Shown in pieces: positions 1-64,000 of a DNA stretch of 64,000 nucleotides (positions within the stretch are counted from its first letter, which is position 1; every line of letters begins with the position of its first letter). The notes under the pieces are model-generated. The model was not told where the DNA came from. It worked only from the letters and a program-made list of their open reading frames with translations, and ran no database searches. The stretch is from Microcoleus vaginatus WJT46-NPBG5 (GTDB lineage Bacteria > Cyanobacteriota > Cyanobacteriia > Cyanobacteriales > Oscillatoriaceae): positions 1 through 64,000 of the forward strand of contig JAHHHM010000024.1 of the NCBI GenBank assembly GCA_019359355.1. Direction: 5' to 3'. The position numbers and the translations under genes are program-made.

Positions 1-1010
1 ATGCACTCAACAACTATATTGCCGGTAATTACGAGAATAACGAACTCTGGGGCAGTGGCGGCTACGATACGATGGCAGGCGGCTATGGTGATGACGGCTA
101 CTATGTCGATAGCACCTATGAGGATGTAATTAGTGAAAGCGCCGATGCCGGCACAGATAGCGTCTACGCCTATGACAGCTACTCTTTAGACGAAAACGTC
201 GAAAACCTCTATCTGTACGGCGGTTATTACGCCTATGGCAATGCACTCAACAACTATATTGCCGGTAATTACGAGAATAACGAACTCTGGGGCAGTGGCG
301 GCTACGATACGATGGCAGGCGGCTATGGTGATGACGGCTACTATGTCGATAGCACCTATGAGGATGTGATTAGTGAAGGCGTCGATGCCGGCACAGATAG
401 CGTCTACGCATACAGCAGCTACTCTCTAGACGAAAACGTCGAAAACCTCTATCTGTACGGCAGCGCTTATTACGGCGAGGGCAATGCACTCAACAACTAT
501 ATTGTCGGTAATAGCGAGAATAACTATTTCTCGGCCTGGGGGGGCATCGATACGATAGCAGGCGACTATGGCAATGACGCCTACTATATCGATAGCACCG
601 ATGATGTGATCATCGAAGGTGTCGATGCCGGCACAGATAGCGTAGGCGCATACAGCAGCTACACTTTAGACGAAAACGTCGAAAACCTCTATATGTACAT
701 TGGTTATTACGGCTATGGCAATGCACTCAACAACTATATTGCCGGTAATAGCGACAGCAATCTGTTCTGGGGCGGTGGCGGCAACGATACGATGGCAGGC
801 GACTATGGTGATGACGCCTACTATGTCGATAGCACCTATGAGGATGTGATTAGTGAAGGCGTCGATGCCGGCATAGATAGCGTCTACGCCTATGCCAGCT
901 ACTCTCTAGACGAAAACGTTGAAAACCTGTATATGTACAGTGGTTATTACGGCTATGGCAATGCACTCAACAACTATATTGCCGGTAATAGCGAGAATAA
1001 CGACCTCTGG
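1..1010 (+). repeat. Tandem 240-243 bp coding repeats
   Basis: About four units start near 1, 241, 484 and 721, with a partial fifth near 961; each opens with the same ATGCACTCAACAACTATATT or a one-codon-shifted version. Units 1 and 2 share their first ~127 bases exactly, while unit 3 is more diverged. They encode the calcium-binding repeats of the exoprotein. Confidence 0.9.
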
Positions 1011-1406
1011 GGATCTACAGGAGATGACACTATAACTGGGGGTGCCGGCAGCGATGTATTGACTGGCGGGACAGGTGCAGATTACTTTACCTTCTACTCT
1101 TCCAGTGAGGTTAGTGATACTATTACTGACTTCATCTGGGAAGAGGGAGATAAATTTGCGGTTTCAGCTAGTGGATTTGGTGGCGGCTTAATTACCACAT
1201 CAGGGACAACACCTGGAGATCTGCATTCCTCCCAGTTTGTCATTGGCGCTGCGCCGGCTAGTTCGAGTGAGCGCATCATTTATAACTCATCAACAGGTGC
1301 AGTGTACTTTGACGAAGATGGTACAGGGGCAACTGCACAGATTCAAATCGCGACTCTATCACCCTATCTGAATCTAATTAGCAGTGACTTCCAGGTTATT
1401 GCCTAG
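3..1406 (+). CDS. Tyrosine-rich RTX-like calcium-binding repeat protein (5' partial)
   Basis: The frame is open from the window edge, so the N-terminus is missing; at least 467 codons are visible. The protein is built of about 80-residue repeats (240-243 bp), each with a GxDTMAG-type glycine/aspartate motif, a YYVDST strand, LDENVENLY and GNALNNYI..GN, the layout of hemolysin-type calcium-binding repeat proteins of cyanobacteria. The last ~130 residues hold canonical RTX nonapeptides (GGAGSDVLTGGTGADYF) and a beta-rich C-terminus without cysteine, as expected for type I secretion. Tyrosine is about 19 percent of one full repeat, where the family usually has threonine or valine. Bases 1-127 and 241-367 look identical, so the repeats were recently homogenised. 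It is probably a secreted or surface protein; enzymatic activity cannot be judged without the N-terminus. Confidence 0.85.
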   Translation, partial: ALNNYIAGNYENNELWGSGGYDTMAGGYGDDGYYVDSTYEDVISESADAGTDSVYAYDSYSLDENVENLYLYGGYYAYGNALNNYIAGNYENNELWGSGGYDTMAGGYGDDGYYVDSTYEDVISEGVDAGTDSVYAYSSYSLDENVENLYLYGSAYYGEGNALNNYIVGNSENNYFSAWGGIDTIAGDYGNDAYYIDSTDDVIIEGVDAGTDSVGAYSSYTLDENVENLYMYIGYYGYGNALNNYIAGNSDSNLFWGGGGNDTMAGDYGDDAYYVDSTYEDVISEGVDAGIDSVYAYASYSLDENVENLYMYSGYYGYGNALNNYIAGNSENNDLWGSTGDDTITGGAGSDVLTGGTGADYFTFYSSSEVSDTITDFIWEEGDKFAVSASGFGGGLITTSGTTPGDLHSSQFVIGAAPASSSERIIYNSSTGAVYFDEDGTGATAQIQIATLSPYLNLISSDFQVIA

Positions 1407-1456
1407 AATCGTTAGCTTCTGCTAAAAGACCAAAGCAATTCATTTTATAACCTCAG

Positions 1457-1492
1457 CTTCTTTGACAGCTCATAACTGTCAGAGAAGTTTTT
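1457..1492 (+). terminator. Rho-independent terminator of the RTX-like gene
   Basis: A 12-bp stem (1457-1468 with 1476-1487, one G-U pair, 7-nt loop) is followed by five T. It lies 50 bp after the stop codon. Confidence 0.85.
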
Positions 1493-1523
1493 CTTAAACA
1501 AAATTTAAAGCAAGTAGATTATT

Positions 1524-1556
1524 AAAAAAGGACGCGATTTTTACCAAATCGCGCCC
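1524..1556 (-). terminator. Rho-independent terminator of sigF
   Basis: On the minus strand GGGCGCGATTT pairs with AAATCGCGTCC (11 bp, one G-U) and is followed by six T. It sits 27 bp after the sigF stop and faces the terminator of the convergent RTX-like gene. Confidence 0.85.
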
Positions 1557-1582
1557 TCAATTGTTCATCTCAACTTAAAAAC

Positions 1583-2368
1583 TTAATTCTCGTCCTCTTC
1601 CCGCGCACCCATCAACTCTTTTAGCGAGTCTAGTCCTTTCTTCACACGACGGGAAACCGTTACTGCGCTGATTCCCATACGATCAGCAGTTTCTTTTTGC
1701 GTTAAGTCATAAAGAAAGACAAATTCTAAAATCTTGCGAGTCCGTTCTTCTAGGGTAGAGAGGGCTTGCTGCAAGCGAATAACGTCTTCTTGTGCCAGTT
1801 GGAAACTGCGATAGTTGTTATCGGGGACAAGTTCTCCGAGGGAAGTAGAGCCTTCATTCTCATCCTGCATCGGTGCATCTAAGCTTAGCGGCGCACGATT
1901 GCGATTAGCTAGCTTGACTTCCTGCCATTCTGTCACTGAAATTTCTAGGGCTGCGGCAACTTCCGCATCGGTGGGGTGCCGATTTAGCTTGACTTGTAGA
2001 GTCTGCATCACCCCAGATGCTTGACTTTGCAGTGTCACCCACTGCCGGGGAATCCGCACTGAAGGGCTTTTATCACGCAGATAGTGTTGAATTTCACCTC
2101 GGATATAGGGGATCGCAAAGGAACTAAATGCGTGTCCTTTGGACATCTCAAAGCGCTCTATTGCCCGAATTAATCCGATGCTACCGACTTGCAGTAAGTC
2201 TTCATAACTTTCTGTGCACTGGTTGAGCCAGTGGTGCACTTCTTTTCTAACCAGTCCAAAATTAAGTTTAACGAGCTGATTCCGGAGTTGCGGTGAGGGA
2301 GAAGTTTGGTACTCACGTAATAGTTCCAAGCTCTCGCTTTTGAGTTCGTTGGTTACTATGTTAGCCAT
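1583..2368 (-). CDS. sigF: RNA polymerase group 3 sigma factor SigF
   Basis: The 261-residue protein has sigma-70 regions 2 to 4. Region 2 around residues 55-105 includes DLLQVGSIGLIRAIERF and FAIPYIRGEIQHYLRD, region 3 includes PTDAEVAAALEIS, and region 4.2 includes TQKETADRMGISAVTVSRR. It lacks the long region 1 of housekeeping sigmas. Length and sequence fit cyanobacterial SigF, which in Synechocystis controls type IV pilus genes and motility. The ATG at 2368 is used. The gene stands alone between psbO upstream and its own terminator; no anti-sigma partner is adjacent. The family assignment is strong, while the exact paralogue (SigF rather than another group 3 sigma) rests on recognition. 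Confidence 0.85.
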   Translation of the reverse strand: MANIVTNELKSESLELLREYQTSPSPQLRNQLVKLNFGLVRKEVHHWLNQCTESYEDLLQVGSIGLIRAIERFEMSKGHAFSSFAIPYIRGEIQHYLRDKSPSVRIPRQWVTLQSQASGVMQTLQVKLNRHPTDAEVAAALEISVTEWQEVKLANRNRAPLSLDAPMQDENEGSTSLGELVPDNNYRSFQLAQEDVIRLQQALSTLEERTRKILEFVFLYDLTQKETADRMGISAVTVSRRVKKGLDSLKELMGAREEDEN

Positions 2369-2762
2369 GCCGAATTTCGGGTTGGTAGAGCACTTAATGA
2401 GATGAACCTAATGATGAACCTAATTTAGTGTGATAGAGAGTGGCTGGAACCGCTGTGATGCAAGACACATCTAATCAAAACAGAAGCTTTTTCGCCGGCT
2501 CCTCTCTGTGAGGCTAAACTTAAATAAATTAATCTGGCTGTAGTTGCCAGCTTTATATAAGATGTTTGGGCTGCAATCTGTGCTTATTCGATTGCCTCGG
2601 TTATTCACCACAATTTAATATATTACCCGGATTGCCTCGATTACAACCGTATATCTACTAGATTGAATTTTGCTGACGCCTGGTGGTTCATCAGCACTGG
2701 CCCAGAAACGAGATGCCACAGAGGTTCCCTTCTCACCTCTGCGGCCAAGGAACTAAGCGTGT
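2369..2762. other. Intergenic region sigF-psbO
   Basis: The 394-bp gap between two minus-strand genes holds the psbO terminator and the sigF promoter region. It is AT-rich around 2570-2660. No ORF or RNA gene was recognised. Confidence 0.5.
2716..2744 (-). terminator. Terminator-like hairpin after psbO
   Basis: On the minus strand CCGCAGAGGT pairs with ACCTCTGTGG (10 bp, one G-U, 9-nt loop), 19 bp after the psbO stop. The T-run is weak. Confidence 0.6.
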
Positions 2763-3596
2763 TTACGAAGCAGGTTGAACCCGACCGTAAAACAGGCCAC
2801 GAATCCTTACGTCTAGAGCTTCTTTAGCTCCTAAATCTGTATCTGAGGGCTGTTCACTTTCAAAGATCCCAGCAATCTCACCTGTGTAATTGTCAACTTT
2901 CGAGACTTGAAGGGAAATTCTGCCTTTGCCGACTTCAGCGCGTTTGACGTTGACTTGATTTAAGTCTTCGTTATCCCCACCGGCAGGAAGGGCCACGGCA
3001 TTGTCGTAGCCGGTAGCTTCGCCACGACCTTTGGGATCGAGGAAGCCGGCACTCCGATAGGAGGGGACTCTGAATTTTCCTTGGAAGTCTGTGGAAGTGT
3101 TAATGCCTTCCAAACCGGGTTGGCTTTTCGCGACCAGATTTTTAACCGTGAACAAGAAAGGGACTCGTTCGCCACCAGGCATCTGAACTGTGACGGCTTG
3201 AAAGTCTATCCCATCTTCTTCTACAAAGGTGAGGGAACCATCTTGTGCCGGCTTCAGTTTGCCTTGAATCTGGGTAAGCGTGGATGTGTACCGAGTCAGC
3301 ATTTTGCCCGGAATAAATTTTGCCTCTTGTCGCTTATTGCCAGATTCTTCCTTCACAAAAAAGGTTAGTGGCTGTAAGCAAAGATCGGACAAAACATAGG
3401 ACTTGCTTGAATCAATGGGAATGGAACCGCGAGAAGTTTCTTCTAATTTGGGACAGTTATTAGCCAGTCCAGTTCCTCTGATCTGGTCGTAGGTGAGTGG
3501 AACGCTACTTGCCGTTGCCGGCCCATCACTACAAGCAGTTAATACACTCAGGCAAACCGCCAAAAGTGCCACGATGAACGCTCGATAATACCTCAT
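2763..3596 (-). CDS. psbO: Photosystem II manganese-stabilising protein PsbO
   Basis: This is the extrinsic lumenal subunit that shields and stabilises the Mn4CaO5 oxygen-evolving cluster. It is recognised from LTYDQIRGTGLANNCPKL, KRQEAKFIPGKMLTR, STDFQGKFRVPSYRSAGFLD, ATGYDNAVALP and the C-terminal EIAGIFESEQPSDTDLGAKE; the two expected cysteines (NNCP and DLCLQP) are present. The start is set at the ATG at 3596 (277 aa), because the TTG four codons upstream overlaps the GAGG ribosome site at 3602-3605. The N-terminus is a signal peptide ending in LTACSDG, a lipobox-like sequence, so a lipid anchor is possible but unproven. It is monocistronic on the minus strand. Confidence 0.95.
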   Translation of the reverse strand: MRYYRAFIVALLAVCLSVLTACSDGPATASSVPLTYDQIRGTGLANNCPKLEETSRGSIPIDSSKSYVLSDLCLQPLTFFVKEESGNKRQEAKFIPGKMLTRYTSTLTQIQGKLKPAQDGSLTFVEEDGIDFQAVTVQMPGGERVPFLFTVKNLVAKSQPGLEGINTSTDFQGKFRVPSYRSAGFLDPKGRGEATGYDNAVALPAGGDNEDLNQVNVKRAEVGKGRISLQVSKVDNYTGEIAGIFESEQPSDTDLGAKEALDVRIRGLFYGRVQPAS

Positions 3597-4135
3597 GGTC
3601 AACCTCAATCTCTAAGCTCAATCTCCAATGAAAAAAATCACTCCCGCAGCAATGTTATGTCAGGCTCTAGTGATTTAAGCGAAAGCACAGACTGCCTTTG
3701 ACGCCCTGAGGAAGGGAGCATCAGCCGTCAAAAACACCCGCGCTATGCTGTGGGATCGTCGGCCTCCCTAGTGATTTTGAGCCTTACATCTGACGCTGAT
3801 TGCGTAGAGAATTGCTGCTTTTAAGGAGGCCAGATACAGCATCTAAAAGGATGGATTGCTTGACAGCAATTTTTCAAGCTTCAAAAGCAATGGCCGTAAA
3901 GCCTTTAGCCTGTAAGCTTTCTCAGAGCGCCAATCTGGACAATCTTACCAAAATTAGGATCGCTCTGAACCGATAGAGTGCGCGATGATCCCCGGATCTT
4001 TAATTGAGAGACTGTAGCGACCGTTAAAAGGTGGAGTTTGACAGTCCTGCAAACGTTTTTTCAGCCTGTCTGCCAAAAGGCTACCGGCAACGGAAAACGA
4101 CTTGCACCCGCCCCCGAAGGGCTGACAGCATTCAG
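3597..4135. other. psbO upstream region
   Basis: The 539-bp gap upstream of psbO has no credible ORF. It holds an inverted repeat, TTTGACG at 3697-3703 and CGTCAAA at 3726-3732, about 100-135 bp upstream of the psbO start, which could be a regulator site or part of the promoter. No terminator for the upstream MscS gene was recognised. Confidence 0.4.
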
Positions 4136-5023
4136 CTAATTGCCATTTCCATGATCGGCAACCGGATAGTGATCCTTGTATTTTTCTTGATCAAAGTGGT
4201 AAACCGTGCGGATCGGGTAAGGGATATTAATTTCAGCGAGATCGCAGGCTTCTTTGAGGGCGATGATCACATTGGTTTGCGTGCGCCGTACTTGAGCTTT
4301 TTCTGGAAATGTCCAGTAGCGCACCATGAAGTTGATTGAGCTATCCCCAAAACCAACGATATCGATTTCTGCTGGGGGTTTCGATAAGACGCCTTCAACT
4401 TTTTTGACGGCTGACAAGAAGATTTCAACCGCTTGCGGCAGCGAGGTATTATAATCTACTCCGATGGCTAAGTCAGTTCTGCGGTGAGGGAATGCGGTGA
4501 TCACTTGTACTGCACTTGTAAATACAGATGCATTGGGGACGACGACTCGCTCTCCCTGATAGGTGCGAATTTGGGTGGAACGAATGGAAATTTCTTCGAC
4601 TGTGCCTTCAAAGCCTTCGACAATGATTTGATCGCCTATCTGGAAGGGTTCTTGCAACAGCAAGAGGATGCCGGCTAAAAAGTTTTTGAAGATATCCTGA
4701 AAGGCAAAACCAAAGGCAACGGAACTCAAACCCAATAAGCCAATGATGTCGCCTAGGCGCAAGGATGGAAATGCAACGACGCAGGCGACGAGGATACCGA
4801 CAACCCAGGTTGCAACATAACTGATTTGGATCAGCAGCAACCGCAGCGAAGGACTTTTAATCGCCCGATGAACTGCTGCTGAGACAATGCTCCTAGCGAT
4901 ATTGGCGGCGTAGCGGGTGATGAAGAAGATAATAAGTGCCAGCCCCAATCCTGGCAATATCTTTATTGTTTGACCGAACAGCTCTAATAAACTCTTATTA
5001 ATTTGTTTAAGCAGATCCGTCAT
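4136..5023 (-). CDS. Small-conductance mechanosensitive channel, MscS family
   Basis: The 295-residue protein has three hydrophobic segments near residues 18-38, 62-88 and 92-125. The last is the pore-lining TM3, with the GLLGLSSVAFGFAFQD glycine/alanine pattern followed by the amphipathic FKNFLAGILLLL helix. A beta domain follows (IGDQIIVEGFEGTVEEISIR, VVVPNASVFT) and then the alpha/beta cage domain. This is the minimal MscS architecture that releases osmolytes under membrane tension. The ATG at 5023 is used. A second, larger MscS homologue with a cyclic-nucleotide domain lies at 33.4 kb. Neighbours are same-strand but well separated, so it is probably its own unit. Confidence 0.9.
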   Translation of the reverse strand: MTDLLKQINKSLLELFGQTIKILPGLGLALIIFFITRYAANIARSIVSAAVHRAIKSPSLRLLLIQISYVATWVVGILVACVVAFPSLRLGDIIGLLGLSSVAFGFAFQDIFKNFLAGILLLLQEPFQIGDQIIVEGFEGTVEEISIRSTQIRTYQGERVVVPNASVFTSAVQVITAFPHRRTDLAIGVDYNTSLPQAVEIFLSAVKKVEGVLSKPPAEIDIVGFGDSSINFMVRYWTFPEKAQVRRTQTNVIIALKEACDLAEINIPYPIRTVYHFDQEKYKDHYPVADHGNGN

Positions 5024-5159
5024 GGTGAGAGCGTATTTATTGGCAGCATCTGTACTATTCTAGCTGCCGGCTGCAATTTGGCTGGTGTGAAACTCCCGGT
5101 AGGGAAGAGTGGGTTGGAAATTGCTTCACGTTTCCCATCTTCCCTTGCTGAGAATTTCT

Positions 5160-6077
5160 CTATTGCGGAAAATTTAAAACATCTCTCTTCCAAAGTCTGT
5201 AATAATGCAGGGTTGTTCTCAAAACGTGTTCTACCCGTGACATTTTTTTAACCGGCTGCGGGATGTTATTCTCATTCTCGTCTGGGACTTGTAGCGGTGG
5301 CTTATCCATCCAATAGCCTATCCCTGCCGGCACTAATTTAGAACCCAATACTGCACAATCTGATTTAGTGAAGTAATGGCTAACTATACTTTTTCGAGTT
5401 AATTTTGGATTATTAATTGCTGTTCCACCATGCAAAAGTTGAGAGTGCCAAATAAAAACATCTCCTTTTTTTGGCAGGAATATTTCTTCTTTTAAACCCC
5501 ATTCACTGATCTTTTTCTGCACGTATTCTTGCCAGGAAGGGAATTCTTCATTGACAACATGGGCGCTGCCGGTGGAAAATCGATAAATCGGGATTTTATG
5601 GCTTCCTGGAACATAGGATAACGGCCCTGCATCGGGATGGCAATCTTCTAAAGCAATCCAAGTTGCTGTGAGATGACAATCACTCAGCGGTGTCATGTAA
5701 AGCGAATCGACATGAAGAAATTGCTGAGTGCCATAATCCAAGCTTAAGCTGTTACATAATACCGGCGCATCGGGTAAAAGTCCGTCTAAAATTTCTACTA
5801 ATTGCTCATTTAAGCTGAGACTGCGGACTTCCTCATAATTTAAATAAAGGTCATTGACTTTGCATCGGTGCTTCTTTTCTTCTTTAGAAAGAGCGCTCAT
5901 ATAGCACCGGCGATTAGTATCTATATCATCTACTACAACATTATTAGGAGATTCTTTCCACAGGCGTTTGTGAAGTTGATTAACTCGATCTATCTCGGCA
6001 TGGGAAAAGAATGCCGGTAAAACTAGATAGCCGTTTTCATCCCAAAATTGTTGCTGTTCTCGCGTTAACATTGACAT
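5160..6077 (-). CDS. Phytanoyl-CoA dioxygenase (PhyH) family protein
   Basis: The 305-residue Fe(II)/2-oxoglutarate-dependent dioxygenase fold shows the metal motif H122-x-D124 (FLHVDSLYM), the distal histidine near residue 216 (SQLLHGGTAINN) and the co-substrate-binding arginine near 228 (KLTRKS). The PDAGPLSYVPGSHK turn is typical of PhyH proteins. The family hydroxylates or halogenates small molecules and lipids; the substrate here is unknown. The start is the ATG at 6077, with another ATG two codons on. No pathway genes flank it. Confidence 0.8.
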   Translation of the reverse strand: MSMLTREQQQFWDENGYLVLPAFFSHAEIDRVNQLHKRLWKESPNNVVVDDIDTNRRCYMSALSKEEKKHRCKVNDLYLNYEEVRSLSLNEQLVEILDGLLPDAPVLCNSLSLDYGTQQFLHVDSLYMTPLSDCHLTATWIALEDCHPDAGPLSYVPGSHKIPIYRFSTGSAHVVNEEFPSWQEYVQKKISEWGLKEEIFLPKKGDVFIWHSQLLHGGTAINNPKLTRKSIVSHYFTKSDCAVLGSKLVPAGIGYWMDKPPLQVPDENENNIPQPVKKMSRVEHVLRTTLHYYRLWKRDVLNFPQ

Positions 6078-6406
6078 TCTCTACACGATTGGTTATTTTG
6101 GATGACTGGTTGCCCCTATCAATTTATTCCCCTAATTCCAGAGTAAGGGGCTTTTAACAGGTGTGTTGCAATCGCAGTTTTTACTCCAGCCAGTTCCGGA
6201 TATTTTCCCGCGATAGAGTGAACTCACGAAAAGTTTTTTCTCCCTCTGCTGTTATGGTAGACAGAAACTAAACTTCAGCGATGAACACTCACGCCGAATT
6301 TGGGATAACTATCGGCAAGCTTATCAGCCTTGAAATCTTACCATCAAAGTTTGGGGACAATGAGGGATAAGATTTTACACTTTCTATAATTTCAAGGCTT
6401 TGCTTT
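6078..6406. other. Intergenic region between PhyH-like gene and lipoprotein gene
   Basis: The 329-bp AT-rich gap between two minus-strand genes contains one small imperfect hairpin near 6130-6151 (CCCCTA with TAAGGGG, then CTTTT). No ORF was recognised. Confidence 0.35.
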
Positions 6407-7150
6407 TTACTGGAGAGTAAAAGTTTTACTTCTACTGACGCTGTCTCCGCCAATTTTGTCACGAACCGTTATTTCTATCGTATACTCACCCGGCTCTAAT
6501 TTTTCAGTTGTTGTTGCGTCAACAAAACCCACCGGAGACTTAGCGATATCATTGGGTAAAGCGATATGTCCTTGATCGCCCAATACGCTTTCTTGTGCGC
6601 CGATCACTTCTCCTTGAGAATCTTTGACTTGAATATCTAGATCGAAGCGGTTTTTCCCGTCGTCACCTTTTTCAAATTTACCAACATTTACTAAAACTAA
6701 ATTGACTTGATCGCCTTTTTGGAAAACTCCGTTTTCAATCGGTTCTAATTTGCCGGTGCTTTCATCTTGCTTGGCTAAAATTGCGGCTTCTACTGCTAAT
6801 TCTGCGCCGGCAGCAGCGGATTCCGCACTTGGAGAAGATTCAGCGGATGGAGAAGATTCAGCGGATGGAGAAGATTCAGCGGATGGAGAAGTTTCCGCAC
6901 TTGGAGAAGTTTCCGCACTTGGAGAAGTTTCCGCACTTGGAGAAGTTTCCGCACTTGGAGAAGATGTGACTGCCGGCAAAGGTTCAGAGGATGTGGCAGC
7001 CGGCAACGATTCAGACTTAGCAATTGATGTAGATTCGGCTGTTGGTGAAGATTCGGCTGCCGGTTGTGATTTGTCTGAACAACCATTTAAAAAAATTATT
7101 AAACTGCTTAAAACAATAGAAGCTGAGGCCAAAGTCAATTGTTTACGCAT
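6407..7150 (-). CDS. Lipoprotein with PSAE hexapeptide repeats and Ig-like C-terminal domain
   Basis: The 247-residue protein starts with a signal peptide ending in the lipobox LNGCS (Cys24), so it should be a membrane-anchored lipoprotein. Residues ~25-115 are a low-complexity Ser/Pro/Glu/Ala linker with eight hexapeptides of PSAETS or PSAESS type. The C-terminal ~130 residues look like a beta-sandwich domain ending in LEPGEYTIEITVRDKIGGD, similar in style to periplasmic Ig-like modules. No enzymatic motif was seen. The ATG at 7150 follows a weak AAGG site. Function is unknown; a spacer-borne periplasmic binding or scaffold domain is the simplest reading. Confidence 0.7.
   Translation of the reverse strand: MRKQLTLASASIVLSSLIIFLNGCSDKSQPAAESSPTAESTSIAKSESLPAATSSEPLPAVTSSPSAETSPSAETSPSAETSPSAETSPSAESSPSAESSPSAESSPSAESAAAGAELAVEAAILAKQDESTGKLEPIENGVFQKGDQVNLVLVNVGKFEKGDDGKNRFDLDIQVKDSQGEVIGAQESVLGDQGHIALPNDIAKSPVGFVDATTTEKLEPGEYTIEITVRDKIGGDSVSRSKTFTLQ
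6823..6966 (-). repeat. 18-bp coding minisatellite in lipoprotein gene
   Basis: On the plus strand there are four identical GGAGAAGTTTCCGCACTT units beside three GGAGAAGATTCAGCGGAT units, which together encode the PSAE linker. Two internally homogeneous blocks suggest slippage expansion. Confidence 0.85.
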
Positions 7151-7460
7151 TTTTAGCCTTTTATTCCTTTGCCTTAAATAAAGCCTTGTATTTTCAAGAA
7201 AGCTAGAGTAGCAGTTTTGTTAAGAAATGTCAAGATAAGGGTAAATGGGAAATCGGCCTGTGAAAATACCAAAGCCAATTACCCTTGCGGACAAAAACAG
7301 ATATAAATGACACCAGAAAAGTCTTTCCCCAATACAAAGTGCATTCGAGCAGTAATAAAATCTATAATTTAGTTTGTGTGCTAGGAAACAGATTTCCCCC
7401 TGTATAGCCGCGCTTACAGTCTTTTAGCGCCAAACTCCTTACAGATTATCCCCGCTTTCC

Positions 7461-8810
7461 ATGACTACCCTTCCCCGCCGGTATCACATCACAACCTTCG
7501 GCTGCCAAATGAACAAAGCCGACTCCGAGCGTATGGCTGGCATCCTTGAAGATATGGGCTTTGCGTGGTCAGAAGACCCCAACGATGCAGATTTGATTCT
7601 ATACAATACCTGCACAATTCGGGATAACGCCGAGCAAAAAGTTTATTCGTATTTAGGCAGACAAGCTCACCGCAAGCGCCAGCAGCCGAACCTAACCCTC
7701 GTCGTTGCCGGCTGCGTTGCTCAGCAAGAAGGGGAAGCGCTGCTGCGAAGAGTGCCAGAACTTGACTTGGTGATGGGACCCCAACACGCCAACCGGCTAG
7801 GAGACTTACTCGAACAAGTGTTCGCCGGCAATCAGGTGGCAGCCGTTGAGCCGGTTCACATCATGGAAGACATCACCAAACCGCGCCGTGACAGTAATGT
7901 TACCGCGTGGGTGAATGTGATTTACGGCTGTAATGAGCGCTGTACTTACTGTGTCGTTCCCAATGTGCGTGGTGTTGAGCAATCTCGCACACCGGAAGCA
8001 ATTCGTGCGGAAATGGAAGAATTAGGCCGGCAGGGTTATAAAGAAGTGACACTGTTGGGTCAAAATATTGATGCTTACGGTCGCGATTTACCAGGCGCAA
8101 CCGCAGAAGGCCGGCATCAGCACACCCTCACAGATTTGCTGCACTACGTTCATGATGTCCCAGGAGTTGAGCGTCTCCGCTTTGCCACCAGCCATCCTCG
8201 CTATTTTACAGAACGCCTGATCCGCGCTTGTTCTGAGTTACCAAAAGTATGCGAGCATTTCCACATTCCTTTCCAGTCTGGAGATAATGACATTCTCAAG
8301 GCAATGTCACGCGGTTACACCCATGAGAAATATCGCCGGATTATTGATACAATTCGCCAGTATATGCCTGATGCTTCTATTAGCGCGGATGCGATTGTAG
8401 GGTTCCCAGGAGAAACAGAAGCACAGTTTGAAAAAACGCTCAAACTCGTGGAAGATATTGGGTTTGATTTGGTCAATACGGCTGCCTATTCCCCGCGACC
8501 CGGAACACCGGCAGCTTTGTGGGAGAATCAGCTCAGTGAAGAAGTTAAAGCCGATCGCTTACAACGTCTAAATCACCTGGTTGCCATCAAAGCCGGGGAA
8601 CGCTCTGAACGTTATTTAGGGCGGATTGAAGAAGTGTTGGTGGAAGAGCAAAATACTAAAGATCCCAGCCAATTGATGGGACGCACAACCGGCAACCGGC
8701 TCACATTCTTCCCCGGCAATATTGCGGAATTAAAAGGTCAGTTAGTGAAAGTCAAAATTACCGAATTTCGCGCGTTTAGTTTGACGGGTGAACTCGAATT
8801 AGGTGATTGA
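7461..8810 (+). CDS. miaB: tRNA-2-methylthio-N6-dimethylallyladenosine synthase MiaB
   Basis: This radical SAM methylthiotransferase converts i6A37 to ms2i6A37 in tRNAs reading UNN codons. The 449 residues hold the N-terminal UPF0004 domain with auxiliary-cluster cysteines C15 ([11 protein letters not shown]), C51 ([13 protein letters not shown]) and C85 ([11 protein letters not shown]). The radical SAM cluster C157-x3-C161-x2-C164 follows, then [20 protein letters not shown] and [13 protein letters not shown]-terminal TRAM domain covers the last ~65 residues. The length is normal and the ATG start at 7461 fits homologues. A strong terminator follows, so it is probably monocistronic. Confidence 0.95.
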
Positions 8811-8831
8811 AGCAGGGAACCCCATGTTTGC

Positions 8832-8876
8832 AAATAGGGCTGTAGGCGTATTACCAGCGTGCTTACAGCCCTATTT
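8832..8876 (+). terminator. Rho-independent terminator of miaB
   Basis: AAATAGGGCTGTA at 8832-8844 pairs perfectly with 8864-8876 (13 bp) and the descending arm ends in a short T-run. It lies 22 bp after the miaB stop. Confidence 0.85.
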
Positions 8877-8898
8877 TGCTAATCAATCTGGAGTTTGA

Positions 8899-9066
8899 GC
8901 CATAACTGCTCGCCGCGAATGCTATAGCCCTACGATCATTCTGGGCCAAATGGTGCCTATCCGTGAGCCAGTTGAATTGATTCACGAACTCTTGTACAAT
9001 CCTGAATCACCTTCTGGGGTGATTGGATTTGCCCCAGCTGATCTCCCTGAGGGGCAGTGGGAGTGA
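8899..9066 (+). pseudogene. Possible small protein remnant or short ORF
   Basis: An open frame after the TGA at 8896-8898 runs to a TGA at 9064-9066 and reads as plausible protein (IREPVELIHELLYNPESPSG, then VIGFAPADLPEGQWE). The first ATG is at 8950, giving only 38 residues. The protein-like stretch extends upstream to an ATA codon at 8902 where a start would be expected. It may be a small gene that lost its ATG, a short gene starting at 8950, or chance. The family was not recognised. Confidence 0.25.
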
Positions 9067-9239
9067 GTGCCGGCGAACAGAACCCCGCGACCTTGAAGAT
9101 ATCAAAGTTTATCGGCGAAATTTAGCCCTGTAATTGGTAATTAGGAATAGTAATAAGTCATTGGGATGAGCAATTAATCACCCATCATTGTTACCCATTA
9201 CCCATAAGCAAAAGACAAAGGACAAAGGATAATTAACAA

Positions 9240-10349
9240 ATGGCAAAATTGCGAGTCGGACTGTTATTTGGTGGACGATCTGGAGAACATGAAGTTTCAA
9301 TTAGTTCTGCACGAGCCATTGCACGCGCTTTGAGCGATGAGCAAAACACCGGCAAGTATGAATTGCTGCCGGTTTATATCCAAAAAGATGGGATTTGGCA
9401 CGCCGGTGATGTGGCACAACAAGTTTTAACCGCTGGAAAACCTTTAGAATTAGAAGCCCAAAATCCTCCCCTGCCACTGCCAGCAGCCGACTCCCAAGAC
9501 TTGATTCCTAGCCCATCCCAACAGCTCAACCGCTGGCAATCTCCCCCGCAAGTGGCGAATGTAGACGTTTGGTTTCCAATTCTGCACGGCCCAAATGGTG
9601 AAGATGGCACGGTGCAGGGATTGCTGAAATTAATGCAAGTCCCATTTGTGGGAGCTGGGGTTTTAGGTTCGGCGATGGGTATGGATAAAATTGCCATGAA
9701 AATGGCGTTTGCTCAGGCCGGCTTGCCTCAAGTAAAATACATGGCAATTAACCGCTCGCAAATCTTCTCTAATCCTTGTGTTTTTCCCAAACTTTGCGAT
9801 GAAATTGAGCAAAACCTCGGTTATCCCTGTTTTGTTAAACCGGCAAATTTAGGTTCCTCTGTCGGTATTTCTAAAGTACGTTCCCGCGAACAGTTAGAAG
9901 CGGCTTTAGATAGTGCTGCCAGCTATGATCGACGGATCATTGTCGAAGCCGGCGTTGTCGCCAGAGAAGTGGAATGCGCGGTGTTGGGCAATGATCACCC
10001 GAAAGCATCTGTTGTGGGCGAGATTACTTATCAAAGTGATTTTTACGATTACGAAACCAAATATACCGAAGGAGTTGCCGGTTTAGCGATCCCCGCATCC
10101 CTGCCAGAGGCAGTCACGCAAAAAATTCAAGAAATGGCCATTCAAGCATTTTTGGCCGTCGATGCTGCCGGCTTGGCGCGGGTAGATTTCTTCTATGTTG
10201 AATCCACTGGCGAAGTATTAATTAACGAAATCAATACCATGCCAGGGTTTACCGCCACCAGTATGTACCCCCAACTATGGGCAGCCACCGGCATCCCGTT
10301 TCCAGAATTAGTCGAGCAACTGATTCAGTTGGCACTAGAAACTAGATAG
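9240..10349 (+). CDS. ddl: D-alanine--D-alanine ligase
   Basis: This ATP-grasp enzyme joins two D-alanines for the peptidoglycan stem peptide. The N-terminal [26 protein letters not shown], the ATP-grasp segment [15 protein letters not shown], the catalytic loop around YETKYTEG and the metal-binding [16 protein letters not shown] are all present. At 369 residues it has the usual length. The ATG at 9240 is preceded by a purine-rich leader (ACAAAGGACAAAGGATAA). It lies convergent to hetF with only 65 bp between. Together with ftsQ and ftsZ 8 kb downstream it gives the region a cell-wall and division flavour, although they are not in one operon. Confidence 0.95.
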
Positions 10350-10376
10350 GGGAATGGGGAATGGGGCATGGGGAAT
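10350..10376 (+). repeat. Short tandem GGGGAATG/GGGGCATG repeat
   Basis: Three to four octamer units of GGGGAATG or GGGGCATG directly follow the ddl stop. The same short tandem family recurs near 16316 and 44451, like the short repeated sequences common in filamentous cyanobacteria. Confidence 0.7.
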
Positions 10377-10414
10377 GCTCTGCCACTCTCCGACTCAGCA
10401 CTCCCCCTCCCTCT

Positions 10415-13042
10415 TTACTCTTCGTCCTTCAATTGCAAAAGCGCCTGCCAGTCCTTAATCGCAGCTTCTGACCACATCCAATTCTTAGCAAGGGCGTCTT
10501 GTTGAAAGTTCACTGGATCTTGAGACATGACATAGGTTCGGGTTTTGATCGCTTTGCTCAATACCGCCTCCCGCTGCTGTGGGGGCAGGTTTTTGGCCGA
10601 TTTCATCAGGATCAAGGCTGAACCGGCATAAGCAGTTAGACTATCGCGACTAGCAGATGAATCTGATGTTAGCGTAGTGGTTGCAGCTTGTGGGTTGCCA
10701 CCGGCTACCAGTTTAGTCGCAGTCCCTGAATTTGCTTGTTGCAATTTCAAAACCTGTCCCCAACTTTGGCCGGCTCGATTCAAATTGCCTTCCGCATAGT
10801 AGGCAAAGCCCAAAGCGGTTTGGGAAAGTGAGGAGTTGGGTTGCTGTCTGACAGAGGCTTCCCAGCGCCGGCGGGCATCATCAATGCTGTAATCTTTGTT
10901 GCCGGCTTGGACAAACTGCCAGATCAACCTGCCGTAAAGAAAGTTAATCGTCGGCTCATCCTGTTGTTTGTTAGGCAGTGCGGCGAGAGCCGCTTTTGCT
11001 TGTTGTAGTGCGCCCCGATCTAACAGTGCTTCGACCGCTTGTTGTCCTGCTATCAGATCGCCCTTATTGAACTGTTCAACCGCATTTGCAACGACTTGTG
11101 GGGTGCTGGCTTTCTTCAGTTCGTTAGGATTCAAATTCTCAGTGGGTGGCGGTGAAATGGTTGCCGGCGCGAAGTCTGCCACCGGCTGTTTAGACTGAAA
11201 AATTTGATCTCGAAAAGACCATAAACCCACAAGCGTCAGCAAGCTAATACCCACAAAGCCGATCGCTAGCTTTGAGATTGAGTTGTGAAGTCTAAAGGGT
11301 GATTTGGGAACGCTGATTTGAGCTTGGGGCGACTTTTCTGTCTCCGCCTGCCGCTGATTTTGCGGTTCCGGCTGACGCTGCCGGTCGCTACTAGGGGTTG
11401 TCGGCAATTGCCTTTGTTTCGACACGGGTGCCGGCTGGTAGCTTTCTCGGAAGTCTTCTTCGTCATTTGGAGGACTCTGCCGTTCTGCTGTCGCTGAATC
11501 TGAGATATCTAGCTTGCGAAACAACTCAGCTACGAAAGCCGAAGCTTCTTCTTCATCAGGCAAATCGTCATAGCCTAGCTCCTCGGCTGAAACCTCTTCA
11601 TCTCCATAATCATCGTATCCCAGGTCATCAAAGGTATCTTCCACCTCTGCATCGTCATAGTCGCCATACAGGTCGAAATCATCTGCATCCTGTGAATTGA
11701 AAGGGATGGGCGATCTTGCCTGCCGAGTTGCCGGTAAACTCAGATCCTCTTCTGGCATTGACAAAGAGCTGTTTACATGATACCGAGAAGATAAATACCC
11801 ATCAAATTCATGATGCAGATACAAAATGGGTAAAGCCCAGTAAAGCTGATTAGACCCGTAAGCCGAAATCAGTCCTTGCCGTGCCCGACTCAGGCTCAGA
11901 TCCACAGCAAAGCCAGAGGAAAGGTTACGGTAAAACAGCCTTGCCAGCGTTAGGGCAACATCATCGGGAATCCGTTCCGCCATTGCCAGCACAGCCGGTA
12001 TTCCGCGCTTGACGAGGGCTTCTGCTAGGTTGCGCTCTCCGGTGTCGTCTGTTGGGTGTGAGGTGGCAGCGTGGGCACCTCGGCAGGAGTTGAATACAGC
12101 TAACTGGATGCCATTGTTAGCCAGCAATCCGGCTAAATCATAACCATTTAATGTTTCAGTCAAGCCGGTGGTGCGGCTGACGAGATACAGTTCACCCCCT
12201 GACGCGCCTAAATTACTATGGCCGGCATAGTGAAAAACCTGATATTTGCTGTGTTCCAGCGCTTGTGTCAGAGAAGCGCGATCCGGCTGATCCAGGATCG
12301 TCAGTTGCATCGCAGGACCGGCAGCACTTGAGAACGAGCGACTTTGCAGTTCTTTTTTTAAATGATCCGCTTCACGCTTGAGTTCCAGACTTTGTTGGTC
12401 TGTGGGAGCGGCAAGTACCATTAAAATTTTTAAAGTCGTGGCATTGCGCTCTTTGTCGTGTCCCTCTAGTGGAGGCTGGCTGACTCCTTTAATCGGGGGT
12501 TGATAGCGAGAAAAGACCACATCCGTGCCGGTGGCAATTGGGCGGTTGCCGGCATGAAGCACTTCCCAAGGAAGACGAGGGAGGATGCTGCCTTTAAGTC
12601 CCAAGCGCAAGCGCAGCACTTCTCGCCGGTGCTGAGCGATCCCTTGAGCCGTCATCCAACTATCGCGCAAGGTGCCTTGAAATAAGTAATTGTACAGGTG
12701 CCGGCCTAGGGCCACTAAGTTAACCGCTCGTGCCACCTCACCCGGATCTGCGTCTAAATCTTCCTCTTGTGCAGAATAGTAAGTTTGTTCGCGTTTTTTC
12801 GGTGTCTTGGTTCCCTGAAGGTTTGTTAATGCCTCACCAGTTGCTAAGGTTGCATTTTCCTGCAACAAACCCAGCAAGGGGTCATTCATCAAGTGACGAG
12901 CTTGGGCCAACCACTCGTCCACCGGCCAAGTGACCTGCTCTTCAGCTAAGGGCACGCCAGGGATTACCCGTTCTGTCCGCACCAAATATTCATTTCCCCC
13001 TACTGGGGTAACAGAAATATGAAATTCTAATTCCTGAGTCAC
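10415..13042 (-). CDS. hetF: CHAT-domain caspase-like protein, HetF type
   Basis: The 875-residue protein has an N-terminal region beginning TQELEFHISVTPVGGNEYLV, then a CHAT (caspase-HetF-associated-with-TPR) peptidase domain with the catalytic dyad His275 (FHYAGHSNLG) and Cys320 (AVFNSCRGAH). An acidic, disordered linker spans about 440-580, a single TM segment lies near residues 588-606 (LAIGFVGISLLTLVGLWSF), and the C-terminus is a helical TPR-like region. HetF is needed for heterocyst patterning and normal division in Nostoc, and its relatives occur in other filamentous cyanobacteria. A GTG start at 13042 has AGGAG upstream. Support for HetF rather than another CHAT protein is the N-terminal family sequence and the tandem NsiR1-like array upstream. 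Confidence 0.7.
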   Translation of the reverse strand: MTQELEFHISVTPVGGNEYLVRTERVIPGVPLAEEQVTWPVDEWLAQARHLMNDPLLGLLQENATLATGEALTNLQGTKTPKKREQTYYSAQEEDLDADPGEVARAVNLVALGRHLYNYLFQGTLRDSWMTAQGIAQHRREVLRLRLGLKGSILPRLPWEVLHAGNRPIATGTDVVFSRYQPPIKGVSQPPLEGHDKERNATTLKILMVLAAPTDQQSLELKREADHLKKELQSRSFSSAAGPAMQLTILDQPDRASLTQALEHSKYQVFHYAGHSNLGASGGELYLVSRTTGLTETLNGYDLAGLLANNGIQLAVFNSCRGAHAATSHPTDDTGERNLAEALVKRGIPAVLAMAERIPDDVALTLARLFYRNLSSGFAVDLSLSRARQGLISAYGSNQLYWALPILYLHHEFDGYLSSRYHVNSSLSMPEEDLSLPATRQARSPIPFNSQDADDFDLYGDYDDAEVEDTFDDLGYDDYGDEEVSAEELGYDDLPDEEEASAFVAELFRKLDISDSATAERQSPPNDEEDFRESYQPAPVSKQRQLPTTPSSDRQRQPEPQNQRQAETEKSPQAQISVPKSPFRLHNSISKLAIGFVGISLLTLVGLWSFRDQIFQSKQPVADFAPATISPPPTENLNPNELKKASTPQVVANAVEQFNKGDLIAGQQAVEALLDRGALQQAKAALAALPNKQQDEPTINFLYGRLIWQFVQAGNKDYSIDDARRRWEASVRQQPNSSLSQTALGFAYYAEGNLNRAGQSWGQVLKLQQANSGTATKLVAGGNPQAATTTLTSDSSASRDSLTAYAGSALILMKSAKNLPPQQREAVLSKAIKTRTYVMSQDPVNFQQDALAKNWMWSEAAIKDWQALLQLKDEE

Positions 13043-13081
13043 AGCGTCAGTGTACTCCTGCTCCAGTCCTCAATCAAGGGC

Positions 13082-13156
13082 TGAAGGTTAACGTTGAAAC
13101 ATCGCATTTATTTCACACTCCTACGAGAGTTTGACGAGTTTTAACTTTAACCTTCA
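13082..13156. promoter_or_regulatory. Inverted repeat in the hetF leader
   Basis: TGAAGGTTAA at 13082-13091 and TTAACCTTCA at 13147-13156 are perfect complements 55 bp apart, 40-115 bp upstream of the hetF start. They could be paired regulator half-sites or a long stem in the leader RNA. Confidence 0.35.
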
Positions 13157-13384
13157 ACTGTTCTGTTGGCCTTTACGCTCAATATACTCGTTCCTTCATA
13201 GAAAGTAACTTAGTATTCGTAGCTTCAGCCACAGTCGCCCCAACCGCTTAACAAATCCCAAAAATGTCAAGGCGCTTGTTCTGGCAATGGCCATGCCGGA
13301 ACTAACTGATGAGACTATCTGCCAAGCAAAAAAGTTACCGCTTAGGCTCAACTTTTCAGCTATTACTAATACCCCTCAGTTTTA

Positions 13385-13390
13385 TCCGGA
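13385..13390 (+). promoter_or_regulatory. TCCGGA (DIF+-like) motif of sRNA unit 1
   Basis: TCCGGA lies 30 bp before the -10-like TACAAT at 13415-13420 of unit 1. TCCGGA is the element reported near -35 in HetR-dependent DIF+ promoters of Nostoc, including nsiR1. Equivalent sites are TCCGGA at 13603-13608 (unit 2) and TCCTGA at 13960-13965 (unit 3), at the same spacing. Confidence 0.5.
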
Positions 13391-13419
13391 TCGCTATGGC
13401 TAACTTCAGAACAGTACAA

Positions 13420-13469
13420 TAGATGCACCCTGATTGATAGCCTCGGCCATACAAAGCTGGGGCTTTTTT
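13420..13469 (+). ncRNA. NsiR1-like small RNA, copy 1
   Basis: The unit consists of the conserved TAGATGCACCCTGAT (13420-13434) followed by a 9-bp hairpin (13439-13447 with 13456-13464) and six T, a complete intrinsic terminator. The -10-like TACAAT ends at 13420, so the transcript should begin near 13427 and be only about 40 nt long. It reads away from hetF. Position, orientation and tandem repetition match NsiR1 of heterocystous cyanobacteria; the RNA sequence itself was not compared. Confidence 0.55.
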
Positions 13470-13640
13470 ATTTAAACAAATTTCCCAGCTCTGCCTTAAC
13501 AATTTTACCTCCAAGCGATCAAATTTTTTTCAATCCTCAGATTCAAGTTGTTACCGGCAGCCCTGTTGTTTTCAGATTTTGCGTTTGTGCCGCTAAAGAT
13601 TTTCCGGATGTCTCTATCAACCCCAAGAACAATGAATTGG

Positions 13641-13691
13641 TAGATGCACCCTGATAAACTTTCCCAGCCTTACCAAGGTTGGGATTTTTTT
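13641..13691 (+). ncRNA. NsiR1-like small RNA, copy 2
   Basis: The same TAGATGCACCCTGAT (13641-13655) is followed by a 10-bp hairpin (13662-13671 with 13675-13684) and seven T. The hairpin sequence differs from copy 1 while the structure is kept. TCCGGA lies 38 bp upstream, and AAGAACA is shared with copy 3. Confidence 0.55.
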
Positions 13692-13997
13692 AATTAATCA
13701 ACACAGCCGGATAAATTTGCTCGGCAGATGTACTTTCCCCAGATTTATAAACTCAAAACAACGACTTTATTAATTGTTTTTTGCTTGAGCAAACTCGTTA
13801 TATCTAGCAGCAAAACCAAAATTTAACACTTTGTTGGCAAGTTGATTCCCATTGCTACACCCGACTTGTCTTCGCCAACAAAATAGAAGATTCCCTGTCT
13901 AAAAAAGTCAGCGGCTCTAAAGAATTTAGTAGATTTAGCAACCTGTTTTCTTCAATTTATCCTGATGAGTGACACAAACTGAAGAACATTAGATTGG

Positions 13998-14049
13998 TAG
14001 ATGCACCCTGATGAACGTCCCCGGCTAATCGAGTCCGGGGATTTTTTTT
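13998..14049 (+). ncRNA. NsiR1-like small RNA, copy 3
   Basis: TAGATGCACCCTGAT (13998-14012) is followed by a TCCCCGG/CCGGGGA hairpin (14018-14024 with 14035-14041) and eight T. The -10-like TTAGAT is at 13989-13994. The TCCGGA element is changed to TCCTGA at 13960, with spacing unchanged. Confidence 0.55.
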
Positions 14050-14127
14050 ACCGGCTTTCAGCTTAAACACAATTAGCGATTGTAGAGACGCGGGTTAATG
14101 CGCCTCTACTGCCTATCGAGTCAGCCG

Positions 14128-14355
14128 CTAATTCATCACTTCAAAGCTGCTCACCTCTAACACCGGGCCAATCATCGCCAAGGTCATCACGTCTTCTCTA
14201 ACCTTACCCTTGACTTTAACTTTTTGCCCAGCTTTCAGGAGATCATTGGGTGCGCCTTGGTGGATTTCGTAGGAATCGCCTTTTTCCGTCACCAACGCCC
14301 AGGCACCTGGACCCATGCCCTTGCGTTCAACTGTACCTTCTACGGTTAGGCTCAT
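14128..14355 (-). CDS. Small OB-fold-like protein of unknown function
   Basis: The 75-residue soluble protein starts MSLTVEGTVERKGMGPGAWALV and contains LLKAGQKVKVKGKVREDVMTLA, a strand pattern that suggests a small OB-fold. Its ATG overlaps the stop of the upstream subtilase by four bases (ATGA), so the two are translationally coupled. No catalytic residues were recognised. Coupling suggests a role linked to the protease, such as an accessory or regulatory protein, but this is inference. Confidence 0.7.
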   Translation of the reverse strand: MSLTVEGTVERKGMGPGAWALVTEKGDSYEIHQGAPNDLLKAGQKVKVKGKVREDVMTLAMIGPVLEVSSFEVMN

Positions 14356-16202
14356 GTGGTTGCTCCTTCTGTTTTAACGGCTAAACGGGCGAGTCCGTAG
14401 CAAAGTAAGGCATTAACAATTAGGAAACTGCGGGCACCCACGCCGGCACCCAATCCCCAAACTGCCGGTGAAACCACCGCACTTACAGCTAAACAACTCG
14501 CCACGCCAAGTGTCGTACCAATCGCCAGCCATTTCCACTGGGGATGACCCAGCAGCAACACCACGAGAACCGCTGGAATCAGTACACTGGCAAAAATCGG
14601 ATTCAGCATACTGCTACCTTGAACAGCGCTCCCCAGTTCCGGAAGCGAACTGCCCATGACTCGGAATGGCCACTGCGGCAGATCAAAGACGTACAAACCG
14701 CGTAGGAAGAATAGCCCAGAACTGCCGGCAACTAATCCGCTTCCCAGACTCCAACTCCAGGCGAAGGGGAAGTAACTGCGTAAAAACCAAGCTAACAAGT
14801 AGGAACCCAAGACCATCGCCACCTTGGGCAACAGCGCCACAGCACCGCCATCCAACCAGAAGCGAGGGTTGAGATAACCATTATCGCGCAGCCAGCGGAA
14901 GAAGTCGCGGAAGGTGATTTGCCCCTGAGTGGCGAGCTGAACTGCACTAGCGGCGTCTAATTGACCGGCACCAAAATGATTGAGGGGATCTTCTTGGACA
15001 ATCCGCGCTGATTGCAGCAGCACGTTTGTGATTTCACTAGGATCTTGAACCCCAATTGCTTTAACTAATGCGGCAACACCGGCAACGTGAGGAGATGCCA
15101 TACTGGTGCCTTGATAGGCTGCAAAAATGGGTGCGCCGGTTTGCGGATCGATGGTGTTTTGTAGAATTCCCCCAAGTTCACCTTCTTTGGTATCTCCACC
15201 GGGGGCTGAAATATCTACACCGGCTCCAAAATTCGAGTAAAAAGCTTTATTGCCGGTGGCATCAAGGGCGGCAACGCCAATCACATTGGGATAACGGGCG
15301 GGATAACCGGCTGAATTATCACCTGAGTTGCCGGCGGCTGCAACGATCACCACGCCTTTTTGGTGGGCGTAGTCGATGGCTTCTTGGAGCAGTTGGCTCT
15401 CACCAGGGCCACCTAAGCTCATGTTGATTACGTCTGCACCGTTGTCTGCGGCAAATTTAATCGCTTCCGCAATATCGCTGATGGTGCCGCCACCGCCGCC
15501 GCTCAGGACTTTCAGCGGCATGAGGCTGGCTTCGTAGGCGATGCCGGCGACGCCAAAGCTGTTATTGGTGGATTGGGCAATGGTGCCGGCAACGTGGGTG
15601 CCGTGGCCGTTATCATCGTCTGCTGCGACTTTATCGTTAACGAAGTCGTAGCCGGGAACAAATTTTGTATCTGCCAAATCCGGGACGGCGCTGATGCCGG
15701 TGTCAATCACGGCAACGGTAACGCCGCTGCCTTTCGTTTCCTCCCACGCCCGTTCCATGTTAATGCTGCGGAGATTCCACTGCTTGCTATAGAAGGGGTC
15801 GTTTGGGCCTTTCAAGGTGGGGTATGCCTCACCCGGACGGTTGTTAGCACCGACTACCCATGACGCAACATTCGTCTGTTCTGGCAGCCCGTAGACATAA
15901 TTCGGCTCAATAAATTCTGTAGACTTAGCCAGTTCAGACTTTTTCAGGGTTTTCAGTAATTGCCGGTCGCCCTTAATAATGTACACATTGTCTGCGGCTG
16001 AATATTCGCTATTCAGGCGGGGTGCAGCATTATACTTTTGCGAAATTGTCTCCAGTTGGCTGTCTATCTGAGCGGCTGGAATATCTTCGCGGAAATCCAG
16101 CACAATGCTATCAAATGTACCTTGGGTGGCTAAACCCTTGAAGTTAAATAAGGCCCAGCCTATCCCAATTACAAATAGGCACAGAAGGAAAAATTTTCTC
16201 AT
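14352..16202 (-). CDS. S8 family subtilisin-like serine protease with membrane C-terminus
   Basis: The enzyme has a signal-anchor N-terminus (FFLLCLFVIGIGWALF), a short pro-region and a subtilisin domain. The catalytic triad is Asp167 (VAVIDTGIS), His200 (DDDNGHGTHVAGT) and Ser367 (QGTSMASPHVAG), and the oxyanion Asn is in VVAAAGNSGD. After the protease domain come several hydrophobic segments in the last ~150 residues, so this is a membrane-bound exoprotease rather than a free secreted one. The ATG at 16202 is chosen (616 aa); it has GAGGG six bases upstream, whereas the upstream in-frame TTG lies inside that leader. The small OB-fold-like gene is coupled downstream. The substrate is unknown. 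Confidence 0.9.
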   Translation of the reverse strand: MRKFFLLCLFVIGIGWALFNFKGLATQGTFDSIVLDFREDIPAAQIDSQLETISQKYNAAPRLNSEYSAADNVYIIKGDRQLLKTLKKSELAKSTEFIEPNYVYGLPEQTNVASWVVGANNRPGEAYPTLKGPNDPFYSKQWNLRSINMERAWEETKGSGVTVAVIDTGISAVPDLADTKFVPGYDFVNDKVAADDDNGHGTHVAGTIAQSTNNSFGVAGIAYEASLMPLKVLSGGGGGTISDIAEAIKFAADNGADVINMSLGGPGESQLLQEAIDYAHQKGVVIVAAAGNSGDNSAGYPARYPNVIGVAALDATGNKAFYSNFGAGVDISAPGGDTKEGELGGILQNTIDPQTGAPIFAAYQGTSMASPHVAGVAALVKAIGVQDPSEITNVLLQSARIVQEDPLNHFGAGQLDAASAVQLATQGQITFRDFFRWLRDNGYLNPRFWLDGGAVALLPKVAMVLGSYLLAWFLRSYFPFAWSWSLGSGLVAGSSGLFFLRGLYVFDLPQWPFRVMGSSLPELGSAVQGSSMLNPIFASVLIPAVLVVLLLGHPQWKWLAIGTTLGVASCLAVSAVVSPAVWGLGAGVGARSFLIVNALLCYGLARLAVKTEGATT

Positions 16203-16315
16203 AGAAACCCTCAATTTCAGCGCCGGTCTGCTGACTAAGATAACTCAAGCTTATCGCTTTGGCAGGAGATATTGCGGGATGGTTACAGTTTGTGAATGAT
16301 TAAAGATGGGAAATG

Positions 16316-16346
16316 GGGCATGGGGCATGGGGCATGCGGCATGGGA
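16316..16346 (+). repeat. Short tandem GGGGCATG repeat
   Basis: About four octamer units of GGGGCATG type lie upstream of the subtilase, of the same family as near 10350 and 44451. Confidence 0.75.
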
Positions 16347-16439
16347 TTAGTGGCTAAGGGTAAAGTTTGAAGTGTAAAGTGTGTGTTTAGGGCATAGCAG
16401 TGAGTGGCTAATAGCTACAAGAAAAACACGCTTTCCGAT

Positions 16440-16553
16440 GGTGTGTTTTCTAACTCTCTATTAGAGTTGTCTGGTGCCCAGAAGATCCCCCCAGCCTCCC
16501 TTGTTTAGGCAGACTATGCAGTCTTGGGGATCTCTTCGGTTTGAAAACACACC
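16440..16553. repeat. Nested inverted-repeat element
   Basis: Outer arms GGTGTGTTTTC (16440-16450) and GAAAACACACC (16543-16553) enclose AACTCT/AGAGTT (16452-16457 with 16463-16468) and AGATCCCC/GGGGATCT (16483-16490 with 16526-16533). The 114-bp unit could fold into a branched structure and resembles a MITE-like or REP-like element. No ORF is present. Confidence 0.55.
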
Positions 16554-16592
16554 CTAGCCCCTAGTCCCTAGTCTCTAATTTCTTCCCCGCTT

Positions 16593-17027
16593 ATGGAACG
16601 AGGTTTAATGTGGTTGCCCCTGTTGGGCGTTTTTCTCTGGTTGGGTTGGGCCGGCTGGAACGAATATCAAAAAGTTGAAGCTTATCGCATTTGGGCGAAG
16701 CCGTTTCAGCGGTCTAAATATGATATTTATGCAGCTCTTGGCCAAACTGGCACCGATCTGACTTGGGGCAAACCCACGCGCCAAGGGCCGGTGAATTTGC
16801 AAACGTTCTCTCTTAAAAATGTCCGCTCGCTCCAGCTATTGGTGGATGGTCAACCCAGCGATTTGGACGCACCACCCAGCAAAGGAAAATCTGCAGCCTT
16901 AGAGTTTTTGCTGGCAGACTCAGCGCTGCCGGTGCGTGTCCCTTTTACAGAAGTTTCTCTGGCGGCTGAATGGGGAAAGCATTTACGGCAGGAATTGCTG
17001 CGCTGGCAACTGGAGGGTTCAGCCTGA
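16593..17027 (+). CDS. Single-pass membrane protein of unknown function
   Basis: The 144-residue protein has one N-terminal TM segment (LMWLPLLGVFLWLGWAGW) followed by a ~115-residue soluble domain beginning with a charged helix (EYQKVEAYRIWAKPFQRSKYD). It contains TDLTWGKPTRQGPVNLQTF and a C-terminal amphipathic helix. No cysteine and no enzymatic motif were seen. The family was not recognised, though it reads as a genuine conserved-type protein. It is divergent from the subtilase and convergent to ftsZ. Confidence 0.6.
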   Translation: MERGLMWLPLLGVFLWLGWAGWNEYQKVEAYRIWAKPFQRSKYDIYAALGQTGTDLTWGKPTRQGPVNLQTFSLKNVRSLQLLVDGQPSDLDAPPSKGKSAALEFLLADSALPVRVPFTEVSLAAEWGKHLRQELLRWQLEGSA

Positions 17028-17228
17028 GTGCAGTTGACTGATGACAAACATTTAAGTTGCCTATAAATATGCAGGTGTTTGTCGCTATAATCGCTTGCTG
17101 TCTTAAACAATGAAAATTTAAACCTGACAGAAGATGCAGGTTTAACGCATAATAGCGACTGACTCAGGCTGTTTGTGAGCGATGAAAAGTTAAATAAGAA
17201 TGTATTGAGAATTCTCTATTCTCAATTT

Positions 17229-18506
17229 TTATTTCGGGGGCCGCCGCTTTCGCAGAAACTCCGGCAGATCCAAGTCACCGCCCACTTGTTTTTGCGGTTC
17301 TGGTGCTGCAGCAGCAGGGGGCGGGGGTGGGGTGGCCGGCTTCGCAGGTGTTCTTGGCTGCACAGCTACCCTTGCCGGGGGAATGCTCGCTTGAGGTTCG
17401 CCGGTAAATCCAGTGGCGATGACAGTAATTCTAATTTCGCCTTGCAGTCGCTCATCAATCACCGCCCCAAAAATAATATTGGCATTGGGATCGACCGCTT
17501 CATAAATAATGTCGGCTGCGGCGCTAACTTCGTGCAAGGTCAGATCGGTGCCGCCGGTGATGTTGAAGACAACGCCCTTCGCCCCTTCGATGGAAGATTC
17601 CAGTAAGGGAGAGGAAATGGCTGCCATTGCGGCTTCACCGGCTCTCGATTTGCCAGATCCAATCCCAATGCCCATCAAGGCTGAGCCGGCATCTGCCATG
17701 ACGGCGCGAACATCGGCAAAGTCTACGTTAACTAAGCCGGGAATGGTGATGATATCAGAAATGCCCTGTACCCCTTGACGCAGAATATCATCGGCAGAAC
17801 GAAATGCTTGTTGCACCGGCGTATCGGGTGCAATCACTTCTAGCAGCTTGTTGTTAGGAATGACGATCAGGGTATCCACCCGACTTTGCAGGGCGGTAAT
17901 GCCTTCTTCTGCTTGGCTGGTGCGACGCCGTCCCTCGAAGGTAAATGGGCGAGTCACAACGCCAACAGTCAGGGCACCCACTTCTTTGGCCACTTCCGCA
18001 ACGATGGGGGCTGCGCCGGTGCCGGTGCCGCCTCCCATACCGGCTGTAATAAACACTAAATCGGAGTGCGCTAGCGCGTTGGCGATTTCGTCACGAGATT
18101 CTTCTGCGGCTTTTTGGCCAATCGCCGGGTTCCCACCGGCACCGAGTCCACGCGTCAGCTTTTGCCCGATTTGTAAGCGTCTGGCTGCGTCCGAGTGAGT
18201 CAAAGCTTGGGCATCGGTGTTAACCGTCCAAAATTCCACCCCTGAGACATCACTGGCAATCATGCGGTTAATGGCGTTGCCACCGCCGCCGCCGACGCCG
18301 ATCACTTTAATTCTAGCTATGCTGCTGGGCACAATATCGCTACCCCTAGATTCTTCCCCAGCCATGCTTTTTGCATCCCTAGTTTGACTCACATATAATC
18401 CAGCGTTGCCGAAAGGATTCGAGTTGTCCACTGCCGGCGGAACACCTGCTTGTCCTTGAGAATGCGGGCCTTCATGCTCTTGCCCTATTTTACTATTAAG
18501 TGTCAT
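17229..18506 (-). CDS. ftsZ: Cell division GTPase FtsZ
   Basis: This tubulin-like GTPase forms the Z ring. The 425-residue protein has the N-terminal extension of cyanobacterial FtsZ (~60 residues), then [18 protein letters not shown], the tubulin signature [12 protein letters not shown], the T7 loop [12 protein letters not shown] and [15 protein letters not shown] proline/alanine-rich linker is followed by the conserved C-terminal peptide [12 protein letters not shown] that binds FtsA/SepF-type partners. The ATG at 18506 is used. ftsQ lies 192 bp upstream on the same strand, the usual cyanobacterial ftsQ-ftsZ order. Confidence 0.97.
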
Positions 18507-18698
18507 TGGAATTTAGAACGGTAAATAAACAACTCTTCAACTTTAGGCAATTCTAGTCAACTATAGAATATGTTGCGCTTTCAACCAACAATAACAATGG
18601 GTTGCTGAGTGTTGGAAATTACTCAGTGAGACAAAGCCAGCCGGTGAGAGGATCTTGTGCTTGTTAATCGAGCCATAATATCCCACAGCTTTGCTCGC

Positions 18699-19616
18699 TT
18701 AGGGGGCTTTCGTTTGCGCCGGCACGTTAGCCTGTTGCATTTTAATCGCAGGAGATTGGGGATTTTTCAGGTCAATATAGGCAATTTGGCTGTAACGCGG
18801 GTGCTTGGGTAATTGACGCATTTTATCGAGGGCGCTTAGTTGCGCGGCAAACTTGGAACTGTAGGGACCCAAATGAACGGTTCCCACTTCAGTTTTCAAG
18901 ATCAAATTCGTGGGATCTTGCCAATCAATTTCAGACACCTTGACGGGAGATCGCGAGAGTTCTTGATACAGGGGTGGCCAATCACTCCGGTACACGTCGG
19001 GGTTGCCGATCACTTTCAACGTCGGCAGAGGCAGCGTGCGCTCAAAAGAGGTGTAGCTCTTTAAAGGCGTCCACCAGCCATTTTCATCCAGTACGCCTAA
19101 TTTCGAGACTTCTTGCGCCTTTGTTGGGAGTGCCGGCGCTGGCTTTGGGGCAACTGCGGGGGCGTCTGTCGTTTCCTTCACGGCTTTGGCGTTGGCGACG
19201 GCATCACCGGGAGTTGCCAGTTGAGAAAGCGCTACAGGATAGCGTTCCTTAACTCGTACCGTTAAGCCGGCCGGCAGTAGATGCCGGGTAACCGTGGCTT
19301 GGGCGATAGGGGCGGCGGACTCTAGTTTTTCCGCGATCACTTGGGGTTGCAGCCGCATCAGCGATTGCGGATAATCAAGCGGCAGCAGCGACCGGACTGT
19401 TTGAGCAGAAAGAAATTGATTGCCTTCGATCTCCACCTGTTCCGGTTCATAAATCACCCAACCCGGTCGGGTTGACACCCAAATTAAGCCGCCGGCTAAA
19501 CAGCTAACCGCCACGGTTTGCCAGCACCTTTGAAAAAATTTTACCCGTCTTGAGCGCCGCAACTCTTGGCGACGCCGGCCTAATTCTGACTGAGAGACTG
19601 ATGCGAAGCTAGCCAT
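18699..19616 (-). CDS. ftsQ: Cell division protein FtsQ
   Basis: This bitopic divisome protein of the FtsQBL complex has a basic cytoplasmic N-terminus (RRRQELRRSRRVKFFQR), one TM segment (VAVSCLAGGLIWVSTR) and a POTRA domain starting VEIEGNQFLSAQTVRSLLP. The beta domain contains TVRVKERYPVALSQL and VLDENGWW. An Ala/Pro-rich insert (about residues 145-168) is typical of cyanobacterial homologues. The ATG at 19616 is used. It precedes ftsZ in the same orientation. Confidence 0.9.
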   Translation of the reverse strand: MASFASVSQSELGRRRQELRRSRRVKFFQRCWQTVAVSCLAGGLIWVSTRPGWVIYEPEQVEIEGNQFLSAQTVRSLLPLDYPQSLMRLQPQVIAEKLESAAPIAQATVTRHLLPAGLTVRVKERYPVALSQLATPGDAVANAKAVKETTDAPAVAPKPAPALPTKAQEVSKLGVLDENGWWTPLKSYTSFERTLPLPTLKVIGNPDVYRSDWPPLYQELSRSPVKVSEIDWQDPTNLILKTEVGTVHLGPYSSKFAAQLSALDKMRQLPKHPRYSQIAYIDLKNPQSPAIKMQQANVPAQTKAP

Positions 19617-20335
19617 CTTCTACCTCTCAATTGCTTAGAGCGCAGCGCTTGCTTGCGCGTAATTTACTATTCATAGCGATTTAGTTTTTTATTAACTATC
19701 TTTTTAGGCGCTGCGTGGTTAATTTTCTGGTTTTTTCTCATATCTTTTCAAGAAATTGTAAAATCATCACCTTTTTTTAAAAGGTTTGATCGCCTAACTA
19801 GAAAGACTACCGACAGATAAAATCTCCGTCAAGCCTCTACCTGTGAAGATATTTGCGCTGTCGATGCCGGCACGCCTCTAGGGTTCACTTCATCACCAGA
19901 TATCCGCTGTCTGATCGAGTTCTAGAGACAGTTGAAAATCGGTTAAATAATGATATCTAGCAATTTGCGATGACAATTGGCATAGTAGCACGACAATGTC
20001 AAGAGTGGTTACACTAATTTTCGCAATTAGGGAGGCAACGAAGCCCCCAAAAGGTGAGTAGCTTCCAAGCAGTGCAGCCGGCAATCCACCTCCGGCAGCG
20101 GGGATCACCCGCAATCAATCGGTGCAGCGGTGACGAAGCCAGCCGGCTCACCTGGTTTGGGTGTGTAAAATTTTTAATAATCTCAAAACCCGCAAACCCG
20201 CTTCTGTACCATCACACTCATCATTGTGGTGATCTCAAATAGAGGGAAGAGGGGGTAGAGACATCCTGGGCGAGGGCGAAGATGCAGCCTATACTTTGAT
20301 TTACCAAAACAGCGCACGGATGAGAGTAAGTTTTG
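19617..20335. other. Intergenic region between ftsQ and the P-loop ATPase gene
   Basis: The 719-bp gap lies between divergent genes. No credible protein or RNA gene was seen. It includes an AT-rich 7-bp inverted repeat (ACCTTTT 19769-19775 with AAAAGGT 19779-19785) and a small imperfect one around 20211-20232. Promoters for both flanking genes are expected here but were not pinned down. Confidence 0.4.
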
Positions 20336-21730
20336 ATGAGCCAGGATTTTCTGGATTTGCGAAGATTTTATGCAGCCTGTAACCCCTCTAAAACCCTCGA
20401 TCTGAAAAATCAGGAAGATCGCAAGTATTACATTGATTTTTCCTCGGTGCGAGGGGGCAACATCATTCGGGAACTCAGCAGAACCATCACCCTGCTAGCC
20501 GGTGATGACCCGACCTGCCAGCTGTTTACCGGGCACATCGGTTGTGGCAAGTCTACCGAACTGTTGCGCCTCAAAGACGAGCTAGAGCAGAAAAACTTCC
20601 ATGTCGTTTATTTCGAGTCTTCTCAAGACTTAGACATGGCAGACGTGGATATCAGCGATATCTTGCTGGCCATTGCCCGTCAAGTCAGTGAAAGCTTGGA
20701 AAAGATTAGGGTTGATGTGCAACCCCAAGGCTTCAAAGCTCTGCTCAAAGGAGCCGCAGACTTTTTGCAAACGCCCATCGAGCTGAGCGGAGAGGCGGCA
20801 ATTCCCGGAGTTGGCAGCATCAGTGCCGGCGAGGGTGAATTGGGATTTTCTCTCCCAGGAGGCATTGGCAAAATTACAGCCAAAGCCAAAGATAGTCCCA
20901 AACTGCGTTCGGAGTTGAGGCAATATTTAGAACCGCGCACCAATAGTATCCTCAACGCTATTAACAATGAGCTACTTGGGCCGGCCACCGAGCAACTCAA
21001 ACGCCAAGGCAAACAAGGATTGGTGGTGATTGTCGATAACCTCGACCGCGTGGACAGTTTTCTTAAGCCCACAGGTCGCACCCAGCCAGAACATCTCTTT
21101 GTGGATCGGGGTGAACCGCTGCGAAAACTCAATTGCCATCTGGTTTACACCATTCCTCTGGCTTTAATTTTCTCCAATGACTTGGGAAGGCTAACCAGCC
21201 GATTTGGGGTAAAACCGAAGGTACTGCCTCTGGTGCCGATGCGGTGCCGGGATAGCAGTGATTTTGACACAGGAATGTCTCTGCTGCGACAGATGGTTCT
21301 GAGCCGAGCGTTTCCAGATGTGCCCGCCGAGCAACGGATTGAGTTAATCTCGCAGGTGTTTGACAGTCCCGAAACCTTAGATCGGGTCTGCCGGGTTAGC
21401 GGAGGCCATGTGCGTAACTTGCTGGCTCTGCTGTTTAGTTGCTTGCAGCAAGAAGATCCCCCTTTCTCCCGCGCCTGTGTCGAAAATGTGATTAAAGAAT
21501 ACCGTGATGATTTAATTGCAGCGATTACGGATGAGGAGTGGGAGTTGCTTTTTCAAGCGGTGCAACAGCAAAGCGTCATTGGAGAGGAACACTACCAAAT
21601 GATGTTACGCAGTATGTTTTTGTTTGAATACCGCGATGATATTGGGCGTTGGTACTGGATCAATCCGGCTCTGGCAGAGGCGGAAAAGTTCAAGTCTTGG
21701 CAAAGACAGATGCAAGAGACTTCTGGGTAA
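20336..21730 (+). CDS. P-loop NTPase (AAA/KAP-like ATP-binding protein)
   Basis: The 464-residue ATPase has Walker A GHIGCGKST at residues 66-74 (Lys72) and Walker B VVIVDNLDRV near residue 230. The sequence RFGVKPKVLPLVPMR follows, then a C-terminal helical part with a winged-helix-like look (ITDEEWELLFQAVQQQ). The layout resembles KAP/STAND-type or AAA_35-like ATPases used as regulatory or conflict-system switches. The ATG at 20336 is chosen over the preceding TTG. The next gene 341 bp downstream on the same strand encodes a short protein with an AAA-associated module, so the two may work together. The partner or effector is unknown. Confidence 0.75.
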   Translation: MSQDFLDLRRFYAACNPSKTLDLKNQEDRKYYIDFSSVRGGNIIRELSRTITLLAGDDPTCQLFTGHIGCGKSTELLRLKDELEQKNFHVVYFESSQDLDMADVDISDILLAIARQVSESLEKIRVDVQPQGFKALLKGAADFLQTPIELSGEAAIPGVGSISAGEGELGFSLPGGIGKITAKAKDSPKLRSELRQYLEPRTNSILNAINNELLGPATEQLKRQGKQGLVVIVDNLDRVDSFLKPTGRTQPEHLFVDRGEPLRKLNCHLVYTIPLALIFSNDLGRLTSRFGVKPKVLPLVPMRCRDSSDFDTGMSLLRQMVLSRAFPDVPAEQRIELISQVFDSPETLDRVCRVSGGHVRNLLALLFSCLQQEDPPFSRACVENVIKEYRDDLIAAITDEEWELLFQAVQQQSVIGEEHYQMMLRSMFLFEYRDDIGRWYWINPALAEAEKFKSWQRQMQETSG

Positions 21731-22071
21731 AGTCTTTTTTTTAGCACAGATGTTGGCGGTAGCCTGCCGGCAGCCCTACACAGATCAGTCAACGGCTGAG
21801 ATTCGATTGCCAGAGGTTTGCTAATTAAGTGCCGGCCAGAGTTAGCAGTTGGGCAAATACGCGCACTCGTGCGCTCCTGTAAGAATATATGCCAAGCATT
21901 CGTGATGGGTCTGTTCGCAGGATCGCACGGAGTGTATCCTTTTACCATTACGCAAAATTACTTAGTCCTGGGTATTATCTAAATCAAGACTCAGGACTTA
22001 GTGATATTTTGTGTTCGCCTTTACACACTCATCGTTCTGTCTTTCCGACTGAACCCAACACGCGCAACAAT
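21731..22071 (+). other. Gap between ATPase and its partner gene
   Basis: The sequence is open in the partner's frame from 21889, but the 61 codons before 22072 do not look protein-like and are treated as leader. No hairpin with a T-run was found, so co-transcription is possible. Confidence 0.35.
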
Positions 22072-22572
22072 ATGGCTGACCCGCACCGACCCGATAGCGA
22101 AGCGTGGCACGAAAGTGTCACAGATATAGCCGGTTACAACGAGCAATCGTTGAGAACACTGGTGCGGGCGCTCCATCTTTCTCCTAAAGGGGAATTTTCA
22201 CTGATTTTGGTGCGCTGCAACGAGGCGAGTTTGCGAGAGCAAATGAGACACCGGCTGCGAGAAGTGTCTCATCTGCCCATTCGAGAGTTAGTGTTGCCGG
22301 CCTCTGTAAAAACCCTTTTCACAAGTATCAAAACAGAACTGGGGGATGAACAGCCACAAGCATTAATGATATTTGGGTTGGAGTCGGTGAGCGCTTTGGA
22401 TGAAGTTCTGACTTCTGCCAATCTGGTGCGTCCAGAGTTTCGTAAAAGCTTTCCCTTTCCCCTGGTGTTGTGGGTTAACGATGAAATTTGGCCAAAGTTA
22501 ATGCGCCTGGTGCCCGATCTCACGAATTGGTCGGCCCCATCGATTAAGTTTAGTAGCCCTCCCGATTCATGA
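22072..22572 (+). CDS. Short protein matching the N-terminal module of cyanobacterial ATPase/TPR proteins
   Basis: The 166-residue protein includes FSLILVRCNEASLREQM, QALMIFGLESVSALDEVL, LVRPEFRKSFPFPLVLW and VNDEIWPKLMRLVPDLTNW. These segments normally open much larger cyanobacterial proteins that continue into TPR or AAA-like regions. Here a stop follows at IKFSSPPDS, so the protein is either a stand-alone module or a truncated remnant. The fold looks like a nucleotide-binding alpha/beta domain whose Walker A is replaced. The ATG at 22072 is chosen. The pairing with the upstream P-loop ATPase suggests a two-component NTPase switch; this is inference. Confidence 0.55.
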   Translation: MADPHRPDSEAWHESVTDIAGYNEQSLRTLVRALHLSPKGEFSLILVRCNEASLREQMRHRLREVSHLPIRELVLPASVKTLFTSIKTELGDEQPQALMIFGLESVSALDEVLTSANLVRPEFRKSFPFPLVLWVNDEIWPKLMRLVPDLTNWSAPSIKFSSPPDS

Positions 22573-22613
22573 ACTTGGCCTGAATCGGTTGATTAATCGA
22601 GACGATCTTGCAC

Positions 22614-23756
22614 TCAAGTGGCCGGCGCTGCGGGCAAGCGGACAATAAACACACTACCTTTACCCACCTCAGAAATCACGTCAATGGTGCCTTGATGAGC
22701 TTCTACAATCTGGCGGGACAGGTGCAGCCCCAAGCCGCTACCTCCACGTTTGTGGGTGGCTTGGCGGAAGCGTTCAAATAATTTCACTTGGTCGTCCATC
22801 GCGATCCCAACGCCGGTGTCTTGTACCTCAACCGTCACCAACCGAGGTTCAGATTTGGCTATAGGTTTAGCAACCAGGCGGACATCAATTGACCCAGTAT
22901 CGGTGTATTGAATCGCATTTGCGATTAAGTTCGTAAAAAGCCGGTGTAGTTCCAGGCGATCACCCATGACAGCACCGCCTCCGCCAGGGGTATTTTCTCC
23001 ATTTCCCTCTAGATGTAAATTCAAACTCAGACCTTTAGAATCGGCTAAGGGAGTTAATTCTTGGGAGACTTCCCCAATCAGTTGTTTTAGATCAACTGGA
23101 AAAAAGTTGAGATTTTTACGACCGGCTTCGTAGCGATAAACCTCCAGCAAAATATTCACCATACTCAGCAAGTTTTGGTTGCTACGAGCCATTGTAGAAA
23201 ACACTTCCGCGCATTGGGGCGTGATTTCTCCCAAGGCTCCTTGCTGCAGTAAATTCAGCATTTGATTAGCTGCCACCAGGGGGGTTCGCAAGTCGTGGGT
23301 GAGCCTAGAGACAAAATCTTCCCGCTGGCGGGCGATCTGATCGCGTTCGTCAACGCTATGCTTGAGCCGCAATAGTGATCGTACTCGCGCCAGCAGTTCA
23401 TCGAGTTCCACCGGCTTGCGAATAAAATCATCCGCCCCCATGTCTAAGCCCTGCACAAGACTAGATTGGTCGTAGGCGGTGATCAGCAAGATCGGTATAA
23501 ATGGTAACTTCGCATTCTGACGAACGCGCCTAGTGACTTCGTAGCCATCCATTCCCGGCATCATCACGTCTAGCAGCACTAAATCTGGGGGAGACTGTTC
23601 AATAATGGCTAAGGCAGAACTGCCATTCTCGGCAGTAACAATCTCGTATCCCTCTTCTTCCAGAATTGTCTGAACTAGCAAGACATTATCGGGAGAGTCA
23701 TCCACAACGAGAATACAGTCGGTTTTATTTTGAGAGGAACTAGACAAATAATTCAT
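22614..23756 (-). CDS. Response regulator-histidine kinase hybrid
   Basis: The 380-residue cytoplasmic protein has an N-terminal receiver (VVDDSPDN, phosphoacceptor Asp63 in LLDVMMPGMDGYEV, switch Lys in FIRKPVE). A short coiled linker leads to a HisKA dimerisation helix (RLTHDLRTPL, His154) and a HATPase_c domain (NLIANAIQYTDTG, DTGVGIAMDDQ, GGSGLGLHLSRQIVEAHQG). Having the receiver first and no membrane segment suggests it is driven by an upstream phosphodonor, as in cyanobacterial phosphorelays. The ATG at 23756 is chosen; the in-frame TTG upstream is unlikely. No cognate output regulator is adjacent. Confidence 0.9.
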   Translation of the reverse strand: MNYLSSSSQNKTDCILVVDDSPDNVLLVQTILEEEGYEIVTAENGSSALAIIEQSPPDLVLLDVMMPGMDGYEVTRRVRQNAKLPFIPILLITAYDQSSLVQGLDMGADDFIRKPVELDELLARVRSLLRLKHSVDERDQIARQREDFVSRLTHDLRTPLVAANQMLNLLQQGALGEITPQCAEVFSTMARSNQNLLSMVNILLEVYRYEAGRKNLNFFPVDLKQLIGEVSQELTPLADSKGLSLNLHLEGNGENTPGGGGAVMGDRLELHRLFTNLIANAIQYTDTGSIDVRLVAKPIAKSEPRLVTVEVQDTGVGIAMDDQVKLFERFRQATHKRGGSGLGLHLSRQIVEAHQGTIDVISEVGKGSVFIVRLPAAPAT

Positions 23757-24005
23757 GCAATGAAGGGTAGGCAATAGAAGTTATCATATCGGCGTCGTTG
23801 TAATATATTGCCATCTAAATGCTCGGGTGCCCTCATTCTGGAGAATGATTTGTATCGACAACGCTTCAAAAAAGCGGCGCTCGCCTTGTCGGAAGGTGGC
23901 TTTACAAGAAAAGATTGGAAGAAGACGCCTTCTCCCAATCTGGAGCCACAAGTTTGAGGACAGTAATGTGCTGCTTTTTACACGCTTGCCGCCGGCTTAA
24001 ATTTC

Positions 24006-25100
24006 TTAGCCCAGGACTGCACCCGTTGTCGGTTTCGCCGGCTTGAGGGTTTCTGAGCCATAGCGCTGGTGGTAAAATGCTGCAACCTGTTGTTCATATT
24101 GAGCGAGATCCACTTCAATTTTTCGGAACAGCGCCACGGTTATGGGATCAGTCAGCATCATATAAAGTTTGTACAAATCGACCACGCCGGTTTGGATATC
24201 GCCGAGGGTGCGGCGCAGCAGATCCATTTCGTCGCTTCCTTTTAAAGCGGCGTTTAGCTTAGCCAAAGGTTCAGCTGCTTTTGCCTGCAAGGAGGGTTTT
24301 TCACCAAACGCATCGAGTCGCGCTTCTAGCAGTTCGATGTGATGGCGCTTATTCTGAATCATCTCCCGCAGCAGGGCAGAAAAGCCGGTATCGGAAGTCT
24401 TGCTAAGGTATTGCTCGAATGCTTCGTGGGAGTAACGTTCTCCAGCCAGTGCGGTGTTGATCGCGCTGACAATTTCGCCCTTGGTTGAGCCACCCCAAGA
24501 ATCCGCCAGCTTCCACCATTCGGCAGTGGCGTCAGTTTCTGCCGGCAGCGCCGCTTCTTTGCCACCATAACCAAGCCGGCTGAGAATTGCTGTTGTGAAA
24601 ATGGCTAAATCTCCAGGCAGCCGGGAGGTGATCAAGTTACCATCCACTACTAGCGGCTGATCAATGTAGTTCGCGCCGGCATTTTCCATATCCTTGCGAA
24701 TGGAGATAAAGCCGGTGGCGTTTCTGCCTTTAAGCAAGTCGCCTTCAATTAAAACTTGAGGACCGTGGCAAACCGTAGCCACAACTTTCCCTTGCGCCAT
24801 TAGCTGCTGCACAAACCGGACAGTATTGGGATTTTTCCGCATAAAATCGGGTGCCATCCCGCCGGGAATAATCACTGCATCGAAATCTTCAGGGCGAGCT
24901 TCCGTTGTGGTTCCATCGGGTTTCATCGAAACTTTTCCCTGCTTGCCTTTGTAGGCTTCATTCATGCGAGAACCCAGCACAACTGTCTCGAACCCCGCCA
25001 TCTGCATCGCTTTATAAGGAATCTGAAATTCTGCATCCTCAACCGCGTTTTCAATGAGGATAGCGACGCGTTTTGTGTTCGCTTTATTGTTTGGTGTCAT
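24006..25100 (-). CDS. DJ-1/PfpI family protein fused to a helical C-terminal domain
   Basis: Residues 1-190 are a DJ-1/PfpI domain with EDAEFQIPYKAMQMAG, AVIIPGGMAPDFMR and the nucleophile elbow ATVCHGPQ (Cys111). The C-terminal ~160 residues are helical with ferritin-like or DUF2383-like character (INTALAGERYSHEAFEQYL, MIQNKRHHIELLEARL). The DJ-1 part suggests a glyoxalase, deglycase or stress chaperone. The fused helical bundle contains several His and Glu residues and might bind metal, but no complete diiron site could be traced. The ATG at 25100 is used. The gene is monocistronic. Confidence 0.8.
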   Translation of the reverse strand: MTPNNKANTKRVAILIENAVEDAEFQIPYKAMQMAGFETVVLGSRMNEAYKGKQGKVSMKPDGTTTEARPEDFDAVIIPGGMAPDFMRKNPNTVRFVQQLMAQGKVVATVCHGPQVLIEGDLLKGRNATGFISIRKDMENAGANYIDQPLVVDGNLITSRLPGDLAIFTTAILSRLGYGGKEAALPAETDATAEWWKLADSWGGSTKGEIVSAINTALAGERYSHEAFEQYLSKTSDTGFSALLREMIQNKRHHIELLEARLDAFGEKPSLQAKAAEPLAKLNAALKGSDEMDLLRRTLGDIQTGVVDLYKLYMMLTDPITVALFRKIEVDLAQYEQQVAAFYHQRYGSETLKPAKPTTGAVLG

Positions 25101-25435
25101 GAGTTTTCCTCTTACTGTTGTTTTTGCTTTTACACTGAGCTGATATTAGCTATCTCAGCAGTTAGCACTGGAGCAATTCCTGTAGCTGTTAGGTTACAGA
25201 TGGGAAACTCTGCCGCTTTCTTTGACCTGATAATCTCCAGGCTGACTTCCTTAAAAATCTGTGTTTTCTACCCGATTGAATTTCGGAAATTTTTTCAAAT
25301 CTTTGTTTCTTTTAGCCTAGGTCTGTCTGCCCTTGATTCCCTTCATTCAAAAGAGATAGATCGGTTTCATTCTAAAGGGATAGATCGGCTTTGGTGATTT
25401 GAACTTAAGCTGAGAGAGGATAAGGAGTGAGAAGT
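25101..25435. other. Divergent promoter region with a direct repeat
   Basis: The 335-bp gap lies between divergent stress-type genes (DJ-1/PfpI and DUF6335). It contains the 23-bp direct repeat described separately. No ORF is present. Confidence 0.45.
25342..25388 (+). promoter_or_regulatory. Two 23-bp direct repeats upstream of the DUF6335 gene
   Basis: Copies at 25342-25364 and 25366-25388 differ at two positions; both end in GATAGATCGG. The 24-bp period places both on the same DNA face within about two helical turns, 48-94 bp upstream of the start, consistent with a regulator binding site. Confidence 0.5.
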
Positions 25436-25849
25436 ATGGCAAACAAAGCTGATCAAGAAGCAACAGATACCGCCAGCGATTCTGATTTCGAGGCCGTGCC
25501 GCATCAAAATACGCCGGCTGAAACCGGCATTCCTAAAGTACCCGGACTCGAACAAGGGCGGCGCATGATGCGCGAGGAATTGAGAGACTATACATCCACT
25601 TCCCCAAAACTTTCTGGGGGAGATGTCGATGCAGCTTGGGAACAGGCTGATGCGGTGGGTGAGGAAGGCGTAGGCGGAACAGTTGCCACGCCCGATCAAA
25701 ATATTGTCGATGAGTTGGGTGCGGCTGTTGGGCTGGAAATGGACGATCGCGCATTTCTGAGAACTACAGAAATTCTTGAGGAGCGTGATGATAGTCGATG
25801 GGAGTTAGATCCAACGTCGTCTGAAGATTATTCAGAACGCCGGGAATAA
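25436..25849 (+). CDS. DUF6335 family protein
   Basis: The 137-residue acidic, probably partly disordered protein contains SPKLSGGDVDAAWEQAD, VGGTVATPDQNIVDELG, AVGLEMDDRAFLRTTEIL and RWELDPTSSEDYSERR, the conserved blocks of a cyanobacterial family (recognised as DUF6335) with no known activity. The ATG at 25436 is eight bases after GGAG; an upstream GTG lies inside this ribosome site. The next gene is another small acidic protein on the same strand, so the pair may be stress-related. Confidence 0.75.
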   Translation: MANKADQEATDTASDSDFEAVPHQNTPAETGIPKVPGLEQGRRMMREELRDYTSTSPKLSGGDVDAAWEQADAVGEEGVGGTVATPDQNIVDELGAAVGLEMDDRAFLRTTEILEERDDSRWELDPTSSEDYSERRE

Positions 25850-25899
25850 GGGTTTGAGCAGATAAAAAGCAACCAGCCGGTGCTGATTAAATTTCGTTA

Positions 25900-25950
25900 A
25901 AAACCCCTTTTCTTCTCCCGTTTAATCGGTGGGTTTATGTGAGGGGTTTT
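25900..25950 (+). terminator. Terminator-like structure after the DUF6335 gene
   Basis: AAAACCCCT (25900-25908) pairs with AGGGGTTTT (25942-25950), followed by an AT-rich tract. The 33-nt loop is long, so termination strength is uncertain. Confidence 0.5.
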
Positions 25951-25987
25951 ATTTAATTATTTTGAAATTGTTGCCAGGAGTCATGAA

Positions 25988-26191
25988 ATGTCAAACGAAG
26001 CGTCTGAGCGCAAAAGTGAGCCAGAAGAAAAAAAAGTTTCTGCGGAAGATATGGTAAATCCAGCAGAGGCTCTGATTTATGCGGGTGGCTACACAAAAGA
26101 CCCCAGAGAAATTATCAACAATCCCGCTGTTGCACCGCAAATGCTTAATGGGCCTGGGGATTTGAGGGGAGATTTAATTGAGGATGAGTGA
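25988..26191 (+). CDS. Small acidic protein of unknown function
   Basis: The 67-residue hydrophilic protein has a charged N-terminus (RKSEPEEKKVSAEDM) and a conserved-looking core (NPAEALIYAGGYTKDPREII, NNPAVAPQM). The ATG follows AGGAG at 25976-25980. No domain was recognised. Its position after the DUF6335 gene suggests shared expression, although a terminator-like hairpin lies between. Confidence 0.6.
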   Translation: MSNEASERKSEPEEKKVSAEDMVNPAEALIYAGGYTKDPREIINNPAVAPQMLNGPGDLRGDLIEDE

Positions 26192-26284
26192 GGGTTAAAC
26201 TGGCAGCCTCTAGCAAGCCAGCCCAGAGAATTTGCTGGCAAGTTTTTAAGAGTTGACCCTCATACATAGCCGTCCTAAAAATTT

Positions 26285-26314
26285 AAGGGGTAAGCGCTCG
26301 GCACTTATCCCCTT
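26285..26314. terminator. Bidirectional terminator between convergent genes
   Basis: AAGGGGTAAG (26285-26294) pairs with CTTATCCCCTT (26304-26314, one bulge). On the minus strand it is followed by an A/T-rich tail with a T-run, so it should end psaK and also the plus-strand small gene. Confidence 0.75.
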
Positions 26315-26355
26315 TATCAACTATTTGTTTTGCTAAAATAATGGCGTGAGGGTGT

Positions 26356-26625
26356 CTAAAGAGCACCGGAGCTACTTAGCGCCAAAATCGCCGCCGTTCC
26401 CAGCAAATGACCCGCGCTCGTTGAAGCTAAAAATGCTCCGACACTGGGGTTGTTGAAAGCAGAGGGAAATGGCAAAACCATCTTAGGGCCAACTTTTGGA
26501 TATTTAATCACGCGGGGAAGAACTAGCAATGCCAAAATATTGCAAATCCCCATAACTATGAGCTTAGAGGTTCCCGGTGCTGCTGTGTCGGTAATGGCTG
26601 ATTGTACGACTGCGAGTAAGTCCAT
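26356..26625 (-). CDS. psaK: Photosystem I subunit PsaK
   Basis: The 89-residue membrane protein has two TM helices (SKLIVMGICNILALLVL and VGAFLASTSAGHLLGTAAIL) joined by a loop with RVIKYPKVGP. This loop and the AGHLLG motif match PsaK, which sits at the periphery of PSI and takes part in coupling to phycobilisomes or neighbouring antenna. The ATG at 26625 is preferred over the preceding TTG; GGAGG lies 14 bases upstream, a long spacing, so the start is not certain. A hairpin with a T-run lies about 80-95 bp upstream in the leader. Confidence 0.8.
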   Translation of the reverse strand: MDLLAVVQSAITDTAAPGTSKLIVMGICNILALLVLPRVIKYPKVGPKMVLPFPSAFNNPSVGAFLASTSAGHLLGTAAILALSSSGAL

Positions 26626-27142
26626 CAAAATTTCTTGTCCTCCATTGAATGACTATGGCAGAGATTTCAACAATCCCTTTGAACATTTAGCATATACATA
26701 AAAAGGGCAGTCAAAACGCCCTTCTAAGTAAAATAATAGCGACTTATTCCAATCTGTCTATCTACCCACAGACTCAAACCGCTCACAAGTCTAAAGGAAG
26801 ATCCCCACGGTCAAAAATTGTGCGGTTTCTTTTATATTTTGGATGCATGGATATTAAGGTTAAAAATTCTTTCAATAATAGGAGCTGATATCATCCATCT
26901 ATTGCAACCCTATTCTAAGTTTATATAAATTCACACAAACATCGCCCTTGATTGCACCGGCTCGTTTAGGCTTTTAAATAAAATCACCTTGTCTAGGGAT
27001 CGCTGCAAGGGTCATTCTCGTGTAGTTGCTTTTAAGTTCCCTCACACCTCAAGTAACTCAAAGGCTCAGGGAATGCTATTGTAAATTTTTCCCCAACCGA
27101 GACGCGAGAATTATTTAAACTTACCTAACTACAATAAATTTT
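26626..27142. other. psaK leader and divergent intergenic region
   Basis: The 517-bp gap separates divergent psaK and a CHAT-TPR gene. On the psaK side is a terminator-like hairpin (26703-26723). The remainder is AT-rich with no ORF seen. Confidence 0.4.
26701..26723 (-). promoter_or_regulatory. Terminator-like hairpin in the psaK leader
   Basis: On the minus strand AAGGGC pairs with GCCCTT (9-nt loop) and runs into five T, about 80 bp upstream of psaK. No gene ends here, so it may be an attenuator or the 3' end of a small RNA. Confidence 0.45.
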
Positions 27143-29704
27143 ATGAAGTTTTTACCATTTTTGGCAATTTGTGTGCTGTTAGCCGCCAGTTCTGAAATAG
27201 TAAAAGTGCCGGTAAATGCTCAAGAAATCTTGCTTCAAGCCAAAATTGATGTCGCGCAGCCGATCAATGAATTAGATAGATTAGAACAGCAAACCCAACA
27301 ACTTTATGAAACAGGCCGGTTTGCCGAAGCTAGCGCATTATTGCAGCAATTGCAAGATGATTACGCAGCAGTTGGGGATAAATTAGGTGAGGCGAGGACA
27401 TTAAGAAATTTAGCCTTAGTTCATCACGCAACTGGCGAACGATCAAAAGCCAATGAAGCGATTACACAAAGTTTTCAACACCTCCAAGGCTTGGAAGAAA
27501 CGCGAGGAAAGACAAAACTTTTTGCTCAAATTTTAGAGGTTCAAGGACAGTTGCAACTGTCTGCCGGCAAATTGGAAGAAGCGCTAGACACTTGGAAAAA
27601 AGCTGCCGATACTTATAAACAAATTGGAGATATAACCGGAGTTACTAAAACTCGAATTAACCAAGCTCAAACACTTCAAACGCTGGGACTATACCGGCAG
27701 GCGATTAAAACCTTGACTGAAGTTAGAGAAATTCTTCAAGTGCAACCAGATTCGCCGGTTAAAGCAAAAGCATTGCAAAGCTTGGGTGATGCGCTGCGCG
27801 TTGTGGGAGATTTGGATCAGTCTCAAGAAGTTTTGCAGCAAAGTTTGGCAATTGCTGAAAGATTGCAGTTGGGGGAATCGACTGCCGGCACACTTCTCAG
27901 CTTAGGAAATACAGCGAGAGTGCAGGAAAAACCTGAAGAGTCTTTAGAGTTTTATCAACGTGCTGTTACAGCATCTCCCTCAGGGGAGATTCAAGTTGAG
28001 GCGCAACTGAATCAACTGAGTTTATTAATAGAAGAAGATCGAAGCGCAGAAGCTCAAGGTTTGATTTCAGAAATTCCATCAAAAATTATTAATTTACCCC
28101 CCAGCCGGCCAACAATTTACGCTCAAATTAATTTGGCGCGAAGTTTGATTAAAATGGGAAACGCCACAGCCGAAGAAACACGAAACGCGGCTGAAATATT
28201 AGCGACTGCTGTGCAGCAAGCTCAAAACCTGGAAGACAAAAGAGCAGAGGCTTACGCCTTGGGCAATTTGGGGAGGGTGTACGAAGAAAATCGGCAGTGG
28301 GAAGAAGGGAAAAAGCTAACAGAAAAAGCGTTACTTTTAGCGCAATCAATTAATGCTTCTGATATTACTTATCAGTGGCATTGGCAGTTGGGAAGAATTT
28401 TAAAAGAGCAAGGAAATCGAGAAGGCGCAATTGCAGCTTATAGCCAATCTGTCAGTACGCTTCAGTCTTTACGCAATGATTTAGTTGCGGTTAATTCAGA
28501 TGTTCAGTTTTCTTTTAGAGAAAGTGTTGAACCTGTTTACCGCGAATTAGTGGGGCTGTTATTGCAGCCGGCAGCGAAAATAGAGCAATCTGCTTTAATT
28601 CAAGCTAGACAGGTAATTGAATCCCTACAACTCGCTGAATTAGACAATTTCTTTCGGGATGCTTGTTTAGATGTGAAGCCGGTTCAAATCGACCAAGTAG
28701 ATTCTAATGCCGCAGTTTTTTATACGATTATTCTGAAGGAGCGATTAGAAGTTATTCTGGCGTTACCCGGTCAACCGCTGAAGCATTATACCACAGAATT
28801 ACCTCAAGAAACTGTTGAAACAACGCTTAAGGAATTGCGGGATACGATTACAAATCCTCGGCGGCAACTTTCCATAAAACACTTTTTAACGCCTTCGCAG
28901 AAAGTGTATGACTGGTTAATTCGTCCGATTGAAGCTGACTTAGCTGGCAGTGGGGTAAATACCCTAGTCTTTGTTTTAGATGGAGGATTTAGAAATATTC
29001 CCATTGCTGCTCTTTATGATGGTGAGCAATATTTAGTTCAAAAGTATAGTGTGGCGTTAACTCCCGGTTTGCAATTGCTAGAAGCGAAACCTTTGGCGCG
29101 GGAAAACTTGAATATTTTGGCTGCCGGTTTAACGGAAGCACGTCAAGGCTTTTCTTCTCTTCCTCATGTTGAATCGGAATTAGATAAGATTAAGGTAGAA
29201 GCATCTACTCAAGTTCTTTTAAATGAATCTTTTAGCAAGTTTAATTTTGAAAAAAATGTTCAATCTCTTCCATTTTCTGTGGTTCACTTAGCGACGCATG
29301 GCGAATTCAGTTCTCAAGCAAAAGATACATTTATTCTCACTTGGGATGGACAAATCAATGCGAAGGAGTTAGATAGTCTTCTTCGCAGTGAAACTAGGCA
29401 GAATAAGCCGATTGAATTGCTGGTTTTAAGCGCTTGCAAAACTGCGGCGGGAGATAATCGGGCGGCTTTAGGTTTGGCAGGTGTGGCTGTGAGAGCCGGC
29501 GCACGTAGTACACTGGCGTCTTTGTGGTATGTCAATGATGAGGCAACTGCTGTTTTGATGACTGAATTTTACCAAGAGTTAGCGAATAGCAAAGTAACGA
29601 AAGCTGAAGCTTTGCGTCGCGCTCAAGAAGCGGTTTTGTTAAACGATGAATTGTCTCACCCCTATTTTTGGGCGGCTTTTGTGATGGTGGGAAATTGGTT
29701 GTAG
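27143..29704 (+). CDS. Exported CHAT-domain TPR protein
   Basis: The 853-residue protein has a signal peptide (KFLPFLAICVLLAASSEIV, cleavage probably after VNAQ), about ten TPR-like helical repeats (residues ~45-470) and a C-terminal CHAT domain. The caspase-type dyad is His719 (VVHLATHGEFSS) and Cys765 (LVLSACKTAAGD), followed by the usual ALGLAGVAVRAGARSTLASLW and C-terminal helices. CHAT domains are C14-like cysteine peptidases that often cleave a neighbouring partner. It stands alone on the plus strand, facing the TpsA-like gene 41 bp away, and shares its architecture with the CHAT protein at 39.2 kb. The substrate is unknown. Confidence 0.85.
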   Translation: MKFLPFLAICVLLAASSEIVKVPVNAQEILLQAKIDVAQPINELDRLEQQTQQLYETGRFAEASALLQQLQDDYAAVGDKLGEARTLRNLALVHHATGERSKANEAITQSFQHLQGLEETRGKTKLFAQILEVQGQLQLSAGKLEEALDTWKKAADTYKQIGDITGVTKTRINQAQTLQTLGLYRQAIKTLTEVREILQVQPDSPVKAKALQSLGDALRVVGDLDQSQEVLQQSLAIAERLQLGESTAGTLLSLGNTARVQEKPEESLEFYQRAVTASPSGEIQVEAQLNQLSLLIEEDRSAEAQGLISEIPSKIINLPPSRPTIYAQINLARSLIKMGNATAEETRNAAEILATAVQQAQNLEDKRAEAYALGNLGRVYEENRQWEEGKKLTEKALLLAQSINASDITYQWHWQLGRILKEQGNREGAIAAYSQSVSTLQSLRNDLVAVNSDVQFSFRESVEPVYRELVGLLLQPAAKIEQSALIQARQVIESLQLAELDNFFRDACLDVKPVQIDQVDSNAAVFYTIILKERLEVILALPGQPLKHYTTELPQETVETTLKELRDTITNPRRQLSIKHFLTPSQKVYDWLIRPIEADLAGSGVNTLVFVLDGGFRNIPIAALYDGEQYLVQKYSVALTPGLQLLEAKPLARENLNILAAGLTEARQGFSSLPHVESELDKIKVEASTQVLLNESFSKFNFEKNVQSLPFSVVHLATHGEFSSQAKDTFILTWDGQINAKELDSLLRSETRQNKPIELLVLSACKTAAGDNRAALGLAGVAVRAGARSTLASLWYVNDEATAVLMTEFYQELANSKVTKAEALRRAQEAVLLNDELSHPYFWAAFVMVGNWL

Positions 29705-29745
29705 TTGTGAATTTGGATAGGTTGAATTTATTACAAGAATTACGA

Positions 29746-32700
29746 CTAATTCTGACAGGACGGATGGGTGAATCCGAGACTGTGAGGCGTGGCGTTTGGG
29801 GCTTCGGCTGTTAGGGTAATTGTTCCGTCGGCTGCGATGATCCAGCCTTGCGCTTCAACAAGAGGAGTTTGGGTTGTCGGGGTGGATGGGGTTGGGGAGG
29901 GTTGTTTGCTCAATTCATCCCCACCGGCATCTCGCGTTGCCCACTCCACAAGGGCGGTATTGCTGCTGAGAGGGGCGCTGGGGTTGGGTGGCAAACCACC
30001 GCGTCCGGTTACGATAAATTCACTACCGGCAACCTCTTCACAACCGGCAGAAATTAACCCTTCAATATTGGTCACTTCAACTTCAGGAACGTCTGCCGGC
30101 TGCACACTAACATTGCCCTGAATCGTTAAATCTCCGACGGCATTGATAATACTATTGGGGGATTTAAAGACGGCTAAATCTGAGCCGGCAAACGGATTAA
30201 TCGTAATATTGCTACCACCCCCAGGATCGCCAGCATTGGTGATGATGCGGCTGCCTTCCAGCAGCACCAGTGTCACCGGCTCAATGATAATATTGCCTTC
30301 TGTGGTGAGATTGCCGGTTTGGCTGCCGATGGCCGAGATTTTGCTATTACGGCGCAACTGAATGTTGCCGGCGCGTAAAATAATATTTCCGCCTTTGCCG
30401 GTTTCAGAGGTGGCGGTGAGTGTTCCCTCGTTAAAAAGACGCACATCACGACTGGTAATCTCAATGCTGCCTGGATTTCCTGAACCCGAACCGTTTACTG
30501 TTATTTCTGCACCGTCCCCAATTACTAAACGTTCCGTGTTAACGATTACATCACCGGCATCACCGGCATTGTTGGTGTTAGCGCTTAAACCGCTGGGAGA
30601 CTGCCCGTCGGGTGAGGTGCCGATTAGTTCTACAGAGTCGGTAGCGCGGACTGTTAAATTCCCCGCCTGCCCGTTACGAGAATAGTCAAGACTCAAAGTG
30701 CCAACTCTTACCCGCGCGCCATTGCGGAGCGTTAACCGTCGCGTTGTAAGGGTGATATCGCCGGCATCTCCAAAACCCAAAGTATACGCAGCCAAGGCGC
30801 TTACTGATCCATCGGCTGAAGTGCCAGTCAATTCTATAGAATCGGTAGCGCGGACTATTAAATTTCCTCCTTGCCCCTCACTGTCGAAATACGTGCCCAC
30901 AAAGACCAATCCCCCATTGCGAACTGTGAATTGGCGGGTTTCTATTTTCATGTCCCCGCCATTACCGATGCCAGCCGTCCCAGCAACTAAACCGCTGTTT
31001 GTTTCGCCATCCGGGGAGGTGCCGCTCATTTCAATGCTTTCGGTGGCGCTTACTGTCAAATTTCCCGCCCTTCCCGTACTGCCCATCTCAGCGCCCAGTT
31101 GAATTTGTGCCCCATCTAGAAGCGTTAACCGCTGGGTTTCAATGCTGATGTCGCCGGCATTGCCGCTACTGAACGTTTGAGCTGCCAAGCCGCTGGGAAA
31201 CTGCCCATCTGCTGAGATGCCGGTGAGTTCTATAGAGTCGGTGGCGCTTACTGTTAAATTGCCAGCCATTCCCTCGCTGTGGGTGTCAACTACTACTTGC
31301 GCCCCATCACGGACAATTAACTGGCCGGTTTCTATGGTTGCGTCACCAGCGTTGCCGGTGCCAAATGTTCCAGCAAATAAGCCGCTGTTTTTCTCTCCAT
31401 CTGCTGAGGTGCCGGTGAGTTCTACAGAGTCGGTGGCGTGTACAGTTAAATTGCCAGCCCTTCCCTCGCTGTAGGTGTCAGCTACTACTCGCGCCCCATC
31501 ACGGGCAATTAACTGGCCGGTTTCTATGGTTACGTCGCCAGCATTGCCGGTGCCAAATGCTCCAGCAAATAAGCCGCTGTGTGTCTCTCCATCTGCTGAG
31601 GTGCCGGTGAGTTCTACAGAGTCGGTGGCGTGTACAGTTAAATTGCCGGCATTTCCCTCGCTGTAGGTGTCAACTACTACTCGCGCCCCATCGCGGACAA
31701 TTAACTGGCCGGTTTCTATGGTTACGTCGCCGGCATTGCCGGTGCCAAAAGTTCCGCCCACGAAACCGCTGTTTGTTTCTCCATCTGCTGAGGTGCCGAT
31801 GATTTCTACAGAGTCGATGGCGCGAACTGTCAGATTGCCAGCCCTTCCCTCGCCGCCGGTGGCAACACCGATTTGCCCCCCATCGCGAAGAATTAATTGG
31901 CCGGTTTCTATGGTTACGTCGCCGGCATTGCCGGTGCTTAAAGTTCCGCCCACGAAACCGCTGGGTGTCTGTCCATCGGGTGAGGTGCCGGTGAGTTCTA
32001 CCGACTCAGCGGCGCGAACTATCAGATTGCCGGCGTTTCCCTCGCCGCCGGTGGCAACACCGATTTGCCCCCCATCGCGAAGAATTAATTGGCCGGTTTC
32101 TATGGTTACGTCGCCGGCATCGCCGGTGCCAAAAGTTCCGCCCACGAAACCGCTGTTTGTTTCTCCATTGGGTGAGGTGCCGGTGATTTCTACGCTGTCG
32201 GTGGCGCGTACTGTCAAATTGCCAGCCTTTCCCTCGCCGCCGGTGGCAACACCAACTTGCGCCCCATCGCGTAGAATTAATTGGCCGGTTTCGACTGTCA
32301 CATTGCCAGCGTTGCCGGTGCTTAAAGTTCCAGCCACGAAACTGCTGGCTGTCTCTCCATCTGGGGATGTGCCACTCACGAATACTGACTCAGCCGCGCG
32401 AACTGTCACATTTCCACCCTGTTGCCCCCCCAAAGTTGACGCTTGAATTTGCGATCCCTCGGTAATCTGGATGCGCCTGCCGGCTAGTTGGATATCGCCG
32501 CCACCTTCTCCACTGGCAAAAACGGCAGATTGCCCGCTGGCTTGGATATCTTTAAATGTTGGGACATTTTCATATCCCAAGGCAAAACCTGTGCCGGTTG
32601 GGGTGAGGCTGACATTGCTGTTATCCCCCACACTCCCCAGTTCAATTCGTCCTGCCGGCGCTTTTAATAAGCCACCAAAAAATGTTATATCGCCCCCAAC

Positions 32701-33378
32701 AAGTGCCAGAGTTCGTGCCGGTTGCACCCGCAGCCCAAGGGGACTGTCTAAAAAGCTTTGCTGAAAGGCGATCTCAGCTTGGGCGTCGTCGTCCTCAGCT
32801 TGGGCGTAGTCTGTTGCCGATTCGTTGAGTCCTTGTCCTTGCACGGCAATACTGCCCGGATTCGAGCCGAATTGCAAGCCAATGGGCACATTTACGGTTA
32901 ATAAAGGTGGGGCTTGGGGGTTTTTGGCGCTGAAAAGACTGCCATCGTTAAAAACAATACTATTGGCTGTACTTGCTAGAAATGAGCCGCCAATATTTAG
33001 TCTTGCATTGGGGCCAAAAATAATCCCATTGGGGTTAATTAAAAATAGGTTAGCGCTGCCATTTGCTTGAATTAATCCATCGATATTAGAAATTGAGCTG
33101 CCAGTTACCCGCGAAAAGATGTTTTGAATGTCTAGAGGGTTATCAAAATGGGCAGTGGTGCCGGTGGGGAGGGAAAATTCTCGAAAACTGTGAAATAAAT
33201 TGCTGCCGGCAGTTGTGCCGCCGGTGATGCGATTGATTTGCCCTTCGACAGTGACAGCAGAATTATTCGGTAAGGTTGCATCGGGCACAATTTGAGCAGA
33301 CGCAGGAAAGCTGCCGGTTAGCACCAACATTGCGCCCAGGTAAAGCGTGATTTTAAAACGGTTGCTCAATAGGTTCAT
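29746..33378 (-). CDS. Two-partner secretion exoprotein (filamentous haemagglutinin N-terminal domain, S-layer-like)
   Basis: The 1210-residue exoprotein has a signal peptide ending ASAQ and a TPS domain (residues ~30-170) with the NPNGIIFGPNARLNIGGSFL motif needed for passage through a TpsB/Omp85 pore. A long beta-helix follows, made largely of 64-residue repeats (GNAGDVTIETGQL, RDGARVVVDT, AGNLTVHATDSVELTGTS). The C-terminal ~150 residues carry SAGCEEVAGSEFIVTGRGG and GLPPNPSAPLSS, typical of cyanobacterial members. No TpsB gene is in the window, so the transporter must be elsewhere. The start codon lies 45 bp after the MscS-CNBD stop on the same strand, suggesting co-transcription. Confidence 0.9.
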   Translation of the reverse strand: MNLLSNRFKITLYLGAMLVLTGSFPASAQIVPDATLPNNSAVTVEGQINRITGGTTAGSNLFHSFREFSLPTGTTAHFDNPLDIQNIFSRVTGSSISNIDGLIQANGSANLFLINPNGIIFGPNARLNIGGSFLASTANSIVFNDGSLFSAKNPQAPPLLTVNVPIGLQFGSNPGSIAVQGQGLNESATDYAQAEDDDAQAEIAFQQSFLDSPLGLRVQPARTLALVGGDITFFGGLLKAPAGRIELGSVGDNSNVSLTPTGTGFALGYENVPTFKDIQASGQSAVFASGEGGGDIQLAGRRIQITEGSQIQASTLGGQQGGNVTVRAAESVFVSGTSPDGETASSFVAGTLSTGNAGNVTVETGQLILRDGAQVGVATGGEGKAGNLTVRATDSVEITGTSPNGETNSGFVGGTFGTGDAGDVTIETGQLILRDGGQIGVATGGEGNAGNLIVRAAESVELTGTSPDGQTPSGFVGGTLSTGNAGDVTIETGQLILRDGGQIGVATGGEGRAGNLTVRAIDSVEIIGTSADGETNSGFVGGTFGTGNAGDVTIETGQLIVRDGARVVVDTYSEGNAGNLTVHATDSVELTGTSADGETHSGLFAGAFGTGNAGDVTIETGQLIARDGARVVADTYSEGRAGNLTVHATDSVELTGTSADGEKNSGLFAGTFGTGNAGDATIETGQLIVRDGAQVVVDTHSEGMAGNLTVSATDSIELTGISADGQFPSGLAAQTFSSGNAGDISIETQRLTLLDGAQIQLGAEMGSTGRAGNLTVSATESIEMSGTSPDGETNSGLVAGTAGIGNGGDMKIETRQFTVRNGGLVFVGTYFDSEGQGGNLIVRATDSIELTGTSADGSVSALAAYTLGFGDAGDITLTTRRLTLRNGARVRVGTLSLDYSRNGQAGNLTVRATDSVELIGTSPDGQSPSGLSANTNNAGDAGDVIVNTERLVIGDGAEITVNGSGSGNPGSIEITSRDVRLFNEGTLTATSETGKGGNIILRAGNIQLRRNSKISAIGSQTGNLTTEGNIIIEPVTLVLLEGSRIITNAGDPGGGSNITINPFAGSDLAVFKSPNSIINAVGDLTIQGNVSVQPADVPEVEVTNIEGLISAGCEEVAGSEFIVTGRGGLPPNPSAPLSSNTALVEWATRDAGGDELSKQPSPTPSTPTTQTPLVEAQGWIIAADGTITLTAEAPNATPHSLGFTHPSCQN
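30600..32400 (-). repeat. 192-bp tandem repeats in the TpsA-like gene
   Basis: Around nine units of 192 bp (64 codons) are visible; those around 31200-32250 are nearly identical in DNA, for example the segment near 31395 recurs near 31587. They encode successive coils of the beta-helix and are likely to vary in number between strains. Confidence 0.85.
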
Positions 33379-33423
33379 GATTTCTAACTTCTGTGGCGAG
33401 TGGCTGATTGCTTATTCCCAGTT

Positions 33424-34953
33424 TTAAAGACTAAACAGGTTTTTCAGCCGGTTGCGAACCCAATTAACAGGATTTTTGTCATCTTCCGCTGCATCCACCA
33501 ATCCCATTTCTCGCAATTGCTGCTGTCGTTGAGATAATTCTTCTTTGTGTTTTCCTAACTCTTGGACAATGACCTCGGCCAATTCTGGATTGGCGCGTAA
33601 TAGCGTTTCAAAACTCTGCCGGTTAATCACAAATAGAATGCTATCTTCTAACCCACGCACTGACGCCGTTCGGGGAATTCCTAACATTAAGGAAAGTTCG
33701 CCAAAAAATTTACCTGGCCCCAAATTTGCCAGACGTTTGTTTATTTTCTCTACAAAAACTTCTACCGATCCAGAAAGGACGATATAGAAAGCATCTCCCG
33801 GATCGCCTTCATGAAATAAAAATTCTGAGGATCGCAAGCGTTTTCGATACCCACTTTCAATGAGCTGCCGCAGTTCTAAATCGGTAAAGTTTTCAAAATA
33901 AGCTACTTCTCGCAATAAGTCCCGAAGTGCTAAGGGTTTAGTTGGGAGAACGACAGGTGCCGGTTTTAGAGTTTCCTTGAGGATGGGTGGAGGGGATACT
34001 TGTGAGGGTTCTTGCTCATTTTCTCTGAATATTGGCGGCGGCGATACCTGAGAAGGTTCTTGCCCATTTGCCTGATACCGAGATAACGGTGACAAGACTT
34101 CTGGATTTCGTAGCCACAAATCTCTTTGGGGGAAAGGAATTTGAATGCCTTGCTGGCGCAGGTTATATTCAATAATAAAGTTTAAAGAACTTCGCACCGC
34201 CTGTCTATTATCAATGCGGTTCACCCACACGCATAATTCAAAGTTCAAAGCATTATCACCGAATCCTAGAAAAAAAACTTTAGGGGCCGGATCGTGTAAA
34301 CTATTGGGTTCCATGTAAGCCGATTTTAAAAGAATTTCTGTCACTAAAACTGGATCGCTATCATAGGCAACACCTATAGGAATATGAATCCGCCCAGAAA
34401 AGCTTTCATAAGTCCAATTTGTTAAGCGATTTTCAACTAATTTGCTGTTGGGAACAACGACATCGCAACCATCTAAGGTTCGGATAATGGTAGAGCGAAT
34501 TGAAATTTCTTTAATATAGCCAGAAATACTGTCAAATTCAACAAAATCTCCAACTTTTACCGTTCGTTCTATCAGTAAAGTTAGACCACTCACAAAGTTT
34601 TTTGTGATATCCTGCAACCCAAAACCAATACCAACGCCTAAGCCGCCGGCTACAACCGCTAAAGAAGCCAGGTTAAAACCACTTGTTTGCAGAACAATGA
34701 TAAAGCCTAATGTTCCAACCGCATAACTGATGATTGTGGAGATCGCTTCGCGGTTTCCCTCATCAATTCCCATTTTAACCAGCAGCCGACGCTTGAGGAA
34801 ATTTTTGAGCGTGCGGCAGATAAAGATAAGGATTAATAACGACACGCATAGCTGAATTACAGCAGAAATTGAGATCGAATAATCTCCAAATTTAAAGGGT
34901 TCTGTAATTCGTTTATAAAGCTCTGTAAATAGTGGCTGCAACAGGTTGTTCAT
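33424..34953 (-). CDS. MscS-like channel with C-terminal cyclic-nucleotide-binding domain (bCNG type)
   Basis: The 509-residue protein has three N-terminal membrane segments ending in the MscS pore helix region (AVVAGGLGVGIGFGLQDITK, NFVSGLTLLIERTVKVGDFV) and the MscS beta/cage domain. A proline-rich linker carries a duplicated EPSQVSPPPI segment. The C-terminal cNMP-binding domain (~residues 350-475) includes LRSSEFLFHEGDPGDAFYIV and the phosphate-binding cassette FFGELSLMLGIPRTASV. Such proteins are known as bacterial cyclic-nucleotide-gated channels. The Arg-Thr pair in PRTASV is of the type seen in cGMP binders but is also common in bacteria. The ATG at 34953 is preferred over the TTG 21 codons upstream. 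The nucleotide cyclase and MBL hydrolase genes lie just upstream on the same strand. Confidence 0.85.
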   Translation of the reverse strand: MNNLLQPLFTELYKRITEPFKFGDYSISISAVIQLCVSLLILIFICRTLKNFLKRRLLVKMGIDEGNREAISTIISYAVGTLGFIIVLQTSGFNLASLAVVAGGLGVGIGFGLQDITKNFVSGLTLLIERTVKVGDFVEFDSISGYIKEISIRSTIIRTLDGCDVVVPNSKLVENRLTNWTYESFSGRIHIPIGVAYDSDPVLVTEILLKSAYMEPNSLHDPAPKVFFLGFGDNALNFELCVWVNRIDNRQAVRSSLNFIIEYNLRQQGIQIPFPQRDLWLRNPEVLSPLSRYQANGQEPSQVSPPPIFRENEQEPSQVSPPPILKETLKPAPVVLPTKPLALRDLLREVAYFENFTDLELRQLIESGYRKRLRSSEFLFHEGDPGDAFYIVLSGSVEVFVEKINKRLANLGPGKFFGELSLMLGIPRTASVRGLEDSILFVINRQSFETLLRANPELAEVIVQELGKHKEELSQRQQQLREMGLVDAAEDDKNPVNWVRNRLKNLFSL

Positions 34954-35200
34954 TGAATTAATACTTTCCCAAGAAGTGCCGGCAGAATATACATTTCGAC
35001 TTGGCAGGAAACCCAAGAACTTGAAACTAGGGGATATACAGACAAAGCCCGCCCAGACAAACTTGAAAATCGATTATACTCGATTTTATGTCTGTGCGAA
35101 CTTTATTTATATGGCTGCGCTTGTGCCTTTCCTGGATGCTAAGCAAATTGTCTCACTGTATTTTTACAAGCATCGGCACATCCTCGCAACTTGAGGATAT

Positions 35201-36007
35201 TTACAATTTTGCAGACTTGAAACTAGCTGATGTTATTAGTAAGTCTGAAAACTCAAAAATCTCTCCTCGCTTCACAAACCCACAAAATCCATCTTTTTTT
35301 GCATCCGGAAGCGCACCCGGTTGATAACCGTATAACCACATTTTACGCTTAATCGCTTCTGGCAACTTCAATAATTGATTATAGTGGGCATGAACTTTAG
35401 TGGGAAATGATGAGGTTTCACAATCTTGAAAAATAATTTCTGCACACTCATAAAATTCTTCAAGCTGCTCTAGACAAAATTGCGTATCTGTTGTTATAAA
35501 TACTTTGATGTTATTAATTTCAAAAAATACCCCGAAGCTTGGCATAATATAATAGCCATTATGAATGTGAACAACTTGAATCGGCTTTAACTCGATGTCC
35601 TGCCAATAAAAGCTATGGTTCGGTGCAATTTTTTTTACTTCAAAAAAGCTATTAATATCAACAATCTCACCTTCGATGTGCCTCATACCACCCGAAAGCG
35701 TTCTTTCCCAAAGTTCATTGGATAAAGCACTGCTAAGATAAAGATTGGGTTTATCGCATCTGGGGTCAAATTTTGTTGCAAAGCCAATATATTCCAACCC
35801 GCCGGCATGATCCGTATGTAAATGGCTGATGTAAATATCGGTAATATCCATATGTGAGAAACCGGCAGCGTGAAGAGAAAATCGAATATCGGAACCGCAA
35901 TCAATTAAAAGTTTATGCCCTTCTTCGCTAACTAAAAGCATATTTGATTGAAAATTATCGGCTCCAACCGTGAAAGCAGACCCCGATCCTAAGAAAATTA
36001 ACTTCAT
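35201..36007 (-). CDS. Metallo-beta-lactamase-fold hydrolase (possible cyclic nucleotide phosphodiesterase)
   Basis: The 268-residue protein opens with MKLIFLGSGSAFTVG and carries the zinc motif ISHLHTDHAGGLEYI, later ligands in HIHNGYYIMP and VFITTDTQ, and a C-terminal KVHAHYNQL histidine segment. The fold is shared by RNase Z-like enzymes and class II cyclic nucleotide phosphodiesterases (yeast PDE1 type), and the sequence alone does not separate these. Its position between a class III cyclase and a cyclic-nucleotide-gated channel makes a phosphodiesterase role attractive. The cyclase stop is 71 bp upstream, consistent with one operon. The ATG at 36007 is used. Confidence 0.75.
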   Translation of the reverse strand: MKLIFLGSGSAFTVGADNFQSNMLLVSEEGHKLLIDCGSDIRFSLHAAGFSHMDITDIYISHLHTDHAGGLEYIGFATKFDPRCDKPNLYLSSALSNELWERTLSGGMRHIEGEIVDINSFFEVKKIAPNHSFYWQDIELKPIQVVHIHNGYYIMPSFGVFFEINNIKVFITTDTQFCLEQLEEFYECAEIIFQDCETSSFPTKVHAHYNQLLKLPEAIKRKMWLYGYQPGALPDAKKDGFCGFVKRGEIFEFSDLLITSASFKSAKL

Positions 36008-36078
36008 TTTTTACTGCCTATCAACTAAATAAATATCTTTCGCCGTCGCTCACAGTGGAACACTCAGCTCATTCACAA

Positions 36079-38319
36079 TTACTTGTCATTCCTCAACCCT
36101 TCTAATGATTTGTAGAGAGCATCAAGCTTCGCAGCTACTGCCGGCGGTTTTGCTGTAAACTGGATATAAAATCTTCCCGCATCTGCCGGCTTTTCTATAA
36201 CCTTTGCATAAATATCTTCACCGGCTACTTTTAATAAATTAAGCTTGATATTACTTAAAGGTGCAGGCACCAACTCCTGTGCAAGTACCTCAGCGCCTTT
36301 TGCAGAAAGCTTTACCAAACTTCCCTGAAACATTTTATCGCTAACATCTTTTCCTTCCAGAAGCGTATACTGAATTGGAAGTTCTTCGGTAAGGGGAAAA
36401 AATTCTTCTTCATCTTTCCTCAGAAAAAGATTGTAGGGTTCGCCAATGCCGGCTACTTCATAAATTGTAATCGGCTCTTTCACCCCTTTCGGTGTTACCT
36501 GGCGCTGTCCTTCGATTTTAACACTTGAACCGGCTTCCTTTAAGGTTGGTTCTGAAATCAAAATTTGACCGCCGATGGTATAAGATTCGATACGGTAAGT
36601 GAGGTTAACTTGACTGCCAACAATGCCATATTTTGTGCGTTTCTCGGAACCAATATTTCCCACCACCACTTCACCCGTATTAATACCGATGCCCATCTCA
36701 AGTGCCGGCAACCCCCACTCTTTCATCTTTCTATTAACCCGCGTCATTGCCAACTGCATCGCCACGGCACAGGCAACTGCCCTTGTCGCATCATCTTCTC
36801 TGGCAGTAGGCGCACCAAATAATACTAAAATCCCATCACCCATGAACTCATCAATCGTTCCTTGGTAATGGGTAATTTCATCAGCCATGTAGCCCAGATA
36901 AAAGTTAAGAATTTTCACCACTTCTTCAGGCGGCAAGCGTTCTGAAAGAGCTGTAAACCCTCTTAAATCTGAAGTGAAAATTGTAATTTTTCGCCGTTCC
37001 CCGCCCATTTTCAAACCTTCGGGGTTTTCTAATAAATTAGCAACCACTTCATCGGTTAAATAACGCCCAAAGGTTTTACGAATATCGCCGGCAGTGCGGG
37101 CAATGTAAGCGGTGATTGCAATAACTGAACCGCCTAGCGCCAGTAAAGGTGGCACCACAGGTATCCACCAGCCTGACAACAAAGCCGTATAACTCGTTCC
37201 CACTAAAATGCCGGCTGCAATAATTGGACTCGCCGTTCGTCGTACAGAAAAAGATTTCACTCCACCGATATAACGCAAATGCCAAGTTAAAGTTGCGCCG
37301 GCAGCCGCCCAAAATAAAACCCACAACCCCTCTAAAGGTTCAGACCAACTTTTAATCAAGGGACGTTCATCGAGGGCAGCACTGAGAATTTGGCTGGTTA
37401 AATTTGCGTGAATTTCTACGCCATTCATCGGCACCGGCAGGCTGAGCAAACCACTACTATAGGGGGTTAAAAATGAATCATTAAAACTCTGCCCGACTTT
37501 CCCGATCAAGATAACCCGATCTCGCCCCCAATCTGGTGGCAGCTTGTCTTCCAAAACATCGCTCATGGAAACCGTATTAAAGTGCCGGCTCGATCCACGA
37601 TAATTTAATAAAATTTGATAGCCGCCGGCATCTGCTCGTACATAGCCGCCATCATTAGCTTCAAAAGGGGCAACAACTGCTTTTCCTAACTTCCAATTAT
37701 CTGTCCCTTCAATCGGCTCTGGGCTAATGCCTTGCTTCTCTAAATAGTGCCCTGCCAGAAGTAACCCCAAACTGTAGACTGTTTCCCCATTTTTATCAGG
37801 CACGAAAAAAAAGCTGCGCCGCACTTTGCCATCAGCATCAATCAGCAAATCATTTGCGCCCACTTGCGCCTGTTTATTTTCTAGCAGCGCCTCTGGCGGT
37901 GCAACTGCCTCGCTCTTACTATCTCCAATAACTTTCTGGATACCAACTAAGGTCGGTGTAGACTTAAAAATTTTAACTAATTCTTGATGCCCCGGTTCAA
38001 TGGGTATATTACGATAAATATCTAATCCGATTGCTCTCGGTTTTCTTGCTTTCAGTTTGTTAATCAGCTTTGCATAAGTTCCATCAGAAAAGTTGGCTTC
38101 TCCAATGTTTTTCACGTCAGCTTCATCAATGCCAACAATCACAACGCGGTTGTCGGACGCTTCTGGGGGACGTAAGCGCATAAATTGGTCAAAAACCCCC
38201 CATTCCCAAGGCTGCAAGAAGCCGGCAACGCGGAGGACGATGATCAACGCCGCAATACTGGGGGCGGTAATCCATACACCGCGCCATTGCCACAGAAGAC
38301 GTTTAAAAGGTGTCCACAT
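36079..38319 (-). CDS. CHASE2-domain class III nucleotide cyclase, probably guanylate-type
   Basis: The 746-residue membrane protein has an N-terminal TM, an extracytoplasmic CHASE2 sensor (residues ~40-330, RVVIVGIDEADVKNIGE), three closely spaced TM helices (~335-420) and a class III cyclase domain. Metal-binding aspartates are near 451 (FTSDLRGFT) and 495 (FMGDGILVLFG); the Asn and Arg of VNLTYRIES are present. The base-selecting positions are Glu491 (IDEFMGD) and Gly565 (KYGIVG) rather than the Lys and Asp/Thr of adenylate cyclases. As I recall, the cyanobacterial guanylyl cyclase Cya2 also has Glu here. A ~100-residue C-terminal extension is of unknown role. The DUF928 gene ends 15 bp upstream, so they are probably co-transcribed. 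Confidence 0.9.
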   Translation of the reverse strand: MWTPFKRLLWQWRGVWITAPSIAALIIVLRVAGFLQPWEWGVFDQFMRLRPPEASDNRVVIVGIDEADVKNIGEANFSDGTYAKLINKLKARKPRAIGLDIYRNIPIEPGHQELVKIFKSTPTLVGIQKVIGDSKSEAVAPPEALLENKQAQVGANDLLIDADGKVRRSFFFVPDKNGETVYSLGLLLAGHYLEKQGISPEPIEGTDNWKLGKAVVAPFEANDGGYVRADAGGYQILLNYRGSSRHFNTVSMSDVLEDKLPPDWGRDRVILIGKVGQSFNDSFLTPYSSGLLSLPVPMNGVEIHANLTSQILSAALDERPLIKSWSEPLEGLWVLFWAAAGATLTWHLRYIGGVKSFSVRRTASPIIAAGILVGTSYTALLSGWWIPVVPPLLALGGSVIAITAYIARTAGDIRKTFGRYLTDEVVANLLENPEGLKMGGERRKITIFTSDLRGFTALSERLPPEEVVKILNFYLGYMADEITHYQGTIDEFMGDGILVLFGAPTAREDDATRAVACAVAMQLAMTRVNRKMKEWGLPALEMGIGINTGEVVVGNIGSEKRTKYGIVGSQVNLTYRIESYTIGGQILISEPTLKEAGSSVKIEGQRQVTPKGVKEPITIYEVAGIGEPYNLFLRKDEEEFFPLTEELPIQYTLLEGKDVSDKMFQGSLVKLSAKGAEVLAQELVPAPLSNIKLNLLKVAGEDIYAKVIEKPADAGRFYIQFTAKPPAVAAKLDALYKSLEGLRNDK

Positions 38320-38334
38320 ACAACCGCATTGTGA

Positions 38335-39081
38335 TTAATTTTTCGCTGTGCAGCATGGGGCAAAAGGTTCAGAAGCGAACTTTTGCAGCCCAACTGACTT
38401 TAGTAATTGTTCCCATTGTGCCGGCTGACTATCACGCAACTGAGCAAGAAGTGTGACAGTTTCATTCCAAACTCTCGCATTGGCATACAACTTTGCCTGT
38501 TCCAGGGGTGTTGCCTTCTCTAACTTGCGTTTCATATCCGCACTCAATTCGCTGCGCCGAATAAATCCTTGGACAAATTCATCGTTTTTACGATCTTGCT
38601 CGTTGCAGATTAAAGCAAATTGCCAGGTATGGTATTTTCCTACTTCTAAAGCTGTGGTTTCCGGAAGGCTCACTTTTACGACACCGGCAGCATCTGCAAT
38701 CGCAAAAGTATTGACATAAACATCTTCCCCTTTATCATTCACTAAAACAAATTCTGCTTGTTTCGCCGTTGTTTTAGGAACAAAGAAAAAGAAAGAAGGA
38801 TTACCGACAGCCGTTGTTCCCACATTATTACGACTCGGCATCAACGCCGTTAAAGGCATTTTGCTATCCGTACAAGAAGAATCATCTCCCCGCGATCCTC
38901 CGCCGGCTGTCCGTCTTGGGGCACCCCGATCAGATGTTTTGGGAAACTTGAGACTGATCAGCATTTCTTGAGAAGAATGTGCCCCAACTTGTGCCGGCAC
39001 TGCGGCAAATGTGACAAGTGCCGGTGAAACCATGCCGGCAACCATTCCCAATATCCCAGAAAACTTTAGTAAACTCATCAT
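38335..39081 (-). CDS. DUF928 family exported protein
   Basis: The 248-residue protein has a signal peptide (LLKFSGILGMVAGMV, cleavage probably near TFA or VPA) and the DUF928 blocks SDRGAPRRTAGGGSRG, LTALMPSRNNVGTTAVGNP, FFFFVPKTTAKQAEFVL, TWQFALICNEQDR and a helical C-terminus. DUF928 is a cyanobacterial periplasmic family of unknown function, often next to CHASE2 and CHAT-TPR genes. AAGGAG lies nine bases before the ATG at 39081. A paralogue lies at 43.7 kb. The stop is 15 bp before the cyclase gene. Confidence 0.85.
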   Translation of the reverse strand: MMSLLKFSGILGMVAGMVSPALVTFAAVPAQVGAHSSQEMLISLKFPKTSDRGAPRRTAGGGSRGDDSSCTDSKMPLTALMPSRNNVGTTAVGNPSFFFFVPKTTAKQAEFVLVNDKGEDVYVNTFAIADAAGVVKVSLPETTALEVGKYHTWQFALICNEQDRKNDEFVQGFIRRSELSADMKRKLEKATPLEQAKLYANARVWNETVTLLAQLRDSQPAQWEQLLKSVGLQKFASEPFAPCCTAKN

Positions 39082-39251
39082 AAAAATAACTCCTTTTCAA
39101 TAGAATAGCTAACAGCTTTATTGAACAATCGACAACGAAGATAATCCCCAATTGGCTTATCTACTATTAATGAATTTATCAACCCAGCTCATGTTCCTAA
39201 TCAAGCGGAACAATGGAAAATTGCTATTTTTAGCTCTTCCACTCTCCCTGC

Positions 39252-42158
39252 CTACCTCCATTCCCCTTGCACCGTAAAACCGGCCCAATAAAAGGGCGCT
39301 TCCCATTCCTGTTGCTGCCACATTTCTATCTGTGCCGCCCGCAGGGCAGCAGCCGGCGCTAATCCTTTTTTCAGCATTCCTTGATAGAAATTGACCATTA
39401 GATCCGAGGTTGCCGCATCATCCACACTCCACAAACTCACCACCACCCGAGCCGCACCGGCATACATAAAACCTCTTGTTAAACCTACCAATCCTTCACC
39501 CCGAATTTGTTGACCGAGTCCCGTTTCACAGGCACTCAAAACAACCAACTCAGCCGGCAGATTTAAGTTAAAAATTTCTGAGAGGCGGAGGAAACCATCT
39601 TGCGGCTTGCCTTGTTTGTCTACCAGAGATAGCACTAATCCTGATAACTCTGGCTTCATACTATTGAGAATGCCGTGAGTGGCAAAATGAACCATGCGAT
39701 ATTCGCTCAGTTCCGGACTGGTGGCAATCTCTCGACTCGCCGCAAAACCGAAAGCTTTGGTTTTTTGGGATGCCGGCACCAGTGCTAAAATTTCCTCAGC
39801 TTCTTCCTTCGTAAAAGGCAATCGCTTTAGGTTGAACTCGAATTCTTGAGCCGCCTTCTCACCTTTAACCGGCTCAATTGAAGACACATTTTTAACACGT
39901 TGATCAGTCTTTTCAAACACCGGATCGGCAAGCACTGCTAAAGTTTTAGAAGCGGCTTTACGCCCTGCAAGTTCTCGCCGTAAAATGCCAATTGTTGAGG
40001 CAGAAGGCAAATTAACAAGTTCGTGCTTCACCACCAATGGCACTAATTCTGATGCTTGAGAAGTGCCGGCTTGTGCAGCATTCTGATTAACCGGCAATGC
40101 AGCAAAAGGAATGTATTGCAAAGCGCCATCACTGACAATCAACAAGCGTTTGTCAGCCAACTGATCCGCAACCGGCGCGAGAATAATCTGACTTAGCGCT
40201 GCCGCCGATTCTATTGTCTTTTGCCGGCGAATTCTCATACTCGGAACCGTCACCGCATCTCGGAAATTCCGGGCAGCGTCCTCGATTTCCTCCCGCCCAG
40301 GTAGTTCATAACTACGGATAGAAGTCGGTGTCACCGCCCATAAATAGCTGCGATCCTCGCCGAGAGAGTATTCCAGCAGCACCGTATTCTCATCAAGCAC
40401 CTGTTTTTGAATTTCAGATAACGTCAGCGGTTGCGGCTGGGTGAGGGCAGCATAGCGGGGACTTTTGGCGCGGATTTCTGACTGAACTTGCCGGTATTCC
40501 GCCAAAAGGGTAGAAATTTGGGTGTTAATCGCTCCCGTCTGTTCTTTTTTATGTTGGCCGGCAAGCATTTGTACGCGGCGTTCTTCCAGCGTCGCAAGTT
40601 GTTGCTGCAAGCTGCTTTCACGTTCTAGTAACTGCGGATCAACCCCTTGACGAATTTCTGCGCCGGCTTGCGTGAGGATCTCCAAAAGTGAACGCGCCCG
40701 CGCCCGTTCACTGACTTGCAGTGCCGCCGCATCATATCCTTGATCCGGGTTAGTTTTATGCAACTGCATCAGCAAGTCGATATAAAACTCGTAATAATCC
40801 TGCTTAGACGCAAAGAAAGAAGTCCGCAAATCCTGGCTGTCTACCTTTGTTCGTAAGTCTTCAATAATTTCAATCGCCGCTTCAATCTGAGTTTTCGCTT
40901 GATCCAAATTACCCAACTGGCGTTGAGACTGGGCAAGCCGATACAGGGTTAACGCTTCCTTGGGGCGATCACTCAGTGCCCGACGCAGCGGCAAAGCTTG
41001 GTTATAGTAATTCAGTGCTTGGGTGTGATCGCTCGAACTGGCATAGACAAAACCAATATTATTCAGCGTACTCGCTTCCCCCCGGCGATCACCGGCTTCC
41101 TGCCACAGGGGCAAGGCTTGGTTATAAGATTCCAACGCTTTCGGTAATTGCTCCGTGTTGGCGTAGACAAAGCCGATATTATTCAGGGTGGTGGCTTGTC
41201 TGCGCCGGTTGCCCACTTCTTGCCACAGGGGCAACGCCTGGTTGTAGTAGTCCAGGGCGAGATCGTACTTGCCGGCGTTGGCATAAACTAAGCCAATGTT
41301 GTTGAGGGTGAGGGGAATTCCAGATTTATCGCTCACTTCCCGATAAATCGCCAAGGCTTGGGTGTAAGCATCGAGAGCCGGCTGAGATTGGCCCAAGGCA
41401 TCGTAGATTACACCAATATTATTCAGTGTGGTGGCTTGCACGCCTTTTTCCCCGGCTTCCCGCCACAGGGGCAAAGCTCGGTTATAGGCGTCGAGGGCTT
41501 GCTGGTACTCGCTCAAAGCATCGTAGACTACGCCCAAGTTATTGAGGGTGTAAGCTTCTCCACCGGCATCCTTGGCTTCCCCATAAAGGGTGAGTGCTTG
41601 ATTGTAAGATTCGAGTGCCGGTTTGAATTTTCCTAAATCAGCATTGGTTAAACCGATACTATTCAGCGTGTCGGCAACGGCAATTTTATCATTGACTGCT
41701 TGATAAAGGGAAAGCGCTTGATTGTAAGCGTCTAAACTATTCTGTTTATCTCCTAAAATCCCGTAAACAGAACCAATCCCAGAAAGTGTGTCAGCTTGTT
41801 TCGTCCGATCTCCGATGGCTTGATAAAGCTGCAATGCCTGTTGCCACTGTTGAATCGCCTGTAACAGAGATTGGGGTGTTTTTTGTTGAAACAGTTTCAA
41901 TCCTTCCTCAAAGGCGCGATCCGCTGCAGCGCCCCGGCTGTCAGAAGGGGTGTTTTGTGATTGTTGAGCTATTTTCACCGGCGCTTTGCCGGCAATTGCC
42001 ACGACGGGTGAAGGCAAAAACAGAACCCCCAATAACAAAGCCATCTGAATGGCGCGGCTGGGGCGCTGGTTCCCCAACTTTAGCGGAGATTTTAAGGACA
42101 AGCGCAAAGACTGTTTAAATTCTGCGTCAATTAAGTTTTGTTTGCGTCTTTGAGCCAT
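39252..42158 (-). CDS. CHAT-domain TPR protein with N-terminal signal/anchor
   Basis: The 968-residue protein has a hydrophobic segment at residues ~38-58 ([20 protein letters not shown]), about eight regular 40-residue TPR units (residues ~80-400; [20 protein letters not shown] pattern) and a CHAT domain. The canonical dyad is His828 ([11 protein letters not shown]) and Cys877 ([13 protein letters not shown]), followed by [20 protein letters not shown] and [15 protein letters not shown]. The TPRs probably bind a protein partner and the CHAT domain may cleave it. The ATG at 42158 is used. It is divergent from the FecR gene across a 232-bp shared promoter region, with the DUF928-cyclase run 170 bp downstream. 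Confidence 0.9.
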
Positions 42159-42390
42159 AACTGTACTCTTTCCGGAAGGATGAAGGATGAACAGAGAAGG
42201 GAGAAAGGAAAAGGCAGAACAGAAGTAGACTTCTTAAAAGACTTATTCCCTGTTGGCTGCGTTCCTCATTGTTTGTTCACAGTAACGGTTCCTTAAGGAA
42301 AAATACGACGGAATCCGTCAACTTTCCGATCTGGCACGTCTTGATGGGAAGATTAAGAGTGTTTTGCCTTCCAAATCACAAAATATAAAC

Positions 42391-43476
42391 ATGAATCAAT
42401 TTTTGCAGTGTTTAGGCTTTTGGAGATTCGCCTCAACCGGCTTATTTCTGGCTATTCTTGTCGGCTCAATCCTGACAGAACGAGCCAATGCCGGTGCCAA
42501 TTTTCCATCTTCCACACAGCGATCACAGGCAACTGACGCGCTTCCCGCACCGATCAAGTCACACGTTCTCGATGTTGAGCCGGTAATTGTTGCTGATTCA
42601 ACTTCGGGCAATATGATTCTTGCTCAAGCAACGGCGGGACGGGGGTTGCGAGTGGAGGAACTCAAAGGCACTGTTACCATTAACGGACGACCGGCACAGG
42701 TGGGAGATCGTCTGACTGCCGAAGGGGATGAATTAGTCACCGGCAAAAACTCCACTGCCCGTTTGCGGATCGACAGTTACATCGGCGTGGTGGAAGTTGC
42801 CGAAAGAACAACCGTCCAAATTCAAACCCTGGCGGGGGATGTGGGGATTGATCCCAACCAAGTAACCGCAATTGCTGTGCCGGCAGGGCGCGTGAGGCTG
42901 TCAATTGCCCGATCTGTAGCCAGACCCACTTCTGTGAGGGGAGAAGCCGAAGGCGCAGAAGTTGCCGCCCTGAATACGGTTACCGGACTCGGTAAACTCG
43001 ATGACATTGCCCAAGAAAGTTCATCGGCTAGCGCATCGCCGGTGAGAGTTCGCACCCCTGCCGGTGTTGCTGGCGTCAGTGGCACATCCTTTGGCGTAGA
43101 TGTTGGCCCAGTTGGCAAAACCGGCGTTGATACTGTTGATGGCATCGTGGCTGCTGAAGGCCAAGGCACACAAGTGCTCGTGAATGCCGGCTTTTTTACC
43201 GTCATTGAGCCAGGAAAAGCGCCGACGACTCCCCAAAAAACGCCCCCCCTATCTGATCTCAGACGGTTTCATGTCTTCAAACTAGGGCCACGCACCGTTC
43301 GGGTTACGGGTCAAGTCGATCCGATGGATTTACTGTATATCAATGATCGGGCGATTCAGGCCGACGGAAACGGTAAATTTAAAGCAGTTGTCCCCATGCC
43401 GGCGAGTCGTCGTGTCCGGATCGTAGTGCGTGGCCCTTCAGTCCGTGAGCGGCATTACAACATCGCAGTCCCTTAA
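42391..43476 (+). CDS. FecR-domain exported protein
   Basis: The 361-residue protein has a signal peptide (FASTGLFLAILVGSILTERA) and a FecR-type domain (GTVTINGRPAQVGDRLTAEG, GKNSTARLRID, GVVEVAERTTVQI, then VRTPAGVAGVSGTSFGVDV). A C-terminal beta-sandwich follows (RTVRVTGQVDPMDLLYINDR) resembling a bacterial Ig/filamin-type domain. In cyanobacteria such proteins are periplasmic and often sit beside CHAT-TPR and CHASE2 genes. The ATG at 42391 is chosen over a TTG nine codons upstream. It is divergent from the CHAT-TPR gene and convergent with the second DUF928 gene. Confidence 0.85.
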   Translation: MNQFLQCLGFWRFASTGLFLAILVGSILTERANAGANFPSSTQRSQATDALPAPIKSHVLDVEPVIVADSTSGNMILAQATAGRGLRVEELKGTVTINGRPAQVGDRLTAEGDELVTGKNSTARLRIDSYIGVVEVAERTTVQIQTLAGDVGIDPNQVTAIAVPAGRVRLSIARSVARPTSVRGEAEGAEVAALNTVTGLGKLDDIAQESSSASASPVRVRTPAGVAGVSGTSFGVDVGPVGKTGVDTVDGIVAAEGQGTQVLVNAGFFTVIEPGKAPTTPQKTPPLSDLRRFHVFKLGPRTVRVTGQVDPMDLLYINDRAIQADGNGKFKAVVPMPASRRVRIVVRGPSVRERHYNIAVP

Positions 43477-43545
43477 TCATGCAATGTGCCGGCAGGCAGC
43501 ACGTTTCATTGTTCTGAAACCCGCCAGGGACTCAACTCCCTGGCT

Positions 43546-43578
43546 AATAGCCCAAGCCGGTTACACCCGGCTCAAATC
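43546..43578. repeat. Two short palindromic hairpins after the FecR gene
   Basis: CCAGGGA/TCCCTGG and, just after, AGCCGG/CCGGCT form two short stems around 43525-43575. There is no strong T-run, so they may be a REP-like element or a weak bidirectional terminator between the convergent genes. Coordinates are approximate. Confidence 0.35.
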
Positions 43579-43625
43579 GCAAACATCTTAAAAACCCACA
43601 AACGCTCAGCTCCGACAGAAACCTA

Positions 43626-43656
43626 ATCTGCGTTTATCTGCGTGCATCTGCGGTAA
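43626..43656 (+). repeat. ATCTGCGTTTATCTGCG-type intergenic repeat
   Basis: Three near-copies of ATCTGCG in tandem (ATCTGCGTTTATCTGCGTGC and on). The same family occurs at 48364-48395 and, shortened, at 57061-57076. It lies between convergent genes. Confidence 0.65.
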
Positions 43657-43679
43657 AAAATAATATATTTGCAACAACA

Positions 43680-44420
43680 CTAAAGATCAGACAACTTTTC
43701 CCCCACCGGCACCTCCAAAAAAGGCGAAGTTGCGATATCTAACAATCCAATAGAATTTAAAAGTTCTTCCCACTCTACCGGCTCAGAACTGCGTAACTCA
43801 GCAATCATTGCCAAAGAATCATGCCAAATTTCTGCATTTGCGTAAATTTGAGCTTGTTCTAAACCTGTAGCAGACTTGAGCTGATTTTGTAAATTTCTAC
43901 TCAATTCTCTGCGTTGCAATAATCCCCGAACAAAGACATCCGACTCCCGATCTTGCGAATCACAAATTATCGCAAATTGCCATAAATAATCTTGACCAAT
44001 TTCTAAAGCCACCGTTTCCGGTAAATCGAGTTTAAGGATACCAGGAGTACCGGCAAGCGTAACCGTTGCCAGATAAACTTCCTCCCCTAGGCTGTTAATT
44101 AAAACAAATTCTGCTAATTGGGCGCGGCTTTGAGGAATATACCAAAATAAAGTAGGATGGGCAGTAACGGTTGTGCCAACATTATTGCGTGTAGGCATCA
44201 ATGCAACAAGCGGAGTTTCACCTTCTGCAACACAAGAAGAACCCCGCGATCCTCCTCCAGTCGTTCTTGCCGGCGCACCCCGATCTGATGTTTGTGGAAA
44301 TTGCAAGCTCATTGGTTCCTGCACCGGCTGTTGAAGTGGCGCAGCAGAAACCGTTGTCCAGGGGGAAGAAAGGATGCCGGTAAAAATTCCTAATAGGCAA
44401 AGAGACTTTCGTAAAATCAC
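43680..44420 (-). CDS. DUF928 family exported protein (paralogue)
   Basis: The 246-residue protein has a signal peptide (SLCLLGIFTGILSSPWTTVS) and DUF928 blocks SDRGAPARTTGGGSRG, LVALMPTRNNVGTTVTAHP, LFWYIPQSRAQLAEFVL and YLWQFAIICDSQDRESD. It is clearly related along its length to the DUF928 protein at 38.3 kb, so the pair is probably an old duplication now separated by the CHAT and FecR genes. It uses a GTG start at 44420 without a strong ribosome site. Confidence 0.8.
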   Translation of the reverse strand: MILRKSLCLLGIFTGILSSPWTTVSAAPLQQPVQEPMSLQFPQTSDRGAPARTTGGGSRGSSCVAEGETPLVALMPTRNNVGTTVTAHPTLFWYIPQSRAQLAEFVLINSLGEEVYLATVTLAGTPGILKLDLPETVALEIGQDYLWQFAIICDSQDRESDVFVRGLLQRRELSRNLQNQLKSATGLEQAQIYANAEIWHDSLAMIAELRSSEPVEWEELLNSIGLLDIATSPFLEVPVGEKLSDL

Positions 44421-44450
44421 ACTCTAAATCTCGGTTTAGCTTAATATAGA

Positions 44451-44510
44451 TAGGGCATGGGGCATGGGTCAAGGCTTCGCCAACAAGAACGGTAGGGGCA
44501 TGGGGCATTA
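44451..44510 (+). repeat. Short tandem GGGGCATG repeat
   Basis: GGGCATGGGGCATGGG near 44451 and a second block GGGGCATGGGGCAT near 44495 lie upstream of the cytochrome c6 gene, of the same family as near 10350 and 16316. Confidence 0.7.
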
Positions 44511-44537
44511 ATTAAGTTGATTTATCTGCACTAACTG

Positions 44538-44894
44538 ATGTATTTGAGGGGCATTGCATTGAAAAAACTCTTAGCAGCCATAATGCTGGTGCTGATATTA
44601 CTAAATATAAGCTTTAACCAGCCGGCTTTAGCGGCAGATATCGCAAACGGCGAACAAATTTTTAGCGTTCAGTGTGCCGGCTGTCATATTAATGGCGGTA
44701 ATATTATCAGGCGCGGTAAGAATTTGAAACAAAAAGCCTTAAAGCGTAATGGGATGGATTCAATCGAAGCAATCTCATCTATTGTTGCAAACGGAAAAAA
44801 TAATATGTCTGCTTACAAAGATCGCTTAAGCGAACAGCAGATACAGGATGTCTCAACTTATGTATTAGACCAAGCCGAGAAAGATTGGCGTTAA
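44538..44894 (+). CDS. petJ: Cytochrome c6
   Basis: This small lumenal c-type cytochrome carries electrons from cytochrome b6f to PSI or to a terminal oxidase, replacing plastocyanin. The 118-residue precursor has a signal peptide (LLAAIMLVLILLNISFN, cleavage after ALA), the heme motif CAGCH, an axial methionine in NNMSAYKDRLSEQ and the C-terminal STYVLDQAEKDW typical of the family. The ATG at 44538 is used; a later TTG could also start it. The aldo/keto reductase follows 33 bp downstream on the same strand. Confidence 0.9.
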   Translation: MYLRGIALKKLLAAIMLVLILLNISFNQPALAADIANGEQIFSVQCAGCHINGGNIIRRGKNLKQKALKRNGMDSIEAISSIVANGKNNMSAYKDRLSEQQIQDVSTYVLDQAEKDWR

Positions 44895-44927
44895 ACTGAT
44901 TAGATAAAACAGAAATAAGGATTATAA

Positions 44928-45947
44928 ATGAATTTACCCGAATCGAGCCGGCTGCAATTTACCTCAGATTTAAATATCTGCCGCGTGTTAAATGGAATGT
45001 GGCAAGTATCTGGAGGTCACGGAAAAATTGACCGGCAGGCGGCCATTGAGAATATGTTTAAATATCTAGATGCCGGTTTCACAACTTGGGATTTAGCAGA
45101 CCATTATGGCCCCGCCGAGGATTTTATTGGTGAGTTTCGCCGGCAACTCATTTCAACTCGCGGGAAAGAGGCTCTTTCTAATTTACAAGCGTTTACGAAA
45201 TGGGTGCCCAGACCTGGAAAAATGACCCGAAAGCTGGTTGAAGAAAATATCGATATTTCCCTGCGGAGAATGAACGTTGAGTCCCTCGATTTAATGCAAT
45301 TTCACTGGTGGGAATACAAAGACGAAAATTATCTGGCCGCCCTCAAATATATGACAGAACTTCAACAAGAGGGCAAAATTAAACATCTGGCTCTGACAAA
45401 TTTTGATACGGAGCATTTAAAAATAATTCTTGACAATAACATTAAAATAGTATCCAATCAAGTGCAATTTTCCTTGGTGGATCTCCGGCCTTTAGTGAAT
45501 ATGGTTGAATTGTGCCGGCAACACGATATCAAGTTATTTACCTACGGCACACTTTGCGGCGGCTTGCTATCAGAAAAATATCTCGGAAAACCAGAACCGC
45601 GTGGCGGGGAACTCGCCACCGCTAGCTTGAGAAAATACAAAAACATGATAGACGGTTGGGGCGGCTGGAAGTTATTTCAAGAATTACTGAACGCGCTCAA
45701 ACAAATCGCAGATAAACATCAAGTCAGCATCGCCAATGTAGCCGTTCGTACTATTTTAGATCTGCCGGCAGTGGGAGGCGTCATTGTCGGTGCACGGCTG
45801 GGTGTGTCAGAACATTTAGAAGATAATGCCAGAGTTTTTAATTTCAGCTTAGATGCCGAAGATGAGGCACAAATTGATGCCGTTGTTCGTAACTCGCGGG
45901 ATTTGTATAAACTTATTGGAGACTGCGGCGACGAATACCGGCGATGA
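44928..45947 (+). CDS. Aldo/keto reductase
   Basis: The 339-residue TIM-barrel NADPH-dependent oxidoreductase has the catalytic-tetrad region YLDAGFTTWDLADHYG (Asp and Tyr), lysine in LQAFTKWVPRPG, and histidine in LMQFHWWEY. Cofactor segments near the C-terminus include VIVGARLGVSEHLEDN. The substrate is unknown. The next gene overlaps its stop by four bases (ATGA), so the two are translationally coupled; cytochrome c6 lies 33 bp upstream. Confidence 0.88.
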   Translation: MNLPESSRLQFTSDLNICRVLNGMWQVSGGHGKIDRQAAIENMFKYLDAGFTTWDLADHYGPAEDFIGEFRRQLISTRGKEALSNLQAFTKWVPRPGKMTRKLVEENIDISLRRMNVESLDLMQFHWWEYKDENYLAALKYMTELQQEGKIKHLALTNFDTEHLKIILDNNIKIVSNQVQFSLVDLRPLVNMVELCRQHDIKLFTYGTLCGGLLSEKYLGKPEPRGGELATASLRKYKNMIDGWGGWKLFQELLNALKQIADKHQVSIANVAVRTILDLPAVGGVIVGARLGVSEHLEDNARVFNFSLDAEDEAQIDAVVRNSRDLYKLIGDCGDEYRR

Positions 45948-46363
45948 TTGTTCATTTAAACTATAAAATCAAAATGACAGACGCACAAAATGAAGTCTTA
46001 GCCGCTAACGAAGCATTTTATCGAGCCTTTGAAAAAAAGGACATGGATGCAATGAGTGCAATTTGGTCGCAAGGAATCGGCACACTTTGCATTCACCCTG
46101 GACGTAATGCACTGCGAGGGTGGAAAGAAATCCGCGCTTCTTGGGAATCGATCTTTAAAAATACCAACTACATCGAAATTGAAACCGAGATTATTACAGC
46201 AGATGTTCGCAATGAAATTGCTTACGTTGTTTTAGTCGAAAAAGTATTGCAAGTCAGTGCCGGCAGACGAATTCAAGCAGAATCAATGGCAACCAATGTT
46301 TTTGAATTGTTGGGTGGAAAATGGTATTTAATTCACCATCATGGTAGTCCGATGATGCGCTAG
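45944..46363 (+). CDS. NTF2-like/SnoaL-fold protein
   Basis: The 139-residue protein of the NTF2-like superfamily contains NEAFYRAFEKKDMDAMSAIW, LCIHPGRNALRGWKEIRASW, the strand-rich IAYVVLVEKVLQVSAGR and the C-terminal WYLIHHHGSPMMR. Such proteins bind or modify small ligands; no activity can be assigned. The ATG at 45944 overlaps the reductase stop, while the ATG at 45974 (MTDAQNEV) better matches typical N-termini of the family, so the true protein may be 129 residues. Confidence 0.75.
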   Translation: MIVHLNYKIKMTDAQNEVLAANEAFYRAFEKKDMDAMSAIWSQGIGTLCIHPGRNALRGWKEIRASWESIFKNTNYIEIETEIITADVRNEIAYVVLVEKVLQVSAGRRIQAESMATNVFELLGGKWYLIHHHGSPMMR

Positions 46364-46794
46364 AAGTGATAGCCGCTAATCGCAAAAGTCCATTCAAGTA
46401 AGCTCAAAGCCTTTCCCAGTCGCATGACTCGCGGAGGACTAAAGTCCCCCGCTAATAGCGCAAGTCCACTTAAGTGGACTAAAAGCCTTTCCTAGTCCTC
46501 TTCAGAGGACTTTTGCTATTAGCGCGCCACTTCAGTGGTGGGCGGGATGTGGGGCTTAACACAAAAACCGAAGTTCGGGGATCGCTATAACCCCCACCTT
46601 CACTACGCCTATCCACAATCGACACAACAGTCAATAAAAGAGAATACTAGAAATTACTTGCCAGACAAAATTCCTCAGTCATAAAGGCTGTAGCAGCCAC
46701 TGCAAAAAACCATTGTCCAGCCGGAGTTTCAGGAATTTGTTAGACTGGACAAACGAAAGAAAACTCAGCCTACCCTCTGAAGGACGTTCTTCTG
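46364..46794. repeat. Cluster of REP-like palindromes
   Basis: The 431-bp gap holds a dense run of palindromes: GGACT..AGTCC (46436-46447), AGTCCACTTAAGTGGACT (46463-46480, perfect), GTCCTCTTCAGAGGAC (46495-46510) and CCACTTCAGTGG (46527-46538). CGCTAATAGC (46450-46459) and GCTATTAGCG (46515-46524) flank the middle two. This looks like a mosaic of cyanobacterial repeat elements, able to fold into a cruciform or RNA clover. The remaining ~250 bp upstream of tldD show nothing else. Confidence 0.75.
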
Positions 46795-48279
46795 ATGACG
46801 CTATCCATGCATCCCAGTACATTACTGCTTTCCAAAGAACTACCTACCCTTCAATACACCTCAACCCCCGATCGCTTCGATGAAACCTGGGAAGCGCCTC
46901 TATCAACGCTTTTAGGACTCGGACGCGCTGCCGGTGCAGATTTTATTGAATTCTTCTTAGAACGTGCGAACTATATTAGCTGTTTAGCAGAAGAAGATAC
47001 CATCACCAGCATTTCGCCACGTCTTTCCACCGGCGCAGGCGTTCGAGTGTTTCGTGGCAAAGCCGATTGCTACGTTAGCACCAATGATCTTTCATTTTCT
47101 GGACTAAAATCTGCCCTAGAAAAAGGTCTTTCTATCCTGGGACTGCAACTGCCGGCACCGAACGCTTTCATCCCTGAAATTAATTTAGAACTCCTCAGAG
47201 ACTACGCTACAAAAAAAGGGAAAGATGCTTGGTTGCCTCAGTGTAGTCCCATCCGAGAAATGGGAGAAGTTCTGTTAGATGCCAGCGCCTTGTTGACACG
47301 CAAAGCAAAGCATATCCAATCCCGACGCACTACCTATTTCAGAGATTGGCAAGAAGTTTTAGTTGCTGCTAGTGATGGCACGTTTGCCCGTGATATCCGC
47401 CTGACTCAATCGGTAGGATACAACCTGTTGTGCGCCGACGGGGCTAACCGTTCATCCATCGCCAAGCGCGACGGCAGCACCAGCGAACCCGACTTTTTGA
47501 GAAAGTGGAATCCTGAAGCTGCTGCTGAAGAAGTTGCTGAATCTGCCGGCATCATGCTTTATGCAGATTATGTGGAATCGGGCAATTACCCGATTATCAT
47601 GGCAAATCAATTTGGGGGAGTGATTTTCCACGAAGCTTGTGGACACCTACTAGAAACCACTCAAATTGAACGCAAGACCACTCCTTTTGCTGATAAAAAA
47701 GGCGAAAAAATCGCTCACGAAAGTTTAACAGCTTGGGATGAAGGACTGTCGCCAAATGCTTTCGGCACCATCGATATGGATGACGAAGGAATGCCGGCGC
47801 AACGCACGCTGCTGATTGAAAAAGGCGTGCTGAAAAACTTCTTAGCTGATCGCTCAGGTTCCTTGCTAACTGGACATCCCAGAACCGGCAGCGGACGCCG
47901 GCAGAATTATACCTTTGCCGCAGCTAGCCGGATGCGAAATACTTATATCGCCCCTGGAGAATACACCAACGAAGATTTATTCTCTTCCATTGATAAGGGC
48001 ATTTATTGCAAAAAGATGGGCGGCGGTAGTGTCGGCGCAACCGGAGAATTCAACTTCTCTGTGGAAGAAGCTTATCTGATTGAAAATGGCAAGATTACCA
48101 AGCCATTAAAAGGCGCGATTTTAATCGGGGAAGCTAAGGAAATTATGAACAAAATTTCCATGTGTTCTCAAGATATTGGTCTGGCTGCCGGCTTCTGTGG
48201 TTCTGTTAGTGGCAGTATTTACACCACGGTTGGACAGCCCCATATTAAGGTTGATTCCATTACTGTTGGTGGCCGGTAA
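46795..48279 (+). CDS. tldD: TldD family metalloprotease
   Basis: The 494-residue protein has the zinc motif HEACGHLLE (HExxxH, in [16 protein letters not shown]) and the TldD C-terminal features [39 protein letters not shown] and [10 protein letters not shown]. TldD and TldE form a heterodimeric protease that trims unfolded or modified peptides, for example microcin or cyclic-peptide precursors. AAGGA precedes the ATG at 46795. The TldE partner follows 146 bp downstream in the same orientation. Confidence 0.92.
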
Positions 48280-48363
48280 AGATTGTTTTCAATCCCAAAT
48301 GTACGCAGATGAAAATTTAAGTTATTGGCTTGGTTGAGATAGATGCAGATAAATCTTAAAACT

Positions 48364-48395
48364 ATCTGCGTTTATCTGCATCCATCTGCGGTTAA
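48364..48395 (+). repeat. ATCTGCGTTTATCTGCG-type intergenic repeat
   Basis: This is the same family as at 43626, lying between tldD and tldE. A reverse-oriented fragment (GATGCAGATAAAT, ~48341) is 20 bp upstream, so the element can form a stem. Confidence 0.65.
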
Positions 48396-48425
48396 TTTTT
48401 TCTGTCTTAAATTCAACAACTGACT

Positions 48426-49769
48426 ATGCCGAATATCACCGAAATTGCTAATCACGCCAAGGAAAGTGCTGAGAAACTCGGCATTAAAAAATTCGATATC
48501 TATGGCTCGAGTGTTGATGAAACGAGCGTTCAAGTCGATAGAGGAGCGCCGAAACAAGTTAAGGCTTCTAATCGCTCTGGCGTGACGGTTCGTGTCTGGA
48601 ATGATGACAATACTGTGGGTGTCACCAGCACAACGGATGTTGATCCAAATGGGCTTAAATTAGCGCTGGAAACGGCTTATGAGGCGAGTTTTTTTGGAGT
48701 TAAGGAGAATGCTCCTGATTTTAGCCCAGAAGCGACTGTGCCCCTCGAAAAGTCACCGGATGAGAAGGCCCCTCAAGCGCCGGTTTCTCAGTTGATAGAA
48801 AGTCTGATAGAAGCGGAAAAGGAACTGTTAGCGGCGCATCCGGCTATTGAAGGGGTGCCTTACAACGGGTTGGCTCAAAGAGAGATTGACAGGTTTTATC
48901 TCAATAGCGAAGGATCGACAAGGAATGAATCCCGCTCCATCGCTTCTATCTATCTTTACAGCCGAACTGAACAAGAAGGGAAAAAACCTCGCAGTGCCGG
49001 CGCGTTTAAACTTAGCCGCAGTTTGGAACAGCTTGATATTGAAGGTTGCTTGAAAGAAGCGGCTGAGAAAACGATCAGTCACTTGAACTATGAAAAAGTC
49101 AAGACTGGGAAGTATACGGTTGTTTTCTCTGCGGAAGCATTTTTGAGCTTGTTAGGAGCATTTTCTAACTTGTATAACGCTCAAAGTATTCTGGATAAGC
49201 AAAGTTTATCGACACCGGAATCTTTGGGAACAGCCATTGCTTCTCCTTTGCTTTCGGTTTACGATGATGCACTGCATCCAGCAAATATTGGAGCAGAAAC
49301 GTTTGATGGAGAAGGCACGCCGACTCGCCGCATTTCGCTGATTGAAAATGGCGTTTTAACGAATTTTCTTCACAGTGCCGGCACCGCGAAAAGGCTCAAC
49401 ACTCAGCCAACGGGTCATGCAAATATTGGCTCTAAAGTGATGGTCAGTTCGCACTTTTATCATGTCCTTCAAGGTGCGAAAGCTGAGCGGGAATATAGCC
49501 TTGCGAATGCAGAGAATGTGATTTTCATCGATGATCTTCAGGCACTTCATGCCGGCGTCAAATCGTTACAAGGTTCATTTTCTCTGCCGTTTGATGGTTG
49601 GATGGTGAACAACGGCAAATTGACGAGCATAGAATCCGCAACGGTTGCCGGTGACTTTCTCGAAGTTCTCCAGTCGATTATTTTTGTCGAACCAGATGCA
49701 GAACTGACTCCCGGCGGCGTCTGCCCCAGAATATGGGTGGATGGGCTGTCTATCACTGGAGAAGCCTAA
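48426..49769 (+). CDS. pmbA: TldE/PmbA family protein
   Basis: The 447-residue partner subunit of TldD lacks a HExxxH motif, as expected for TldE. The family is seen in DIYGSSVDETSVQVDRGAP, SGVTVRVWNDDNTVGVTST, GAETFDGEGTPTRRISLIENG, SAGTAKRLNTQPTGHANIG and the C-terminal VEPDAELTPGGVCPRIWVDG. TldE shapes the substrate cleft of the heterodimer. The ATG at 48426 is used. A strong terminator follows the stop. Confidence 0.9.
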   Translation: MPNITEIANHAKESAEKLGIKKFDIYGSSVDETSVQVDRGAPKQVKASNRSGVTVRVWNDDNTVGVTSTTDVDPNGLKLALETAYEASFFGVKENAPDFSPEATVPLEKSPDEKAPQAPVSQLIESLIEAEKELLAAHPAIEGVPYNGLAQREIDRFYLNSEGSTRNESRSIASIYLYSRTEQEGKKPRSAGAFKLSRSLEQLDIEGCLKEAAEKTISHLNYEKVKTGKYTVVFSAEAFLSLLGAFSNLYNAQSILDKQSLSTPESLGTAIASPLLSVYDDALHPANIGAETFDGEGTPTRRISLIENGVLTNFLHSAGTAKRLNTQPTGHANIGSKVMVSSHFYHVLQGAKAEREYSLANAENVIFIDDLQALHAGVKSLQGSFSLPFDGWMVNNGKLTSIESATVAGDFLEVLQSIIFVEPDAELTPGGVCPRIWVDGLSITGEA

Positions 49770-49806
49770 GTTTAAAACATCTAGTTTGCAGCTTTGAACG
49801 CTAAGG

Positions 49807-49846
49807 AAACAGCCGGCACTTCTGGAGAGGATCTGCCGGCTGTTTT
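49807..49846 (+). terminator. Rho-independent terminator of tldD-tldE
   Basis: AAACAGCCGGCA (49807-49818) pairs perfectly with TGCCGGCTGTTT (49834-49845), 12 bp, with a T-rich end. It contains the GCCGGC palindrome in both arms. Confidence 0.85.
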
Positions 49847-49992
49847 GCTATGTGTACAGAAGCGTTTTTGTCTCGCCATGTTACTCTAGGGGGAAGTGGG
49901 GATATTTAACCGGCAATGGAGCGTTGAGAGCGATCACAGCACTGGACTATCCCTTCTTGCTCGATAATGTCTGTAGAGTTCAAAGCAGTTTT

Positions 49993-50871
49993 GTGTCCCA
50001 AAAACGCAGTCGCTGGATTGTTCGAGTGGTGATGGTGTTGGCCCTCATCGCCTTTGTGGGGTTTTCCATCCTTCCCCTTTTAAGTGATGTTCTTAAGGCA
50101 AATCAAGTGCCTCCTGAAGCGACGCCGGCAGCCACCCAGCAGGCGTCGCAGCAGCCTTCTAAGCAGGCAGACTTGGAAGCGCAAGCGCGGGGTTATGAAC
50201 TTGTTTTGCAGCGCGAGCCGGCAAATAAGGCAGCGCTGGAAGGGCTATTACGGACTCGGCTAGAGTTGGGTGATATTAAAGGGGCAATCGTCCCTCTCGA
50301 ACAACTAGCAAAGTCAAATCCTGAAGATCCACTTTATGGCGTGCTCCTCGCTCAAGCGAAGCAACAAATTGGAGATCGCGAAGGCGCTGCCCAATCTTAC
50401 CGCTCAATTCTGACCAGTAAACCCGGAAACGTTGAGGCGCTGCAAGGATTGGTGAGTCTGCTGCTGCAACAAAACCGCCCAGAAGCGGCAATTGGGTTGC
50501 TGCAAGATACGCTCAAAGGTGCTCCTCAAGCGAATCAGGTTGCTCCCGGCAGTATTGATGTGCTTTCGGTGCAACTAATTTTAGGGCAGGTATACGCCGA
50601 GCAAAAACGTTATGCGGAAGCGTTGGCGATTTACGATGAACTCACGAAAAATAAGCCTGACGATTTTCGCCCCGTGCTAGGCAAGGCAATTGTACTCAAA
50701 AGACAAGGCAAATCTGGCGAGGCAACTTCTCTATTCTCGAAGGCGACGACTTTAGCGCCGGCAAAGTATAAAGATCAAATTCAGCAACTAGCAGCGGCAG
50801 CGCCGGCACCGGCTCCCGCGCCGGCTGCAACTCCGACTGAGAGTTTGCCCAGTAACGCGCCTCAAGAGTAG
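49993..50871 (+). CDS. Membrane-anchored TPR protein
   Basis: The 292-residue protein (from GTG at 49993) begins VSQKRSRWIVRVVM and has one TM helix (VLALIAFVGFSILPLL), a Gln/Ala-rich linker and about five TPR units (residues ~55-260). The C-terminus is an Ala/Pro tail. The GTG is preferred because the 47 codons upstream are not protein-like and homologues begin at this basic-TM segment; no strong ribosome site is visible. The TPR domain should face the lumen or periplasm and act as a scaffold, perhaps in photosystem or envelope assembly, which is inference. Confidence 0.75.
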   Translation: MSQKRSRWIVRVVMVLALIAFVGFSILPLLSDVLKANQVPPEATPAATQQASQQPSKQADLEAQARGYELVLQREPANKAALEGLLRTRLELGDIKGAIVPLEQLAKSNPEDPLYGVLLAQAKQQIGDREGAAQSYRSILTSKPGNVEALQGLVSLLLQQNRPEAAIGLLQDTLKGAPQANQVAPGSIDVLSVQLILGQVYAEQKRYAEALAIYDELTKNKPDDFRPVLGKAIVLKRQGKSGEATSLFSKATTLAPAKYKDQIQQLAAAAPAPAPAPAATPTESLPSNAPQE

Positions 50872-50881
50872 TCTTCTGCAA

Positions 50882-50910
50882 CGGAACACCGTTTGTTTAG
50901 AGGTGTTCCG
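50882..50910. terminator. Bidirectional hairpin between convergent genes
   Basis: CGGAACACC (50882-50890) pairs with GGTGTTCCG (50902-50910). It separates the TPR gene and the manganese exporter gene, which converge here; T-runs are weak on both sides. Confidence 0.6.
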
Positions 50911-50995
50911 CTGCGGTTACAATTTTCTCATCTGGAATTTTAGCTAGCAACAACTTCTGTCAAGCGTTTTCGGTTCTGTGCTTGATTTTTCACGA

Positions 50996-51655
50996 TTACA
51001 AAACGCTTTCTAATAAGGCGAGTGCACCAAAAATTAGAAACAGTGCGCCTCCAATAGCTGTCATGATCCGCTCAGAAATGCGACAAGCGATCATGCGTCC
51101 CCCCAAAACTGCGATCGCGGCGCAAATAGTATGTCCGAGAATGGCACCGAGGGTAACACCGGCTGCATTATTGGAGGCGGCTAAGGTAATGGTGGCAAAT
51201 TGGGTGCGATCTCCCCACTCGGCTAAAAACGTCATGAGAAACGACTGGAAGACAATTGCCATCTGGGGCGAGTTCAAGGAAAGGACAGAAGTGGCGCTAT
51301 TTTTTAAGGGAGTGCGCGGTAAGTTCAACTCAGCTTGCTCAACAACGGCGGCAGCTTCTTCAGCTTCAGCGCACTCTGTTTTTGCCGGCATCTGACTCGC
51401 TTCGTACACCAGCTTGATTCCAAACCCGATAAATAATAAAATTTCCGCCCAAGTGATATAAATTTGGGGGAGTAAGGATGCCGCTTGTCCAAGGATTACA
51501 GATAGCACCGTCATCGCTGCCAAGGCTGCTGTGACGCCGGTAAATACGAGCCGGCGCGAGTGGCGCATCGATAAAATGACGGCAATAAAGAATGTTTTAT
51601 CGCCTAATTCTGAAACCGTAATTAATAATAAGCCGGCAGTAAACGCTGCTAACAC
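50996..51655 (-). CDS. mnx: TMEM165/GDT1 (UPF0016) family manganese exporter
   Basis: The 219-residue, six-TM cation/H+ exchanger consists of two inverted halves, each with the family motif: ELGDKTF near residue 17 and EWGDRTQ near residue 145. In Synechocystis the homologue Mnx exports Mn2+ from the cytoplasm to the thylakoid lumen, supplying PSII and preventing toxicity. The middle loop is Glu/Ala-rich. A GTG start at 51655 follows GAGAGGAG. A yybP-ykoY-type manganese riboswitch lies 94-216 bp upstream, which strongly supports the substrate. Confidence 0.9.
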   Translation of the reverse strand: MLAAFTAGLLLITVSELGDKTFFIAVILSMRHSRRLVFTGVTAALAAMTVLSVILGQAASLLPQIYITWAEILLFIGFGIKLVYEASQMPAKTECAEAEEAAAVVEQAELNLPRTPLKNSATSVLSLNSPQMAIVFQSFLMTFLAEWGDRTQFATITLAASNNAAGVTLGAILGHTICAAIAVLGGRMIACRISERIMTAIGGALFLIFGALALLESVL

Positions 51656-51690
51656 GCTCTCAAGCTCCTCTCAATTTCTCTATTGAATGA

Positions 51691-51730
51691 GTGAGCTTGA
51701 TGGAAGTAATTAAGACTTCACCAAGCTCAC
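51691..51730 (-). promoter_or_regulatory. Expression-platform hairpin of the Mn riboswitch
   Basis: GUGAGCUUG (51730-51722) pairs with CAAGCUCAC (51699-51691), 9 bp and extendable. AGUGA (51731-51727) at its base can instead pair with UCACU (51750-51746), which overlaps the riboswitch P1 strand, so the two folds are mutually exclusive. No T-run follows, so control may act on translation or processing. Confidence 0.55.
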
Positions 51731-51748
51731 TAACGATGTGAACTCAGT

Positions 51749-51871
51749 GAAGGTCTCGCTCCCAAGTGTTTGAGGTTTAATTTCAAAAACTTGTCATCTA
51801 AACCAGGCAATTTGCCAGTATGTTGATTTAGATGGGCCGACTTTTTTGTGTGCCGGCAGCTACTCCCCTTC
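51749..51871 (-). promoter_or_regulatory. yybP-ykoY manganese riboswitch
   Basis: On the minus strand the leader contains GAAGGGGAGTAGC (starting at 51871), ATCAACATACTGGC (about 51825-51812) and GGGAGCGAGACCTTC (ending at 51749). These are the three conserved blocks of the yybP-ykoY aptamer, in order. P1 is GAAGG (51871-51867) with CCUUC (51753-51749). This family senses Mn2+ and commonly controls Mn exporters, as here. Confidence 0.88.
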
Positions 51872-52033
51872 GTATATCAGTAATTTTACATCTATCTTTA
51901 GATATATACAATACCCTAAGCGGAAGATTTTGAGTTTTAAACGGATAGCAAATGGGAGATGAGCTGTTGGGGTGTACTATCCGCTTCGACGGAGATGGGG
52001 AGAGTTTCATTAAGCAGAAACTATGAAAAAAAT

Positions 52034-52735
52034 ATGAAAGCTACAATTGAACAACTCTCACAAATTCTAATTTTTTCAGATTTAGAATCCTCAGAATTAG
52101 AACGGTTGCAGGCTTATAGCCAAGTCAAGCAATTTCTGCCGGCAGAAATTGTCATGCAGGAAGGTGATCGGTTGCCGGCGAAACTTTATGCAGTCCTCAA
52201 TGGTTCCCTTCGCGTCACCAAAACCTCGGCTGCCGGTAAAGAAACGATACTCCGCACCTTATTACCGGGAGAAATTTTTGCCGCGCCGGCACTCTTAGGC
52301 AATGGCATTGCGCCGGCAACTGTTACCGCCGAATCTGATAGCGAAATTCTCACCTTAGAGCGAGATGCCTTACTAGAAGCCATTCAGCAAAAACCAGAGA
52401 TTGCCTTGCGAATGCTAATGGTATTTAACCAGCGACTCCAGCAACTTCACGACACGGTACACGGATTAGTTTCAGAACGCGCCATTGTGCGGTTAGCGCG
52501 GTTAATTTTATATTCTGCCTCACAAGATGGCACTGAGCAATCATCTGCCGGCTTTGTTTTAAAATCTAAGCTTTCTTATTATCAAATTGCTCGGAGTATC
52601 GGCATTACTTATGAAGAATGCCTACGACTGATTAAAAGTATTAAATCAATTCTTGCTTACAGTCGCGGCGGTAAAATTACAATTTTGGATAAAAAAGCGT
52701 TGGAAGAAATCGCTGCCGGTAAACAAGATATATAA
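52034..52735 (+). CDS. Crp/Fnr-family cyclic-nucleotide-domain regulator
   Basis: The 233-residue protein has an N-terminal cNMP-binding fold (residues ~10-125: FLPAEIVMQEGDRLPAKLYA, VLNGSLRVTKTSAAGKETI, LLPGEIFAAPALLGNG), a dimer helix (MLMVFNQRLQQLHDTVHGLV) and a C-terminal winged helix-turn-helix (SKLSYYQIARSIGITYEECL). The phosphate-binding cassette lacks the conserved Arg-Ser/Thr-Ala, so it probably does not bind cAMP and may sense something else. The ATG at 52034 is preferred; an ATG 25 codons upstream (51959) is in frame and cannot be excluded. It is divergent from the Mn riboswitch leader. Confidence 0.8.
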   Translation: MKATIEQLSQILIFSDLESSELERLQAYSQVKQFLPAEIVMQEGDRLPAKLYAVLNGSLRVTKTSAAGKETILRTLLPGEIFAAPALLGNGIAPATVTAESDSEILTLERDALLEAIQQKPEIALRMLMVFNQRLQQLHDTVHGLVSERAIVRLARLILYSASQDGTEQSSAGFVLKSKLSYYQIARSIGITYEECLRLIKSIKSILAYSRGGKITILDKKALEEIAAGKQDI

Positions 52736-52741
52736 AAAAAT

Positions 52742-52768
52742 TGGGCAAGTTTCCGTAGAAACAGCCCA
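52742..52768. terminator. Terminator between convergent genes
   Basis: TGGGC..GTTTC loops to GAAAC..GCCCA (52742-52768) with a T-rich tail downstream on the plus strand and a T-run on the minus strand. It should end the Crp-type gene and the WD40 gene. Confidence 0.75.
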
Positions 52769-52789
52769 GATTATTATTTTGCCGCAAAA

Positions 52790-54688
52790 CTATGAGCGGT
52801 CAATCCCATAACCGCCTGCATAATGTTCTCTTTCATACTCTTCAAAATTCCTAGCCATTCTCCTTGCCGACTCGAAATATCTGTCGATTTCCTCTTTACA
52901 GCCTAGCCAAAACCCCAACGACAACTTTTGCTCGCTAAAACTAGCTCTGCTATTGCTGTAACTTTCCCAAAGCTCGGAAATGATCTCCAGATCTTGATCA
53001 AGAATCTTGCAACGGAGGCTATATTTATCCGGCCCTGGAGAGTAGTCCAGCTTCTTGTAGATGGTGTGCTGGTTGAGAATAGTCTTGATGTCAGCGCCTT
53101 TTTCGCAACCCGATAGAATAAGCAGAATATTTTCCGTTTCCTCTTCGGCCTCTTTCCACCTCTCTGCTGCTAGTAAATACCGCAGCCGAGCGTAGAGCGG
53201 TTCATATCTGTATTCTTGTAACGCTTCTGTGACGCTTGGTTCTTGCAGATTTGACAGGAGCGAAAAGGCAATTTGGCGCATCTGCAATGATTTGTCTTTG
53301 AGCGCACTAACAATTAAGTCTAAACCGGCCTGCCCAGACTCAAGAGCTTCTTTGAGCGCAAAGTAACGGTTGAACAATTCGCCTAGATCTAATGTGGACT
53401 GATGGATATGGCCTATCCGCCACAGCTTGATAGTCCAGTCCGAACAGCGAATGGCTAACATCTTACCATCCGGGCTGATAGCCATAGGACCAGCATTCTC
53501 TATCCCCTTAGTGCTGCTAGTTATCAGTTGGCCAGTATCCGTGTGCCATAGCTGGATAATGCCGTCCCCACGGGTAATTGCTAAAATTTTCCGATCCGGG
53601 GTGAGTACAACGGATAAAACTGTGCCACCGACTTCTAAGATGCGGGTGAGGGAGCCGGTGTTAGTATCCCAAAGCTTGATAGTTTCGTCATTACTGCCAC
53701 TGGCTAAAGTCTTGCCTTTCGGAATAAAAGCGACGGAGTTTACACTGTATGAATGGCCCGTGAGAGTGCTTCTGAGGGTGCCTGTGGCAGTGTTCCATAG
53801 TTTGATGGTCTTGTCATCACAGACACTGGCTAAAGTCTTGCCATTCGGGCTAAAAGCGACGGAGGTTACACTGTATGAATGGCCCGTGAGAGTGCTTCTG
53901 AGGTTGCCTGTGGCAGTGTCCCACACCTTGATGGTCTTGTCATTACTGCCACTGGCTAAAGTCTTGCCATCCGGGCTAAAAGCGACGGAGTTTACACTGT
54001 ATGAATGGCCCTTGAGAGTGCTTCTGAGGTTGCCTGTGGCGGTGTCCCACAAATGGATGGTGGAGTGCTTGCTGCTACAAACGGCCAGAGTTTGCCCATC
54101 GGGGCTGAAAGCGAGGGACTGTATATCTTTGCTTAAACGCTCGGTAAAGGTGCTTTTGAGAGTGCCAGTGCCGGTGTCCCACAACTGGATGGTGGAGTAA
54201 GTCCAAAGAGCACTGACTAAACTCGTGCCATCTGGGCTAAAAGCAGTATTGCCACTGAAAGGCCCGTCAAGGATGCGAAAGCACGTTAGTTGATAGGGGT
54301 TGTATGCCTGTAGAGCCTCTTTTAGGGCTGGCTCTTTAGCCTCCAGCAATGAACAGACAGCGTACTGTACCGAACCCGATCCATCTTTTAGGGTAGATAG
54401 TAGTAGTTCTAAATTTTGTTTAATCGTTAAATTTTCTTTGAGCAGCGTAGAGGCGAACTTCCGTACCCGCAAAGATTTATCTTTTAGGGCACACAGCACC
54501 AGTTTTATGCCGTCTTCACCGTAATTCCAAGCCTGATGAAGAGCAGCGATTTTTTGATTGTCATCCCCACTCGCCAACCGGCTTTTAACGCCTTCAATTC
54601 CTCCCAAAACAGCGGAATTTATCGGCTCTGGGGTGTTCCCGCCCAGCACTGCTTCACCGTCTTTAGGTTGATTTTGATTCTCTGCCAT
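52790..54688 (-). CDS. HEAT/WD40 protein with GUN4-like C-terminal domain
   Basis: The 632-residue protein has a short acidic N-terminus (MAENQNQPKDGEAVLGG), HEAT-like helices (residues ~35-130), a seven-blade WD40 propeller (~135-430; AFSPDGKTLASGSNDKTIKV type), a second helical stretch and a C-terminal GUN4-like domain. That domain shows YARLRYLLAAERWKEAEEET and EIISELWESYSNSRASFSEQ. GUN4 domains bind tetrapyrroles and activate Mg-chelatase, but many cyanobacterial GUN4-like domains are fused to scaffolds and are uncharacterised. The ATG at 54688 is chosen (AAGGAAGG eight bases upstream) over the ATG at 54712. Propeller units 3-5 are nearly identical in DNA. It is the last of three tandem paralogues. 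Confidence 0.7.
   Translation of the reverse strand: MAENQNQPKDGEAVLGGNTPEPINSAVLGGIEGVKSRLASGDDNQKIAALHQAWNYGEDGIKLVLCALKDKSLRVRKFASTLLKENLTIKQNLELLLSTLKDGSGSVQYAVCSLLEAKEPALKEALQAYNPYQLTCFRILDGPFSGNTAFSPDGTSLVSALWTYSTIQLWDTGTGTLKSTFTERLSKDIQSLAFSPDGQTLAVCSSKHSTIHLWDTATGNLRSTLKGHSYSVNSVAFSPDGKTLASGSNDKTIKVWDTATGNLRSTLTGHSYSVTSVAFSPNGKTLASVCDDKTIKLWNTATGTLRSTLTGHSYSVNSVAFIPKGKTLASGSNDETIKLWDTNTGSLTRILEVGGTVLSVVLTPDRKILAITRGDGIIQLWHTDTGQLITSSTKGIENAGPMAISPDGKMLAIRCSDWTIKLWRIGHIHQSTLDLGELFNRYFALKEALESGQAGLDLIVSALKDKSLQMRQIAFSLLSNLQEPSVTEALQEYRYEPLYARLRYLLAAERWKEAEEETENILLILSGCEKGADIKTILNQHTIYKKLDYSPGPDKYSLRCKILDQDLEIISELWESYSNSRASFSEQKLSLGFWLGCKEEIDRYFESARRMARNFEEYEREHYAGGYGIDRS
53700..54080 (-). 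repeat. 126-bp tandem WD40-coding repeats
   Basis: Three consecutive propeller blades are nearly identical at DNA level (for example GTTACACTGTATGAATGGCC recurs every 126 bp), indicating recent expansion by unequal recombination. Confidence 0.8.
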
Positions 54689-54922
54689 TGTTGCACCTTC
54701 CTTGCTACGCATCCTTGCACCCTGATGCTAAAGGCTTTCATCCCTCACCGGCAGTCTGCCAGCCTTGAGGATTTTGTTTTAAATTAAGCCCCTCAATTCT
54801 ATTTAGTACTCTCAACAGAGCTTTATATACCGTAGGGTAGGTAATGCCCACCCTAACAATTTACTCACCTAAATTAATGGCTAACTTCAGTTTCAATTTG
54901 TTAGCGATCACCTCCATACATA
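54571..54922. repeat. 352-bp identical direct repeat, copy 1
   Basis: The segment covers the N-terminal codons of the WD40 gene, its leader, and the last codons of the next paralogue. It is identical by eye to 55662-56013, offset 1091 bp. It signals a very recent gene duplication or conversion. Confidence 0.85.
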
Positions 54923-55779
54923 CTGTACATTATATCCCGTTCATCTTCATCAAATGTATCGCGCAAGTATTTTGATTTCCAGAGAATCTTTTTAATTTCA
55001 GCCTGCCACTCATTCCAAAACTTCAATAAAGACTTGTGCTGATTAAAGCTATCATTTCCCTTACTGTATTTGTCCCAGATACCACAAAGAGTCATCAATT
55101 CATAACAGGAAATGTTGCACTTAATGCCAGTCTCCCACATATTTCCTCTGTACTTATGCTGAGAATATTCGAAGCGGGGCGATAAAATGGTTTGGATATC
55201 GTCACCTTTTTTGGCACCAGCCAATTTAAGCATGAGCGTTTCCGTTTCCTCCTCCGCTTCTTCCCAGCGCTCTGTTACAAGTAAAGTTACAAGCCGAGTA
55301 AATTTGGGGCCATACTGGGAGCGCGCTAAAACTTGTTTTGCTAGAGGTTCTTCGCTGTTCTCGAGCAACGATAAAGCAATTTCTCCCTGAGATATTCTTG
55401 TATTGAGCGATTGAATCATCAACTCAGCTTCTTCCCAACGCTCTGTTAAGAGTAACGAGACCAGCCGAGCATATTTGGGTTCACGCTTGTATTGCGCTAA
55501 AAATTGTTTTGCTTGAGGTTCTTTGCTATTCTCGAGCAACGATAAAGCAATTTCCTCCAGATAGGTTTCACTATCGAGCGATTGAATTATGAGATACAGA
55601 CCTTCTTGCCCGTAATTTATCGCCTCTTTAAGTGCGGCAATTTTTTGATTGATATACCCATTCGCCAACCGGCTTTTAACGCCTTCAATTCCTCCCAAAA
55701 CAGCGGAATTTATCGGCTCTGGGGTGTTCCCGCCCAGCACTGCTTCACCGTCTTTAGGTTGATTTTGATTCTCTGCCAT
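54901..55779 (-). CDS. HEAT-like protein with GUN4-like C-terminal domain (paralogue 2)
   Basis: The 292-residue paralogue shares the first ~40 residues of the WD40 protein (MAENQNQPKDGEAVLGG, IEGVKSRL) and has two to three HEAT-like units (EIALSLLENSEEPLAKQVL). It ends in a GUN4-like domain (FTRLVTLLVTERWEEAEEET, LMTLCGIWDKYSKGNDSFNQ) without the WD40 propeller. The ATG at 55779 follows AAGGAAGG; the upstream ATG at 55803 is in frame. It is probably transcribed with the two flanking paralogues, although each has its own near-identical leader. Confidence 0.65.
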   Translation of the reverse strand: MAENQNQPKDGEAVLGGNTPEPINSAVLGGIEGVKSRLANGYINQKIAALKEAINYGQEGLYLIIQSLDSETYLEEIALSLLENSKEPQAKQFLAQYKREPKYARLVSLLLTERWEEAELMIQSLNTRISQGEIALSLLENSEEPLAKQVLARSQYGPKFTRLVTLLVTERWEEAEEETETLMLKLAGAKKGDDIQTILSPRFEYSQHKYRGNMWETGIKCNISCYELMTLCGIWDKYSKGNDSFNQHKSLLKFWNEWQAEIKKILWKSKYLRDTFDEDERDIMYSMYGGDR

Positions 55780-56013
55780 TGTTGCACCTTCCTTGCTACG
55801 CATCCTTGCACCCTGATGCTAAAGGCTTTCATCCCTCACCGGCAGTCTGCCAGCCTTGAGGATTTTGTTTTAAATTAAGCCCCTCAATTCTATTTAGTAC
55901 TCTCAACAGAGCTTTATATACCGTAGGGTAGGTAATGCCCACCCTAACAATTTACTCACCTAAATTAATGGCTAACTTCAGTTTCAATTTGTTAGCGATC
56001 ACCTCCATACATA
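55662..56013. repeat. 352-bp identical direct repeat, copy 2
   Basis: This copy spans the start of paralogue 2, its leader and the 3' end of paralogue 3. The leader of paralogue 3 (~56877-57000) is a third, diverged copy of the same leader. Confidence 0.85.
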
Positions 56014-56876
56014 TTGTTCATTATATCCCGCTCATCTTCTCTAAATATGTCGTACAAGTATTTTGATTCCCTGTGAATCTTTCTAATTTCAGCTTGCCAC
56101 TCATTCCAAAACTTCAATGAAGACTTGTGCTGATTAAAGCTATCTTTCCCCTTACTGTATTTGTCCCAGAGATCGCAAAGAGTCCGCGAGTCAAGCCAGG
56201 AAATGTTGCACTCAATGCCAGTCTTGCACATCTCTCCTGTGTACTTATGCTGGGAATATTCGGGGCGGGGCGATAAAATGGTTTGGATATCGTCACCTTT
56301 TGTGGCACCAGCCAATTTAAGGATGAGCGTTTCCGTTTCCTCCTCCGCTTCCTCCCACTGCTCTGTTACGAGTAAAGTTACCAGCCGAGCAAATTTGGGG
56401 TCACACTGGGAGCGCGCTAAAACTTGTTTTGCTAGAGGTTCTTCGCTATTCTCGAGCAACGATAAAGCAATGTCTCCTAGATAATATCTTCCCCTATCGA
56501 CGAGCGATTGAATTACCAACTCCGCTTCTTCCCAGCGCTCTGTTAAGAGTAACGATACCAGCCGCGCATATTTGGGGTTATCCTCGTATTTCGCTAAAAA
56601 TTGTTTTGCTTGAGGTTCTTTGTTGTTCTTAAGCAACGATAAAGCAATTTCCTCCAGATATGTTTCACTATCGAGCGATTGAATTATCAGATACAGACCT
56701 TCTTGCCCGTAATTTATCGCCTCTCTAAGTGCGGCAATTTTTTGATTGATATACCCATTCGCCAATCGGCTTTTAACTTCTTCAATTCCTCCCAAAACGT
56801 CAGAATTTACCGGCTCTGAGGTGTTCCCGCCCAGCACTGCTTCACCATCGTTGGGTTGATTTTGATTCTCTGCCAT
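55992..56876 (-). CDS. HEAT-like protein with GUN4-like C-terminal domain (paralogue 3)
   Basis: The 294-residue paralogue has the same N-terminus (MAENQNQPNDGEAVLGG), HEAT-like units (LVSLLLTERWEEAELVIQSL, IALSLLENSEEPLAKQVLAR) and C-terminal GUN4-like domain (LVTLLVTEQWEEAEEET, TLCDLWDKYSKGKDSFNQHK). It is closest to paralogue 2. The ATG at 56876 is chosen; the longer frame starting at 56936 reads through leader sequence. It is first in the presumed three-gene run. Confidence 0.65.
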   Translation of the reverse strand: MAENQNQPNDGEAVLGGNTSEPVNSDVLGGIEEVKSRLANGYINQKIAALREAINYGQEGLYLIIQSLDSETYLEEIALSLLKNNKEPQAKQFLAKYEDNPKYARLVSLLLTERWEEAELVIQSLVDRGRYYLGDIALSLLENSEEPLAKQVLARSQCDPKFARLVTLLVTEQWEEAEEETETLILKLAGATKGDDIQTILSPRPEYSQHKYTGEMCKTGIECNISWLDSRTLCDLWDKYSKGKDSFNQHKSSLKFWNEWQAEIRKIHRESKYLYDIFREDERDIMNNMYGGDR

Positions 56877-57060
56877 TGTTGCACCTTCCTTGCTCCACAT
56901 CTTTGCACGCTGATGCTGAAGGTTTGAATCCTTCACCGGCAGCGTGCCACCCTTGAGGGTTTTGTTTTAAATTAAGCCCCTCAATTCTATTTAGTGATTT
57001 TAGAAGCGCCCTAAGTTGTAAAACTTCTTTACATCTAAACAAATAAACGCAGATTTCTAC

Positions 57061-57076
57061 ATCTGCGTTTATCTGG
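57061..57076 (+). repeat. ATCTGCGTTTATCTG intergenic repeat fragment
   Basis: This short copy of the family at 43626 and 48364 has a reverse CGCAGATTT fragment just upstream (~57050). It sits between the paralogue cluster and the NO reductase gene. Confidence 0.5.
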
Positions 57077-57096
57077 GATTTAAAATCAGGAAACGT

Positions 57097-59409
57097 TTAT
57101 CGTTCAACCGGCTTTAATTCTGCCGGCTGATTTGTCGTCTGAACTGGAAAGCGAAAGATCGCATAAACAGCTTGAACTGTAAACACAAACATCGTCATTG
57201 CACCGATGGCAAAAAGGATATCGCCTGGAATTCGTAACCACACAGTCCAGCGCATCCACGGACTGCCAATCACTTCAGCACTGCGGGCGAACCAAGTACC
57301 ATGATTAATCGATACAGCAAGCTGATAGAAACCATTGGGAATTAAGCCAAAAATTAGCATTCCCACTAAGCCGCCGTTAATCGACCAGAAAGAGAAGCGT
57401 AGCAGCTTTTCATTCCAAGCCCTTTCGGGTACAAATTCCCGCAGCGAAAACAGCATCAAAGCCAGTGCTAAGCAGCCATATACGCCAAATAAGGCAGAAT
57501 GTGCGTGAATGGGTGTAGTGTTTAAACCTTGGGAATAGTACAGAACAATCGGTGGATTAATTAAGAATCCAAAGACGCCGGCACCGACTAAATTCCAAAA
57601 ACAAGTTGCGATAAAAAACCGCAAGGGCCAACGATAAAATCCTTCGGCTTCTTGAGAAAGTTTTAAAGTCTTTAACACTTCAAACCCAATTAATGTTAAC
57701 GGCACCACTTCTAACGCAGAAAAGACTGAACCGATTGCCGCAATGAAAGAGGGAGTTCCCGAAAAATACAGATGGTGCAACGTTCCAATTACCCCACTTC
57801 CTAAATATAAAAGTGTGGTTAGATATGTGGCACGCAAAGCCGAAGATTTCTTGAGGAAACCCAACTCGCTGCACAGATAGGCAATCACAACCGTGGCAAA
57901 TACTTCAAAGAAACCTTCAACCCATAGATGAATCACCCACCATCGCCAATATTCGGCAATGCTCAAAGACGTGTGATTGCTATAGGCTAAACCGACTGAA
58001 TAAAAGAGGGGAATTGTAATTGCGCTATAGAGGAAAAAGTGACTCAAGCCGGTAGGACTTTTTTCTTTGAGGAGTGCCGGCTTAAAGGCGCGGTACAGCA
58101 GCCACAGCCAGAAAACCATGCCACCTATAAGGAGGATTTGCCAAACTCGCCCTAACTCGATGTATTCATAGCCTTGGTGTCCCCAGAGAAAGCTATTTTT
58201 AACATCGAGAATGCCAGTAATGGCACTCCAAGTTCCGATCATGGAACCGACAACAATTGCAGTTAAGGCAATTAATAAAACGCTATTTCCTAGCGCTTGA
58301 TATTTGGGTTCGTTATTGCCAAAACGCGGCGCAAAATACAAACCGGCTGCTAACCAGCAAGTTGCAATCCAAAAAATTCCAAGTTGCAAGTGCCAGGTAC
58401 GGGAGGCGGCATAGGGAAGGAATTTATTCAGGGGAATTCCGTAAAAACCTTCGGCTTCTACGGCATAGTGTGCGGTGAACATTCCCATCAAAATTTGCAC
58501 TAAAAATAGTGCCATCGCTACGCCAAAAAACAGGGAGGTTACTTTTTGGCTCGGTGTGGGAATTCGCACTGCTGGACGTGCCGGCACCGGCTGCAATTCA
58601 TCGGCCTCTTCTTGAGCGAGGTAGATGAATAAAAACACCCCAATCCCTGCAATTAGCACGATAACGGATACAATTGACCAAATGATAAATTGTCCAGGTG
58701 CTTGATTGCCAACTAAGTTATCATGGGGCCAATTTGCTGTGTAAGAAAAGGGTGCATTCGGGCGATTTGCTACTGCTGCCCAAGCTGTCCAAGTAAAGAA
58801 GGCTGTGACGTTATGAATTTGGGTTTCGTCTTTAAACCAACCATTCGGAATTGAGTGAATGGGAGAGCCGTGAGACAACAGTTCGTGATAGTCTGAAAAG
58901 ACTTGTTTTAATCCTTGAGTTTGGGCGTTAGTCAGGATTAATTCGTGAGTTTGAGACTCGTACCGATTGGTTTTAAACTCTTCGCTGACTTGCGCTTCCA
59001 AACCGGCTCTTTCTCGTGCCGGCAAGGCTTCTAAATCTGCTTGGGAAAACTTACTATCGCCATTGTATAAAACGCCTGCTGTTGCTAATCCCCAGCGGTG
59101 GAGAACATCAGCCGACCAGTCAGGGGCTAAATAGCTTCCGTGCCCCCAAACGCTGCCAATATGCTGCCCGCCACGCGCTAAATAAGTTTCTTGTCCGGAT
59201 TGTATTTCTTTCTGAGTTAGAACAATTTCTTGCTGCGGAGAACGTACAGTTTCTGGCACAGGTGGCGCGTTTTTCCAGATAATCGCACCGGCTATCAACA
59301 AAACTGTAAAGGTTGCGATGCAAATTAATACCAGCCACGCGGGAAGACTGAGTTGACGCTTTTTGGGAACGCCTGTAGTGCCGGCATCAACTAATGTGGA
59401 ATTGGCCAT
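57097..59409 (-). CDS. norB: Quinol-dependent nitric oxide reductase (qNOR)
   Basis: The 770-residue membrane protein reduces two NO to N2O with electrons from quinol. The qNOR-specific N-terminal extension fused to the catalytic subunit is visible (QETYLARGGQHIGSVWGHGS, YLAPDWSADVLHRWG). About 14 TM helices follow, with heme- and iron-ligand regions SRTWHLQLGIFWIATCW, LWVEGFFEVFATVVIAYL, GTLHHLYFSGTP and IHAHSALFGVYG. The length is typical of NorZ-type enzymes. The ATG at 59409 has GGAGG eight bases upstream. It probably detoxifies NO. PTOX and three further genes on the same strand lie upstream. Confidence 0.93.
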   Translation of the reverse strand: MANSTLVDAGTTGVPKKRQLSLPAWLVLICIATFTVLLIAGAIIWKNAPPVPETVRSPQQEIVLTQKEIQSGQETYLARGGQHIGSVWGHGSYLAPDWSADVLHRWGLATAGVLYNGDSKFSQADLEALPARERAGLEAQVSEEFKTNRYESQTHELILTNAQTQGLKQVFSDYHELLSHGSPIHSIPNGWFKDETQIHNVTAFFTWTAWAAVANRPNAPFSYTANWPHDNLVGNQAPGQFIIWSIVSVIVLIAGIGVFLFIYLAQEEADELQPVPARPAVRIPTPSQKVTSLFFGVAMALFLVQILMGMFTAHYAVEAEGFYGIPLNKFLPYAASRTWHLQLGIFWIATCWLAAGLYFAPRFGNNEPKYQALGNSVLLIALTAIVVGSMIGTWSAITGILDVKNSFLWGHQGYEYIELGRVWQILLIGGMVFWLWLLYRAFKPALLKEKSPTGLSHFFLYSAITIPLFYSVGLAYSNHTSLSIAEYWRWWVIHLWVEGFFEVFATVVIAYLCSELGFLKKSSALRATYLTTLLYLGSGVIGTLHHLYFSGTPSFIAAIGSVFSALEVVPLTLIGFEVLKTLKLSQEAEGFYRWPLRFFIATCFWNLVGAGVFGFLINPPIVLYYSQGLNTTPIHAHSALFGVYGCLALALMLFSLREFVPERAWNEKLLRFSFWSINGGLVGMLIFGLIPNGFYQLAVSINHGTWFARSAEVIGSPWMRWTVWLRIPGDILFAIGAMTMFVFTVQAVYAIFRFPVQTTNQPAELKPVER

Positions 59410-59813
59410 AGCCAAACCTCCAAAAAATACTGGATTAGTCTTTAAGTTTCGTTAAATGGTTGCTGATTTTACAGACAGCTTTTGATCACGCTAAAACAAT
59501 TTGTAGCGCTTTCACAAGGATTTGCGCGACTTACCAGCATTTCTTAAGCTTTTTCTAACACTTGTAGGTAATTAATAAATGCTGAGCTTGCTAGTACCGA
59601 ACGCGGCTTTAGTGGTCAAAAAAGAAACCAACAACGTCACACAAACTCCATGATTGGCAAACAGCGTCGGCTACGAGTAAGCTTAAAAATTAGATTGAGA
59701 AACGCTGTGAATAAAGGAGTGTATGGTTAATAAATCAGTTGCTGGTTGAGTCAACAAAAATCAATTTTTAGCTTTGAAAGCAAGGAATTTTCCTTGACCG
59801 AGGCAAACAATAA
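59410..59813. other. qNOR promoter region
   Basis: The 404-bp gap between PTOX and qNOR genes contains the operator-like site TACGAGTAAGCTTAAA (59672-59687). No ORF is present and no strong terminator for PTOX was seen. Confidence 0.45.
59672..59687. promoter_or_regulatory. GAGNWAGCTYA operator-like site 1
   Basis: TACGAGTAAGCTTAAA is one of four similar sites in this cluster (others at 61292, 61756 and 62605), about 265 bp upstream of the qNOR start. It is the most degenerate copy. Confidence 0.4.
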
Positions 59814-60557
59814 TTACTGCATTTTTACCGGCTCTTTTTCAACGGCTTCTTCCTCTAAAGTCTCTTCATTGCTTTCAATTTTGGCTTTGCTTGCTTCAGC
59901 TAGTGCCATTTTATCGGGGCTGTGAGGACTCTTGAAATTCGCTCTGGCATCTTCTTTTTGGCACGCAACCATTGTTTTAACGTGTTCCATTTCATCATCT
60001 CGAATGGCAACAAACACGTCATAAAGGGTCTCAATATTTGGGCGGCGTTCCTCTGGGGTGCGAGTTGTTTGGAATTCATCAAACATATAAAGGTCGCCAT
60101 TTCTGTAGTAGCTGAGAGCAATTTTGGGCGGATTTTGCGTTTTTAGTTCATCCCCATGCTCTTTGAGAAGCTCATCGTAGGTATGGTAAGCGTGTTCTTC
60201 CACCAGTTGCATAAAGTGATAAGCAGAGCGTGGTGAAAGGATGTAAACAAAAACAATAATCCAGTAGTAAACCAAAGCGCCGGCATGGGCAATAAAGCGA
60301 TCAATCCAATATTTGTTTCCCCCCAACTCTTCACTAATGAGCAGGTGATGGAGTTCGTTCCAAGACTCAGCAAAATGAACTTTAAGCCAGTCTGCCTTAC
60401 GCCACCACCCCATCGTTTCGTAGAGGTGAAGGACTGAAGTATAGGCAAAGTAGGGAACCCGCGCCACGGTTTCTAAAACAAAAAACCGGGGATAGCGGCG
60501 ATTGCGATAAAAGGTGTTCAGAATCCACTCTAAAACATTGACAAGAAGACGAATCAT
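59814..60557 (-). CDS. ptox: Plastid terminal oxidase/alternative oxidase (PTOX)
   Basis: This diiron quinol oxidase (plastoquinol to water) of the AOX family has 247 residues. The iron ligands are seen in FVLETVARVPYF (Glu), HFAESWNELHHLL (Glu, His), QLVEEHAYHTYDELL (Glu) and AIRDDEMEHVKTM (Glu, His). It is a monotopic membrane protein whose hydrophobic helices near residues 90-112 bind the membrane surface. The C-terminus is Glu/Lys-rich. It relieves over-reduction of the plastoquinone pool. Its gene lies between the qNOR gene and an unknown gene, all on the same strand. The ATG at 60557 is used. Confidence 0.93.
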   Translation of the reverse strand: MIRLLVNVLEWILNTFYRNRRYPRFFVLETVARVPYFAYTSVLHLYETMGWWRKADWLKVHFAESWNELHHLLISEELGGNKYWIDRFIAHAGALVYYWIIVFVYILSPRSAYHFMQLVEEHAYHTYDELLKEHGDELKTQNPPKIALSYYRNGDLYMFDEFQTTRTPEERRPNIETLYDVFVAIRDDEMEHVKTMVACQKEDARANFKSPHSPDKMALAEASKAKIESNEETLEEEAVEKEPVKMQ

Positions 60558-60666
60558 TTCTCATTTCTCCTATGAAAAGTTGTCAAATTGATTCTTGAAA
60601 GTAGATTGCAACCTTAATTTAGTTAGGATACCAATCGAAGGGAAATCTTACTTCTCTCTAAAGAAA

Positions 60667-60688
60667 GGGGACTGTTGAGTTAGTCCCC
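60667..60688 (-). terminator. Terminator of the unknown gene at 60.75 kb
   Basis: On the minus strand GGGGACT and AGTCCCC form a 7-bp stem with an 8-nt loop, followed by TTTCTTT. Confidence 0.7.
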
Positions 60689-60750
60689 AACCATTAGGGG
60701 TAAAAATTCGTAGCTTTAAGAACTGTAGCAGTGGGTAAGTCCTAATGCTT

Positions 60751-61236
60751 TTATGCTTCCACCAGATGAGATCGCTCCTGTTCACGAGCGGCAACAACGA
60801 GAGGCAAGCAAAGCGCAGCGACTGCTTTTTGCCATTTTTGCCGGATTTGCTGGTCTTCTACGCCATCAAATGCCGCCACTAAAGGAGCAACCGAACGCTC
60901 TAATGCCGGCCTTGGAACGGGACGATGCAATTCAACTAAACGAGTTAAACTTTCTTGGTTATTAACAAACCCAATTACCCATTTAGTTGTGTGATCTGGA
61001 CTGTTTGGAACGCGTGCAACTCCTAACTCATTTTTCAACCAATTGTAAAAAGGCGGAAGTCTTTCAGCTAATACACCGGCTGCCGTTGGCAACGTTTCTT
61101 TCAGTGTTTGGACATCTAAGCTGTTTAATACGTCCTTAATTTGCGCTGAGTTGAGAAGATCTGTCAAACTGAGTGCAAGAATTGGTTCTAATTCAGCAGC
61201 AGATAAATTGAGATGTTGGGTAAATACTTCTTGCAT
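60751..61236 (-). CDS. Soluble protein of unknown function in the NO cluster
   Basis: The 161-residue, mostly helical protein has segments TQHLNLSAAELEPILALSL, QTLKETLPTAAGVLAERLP and RPVPRPALERSVAPLVAAFD; no cysteine cluster, heme or DNA-binding motif was recognised. Its single cysteine is in VAALCLPLVV. The ATG at 61236 has AGGA eight bases upstream and is preferred over the GTG just before. Its placement between PTOX and the cupin gene, behind the best copy of the shared operator-like site, suggests a role in NO or redox stress. Confidence 0.65.
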   Translation of the reverse strand: MQEVFTQHLNLSAAELEPILALSLTDLLNSAQIKDVLNSLDVQTLKETLPTAAGVLAERLPPFYNWLKNELGVARVPNSPDHTTKWVIGFVNNQESLTRLVELHRPVPRPALERSVAPLVAAFDGVEDQQIRQKWQKAVAALCLPLVVAAREQERSHLVEA

Positions 61237-61291
61237 CACTTCGTCCTAAGAAACAACTAACTTACTTTACTTTGCCAAATGGCTTGCTGAC

Positions 61292-61307
61292 TATGAGGTA
61301 GCTCATA
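61292..61307. promoter_or_regulatory. GAGNWAGCTYA operator-like site 2
   Basis: TATGAGGTAGCTCATA has perfect 6-bp arms and a 4-bp spacer. It lies 55 bp upstream of the unknown gene at 60.75 kb, in a typical repressor or activator position. Confidence 0.5.
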
Positions 61308-61363
61308 AATTTGAGTTTTAATTTAAAATCCCAAATTTACAAAAGAGTTTCCTCAAGCCTAGG

Positions 61364-61705
61364 TTATGCGGCTTCAGAAAGGGTGAGCAGAAAAGCTAAG
61401 TTTTCTTCGGCTTTTAAAGCATGGAGCGCGTGAGCCGGCATAAAGATAAAAACGCCCGGTTCCAGGTTAATATCTTTGCCTTCTAGATTCAGAATTCCCC
61501 GCCCTTCAATCACATTAACCGTTGCATTCCGAGCGGAAGAATGTTCGGAAATCTCAGTACCGGCAGCTAGGCACAATAGGGTGTACTGACAGTTCTTATC
61601 TTTCACCAGCACTTTACTAAGGACGCCGGCATGAGGATATTCAATTTGCTCTTGCAGTCGAATGATTGAAGATGAGCCGGTTACAGTTGGATTTGTCATG
61701 GTCAT
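61364..61705 (-). CDS. Cupin-domain protein
   Basis: The 113-residue single-domain cupin has motif 1 around LLCLAAGTEISEHSSARNAT (metal-site His and Glu region) and motif 2 near VFIMPAHALHALKAEEN, with GRGILNLEGKDINLEPG between. Such small cupins often bind a metal and sense or modify small molecules. The ATG at 61705 has AGAGG upstream. It follows the methyltransferase gene by 61 bp on the same strand and may be co-transcribed with it. Confidence 0.85.
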   Translation of the reverse strand: MTMTNPTVTGSSSIIRLQEQIEYPHAGVLSKVLVKDKNCQYTLLCLAAGTEISEHSSARNATVNVIEGRGILNLEGKDINLEPGVFIFMPAHALHALKAEENLAFLLTLSEAA

Positions 61706-61755
61706 TTAACCTCTTTAATTGTAGCGGATGCAAAGGTACTGATTTTTATTTCTCA

Positions 61756-61771
61756 AATGAGCAAGCTTACT
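61756..61771. promoter_or_regulatory. GAGNWAGCTYA operator-like site 3
   Basis: AATGAGCAAGCTTACT overlaps the last codons of the methyltransferase gene and sits 50 bp upstream of the cupin start. Confidence 0.4.
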
Positions 61772-62543
61772 CAGCAATTGCACACTGAACGATGTATCCC
61801 AAATCTTGCTGATATTTTTTAAACACGCCACGCATTGCCAGCACTCGCTGCCGAATTTGTGGGTGGGTTAACACATTCCACAGAATTTTAGCGGTACTCA
61901 ACAAGCCTTCATCTTGAATGACTTGCCGCAAATCTAACAATGCCAGCGTCCCGGTTTTTTGCTGCTGAACTTGCAAGCCGGCTGTTGTAAAAGCTGCTTT
62001 CCAGTTCGCTTCAGATAGCGGTGTCGTATTGCTTCGCACAATTTGTGCTAAATCTTGATGAATTTCTGCTTCACGACTTTTGGCAACCATTTCGTGAGAG
62101 AGAAATTTGCCCCCCGGTTTGAGCCGGCTCCGAATTTCCTTCAAAATTTTAGCCTTTCCAGGTGCAGATTGCATCGATAAAATTGCTTCCGCAAAAACCC
62201 AATCAAACTGCTCGGAAATGGCATCTAAATGAAAAATATCTCCCTCAATAATTTCGACTTGCCCTGCTAAGCCGGCAGCCTGAACATTAGCACGGGCGCG
62301 ATCTACACTTTCTGGATTTTTTTCCACACCAACAACCCGAACCCCAAAACGCTGAGCTAGAGCGATCGCACTGTATCCAAAACTAGACGCTAACTCTAAC
62401 ACTGTCTCCCCAGGCTGAAAGTTAGCCCACTGGAATAATTGTTCTGTGGCAGTGCGTCCACCAGGCCGTAAAATAGTTTTGCCGGCGGCTGCCAGTATTT
62501 CATGACCCGATGCTGTTTGGAAATTTAAAGTCGCGTTGCTCAT
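61767..62543 (-). CDS. Class I SAM-dependent methyltransferase
   Basis: The 258-residue enzyme has the Rossmann-type SAM-binding core: motif I VLELASSFGYSAIALAQRFG, acidic end of strand 2 GVEKNPESVDRAR, motif II EIIEGDIFHLDAI, and the post-I segment WVFAEAILSMQSAPGKAKIL. A C-terminal helical region follows (VQQQKTGTLALLDLRQV). The substrate is unknown. The ATG at 62543 has AAGGTG eight bases upstream; the longer GTG start at 62576 is unlikely. It heads the minus-strand cluster that runs through cupin, unknown gene, PTOX and qNOR. Confidence 0.85.
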   Translation of the reverse strand: MSNATLNFQTASGHEILAAAGKTILRPGGRTATEQLFQWANFQPGETVLELASSFGYSAIALAQRFGVRVVGVEKNPESVDRARANVQAAGLAGQVEIIEGDIFHLDAISEQFDWVFAEAILSMQSAPGKAKILKEIRSRLKPGGKFLSHEMVAKSREAEIHQDLAQIVRSNTTPLSEANWKAAFTTAGLQVQQQKTGTLALLDLRQVIQDEGLLSTAKILWNVLTHPQIRQRVLAMRGVFKKYQQDLGYIVQCAIAE

Positions 62544-62604
62544 AGCGTTCACCTTGTTGGAGCCGGTGCTATTCACTACAATGGCAAAAATTTCCGATTC
62601 TGAC

Positions 62605-62620
62605 TTTGAGCTAGCTCATA
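62605..62620. promoter_or_regulatory. GAGNWAGCTYA operator-like site 4
   Basis: TTTGAGCTAGCTCATA contains the perfect palindrome GAGCTAGCTC. It lies 62 bp upstream of the methyltransferase start. Confidence 0.5.
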
Positions 62621-62965
62621 GTTGCCGGCATTGCGATCTTAAATTTATAGAGAACCCTCTCACCTGACTGATAGAAGCCGGTGAAACGAGCAAAGAAGCC
62701 AAAAAGTTTGTTTCTTTTGTGATATTATTTATTTTATAGTAGTGTTCAATCGCTAGCTTTTATTCGCTACAGTATGGAGGCACAAAGCGTTGCTCCCTAC
62801 AATGAGAAGCGGGTAAGATGCCCACACTCCAAATTTACAAAAATTGGCGATGCTCCTGTTTAGATCAATCCCAAACCAAAGCTATATAACTTTCCTAATC
62901 ATCCGCTGTCGATAGCCTCAAACATATAACGGATAAACCCTCGGCAGTTGGTTACATTGGGATTG
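62621..62965. other. Intergenic region upstream of the NO cluster
   Basis: About 345 bp with no ORF. Around 62773-62806 there is an imperfect inverted repeat (GTATGGAGGCA with TTGCTCCCTAC) like a degenerate repeat element. The rest is AT-rich. Confidence 0.35.
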
Positions 62966-63400
62966 TTAGTCCTCTGGTAGCCAGTCTTCATCTAATACTA
63001 ATCCCCAAGAATATGGACACTCTTCTGGAAACACTGAAATATTCAGAGTCGTTTGTTTAGCTGCTTGGCGACGCGCGCGTTGGTAACTCTCTTCAAGTTG
63101 CTGCGCGGGATAGTCTCTGAGACTGGGACTATCTTCAATAGCTAATTCAATTTGAGTACGAGCATCCGTTATAGAATCTAGCCAACTATCTGAGCGACGC
63201 TGAGGTTGATATTGCCACTTGAGCAAATGCAGTAAAAGGCGAGTTAATTGACTGGTAATTCCCCTCCGTTCACTTTTGCCCAAGTCCTCGATCTCCTCAA
63301 TTAGATGCTCTACGTCAATTTCATGCCAGTGACGATCCCGCAATAGCTGGGTTGTTTGATCAATCCACGCATTGAAGTCTGCTAGATATGTTTCTTTCAT
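62966..63400 (-). CDS. DUF29 family protein
   Basis: The 144-residue helical protein has family blocks FNAWIDQTTQLLRDRHWHEI, DVEHLIEEIEDLGKSERRG, SQLTRLLLHLLKWQYQPQRR and CPYSWGLVLDEDWLPED. DUF29 is abundant and often multicopy in cyanobacteria; its function is unknown. The ATG at 63400 is used. It is a single gene between the NO cluster and the cobyrinate gene. Confidence 0.85.
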   Translation of the reverse strand: MKETYLADFNAWIDQTTQLLRDRHWHEIDVEHLIEEIEDLGKSERRGITSQLTRLLLHLLKWQYQPQRRSDSWLDSITDARTQIELAIEDSPSLRDYPAQQLEESYQRARRQAAKQTTLNISVFPEECPYSWGLVLDEDWLPED

Positions 63401-63480
63401 AGCTCAATCTCTAACGCTAACGTTGCATAATTAACCATGTTTATAGCACCTCAATAATAACGCTTTGCTTTAAAGAAAAG

Positions 63481-63999
63481 TTAAATTTTATCACCCGAAT
63501 TTGAAAGAGGATTGAACTGTGAGCAATGCTGTAAAAATCGAGCCGGCACCTCTGGACAAGCGCCCCAGTGCAGATGAATATAAGAAGCGTGTAACTGATG
63601 GGATATCCAGCCTTCCTTTACACCTGCGCTAGCCGAAAGCTGAGGAGAGAAGCCAACAACTTGATACAGTGGGGTTGGCACACCCATAATATTCGCTTCT
63701 CCCCCTCTTTCTAAAAGAGTGAATTCAGAGCGGTGAAATTCATGCCCATAAACTGTTTCACCGGCAGCCAGTAGGGGCGTATTTTGCAAAGCAGTTGCTT
63801 GCCGATATCCTAATGTTAAACGCTTTCCCATCACAGCCTTTGCCGGCAGCACTCCTACCATCTGCCACGAATGACCCTCAAAATCAACTATTTCTTCGCA
63901 TAAATACATCAGTCCGCCACACTCGGCATAAACCGGCATCCCTACTACGATTGCCTGTTTAACTGCCTGCAATACTTGAGAATTTCGACTCAATTCTTC
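63481..63999 (-). CDS. cbiA: Cobyrinate a,c-diamide synthase CbiA, C-terminal part (5' partial)
   Basis: The frame stays open to the window edge (two further Glu codons upstream of the TTG at 63993), so only the class I glutamine amidotransferase domain is visible. The nucleophile is in VYAECGGLMYL, followed by PAKAVMGKRLTLGYRQAT, GHEFHRSEFTLL and the catalytic His in ASYIHLHWGACPE. The full enzyme (~460 aa) amidates the a and c side chains of cobyrinic acid in the B12 pathway, using ATP and glutamine. Residues such as SAGVKEGWISHQLHASYIHL fit CbiA/CobB rather than CobQ. Confidence 0.9.
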   Translation of the reverse strand, partial: EELSRNSQVLQAVKQAIVVGMPVYAECGGLMYLCEEIVDFEGHSWQMVGVLPAKAVMGKRLTLGYRQATALQNTPLLAAGETVYGHEFHRSEFTLLERGGEANIMGVPTPLYQVVGFSPQLSASAGVKEGWISHQLHASYIHLHWGACPEVPARFLQHCSQFNPLSNSGDKI

Positions 64000-64000
64000 G

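Follow-up and report, generated by a model that had tools for sequence, protein, structure and literature searches.

Predicted NsiR1 small RNA genes divergent from hetF and a wider family of core-sharing units with HetR-type promoters in a cyanobacterium

NsiR1-type units divergent from hetF

The window (the whole 64,000-nucleotide stretch analyzed) carries on its minus strand, at 10415..13042, a gene with a GTG start whose 875-amino-acid product matches the NCBIfam HetF model. Residues 1-872 align to the model with 938 bits, under its cut-off of 1200 bits; identity to 22 other HetF proteins ranges over 38-53%. His275 and Cys320, both putative catalytic residues, are invariant across these 23 aligned proteins. 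Upstream of hetF, beyond a region at 13043..13416, three units lie on the opposite strand 378, 599, and 956 nt from the hetF start. Each contains the 15-nt core TAGATGCACCCTGAT, which has exactly three perfect copies in the window, all on the plus strand (13420-13434, 13641-13655, and 13998-14012). An initial annotation made from the sequence had noticed the three cores, each followed by a differing hairpin and a T-run; exact matching bore this out, with the core shortened from the claimed 16 nt to 15. When up to three mismatches were allowed, the window gave 6 matches against 1.38 expected, a number reached by 1 of 100 shuffles, and only the three array copies among them were exact. We ruled out a chance repeat because the genome contains 33 matches to the core with at most two mismatches, versus 2 for the reversed control.

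The order of elements is the same in every copy: a DIF1 box, the core, and a G+C-rich hairpin with a T-run, the stem sequence varying between copies. The box is TCCGGA in copies 1 and 2 (13385..13390 and 13603..13608, plus strand), starting 35 and 38 nt before TAGATG, and the DIF1-like TCCTGA in copy 3 (13960..13965, plus strand), starting 38 nt before TAGATG. A separation of 29 to 30 bp between this box and a -10-like box, proposed in the initial annotation, holds for copy 1, in which 29 nt lie between the box and TAGATG, and not for copies 2 and 3, in which 32 nt do. DIF1-type promoters in Nostoc fire under HetR control, and transcription of NsiR1 is characteristically induced by nitrogen step-down.

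The annotation had also proposed a covariance-model search for NsiR1. With Rfam RF02399 (gathering score, 39 bits), copy 2 (13638..13692, plus strand) and copy 3 (13995..14049, plus strand) scored 58.9 and 54.6 bits, above the gathering score, whereas copy 1 (13417..13471, plus strand), with its 5' core, terminator hairpin, and T-run, fell narrowly below it at 37.7 bits. Predicted fold energies were -15.1, -16.1, and -17.4 kcal/mol for copies 1, 2, and 3, with z-scores of -1.64, -2.32, and -1.29, so that the hairpin folds by themselves are unexceptional; the core is mostly unpaired in these folds apart from a weak short stem. Nearby, a THF-II riboswitch match at 13186 reached 20 bits against a gathering score of 41 and was taken as chance. 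The copies are in tandem, diverge from hetF, and have individual DIF1 boxes near the predicted -35 positions. The model scores and positions thus agree with the annotated picture of tandem NsiR1-like units divergent from hetF behind DIF1-type boxes, and we consider the three units to be genuine NsiR1 genes, predicted to specify separate, terminator-ended small RNAs of about 55 nt.

The host genome (6.46 Mb in 44 contigs, 99.6% complete) contains one hetR, as the annotation had predicted, with a match to the HetR equivalog above cut-off. Upstream of hetR is a patX-like frame of 60 aa with the C-terminus RGSGRVGG and a TCCGGA box 61 nt before its start, and there is one hetP-like gene. In a profile search for nifH only, the best nifH-family match in this 99.6% complete genome was 220.5 bits against a cut-off of 394.35, and by this search the host does not have the profile of a diazotrophic heterocyst former. 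It is most likely a filamentous, non-heterocystous relative of Oscillatoria. The suspicion that a different lineage was involved was well placed; the arrangement of NsiR1 and hetF ascribed to heterocystous Nostocales is present, and that lineage label was too narrow because the host has no nifH above cut-off. Separately, a 772-aa frame on the minus strand of the window (57097-59415) resembles a quinol-type nitric oxide reductase when its translation is inspected by eye.

To place the array in a wider context, we collected 342 units within 3 kb upstream of hetF at 80 named hetF loci. All 342 point away from hetF. A DIF1 box is found at the right place in 279 of them exactly and in 326 with at most one mismatch, and GGGnnnnnCCC, the HetR-type palindrome described below, precedes none of the 342. 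In this search, which admitted up to two mismatches, the core was exact in 266 units, with one mismatch in 68 and two in 8. Of the named loci, 69 include 0.9 kb or more of upstream sequence; 65 of these have a divergent unit, and four (L130, L141, L163, and L177) have none. We took the heterocystous or non-heterocystous state of these loci from organism names, which are uncertain for a few metagenome-assembled genomes. At the 48 heterocystous-labelled loci, the median copy number is 5 and the median distance from hetF to the first copy is 183 nt, while a single copy is present at 15 of the 17 non-heterocystous-labelled loci. The window array, with three copies at 378 to 956 nt, has an unusual copy number for a host of this type but is of an ordinary kind.

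Five further genomes of the same family had three copies (one carrying a mismatch) in one case, two in three cases, and one in one case within the stretches examined, which include the hetF start for G388, G392, and G393 but not for G394 or G389; G394 has two copies and a partial duplicate. The spacings between copies, 221 and 357 nt, are identical in two congeneric genomes, where all three copies also lie beside hetF. Identity within the genus is 95.7-98.9% for the units with their promoters, 91.6-96.9% for the two inner spacers, and 94.0-97.6% for the gap between hetF and copy 1, so conservation at this depth does not separate the window units from the spacers.

Units away from hetF and a gatB-linked class

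Searching the host genome with the core revealed 17 units in four loci, 15 with exact cores and 2 with one mismatch: the three at hetF, nine on contig C34, four on contig C24, and one further unit on C24. The nine form a second DIF1-type array (C34:258592-259477) at steps of about 102 nt, with DIF1 boxes recognized by eye with at most one mismatch. Related DIF1 arrays of 2, 3, 4, and 8 units occur in four stretches from the same family. Two open frames of 134 and 210 aa opposite the C34 array look spurious. The four-copy array (C24:222424-222951) follows a gene identified by eye as purD. Its first three copies are near-identical, at 157-nt steps, and carry a HetR-type palindrome; the fourth has only half of it. 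This palindrome, GGGGTTAGACCCC, and the palindrome GGGGTTTGACCCC before the single C24 copy, which sits between gatB and argJ, both fit GGGnnnnnCCC. Palindromes are thus found at 4 of the 5 non-DIF copies in the host (C24:30198, 222391, 222548, and 222705). We refer to copies with a DIF1 box as class A and to copies with a GGGnnnnnCCC palindrome in its place as class B; the window copies are not class B.

The initial annotation had named, as an outcome that would speak against it, a core found throughout the genome away from hetF as a general terminator-linked repeat. Taken literally, this is what we observed, in that 14 of the 17 host units lie away from hetF. In substance it is not, since the additional units are complete: each combines promoter, core, and terminator, nearly all with a DIF1 or HetR-type promoter, which is not the form of a scattered repeat.

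The same distribution bears on whether the RNAs act mainly in cis. Transcripts of copy 1, or convergent transcripts of the array, might be antisense to a long hetF leader, the other copies being amplified by-products, in line with a proposal made for nsiR1.1 in Nostoc. The divergent placement at 65 of 69 hetF loci fits such a mechanism, and in Nostoc hetF is subject to antisense inhibition by nsiR1.1 (PMC9045159). In the window, however, 378 nt separate the hetF start codon from the nearest copy, so that for antisense overlap the hetF transcript would have to start beyond copy 1, with a leader some 430 nt long; at the 17 non-heterocystous-labelled loci the first copy is 215-925 nt away. Moreover, the 14 host units away from hetF have kept the core, and inactivation of nsiR1.1 changed transcriptional reporter fusions little in one study (PMC8406250). 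We consider a mainly cis role unlikely.

Class B extends well beyond this host. The pattern GGGGNNNNNCCC-N15..45-core was found in 154 of 388 cyanobacterial genomes, a lower bound because the pattern demands an exact core and GGGG, and the reversed control gave 0. We examined 70 class-B loci, 30 from the search output and 40 that were picked (about 10 of these as second copies), representing 69 distinct places. gatB lies immediately upstream on the same strand in 40 of the 69, and argJ lies downstream in 4 more. Among these 44 gatB/argJ places, 38 yield GGGGTgtcACCCCtCaccCc....aTGgcATAcTgTGaTAaG as the consensus ahead of the core. It consists of a palindrome across the -35 region and a plausible -10 hexamer, with a predicted start close to the G that precedes TAGATG.

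An alignment of the hairpins of 28 of the 38 copies (four shortened by the T-run rule and six similar ones were excluded) revealed compensatory change in 6 of 8 pairs. The invariance of the core in this alignment is no evidence of constraint because its members were picked by an exact core. A scan downstream of gatB that allowed three mismatches recovered 15 cores, and all 15 were exact.

No DIF1 box was found in 76 class-B units (one unit counted twice). A covariance model of class B, R1, scored 62-68 bits on four gatB-type copies, one of them from its training set, and no more than 37.4 bits on any of the remaining units in the 13 searched sources, the palindrome-driven C24 array among them. 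Three copies of that array have a palindrome but a different stem, and they score alongside the units not linked to gatB. Conversely, the Rfam NsiR1 model gave 28.5-35.9 bits on class B, below gathering in all 20 loci tested. Together, these scores indicate that class B is a sibling of NsiR1, distinct from it and so far below threshold.

Differences of this size would also be expected if the palindrome and DIF1 copies were unrelated RNAs whose cores had converged on a common target site: both stems and promoters differ between the classes, and each model scores the units of the other class poorly. Against this, the two kinds of RNA are of one size and agree at 15 consecutive positions in the same location, which is, we would argue, more than convergence usually produces. 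We regard separate origins as improbable and favor the reading of class B as a sibling of NsiR1.

Co-occurrence with HetR and candidate targets

Across the same 388 genomes, NsiR1 was above cut-off in 201 and HetR was present in 196. Both occurred in 194 genomes, NsiR1 only in 7, HetR only in 2, and neither in 185 (Fisher p 1.7e-99, shared ancestry being ignored). Both HetR-only genomes, G164 and G238, have class B. The seven with NsiR1 and no detected HetR are G006, G021, G093, G243, G309, G368, and G386, of which five (G006, G093, G309, G368, and G386) keep the class-B pattern; G006 is 99% complete and G309 94%. Missing sequence, a diverged HetR, or another regulator could each possibly account for these seven. 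Among the 196 HetR genomes, the exact class-B pattern is present in 149 and absent from 47.

The gatB place allowed a comparison within the order. A gatB match was found in 75 of 80 genomes of the order, 23 of the 75 falling outside the comparison of downstream regions. The core stands right after gatB in 12 of 16 HetR-positive genomes versus 1 of 14 HetR-negative ones. For the HetR-positive group, class B is right after gatB by coordinates in 11, and in G087 an imperfect palindrome precedes the core; no core was found directly after gatB in G107, G339, and G369 (by sequence) or in G314 (by coordinates), the last of which has class B elsewhere. In 13 of the 14 HetR-negative genomes, no core follows gatB (one of the stretches comprising only 620 bases). 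The gatB-linked RNA of G037, a genome without HetR, is intact and retains a -10-like box but has lost the palindrome; this genome is in effect a natural experiment on the palindrome without HetR. Of 22 more downstream regions, from genomes left unassigned for HetR, 13 have the core and 9 do not.

These results also speak to the repetitive nature of the core. A scattered terminator repeat is ruled out by the stable places of the units, their promoter boxes, and their rarity in genomes lacking HetR. A mobile or gene-converted terminator-linked repeat with no regulatory role could account for 17 units in four loci, for the near-identical tandem copies at C34 and C24, and for a second DIF1 array that varies from 9 units in the host to 2, 3, 4, or 8 in its relatives. 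It would not be expected to leave every core downstream of gatB exact while the stems drift with compensatory change, to hold class-specific promoter boxes at near-fixed spacing, to stay in place at hetF and gatB, or to be nearly absent from genomes without HetR, and we judge it very improbable.

The core contains CCCTGAT, complementary to ATCAGGG, and the hetP-like gene of the host has ATCAGG, complementary to CCTGAT of the core, at its ribosome-binding site. The pairing spans just 6-7 nt, and a longer match 265 nt upstream of the ATG may be outside the transcript. In three genomes of a family that we take to be Nostocaceae, ATCAGGG is at the ribosome-binding site of 3 of 10 hetP-family genes, one paralogue in each genome. 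Among 16 hetP-family genes outside that family, the site holds ATCAGG in the host gene and GGGTGCA in L296; at L303, ATCAGG lies near a hetP-family start without firm placement. The seed motif is absent from most hetP leaders elsewhere, and the leader matches are only suggestive of targeting. We also placed 16 near-matches to the core outside units (at most two mismatches, host genome) relative to open reading frames, and none was compelling.

A duplex scan of 123 leaders of 150 nt, drawn from the host stretches examined, placed hetP at rank 7% and hetR at 12%; hetF, ftsZ, ftsQ, patX, gatB, and argJ were not singled out. The strongest duplex (-26.2 kcal/mol) was with a spurious frame across the C34 array, followed by two duplicated genes of the window at 54712 and 55803 (-25.0) and an antiporter-like gene of L245 (-23.5). 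The two duplicated genes, on the minus strand, appear by eye to be of the WD40/HEAT type and have a diverged third copy at 56936. Just before the ATG, their leaders contain CATCAGGGTGCA, a 12-nt perfect complement of the core plus one base, which could be a target of the RNA or a coincidence.

A proposed HetR-driven circuit and its relation to known systems

The units, their promoter motifs, synteny, and conservation, and the co-occurrence with HetR are matters of sequence. Building on them, we propose, with a probability of roughly 0.7, that the three NsiR1 genes belong to a larger family with two promoter types that is driven by HetR, pairs through its core with shared targets, and couples HetR to cell division. 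The family would be defined by one conserved, mostly unpaired 5' core, TAGATGCACCCTGAT, before a variable terminator stem. When HetR activity rises, the DIF1 units would be turned on through HetR and HetZ and the palindrome units by HetR directly. We infer this transcription and its dependence on HetR from the promoter motifs, and the targets and physiological role are likewise predictions. The common core would base-pair in trans around the ribosome-binding sites of shared targets, of which the best candidates would be the hetP-like gene and, in cis, hetF. The unpaired CCCTGAT of the core and the ATCAGG(G) at hetP ribosome-binding sites favor action in trans there, and an added cis effect at hetF could arise if the hetF leader reaches copy 1. 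By lowering HetF, the RNAs would link cell division and the state of the filament to HetR activity in the absence of heterocysts. Because HetF is a member of the divisome in Anabaena (PMC8406250), it is natural to suppose a role in cell division.

A broader possibility, which we hold to be evenly balanced, is that NsiR1, known as a marker for the heterocyst, the cell type that fixes nitrogen, did not originate as an RNA of heterocysts. It would instead be one branch of a family of small RNAs with a 15-nt seed that was wired to HetR in an ancestor of filamentous cyanobacteria. The gatB-linked branch, with a HetR-type operator for direct control, would have been conserved in many families, put to new use or lost in part among heterocyst formers, and, where HetR was lost, mostly lost as well or left without its operator. 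The distribution of the units suggests that the circuit of NsiR1 and HetR is older than heterocysts. If so, the ancestral output of HetR would include a multicopy small RNA that tunes HetF and cell division, with implications for the way in which pre-existing components were built into heterocyst control. The role of HetR and PatX in filamentous non-heterocyst cyanobacteria has been called a mystery (PMC11298460). That question gains a small, testable output: RNAs of about 50 nt behind HetR-type promoters, including one whose position next to gatB is conserved, together with candidate targets.

NsiR1, its linkage to hetF, and the presence of an NsiR1-like RNA in one genus that forms no heterocysts (Limnospira, PMC8400943) are already known. 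In the literature searched, which covered NsiR1 and HetR-dependent small RNAs but not the original NsiR1 papers (Ionescu 2010, Muro-Pastor 2014), we found no report of the gatB-linked class, and an earlier one is possible; as far as that literature goes, the two-promoter family and its gatB-linked HetR-type sibling are new. The known RNA, RNA162 of Limnospira indica PCC 8005, is a 57-nt NsiR1-like RNA that, like those described here, belongs to a non-heterocystous filamentous cyanobacterium with hetR (PMC8400943). Unlike the window array, it is presented in the available description without mention of tandem copies, linkage to hetF, or promoter class.

For the promoters, the closest parallel is the HetR operator of hetP, GAGGGGTCTAACCCCTC, and the requirement published for HetR is GGGnnnnnCCC (PMC4192349). 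The palindromes of the gatB-linked copy and of three of the four copies in the C24 array fit this requirement. Unlike the hetP operator, they precede a small RNA with the NsiR1 core and are putative HetR sites recognized by motif match. NsiR8 and NsiR9 of Nostoc, of 171 and 122 nt, are HetR-dependent small RNAs with homologues reported only from heterocystous genomes (PMC4734099). They resemble the present units as noncoding RNAs with a link to HetR, which is a predicted one here, and are set apart here by length and described range.

A close known counterpart is NsiR1 of Nostoc sp. PCC 7120, which is HetR dependent and present in 12 tandem copies upstream of hetF; one copy inhibits hetF through antisense action, and another represses the hetP-like gene alr3234 at its translation start (PMC9045159). 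The window units differ from it in having three copies rather than 12, set 221 and 357 nt apart with the first 378 nt from hetF, and in a host with no nifH above cut-off and with further arrays away from hetF. They share with it the core, the size, the terminator, the DIF1 promoter, the tandem copies, and the divergent position upstream of hetF.
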